Source of the DNA: Actinomycetes bacterium
GTDB taxonomy: Bacteria; Actinomycetota; Thermoleophilia; Solirubrobacterales; Solirubrobacteraceae
NCBI GenBank assembly: GCA_023405705.1
Contig: JAEXXR010000002.1
Location: forward strand, 1-6,627
Length of the DNA stretch: 6,627 nt
Reading direction: 5' to 3'
Shown one piece after another: positions 1 through 6,627 of the stretch. The position numbers and the translations under genes were made by a program. Below the pieces are notes generated by a model. It did not search any database and was not told the DNA's origin. It saw nothing but the letters and a program-made list of their open reading frames with translations. Every line of letters starts with the position of its first letter. Within the stretch, counting starts at the first letter, position 1.

Positions 1-54
1 ACCCTCGGGTTCGAGGTTCGGCTGAGGGAGTCCGGAGGCGGCGGTCATCGTCAT
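1..54 (-). CDS. 5' end of an unidentified gene, cut by the window edge
   Basis: An ATG at 54-52 overlaps the TGA stop of the FHA gene (53-51) in a classic ATGA junction. The frame stays open for 18 codons to the window edge and reads MTMTAASGLPQPNLEPEG. A second in-frame ATG lies at 48-46. No clear Shine-Dalgarno precedes either, so translational coupling to the FHA gene is the likely initiation mode. The visible peptide is a polar, Pro/Gly-rich leader without a recognisable domain, so no function can be given. In mycobacteria garA is followed by a MerR-family regulator, which makes that one possibility, but nothing in these 18 residues tests it. Confidence 0.6.
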   Translation of the reverse strand, partial: MTMTAASGLPQPNLEPEG

Positions 55-518
55 CGGGAGAGATACGCCAACTTGTACTTGCCCACCTGCAACTCGTCGC
101 CATCTTGCAGCTGGTGCGACTCGATCCGCTGACGGTTGACGTAGGTGCCGTTGAGCGAGCCGCAGTCGTCGAGGTACCAGTCGCGACCGCGACGGACCAG
201 CAGCGCGTGGTCGCGCGAGACCGTCACGTCGTCGAGGAAGATGTCGCTGTCGGGACGGCGGCCGATCGTCTTCTTCTCGCCGTCGATCGCGAACGACTCG
301 CCGGTGCGGCCCCCGCCGGAGCGGATCACCAGCGCGGCGCCGCGGGCGACGACGTCGTCGAGCTGGACCGGCTCGATCTCGCCGGTCTCGCCGATCCGGT
401 ACGTCGCGGTCGTGTCCGAGACGTCCGGCTCAGAGGTCGCCAGGAAGGCGCCGCAGCGCTGGCAGTAGTTCGCGCCGACGGCGTTGGCGAAGCCGCATTC
501 AGGGCAGTGGAGCGCCAC
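51..518 (-). CDS. Zinc-ribbon and FHA-domain signalling protein, GarA/OdhI-like
   Basis: This 155-residue cytoplasmic protein has two recognisable parts. Residues 5-22 form a zinc ribbon with two CxxC knuckles (C5, C8, C19, C22). Residues about 63-153 form a forkhead-associated domain, a phosphothreonine-binding fold, with the conserved IGRR (G86, R87), SRDH (S101, H104) and LNGT (N123, G124) landmarks. Between them lies DTTATYR (residues 35-41), resembling the ETTSVFR motif near the N-terminus of GarA/OdhI, where Ser/Thr kinases PknB/PknG phosphorylate adjacent threonines and the tail then binds its own FHA domain. GarA controls 2-oxoglutarate and glutamate enzymes; whether this protein has the same targets is unknown, and the zinc ribbon is not part of GarA. 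The start is GTG at 518, with a weak GGGGA 6 nt upstream. It lies 21 nt after the rsiG-like gene and overlaps the next gene by 4 nt, so it is very probably in that operon. Confidence 0.93.
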   Translation of the reverse strand: MALHCPECGFANAVGANYCQRCGAFLATSEPDVSDTTATYRIGETGEIEPVQLDDVVARGAALVIRSGGGRTGESFAIDGEKKTIGRRPDSDIFLDDVTVSRDHALLVRRGRDWYLDDCGSLNGTYVNRQRIESHQLQDGDELQVGKYKLAYLSR

Positions 519-539
519 CGGAATCCCCGCCAGTCGCCT

Positions 540-794
540 CTAGCTCTGCTCTCCGCCCGGCACGCGGCCGGAGAGGATGTCCGTCAGCTTCTCGACGTCG
601 GCGCCGGAGATGACGTCCACCCCGCCCTCGTGCTTCTTGCGCAGCCGGTTGACCAGCTCCGCGCGCAGGATGTCGATCTTGCCGTGCAGGATCCGCCGTC
701 TGTAGGAGACCTCGATCTCCTCCTCGGTCATCTGCTGGATGAGGTCCTTGAGCTCTCTGTCCGTCAGCGAGCCGAGGTCCGGGAAGGTGTCCAT
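540..794 (-). CDS. rsiG: RsiG-like c-di-GMP-binding anti-sigma factor (single-motif type)
   Basis: This is a small 84-residue, highly charged, mostly helical protein. Residues 11-54 look like one long helix. Within it, E26-x3-S30-x2-R33-x3-H37-x3-D41 matches the c-di-GMP signature of RsiG, E(x3)S(x2)R(x3)Q(x3)D, at four of five positions, with His replacing Gln. In Streptomyces RsiG holds the sigma factor WhiG inactive when c-di-GMP is bound and carries two motif copies; in Rubrobacter a one-motif protein works as a homodimer. The single copy here suggests the homodimer type. The tail (residues 55-84) may pack as a short second helix. An ACGGAG Shine-Dalgarno lies 12 nt from this ATG and 9 nt from a GTG just before it, so the start may be GTG at 797 (85 residues). 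The gene has its own promoter and leads the operon with the FHA gene. No whiG is visible in the window. It could instead be a related helical protein with another sigma partner. Confidence 0.8.
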   Translation of the reverse strand: MDTFPDLGSLTDRELKDLIQQMTEEEIEVSYRRRILHGKIDILRAELVNRLRKKHEGGVDVISGADVEKLTDILSGRVPGGEQS

Positions 795-810
795 CACGTG
801 CGGTTGCTCC
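786..810 (-). promoter_or_regulatory. Ribosome binding site and alternative starts of the rsiG-like gene
   Basis: On the minus strand ACGGAG is followed by CAACCGCAC and then GTGATGGAC. The core GGAG is 9 nt from GTG (797-795) and 12 nt from ATG (794-792). Spacing favours the GTG, while codon preference favours the ATG; the two choices differ by one residue. Confidence 0.55.
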
Positions 811-840
811 GTTCGAAATCGCGCGGGGGCGAGACTGTTC

Positions 841-869
841 ACTATACCGTCGGCCGGACGAGGCCTCAA
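841..869 (-). promoter_or_regulatory. Housekeeping-type promoter of the rsiG-FHA operon
   Basis: On the minus strand the -35 hexamer TTGAGG (869-864) is separated by exactly 17 nt from the -10 hexamer TATAGT (846-841). This is the best sigma-70/HrdB-like promoter in the window. A start site about 7 nt downstream (near 834) would give a leader of roughly 40 nt carrying the ACGGAG ribosome binding site. The promoter lies in the 89-nt gap after pgsA, so the signalling operon can be transcribed separately from proS-pgsA. The -35 is embedded in an inverted repeat. Confidence 0.75.
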
Positions 870-882
870 GTTGAGCTTGAGG
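864..882. repeat. Perfect 7-5-7 inverted repeat overlapping the -35
   Basis: On the minus strand the sequence reads CCTCAAG-CTCAA-CTTGAGG, two perfect 7-nt arms around a 5-nt spacer. It begins 1 nt after the pgsA stop codon and its second arm contains the -35 hexamer TTGAGG. It may be an operator for a dimeric regulator, a hairpin in the pgsA 3' end, or both. No U-run follows, so a conventional intrinsic terminator is less likely. Confidence 0.6.
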
Positions 883-883
883 G

Positions 884-1579
884 TCAGCTTGCAGGCGGGC
901 TTGCGCCGCCCTCGTTCGCGCGCAACGTCGCCAACCCGTCGCGCACGTAGAGGACGGTCGCGGTGAGCGCGAGCGCGAGGCCGGCGTAGAGCATGATCTC
1001 GCCGAGCGTCTGCAGCCCGCACATCGGGAAGAAGAGGCCGCCCATCACGGGCGCGACCGCCAGCCGGCCGGGCCAGTTGATCGCCAGGTCGATGCCGTGG
1101 CGCAGGCCCCACTGGGCGATCACGAGCATCGCCAGCTCGCGCGCGACGAGCACGGCGATCGCCCACCGCGGCAGCAGCTCGAAGTGCCAGCAGACGACGA
1201 CGCCGGAGATCACCAGCAGCCGGTCGGTGACGGGGTCCATCAGCGCGCCGAGGCGGCTGTACTGGCGCGTCACGCGCGCAGCGATCCCGTCGGCGTAGTC
1301 GCCCCAGCCGATCACGGCGAAGAGGAAGGCCGGCCAGAAGCCGATCCCGTCGCCGCTGTCGAAGGCGACGACCAGGAAGACGGGGATCAGCGCGATCCGC
1401 ACGAAGCCGATCGCGTTCGGGATCGTCCACGGGTTGAGCGGCGCGCCGGCGACCGTCGCCGGCTGCGGCGGCCCCGAGCGGTCCAGGCCGGAGAGCCGCT
1501 TGAACGTCAGCTTCTGGCGCGGAGGCTCGGGGGCGGGCCCGCCCGCCGGACCTCCGCCGCTCAGGGCAGGGTCTCCCAC
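884..1579 (-). CDS. pgsA: CDP-alcohol phosphatidyltransferase, probably phosphatidylglycerophosphate synthase
   Basis: This 231-residue membrane enzyme carries the complete CDP-alcohol phosphatidyltransferase signature D94-x2-D97-G98-x2-A101-R102-x8-G111-x3-D115-x3-D119, which binds divalent metal and the CDP-diacylglycerol headgroup. Hydrophobic stretches near residues 55-73, 80-93, 120-136, 139-156, 174-191 and 193-212 fit the family's usual six-helix fold. The NPWTIPNAIGFVRI segment before helix 1 resembles the usual PgsA start, so the product is probably phosphatidylglycerophosphate made from CDP-diacylglycerol and glycerol-3-phosphate, in the anionic phospholipid pathway. A cardiolipin-synthase or phosphatidylinositol-type acceptor cannot be excluded. 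The first 47 residues are an unusual Pro/Gly-rich cytoplasmic extension. The start is GTG at 1579, with a short AAGG 4 nt upstream, and overlaps the proS 3' end by 19 nt, implying co-transcription and translational coupling with proS. Confidence 0.9.
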   Translation of the reverse strand: MGDPALSGGGPAGGPAPEPPRQKLTFKRLSGLDRSGPPQPATVAGAPLNPWTIPNAIGFVRIALIPVFLVVAFDSGDGIGFWPAFLFAVIGWGDYADGIAARVTRQYSRLGALMDPVTDRLLVISGVVVCWHFELLPRWAIAVLVARELAMLVIAQWGLRHGIDLAINWPGRLAVAPVMGGLFFPMCGLQTLGEIMLYAGLALALTATVLYVRDGLATLRANEGGASPPAS

Positions 1580-3243
1580 AGCGCCTTGACCGCCTCGGCG
1601 GCGCCGTCGAGCGGGAGCGAGCGTCTCTCGCGGCCGCGGCGCAGCTGGATCTCCAGCTCACCCCCGGCGAGCGTGCGCTTGCCGACGGTCACGCGCAGCG
1701 GCGCGCCGAGCAGCTCGGCGTCGGCGAACTTCTCCCCCGGGCCGGCGTCGCGGTCGTCGTAGAGGACGTCGAGGCCGGTCGCCTTCAGCTGCTCGTAGAG
1801 GCCGTCCGCGAACGTCCGCTCCTCGCTCTCCCCTCTGGAGATCACGACCAGCTCGACGTCGAACGGCGCGATCGCGCGCGGCCAGGCGATGCCGGCGTCG
1901 TCGGCGTACTGCTCGACGGCGGCGGCGACGATGCGCGCCGGGCCGATCCCGTAGCAGCCCATCACGATCTGCTGCTGTCTGCCGCTCTCGTCGAGGTAGC
2001 TCGCGCCGAGCGCGGCGGAGTATCTGGTGCCGAGCTTGAAGATGTTGCCGACCTCGATCGCCTTCTCGATCCGGATCGGGTTGCCGTTCACGGTGTCGCC
2101 CGGCTCGACCGCGCGCACGTCGGCACGCTCGAACGGGAAGTCGCGGCCCGGCTCGACGCCGCGCAGGTGGAAGTCGCCGCGGTTGGCGCCGGTCACGTAG
2201 CCGCCGTCGCCGACGGCCGTGTCGAGCACGATCGGGGCGTTCGCACCGACCGGGCCGATGAAGCCGGCGGGGCCGATCTTCGTGGCGAACTCGTCCGGCG
2301 TCGCGGGACGGCACTGCGTGCCGAGCGCGTTGCGCAGCTTGACCTCGTTGACCCTGTGGTCGCCGCGCACCATCACGAGCACGAGCCCGCGGCCCTCGGC
2401 GATCACCGGGAAGGCCTTCAGCACGGCGCCCTGCGGCACGCCGAGGCGGCGTGCGACGTCCTCGACGGTCGTCAGCCCGGGCGTGTGGACCTCCTCGGGC
2501 TGCGGCAGCGGCGCCGGCAGCTCGATCGCCTGCGGCTCGGCCGAGGCGACCTCGAGGTTGGCGGCGTAGCCCGGCGCGAGCGCGACCTCGTCCTCGCCGG
2601 CGGTGCACGGCGCCATGTACTCGTGGGCGTCGGTGCCGCCCATCATCCCGACGTCGGACTGGACCCGGTACCACTCCAGTCCGCTGCGGTCGAAGATGCG
2701 GTCGTAGGCGGCGATGTGCTTCTCGTAGGCGACGTCGAGGCCGGCCTCGTCGCGGTCGAACGAGTACGCGTCCTTCATGCGGAACTCGCGCGTGCGCAGG
2801 ACGCCGGCGCGCGGGCGCGGCTCGTCCCGCTCCTTCACCTGGATCTGGTAGAGGATCTGCGGCAGGTCGCGGTAGGAGCGCACGACCTGGGCGACGTGGG
2901 TGGTGACGATCTCCTCGTGGGTCATCGCCAGCACCATCTCGGTGCCCTTGCGGTCCTCCAGCTTGAAGATCTCGTCGATCTCGATGCGGCCCGTGCGGCG
3001 CCACGGATCGGCCGGGTTGAGCAGCGGCATCAGCAGCTCCTGACCGCCGATCGCGTCCATCTCCTCGCGGATGATCTGCTCGACCTTGCGATGGACCCGC
3101 CAGCCCGCCGGGAGGTACGTCCACAGCCCGGCGCCGAGCTGACGGATCAGCCCGGCCCGGACCATCAGCTTGTGCGAGATCGCCTCGGCGTCAGCCGGGG
3201 CCTGCTTCTCGGTCGGGAGGAGGTAGGCGCTCAGACGGGTCAT
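1561..3243 (-). CDS. proS: Prolyl-tRNA synthetase, bacterial type with editing domain
   Basis: This 560-residue cytoplasmic class II aminoacyl-tRNA synthetase attaches proline to tRNA-Pro; the E. coli enzyme has 572 residues. The N-terminal catalytic core includes the motif 1 region (about 40-77), the THEE substrate loop (T108, E110) and motif 2 TREFRMKDAYSFD (151-163). A YbaK-like insertion (about 225-395) lies between motifs 2 and 3 and contains K276 in VLKAFPV, matching the lysine required for clearing mischarged alanyl-tRNA-Pro. Motif 3 is MGCYGIGPARIVAAA (428-442). The C-terminal anticodon-binding domain spans about 460-560. This order is the bacterial type rather than the eukaryote/archaeal type. 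ATG at 3243 gives the canonical N-terminus with no Shine-Dalgarno, and a TAGGCT -10-like hexamer sits 9 nt upstream, so the mRNA may be almost leaderless. It is followed by pgsA with a 19-nt overlap. Confidence 0.98.
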   Translation of the reverse strand: MTRLSAYLLPTEKQAPADAEAISHKLMVRAGLIRQLGAGLWTYLPAGWRVHRKVEQIIREEMDAIGGQELLMPLLNPADPWRRTGRIEIDEIFKLEDRKGTEMVLAMTHEEIVTTHVAQVVRSYRDLPQILYQIQVKERDEPRPRAGVLRTREFRMKDAYSFDRDEAGLDVAYEKHIAAYDRIFDRSGLEWYRVQSDVGMMGGTDAHEYMAPCTAGEDEVALAPGYAANLEVASAEPQAIELPAPLPQPEEVHTPGLTTVEDVARRLGVPQGAVLKAFPVIAEGRGLVLVMVRGDHRVNEVKLRNALGTQCRPATPDEFATKIGPAGFIGPVGANAPIVLDTAVGDGGYVTGANRGDFHLRGVEPGRDFPFERADVRAVEPGDTVNGNPIRIEKAIEVGNIFKLGTRYSAALGASYLDESGRQQQIVMGCYGIGPARIVAAAVEQYADDAGIAWPRAIAPFDVELVVISRGESEERTFADGLYEQLKATGLDVLYDDRDAGPGEKFADAELLGAPLRVTVGKRTLAGGELEIQLRRGRERRSLPLDGAAEAVKALWETLP

Positions 3244-3252
3244 GGGCGCGGA

Positions 3253-3258
3253 AGCCTA
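3253..3258 (-). promoter_or_regulatory. -10 element candidate of proS (near-leaderless)
   Basis: On the minus strand TAGGCT is followed by 9 nt and the proS ATG. A start site at the usual distance would fall within a few bases of the start codon. The 9-mer CGGTAGGCT also occurs upstream of the alpha/beta hydrolase gene. No convincing -35 is visible 16-18 nt upstream. Confidence 0.45.
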
Positions 3259-3302
3259 CCGGCAGCGGGACGGACCGAGCCGCCCCGCCGCGACGGTGCG
3301 GC

Positions 3303-4262
3303 TCAGCGGACGTACTGCTTGTAGCGCAGCAGGCGCTGGTAGGCCGGACGGGGCGCGCCGCTGGCGTCGAGCATCGCCGAGTCCCAGCGGTTGTCTCTCG
3401 CCGCCGCGAACCAGTTGTAGAGGTAGATGCGATCGATCTTGCTGCGGTACTTGCGCGCCTGCGCGAAGAGCGCGTCGATCGCTCTCGCCTGGCGCTTGAG
3501 GTCCGGGCGGAAGGTCTGACGGGCGTTCTGCGGCTGGAAGCGGTAGATGCCGCCGGTCTCGGTCAGCCAGATCTTGCCGGGGACGAGCTTGACGAGCTTG
3601 CGCAGCGAGCTGTTCTTGTCCTTCACGAAGCGGTTGACGTCCGTGTAGTTGTGCAGGCCCCACAGGCGCGGCGTGGCGATCTTGCGTCTCTTGAAGTTCG
3701 CCAGCAGCGATCTCGTGTAGTTGACCATGTTCGGCAGGTCCTGGATGTCGGCGCCGAGCACGGTGCACCCGCGGCAGTTCTTCTTGACGATGCTGTAGTA
3801 CGTCACGACCATCTCGGGTCTGTGCGCCGTCGGCTGCGTGAGGTTGTTGACCTCGTTCCACGGCTGGTAGATGCGCACGCCCGGCCACGCCTTGCGGAAG
3901 GCCTTGAACGCCTTCGTGAACTGCGCCGCCGTCGGCGCCTTGCAGGTCTTGCGGCCGTTCAGGTTCGGGCACTGCATCCCCCACGGCGGGTTGAACGCGA
4001 CGACGATCTCCTGGCCGGCCGCCTCGGCGGCGTCCATCCAGTCGTTCGTGTACGCCTTCACGTCCTTCTTCAGCGCCGCGTCGTAGGGCACGATCAGCCG
4101 CGTGCGGTCCGATCCGAGCTTCAGGTAGTGCTCGTTCGTGAAGAGCGCGCCGTCCTGGTCACCGACCCCGACGACGAGGGCGTTGCTCGTGGCCGGCGCG
4201 ATCAGCGCGGCGGCGAGAAGCGCTCCCGCCAGGACGGCGGACAGCGTGCGACGAAGCTTCAC
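3303..4262 (-). CDS. Secreted TIM-barrel glycoside-hydrolase-like protein (clan GH-A style)
   Basis: This 319-residue protein starts with a Sec signal peptide: positive MKLRR, a hydrophobic core (about 7-22) and a likely cleavage after SNA (residue 28), leaving about 291 secreted residues. The rest fits a retaining (beta/alpha)8 glycosidase of the GH-A type. WNEVNN provides the Asn-Glu pair (N136, E137) expected at the end of strand 4 as acid/base, and WLTETGG provides E235 as nucleophile at strand 7. GLHNYTD (202-208, with H204 and Y206) and LYNWF (281-285, with W284) fit substrate-contact positions on strands 6 and 8. C98/C107 and C163/C166 could form disulfides. The specific family (GH5, GH39 or another) and substrate are not determinable; a cell-wall or environmental polysaccharide is plausible. 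The start is GTG at 4262 with an AAAGGA Shine-Dalgarno 8 nt upstream. The gene sits alone between a hairpin and proS, so it is probably a single transcription unit. Confidence 0.82.
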   Translation of the reverse strand: MKLRRTLSAVLAGALLAAALIAPATSNALVVGVGDQDGALFTNEHYLKLGSDRTRLIVPYDAALKKDVKAYTNDWMDAAEAAGQEIVVAFNPPWGMQCPNLNGRKTCKAPTAAQFTKAFKAFRKAWPGVRIYQPWNEVNNLTQPTAHRPEMVVTYYSIVKKNCRGCTVLGADIQDLPNMVNYTRSLLANFKRRKIATPRLWGLHNYTDVNRFVKDKNSSLRKLVKLVPGKIWLTETGGIYRFQPQNARQTFRPDLKRQARAIDALFAQARKYRSKIDRIYLYNWFAAARDNRWDSAMLDASGAPRPAYQRLLRYKQYVR

Positions 4263-4276
4263 GACGAAGGTCCTTT
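4263..4276 (-). promoter_or_regulatory. Strong Shine-Dalgarno of the secreted GH-like gene
   Basis: On the minus strand AAAGGA is followed by 8 nt (CCTTCGTC) and the GTG start, a near-ideal ribosome binding site. It decides the GTG at 4262 as the start, which also gives a complete signal peptide. Confidence 0.75.
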
Positions 4277-4332
4277 CGGGGGGATTCGGTGCAGGGCCGC
4301 GCGCCGCGTGGCACGGCGCGAGCCGACGAGAG

Positions 4333-4360
4333 ACTGTAGCGAGGCGGCTGGCGGCCTCAT
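4333..4360 (-). promoter_or_regulatory. Promoter candidate of the secreted GH-like gene
   Basis: On the minus strand a -10-like TACAGT (4338-4333) has ATGAGG (4360-4355) 16 nt upstream, a weak -35. Transcription starting near 4326 would leave a leader of about 65 nt before the GTG start. The hexamers resemble the TTGAGG/TATAGT pair before the rsiG-like gene but are poorer matches. Confidence 0.4.
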
Positions 4361-4390
4361 GGGGATGAACCCGCGCGGCCGCCCTTCGAT

Positions 4391-4413
4391 TCGGTCCGGC
4401 GCCGGCGGACCGA
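4391..4413 (-). terminator. Hairpin directly after the alpha/beta hydrolase stop
   Basis: Immediately after the hydrolase TGA the minus strand has perfect 8-nt arms TCGGTCCG and CGGACCGA around a 7-nt loop (CCGGCGC). The stem is very GC-rich. No U-run follows (next bases ATCGAAGGGC), so it resembles the tail-less hairpins often seen at gene ends in high-GC actinobacteria. It probably separates the hydrolase from the GH-like gene. Confidence 0.6.
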
Positions 4414-5199
4414 TCAGGCGCCGGCGCTGGCGGTCCGCAGCAGCGCGGCGACCTGGTCGGGGTCGTCGTGCATCGGCAGATGGCCGCAGCGGTCGAGCAG
4501 GACGTGCCGTGCCCGCGGCAGCGCCGCCTGCGCCCGGCGCGGCTGGCTCGGGTACAGCAGCAGGCGGTCGCGGGTCCCCCACCCGATCGTCACGGGCACG
4601 CCGTCGAGCTGATGGCCGTCGGCGAAGACGTAGCGGCCGAGCGGGCCGAGCGTCGCGTCGAAGGCCGGCGCGGCGCCGAGCATCCGCAGGTCCTCCTTGG
4701 CGACGTCGGCGTCGAGCTGCGCCGGATGGCCGTAGAAGGCGCCGAGCGCGACGACGCGGCCGGGCGCGGTCGAGACGAGCTTCTGCAGCCCGCCGAGCGC
4801 GTGGCGGGCGCCGAGGCGGCTGCCACGCAGGAGGACTCTGGAGTACACCGACTCCGGCTTGCTCCAGAAGCCGATCGGCGACAGCGCGGTCGCGCTCGCG
4901 ACGGCGCCGCGGCGGGCCAGCTCCAGGGCGATGCCGCCACCCATCGAGTTGCCGGCGACGTGGGGGCGCTCCAGGCCGGCGTCGGCGAAGAAGCGCTCGA
5001 CGGCGTCGACGTAGTCGGAGATCGCCAGGCCCGGGCCGAGCGGCAGCGGCGCCGAGTCGCCGAAGCCGGGCAGGTCGATCGCGAGCGTCTCGCGGTCGGT
5101 CAGCCGCTCCGCGACGGGATCCCACGCCCCGCGGCGGGCGCCGATGCCGTGGATCAGGACGAGCGGCGGCCCCTCGCCGCGACGGTCATGGACGAGCAT
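4414..5199 (-). CDS. Alpha/beta-fold hydrolase
   Basis: This 261-residue cytoplasmic alpha/beta hydrolase shows all the family landmarks: an oxyanion-hole loop HGIG (17-20), the nucleophile elbow GNSMGG with S85, the acid D211 in GTRDRLLL, and the catalytic H240 in CGHLPMHDDP. The DLPGFGDS segment (42-49) is typical of strand 4 in this superfamily. A mostly helical lid of about 85 residues (108-195) carries the substrate specificity and is not recognisable, so esterase, C-C hydrolase (MhpC/BphD-like), haloperoxidase-like or epoxide-type activity are all possible. With Ser as nucleophile, haloalkane dehalogenase is unlikely. There is no signal peptide. The ATG at 5199 has no Shine-Dalgarno, but a TAGGCT hexamer lies 7 nt upstream, suggesting a leaderless mRNA. 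It follows ispG by 63 nt and ends at a hairpin, so it may be transcribed alone. Confidence 0.92.
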   Translation of the reverse strand: MLVHDRRGEGPPLVLIHGIGARRGAWDPVAERLTDRETLAIDLPGFGDSAPLPLGPGLAISDYVDAVERFFADAGLERPHVAGNSMGGGIALELARRGAVASATALSPIGFWSKPESVYSRVLLRGSRLGARHALGGLQKLVSTAPGRVVALGAFYGHPAQLDADVAKEDLRMLGAAPAFDATLGPLGRYVFADGHQLDGVPVTIGWGTRDRLLLYPSQPRRAQAALPRARHVLLDRCGHLPMHDDPDQVAALLRTASAGA

Positions 5200-5206
5200 G
5201 GCCGCG

Positions 5207-5212
5207 AGCCTA
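5207..5212 (-). promoter_or_regulatory. -10 element candidate of the alpha/beta hydrolase (leaderless)
   Basis: On the minus strand TAGGCT is followed by exactly 7 nt and the ATG, the distance expected if transcription starts at the A of the start codon. There is no Shine-Dalgarno. The surrounding CGGTAGGCT is identical to that before proS. No clear -35 is seen. Confidence 0.5.
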
Positions 5213-5262
5213 CCGCCGCACCCGTCGGCGCGGCGCAGGTTCTGGCTGGCCGGCCAGTCGGT

Positions 5263-6555
5263 CTACGAACGCGTGAAGCGGCGGCCGGCCGTCGGCGATG
5301 CGGCCTCGTCGAGACGCGCGGCGCTGCCGGCCGCGGCCAGCTCGCCGTCGTCGGCCGCGGCGGCCATCTCGGCCTCGGCGGCGGCCTTCTCGGCGGCGGC
5401 GAGGCGCTCGGGGGTCATCTCGCCGGCGTTCTCGGCCTCGATCGCCTCCAGCCAGGCCGCTCCCTCGGCGGCCTCGCCGGCGTCGACGTCGACCTTCTTG
5501 CCCGACTTGACGTACTTGTCGATCTCGGCGAAGAGCGTGTCGACGAGCTGCTCCTGCGGGACCTTGCGCAGCGCTCTGCCGCGGCTGAAGATCAGGCCCT
5601 CGTTCTTGGCGCCGGTGATGCCGAAGTCGGCGTGCGACGCCTCGCCGATGCCGTTGACTGCGCAGCCGAGCACGGCGACCTCGATCGGGTCGGCGTACGC
5701 CTCCAGGCGGCGCTCGATCTCGGCGACGACGGTGTCCATGTCGAACTGCAGGCGGCCGCAGGTCGGACAGGCGATCAGCACGGGGCCGCGGTCGCGCAGC
5801 TGGAGCGCCTTCAGGATCTCCCAGGCGACCTTCACCTCCTCCTCCGCGTGGAAGGTGGAGAGCGAGATGCGGATCGTGTCGCCGATGCCGTCGGCGAGCA
5901 GCGTGCCGAGGCCGACGGAGGACTTGAGCGAGCCCGACCACTTCGTGCCGGCCTCGGTGATGCCGAGGTGGAGCGGGTACGGGATCCGCTCGCTCAGCAG
6001 GCGGTTCGACGCGATCGTGTTCGGCACGTTCGTCGACTTGATCGAGACCTTGAAGTCCTCGAACCGGAGCGACTCCATCAGCGCGACGAACTCGGTCGCG
6101 GCGGTCACGAGCGCCTCGACGCTGTTCTCGCGCTCGAGCGCGTGCAGGTGTCTCGGCAGCGAGCCGGAGTTGACGCCGATGCGGATCGGCACGCCGGCCG
6201 CTCTCGCCTTCTCGGCGACGAGCGCGACCTTGTCGGGGCCGCCGATGTTGCCGGGGTTGAGGCGGATGCAGTGGGCGCCCGCGTCGATCGCCTTCAGCGC
6301 CAGCGTGTAGTTGAAGTGGATGTCCGCGATGATCGGGATCGGCGACTCGCGCACGATCGTCTTCAGCGCCTCGACGTCCTCGTCGCGCGGCACCGCGCAG
6401 CGGACGATGTCGGCGCCGGCCTCGGCGACGCGGCGGATCTGGGCCATCGTCGCCTGCAGGTCGGCGGTCTCGGTCTTCGTCATCGTCTGGACGGCGACGG
6501 GCGCGCCGCCGCCGATCGGCACGCCGCCGACGTGGATCTGCCGCTTTGAGGCCAT
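5263..6555 (-). CDS. ispG: 4-hydroxy-3-methylbut-2-en-1-yl diphosphate synthase with extended C-terminus
   Basis: IspG (GcpE) reduces methylerythritol cyclodiphosphate to HMBPP, the penultimate step of the MEP isoprenoid pathway, using a [4Fe-4S] cluster. Residues about 5-245 form the TIM barrel, with conserved VQTMTKTET (22-30), HCIRLNPGNIG (95-105) and IRIGVNSGSL (124-133). The reductase-like C-terminal domain supplies the cluster ligands C263 and C266 (CPTCGR), C298 and E305 (CAVNGIGE), with the same +7 spacing from Cys to Glu as E. coli C305/E312. NGIGE replaces the common NGPGE. The core ends near residue 352; the remaining 78 residues are an Ala/Glu-rich tail absent from typical 360-390-residue enzymes. 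The two-domain form lacks the large plant/Chlamydia insertion. ATG at 6555 has no Shine-Dalgarno but a TACACT hexamer 7 nt upstream. In many actinobacteria the gene follows dxr and an M50 protease. Confidence 0.97.
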   Translation of the reverse strand: MASKRQIHVGGVPIGGGAPVAVQTMTKTETADLQATMAQIRRVAEAGADIVRCAVPRDEDVEALKTIVRESPIPIIADIHFNYTLALKAIDAGAHCIRLNPGNIGGPDKVALVAEKARAAGVPIRIGVNSGSLPRHLHALERENSVEALVTAATEFVALMESLRFEDFKVSIKSTNVPNTIASNRLLSERIPYPLHLGITEAGTKWSGSLKSSVGLGTLLADGIGDTIRISLSTFHAEEEVKVAWEILKALQLRDRGPVLIACPTCGRLQFDMDTVVAEIERRLEAYADPIEVAVLGCAVNGIGEASHADFGITGAKNEGLIFSRGRALRKVPQEQLVDTLFAEIDKYVKSGKKVDVDAGEAAEGAAWLEAIEAENAGEMTPERLAAAEKAAAEAEMAAAADDGELAAAGSAARLDEAASPTAGRRFTRS

Positions 6556-6562
6556 GGCCCTG

Positions 6563-6568
6563 AGTGTA
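6563..6568 (-). promoter_or_regulatory. -10 element candidate of ispG (leaderless)
   Basis: On the minus strand TACACT is followed by 7 nt (CAGGGCC) and the ispG ATG, placing the predicted transcription start at or next to the start codon. The AGGG inside those 7 nt is too close to the ATG to act as a Shine-Dalgarno. No good -35 hexamer is visible, so this rests on the -10 match and spacing alone. Confidence 0.45.
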
Positions 6569-6591
6569 GACGCGGCCCTGCGGCGAGGACC

Positions 6592-6627
6592 TCAGCCCGC
6601 CGGGCGACCGGGCGCGGCGGCCACCGC
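6592..6627 (-). CDS. Possible 3' end of an upstream gene
   Basis: One minus-strand frame entering from the window edge reads AVAAAPGRPAG and stops at TGA (6594-6592), 36 nt upstream of ispG. The composition fits the low-complexity end of a GC-rich actinobacterial protein, and in related genomes an M50 site-2 protease often precedes ispG. Eleven codons cannot identify a gene, and the other two frames are also open here, so this is only a candidate. Confidence 0.3.
   Translation of the reverse strand, partial: AVAAAPGRPAG

Follow-up and report, generated by a model that had tools for sequence, protein, structure and literature searches.

The open reading frame at positions 540 to 794 on the reverse strand of the window (the whole stretch of 6,627 nucleotides that we analysed) encodes a genuine RsiG of the normal Conexibacter type. 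We are highly confident that it is the Conexibacter single-motif RsiG and the counterpart of the Conexibacter woesei protein, which would make it a homodimeric, c-di-GMP-armed anti-WhiG factor in a cluster that is possibly FtsR-controlled. Family, motif, context and partner genes in relatives were observed here. For C. woesei RsiG the ligand, the WhiG partner and self-interaction have been published, and for Rubrobacter radiotolerans RsiG there are also structures (PMC8325347). We infer by analogy that the window protein would behave like the C. woesei one, along with its probable target genes and the possible control by FtsR.

The initial annotation had proposed the protein as under-described biology. 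The mechanism and the His form have already been published for C. woesei RsiG, and the window protein is one more Conexibacter RsiG in a largely solved story; what goes beyond routine annotation is the surroundings alone, namely an FtsR-like sequence on the rsiG-garA-ftsR cluster and fused RsiG dimers in the class. Taken jointly, an FtsR-controlled rsiG-garA-ftsR operon led by a single-motif rsiG and at least two in-place fusions (types A and B) apart from the Streptomyces twin have, in our judgement, about an even chance of being right. In the open-access literature, with few subscription papers covered, we found no report of an FtsR-like site on the rsiG cluster or of two-motif RsiGs in the class.

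Identification of the RsiG gene

The gene starts with ATG at 794..792 and its product has 84 amino acids; the mechanical ORF list fuses this frame into a longer GTG ORF at 540-1661. Translation places the c-di-GMP signature E-x3-S-x2-R-x3-H-x3-D at codons 26-41 (positions 672..719, reverse strand, EIEVSYRRRILHGKID), and the residues E26, S30, R33, H37 and D41 that had been named in the initial annotation are all present and fit the motif E(X)3S(X)2R(X)3[Q/H](X)3D. Membership of the RsiG family, also claimed there, was borne out by the Pfam profile PF22802 (RsiG), which aligned with residues 3-73 at 70.7 bits (cut-off 27, E 8.2e-20), and by a comparison with PDB sequences, in which the best matches were the RsiG of S. 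venezuelae (6pfj_T, E 5.9e-10) and that of R. radiotolerans (7lq2/7lq3/7lq4, E about 2e-9). An NCBIfam profile search of the protein returned no RsiG match. The nearest named homologue is a Conexibacter arvalis protein with 96% identity across the full length.

As the initial annotation had stated, the protein is helical: in an AlphaFold2 single-chain model (mean pLDDT 82.6) the motif sits in a helix at 12-56, which glycines separate from a shorter helix at 64-74. This modelled layout appears to agree with that of published RsiG, a coiled-coil helix with glycine-linked ends. We considered and rejected a twin-motif identity, as the 84 residues hold a single copy of the motif. By homology, it also seems right to read the protein as a c-di-GMP switch that acts as a homodimer, in a lineage that does not sporulate.

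Our genome-level statements rest on relatives of the window and not on its own genome. The five reference genomes, all from Solirubrobacterales, are C. arvalis (G001), Conexibacter sp. CPCC 205762 (G002), Solirubrobacter taibaiensis (G003), S. soli (G004) and Svornostia abyssi (G005), and "the class" in our counts is the class of C. arvalis.

Gene neighborhood

In the window, rsiG heads a compact rsiG-garA/odhI-ftsR cluster on the reverse strand. The garA/odhI-like gene (51..518, reverse strand) has a GTG start 21 bp after rsiG and encodes a zinc ribbon and an FHA domain (PF00498, 80.2 bits); its best NCBIfam match is OdhI at 116 bits, which is below the cut-off of 200. The ftsR gene (MerR-type) begins at 1..54 on the same strand, as read from the sequence, with the rest beyond the window end, and its ATG (54-52) overlaps the stop codon of the FHA gene (53-51). 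The full ftsR in C. arvalis (L001:10741-11601) scored 218 bits on the NCBIfam FtsR model (cut-off 150). Upstream of rsiG and on the same strand lies a pgsA-type CDP-alcohol phosphatidyltransferase gene (884..1579; PF01066, 91.2 bits). Between the two we read a sigma-70-type promoter for rsiG (841..869, reverse strand), with a -35 box TTGAGG (869-864), a spacer of 17 bp and a -10 box TATAGT (846-841). The hexamer TATACT occurs upstream of rsiG in 37 of the 78 related loci, compared with 0.4 expected from mononucleotide shuffles.

This order is kept in relatives. The FHA gene adjoins rsiG downstream in all 80 related loci, and an ftsR homologue follows it in 72/72 loci with room for it, the FtsR model having been run on the C. 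arvalis one only. Of the 71 related loci with room, 70 have a pgsA gene in the 3.5 kb upstream of rsiG and on its strand, mostly adjacent and in a few one gene off, and proS is upstream in 61/62. We also searched 246 genomes of the phylum and looked at the neighbors of the 30 best-matching loci. FHA and ftsR-like neighbors were present at 16 of these, all single-motif, while the other 14 had neither an FHA nor an ftsR match within about 1.5 kb (E 1e-6). Ten of those 14 are two-motif loci, L195 has a second, degenerate motif, and L188, L197 and L209 fall outside both counts.

The odhI/garA-ftsR pair is known to be conserved in Actinobacteria, with a variable region before odhI (PMC6683498). The window has the FHA gene followed by the ftsR start that define this cluster, with the OdhI model below its cut-off. 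FHA, garA and ftsR are not mentioned in the main text of the RsiG paper (PMC8325347), and we found no paper with RsiG and FtsR together in the open-access literature that we searched.

There are three side observations on the neighborhood. The GarA/OdhI-like protein (51-518) has a TTATYRI stretch ahead of its FHA domain, in addition to the N-terminal zinc ribbon; by analogy with GarA, this stretch may be a self-binding phospho-threonine site. At L191 (genome G618), a Rubrobacter-like RsiG shares one 270-aa frame with a zinc ribbon that comes after it, where the FHA-ftsR region begins; this is either a fusion or read-through. Elsewhere in the window, positions 3303-4262 encode a 319-aa protein with no Pfam or NCBIfam match at E 1 that by eye resembles a secreted protein of a glycosidase type.

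A candidate FtsR-like operator

Overlapping the -35 box of rsiG is a palindrome, ACCCTCAAGCTCAACTTGAGG (864..884, reverse strand), that we propose as a candidate operator for its conserved core and its likeness to the FtsR motif of C. glutamicum, AACCCTAAAGTAAAGGTTGAGGGTA (PMC6683498). The two are equal at 15 of 25 positions and have the same half-sites and the same 7-bp spacing. We looked for the core, CCTCAA-N7-TTGA, 20-130 bases upstream of rsiG in 78 related loci, and found it exactly in 35, with at most one mismatch in 64, and with at most two in 72. In 19,474 control stretches of the same loci, the corresponding counts were 0, 23 and 330. Since the 78 loci are related, these counts show conservation and not 78 separate origins. 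The core is absent, even at two mismatches, from 8/8 Rubrobacter-like and 10/10 Streptomyces-type loci.

FtsR may control the rsiG-garA-ftsR cluster through this site. A rival reading, in which the palindrome is the site of a different regulator or simply belongs to the promoter, we consider unlikely though well worth keeping in mind. Its right half overlaps the -35 box, and MerR-family operators are alike (the SoxR site is an example). The agreement among 78 related loci is not a set of independent events, and there is no genome-wide enrichment: the exact palindrome CTCAAG-N5-CTTGA had 10 matches in the five reference genomes against 16 for the reversed control, and for the core at one mismatch the counts were 72 (control 73) in one Conexibacter genome and 102 (control 115) in the other. 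Without such enrichment, the sequence alone marks no regulon. However, the half-sites and spacing are those of the published FtsR motif, an ftsR homologue sits two genes downstream in 72/72 loci, and the core is not kept in other stretches of the same loci (0 exact among the 19,474). In C. arvalis the exact palindrome occurs at a single place, the rsiG promoter; in G002 it occurs there and at one other place, and in G004 and G005 it occurs nowhere. We still prefer a putative FtsR site, which would link cell-division control with c-di-GMP signalling.

A similar palindrome lies in G002 at L243:1501-1517, before an mIHF-like gene that is followed by a guanylate-kinase-like ORF (both named by eye), and a near-identical one lies in G001 at G001:C4:61855. 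The palindrome before the mIHF-like gene is possibly a second FtsR target.

Two-motif RsiGs inside the class

The 2021 PNAS paper located single-motif RsiGs in three Thermoleophilia genomes; the twin-motif proteins that it describes come from other groups (PMC8325347). We found RsiG in 308 of 399 class genomes, with more than one match in 35, and in 12 of those 35 genomes two motifs lie in one frame. The count of 12 leaves out G020, G186 and G130, which have the same match pattern. We sorted the two-motif loci into three types. In type A (L163, L166, L167, L169) the halves follow the pattern SY-x-RRILHGKID[IL]LRAELVNR, in type B (L171, L173-L178) they are of a different sort, and type C (L182) is similar to the twin of Streptomyces type. 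An FHA gene is next to rsiG at all 12 loci and ftsR comes after it at 11 (L178 meets the contig end), and there is a pgsA match at 7 of the 12. The core of the candidate operator is upstream, with at most one mismatch, at 4/4 loci of type A, 6/7 of type B and 1/1 of type C.

A protein search with a type A query gave 1602 matches; among the best 120 there are 63 type A proteins (P0121-P0183). Of 117 proteins checked from this best 120, 66 have two motifs, namely these 63 and P0184, P0186 and P0187. Their contigs are up to 285 kb long, and P0136, P0163 and P0179 are named Solirubrobacterales bacterium.

In the 18 type A proteins compared, the two halves share 47-68% identity, and their identity with the nearest single-motif protein is 62-81%. 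For type B these values are 45-55% and 53-72%. Streptomyces-type halves have 19-38% mutual identity, and no second half among them is more than 43% identical to any single-motif protein. Every type A first half (18/18) has the ELVNR signature, as do 16/18 type A second halves and 41/59 single-motif proteins; it is in 0/14 type B, 0/20 Streptomyces-type and 0/7 Rubrobacter-like segments. In a tree with many weak forks, the type A halves fall among Solirubrobacter-like single-motif proteins, except for the second half of P0187, and the type B halves fall near another single-motif group.

The halves resemble local single-motif proteins, from which it appears that fusion of the homodimer into a single chain took place on more than one occasion. 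Separate in-place fusions (types A and B) are the reading that we favor from these comparisons. A twin ancestor with later losses, or gene conversion, may instead lie behind them, and AU tests on 53 columns rejected none of the one-origin groupings. If the separate fusions are true, those in the class are a natural repeat of the homodimer-to-monomer step. The fused RsiG dimers are also further cases in which to check the published model, in which a homodimer becomes one chain by internal duplication. The initial annotation had called the window protein "ancestral-type"; this agrees with what the authors of the 2021 PNAS paper inferred for single-motif RsiG, but the fused forms found here complicate the history.

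In some genomes of the class, additional RsiG-like matches, most of them weak, lie on further contigs (six in all in G008, and four in each of G140, G158, G180 and G311). These are paralogues or binning errors.

Probable sigma factor partner and candidate output promoters

A WhiG-type partner had been foreseen, and close relatives do carry one. In all five reference genomes the strongest FliA/WhiG-family sigma scored 278.6-287.9 bits on TIGR02479 (cut-off 189.6). L084, the sole strongest sigma that was scanned against the NCBIfam WhiG equivalog, passed it with 370 bits (cut-off 343). In S. venezuelae WhiG, the sigma2 residues that touch c-di-GMP are K57, G61 and R62 (PMC8325347), and their equivalents are kept in 5/5 of these WhiGs (SPLVKYV[AS]GRM, with the numbering counted from the alignment). 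In 61 class genomes, with WhiG accepted at E at most 1e-70, RsiG and WhiG are found together in 54 and both are missing from 5; G046 has RsiG without WhiG and G015 has WhiG without RsiG. This co-occurrence has a Fisher p of 6e-6, with genome incompleteness as a possible confounder. WhiG is above the curated cut-off in 52 of the 61. GGDEF proteins number 13-64 per reference genome (E at most 1e-25). As a separate observation, the second FliA-like sigma of G003 shares a contig with flagellar-type genes (L128).

We looked for promoters of the WhiG/FliA type in the five reference genomes with the pattern TAAA-N15-GCCGATAA, allowing at most one mismatch. There were 20 sites compared with 1 for the reversed control, with none in G005. 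Ten of these are in the two Conexibacter genomes, and seven of the ten have the sequence GCCGATCA. By eye from the translations, flagellar export genes, flagellin and methyl-accepting-type proteins are among the ORFs adjacent to the Conexibacter sites. Those beside the Solirubrobacter sites include a pilin with a PilM-like gene after it (at an exact match), a second PilM-like gene, and FlgL/FliW/CsrA-like genes. Several of the sites precede genes with no obvious link, such as those for a ribosomal protein and an acyltransferase. PilM is present in three of the five reference genomes and was not found in either Conexibacter genome. The published output in Rubrobacter is type IV pili and c-di-GMP enzymes (PMC8325347). 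WhiG and FliA share a promoter type, so the sites are not assignable to one sigma.

One could ask if RsiG acts here on a second, FliA-like sigma instead of, or besides, WhiG. All five relatives have at least two sigmas above the FliA/WhiG cut-off (Svornostia abyssi has a third), and some of the flagellar-type promoter matches in Conexibacter are before the flagellar export, flagellin and methyl-accepting-type genes that we named by eye. However, the second-best sigmas (L086-L090) keep the K and are missing the G and the R in 5/5, the only second sigma that was scanned (L090 of C. arvalis) reached just 199 bits on the WhiG equivalog, below its cut-off of 343, and across genomes RsiG tracks WhiG. 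We think that a role for the second sigma is improbable and that WhiG is the likely partner.

Histidine in the c-di-GMP motif

The histidine had been described as a Gln-to-His change, but it is the usual residue in close relatives, is already published and is not new. It is at this position in all 120 of the best 120 of 8000 homologues scored and in 80/80 related loci. In a wider survey that covered another 55 loci of the class with high scores, 40 single-motif loci had a motif match (with D or E as the last residue), of which 36 have H and 4 have Q (L091, L093, L108, L172). The rest were 12 two-motif loci and three without a motif match (L180, L181, L183). Gln is found in 7/7 proteins grouped as Rubrobacter-like, although L196, which the tree sets beside them, has His. 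The 2021 PNAS paper gives the position as [Q/H], says that the Gln of motif 1 is often exchanged for His, with which the same stacking is possible, and describes the RsiG of C. woesei as an H form (PMC8325347).

The same paper reports a Kd for c-di-GMP of 25 uM alone and 1.7 uM with WhiG for C. woesei RsiG (H), and 12 uM and 0.9 uM for R. radiotolerans RsiG (Q). All five single-motif RsiGs tried in a two-hybrid assay, including that of C. woesei, showed self-interaction (PMC8325347). The affinity of the H form is thus about two-fold below that of the Q form, and on these values no strong effect of the histidine is indicated. That the histidine gives RsiG a different function, by way of an altered affinity or another c-di-GMP oligomer state, is very hard to credit: Gln does stack on guanine in the solved complex and is the residue in the Rubrobacter-like proteins other than the neighboring L196, but the C. 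woesei H form has a near-normal measured affinity that WhiG enhances about 15-fold, and the H and Q forms coexist in the class.

Proposed mechanism

We propose that two copies of RsiG would pair as an antiparallel coiled coil, in which the two E-S-R-H-D motifs would hold a c-di-GMP dimer and His37 would stack on guanine like the Gln does elsewhere. The loaded homodimer would grip sigma2 and sigma4 of WhiG and keep it off RNA polymerase. When c-di-GMP drops, WhiG would be freed and flagellar-type promoters would be read. The gene itself would be made from the sigma-70-type promoter as the first of the rsiG-garA-ftsR cluster, possibly under the control of FtsR.

Comparison with known systems

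The closest known system is RsiG of Conexibacter woesei (PMC8325347), which has the same single motif, has H at the Q position and belongs to the same genus, although the species is different. Its self-interaction and its binding of c-di-GMP and WhiG have been published (PMC8325347). The R. radiotolerans RsiG (7lq2, 7lq3, 7lq4) is also single-motif and is a homodimer, but it has Gln where the window protein has His. Rubrobacter-like loci share the order of rsiG, FHA gene and ftsR-like gene with the window; unlike the window, they lack the FtsR-like core (more than two mismatches in 8/8).

RsiG of Streptomyces venezuelae (AmfC; 6pfj, 6pfv) has the same motif, ligand logic and WhiG partner, but it has two diverged motifs in one chain where the window protein has one. 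Unlike the window, Streptomyces-type twin loci gave no match to FHA or ftsR in the roughly 1.5 kb around them. Finally, the window shares an FHA gene followed by ftsR with the odhI/garA-ftsR cluster (PMC6683498), and it places rsiG before the FHA gene, in the region upstream of odhI that is variable in that work.
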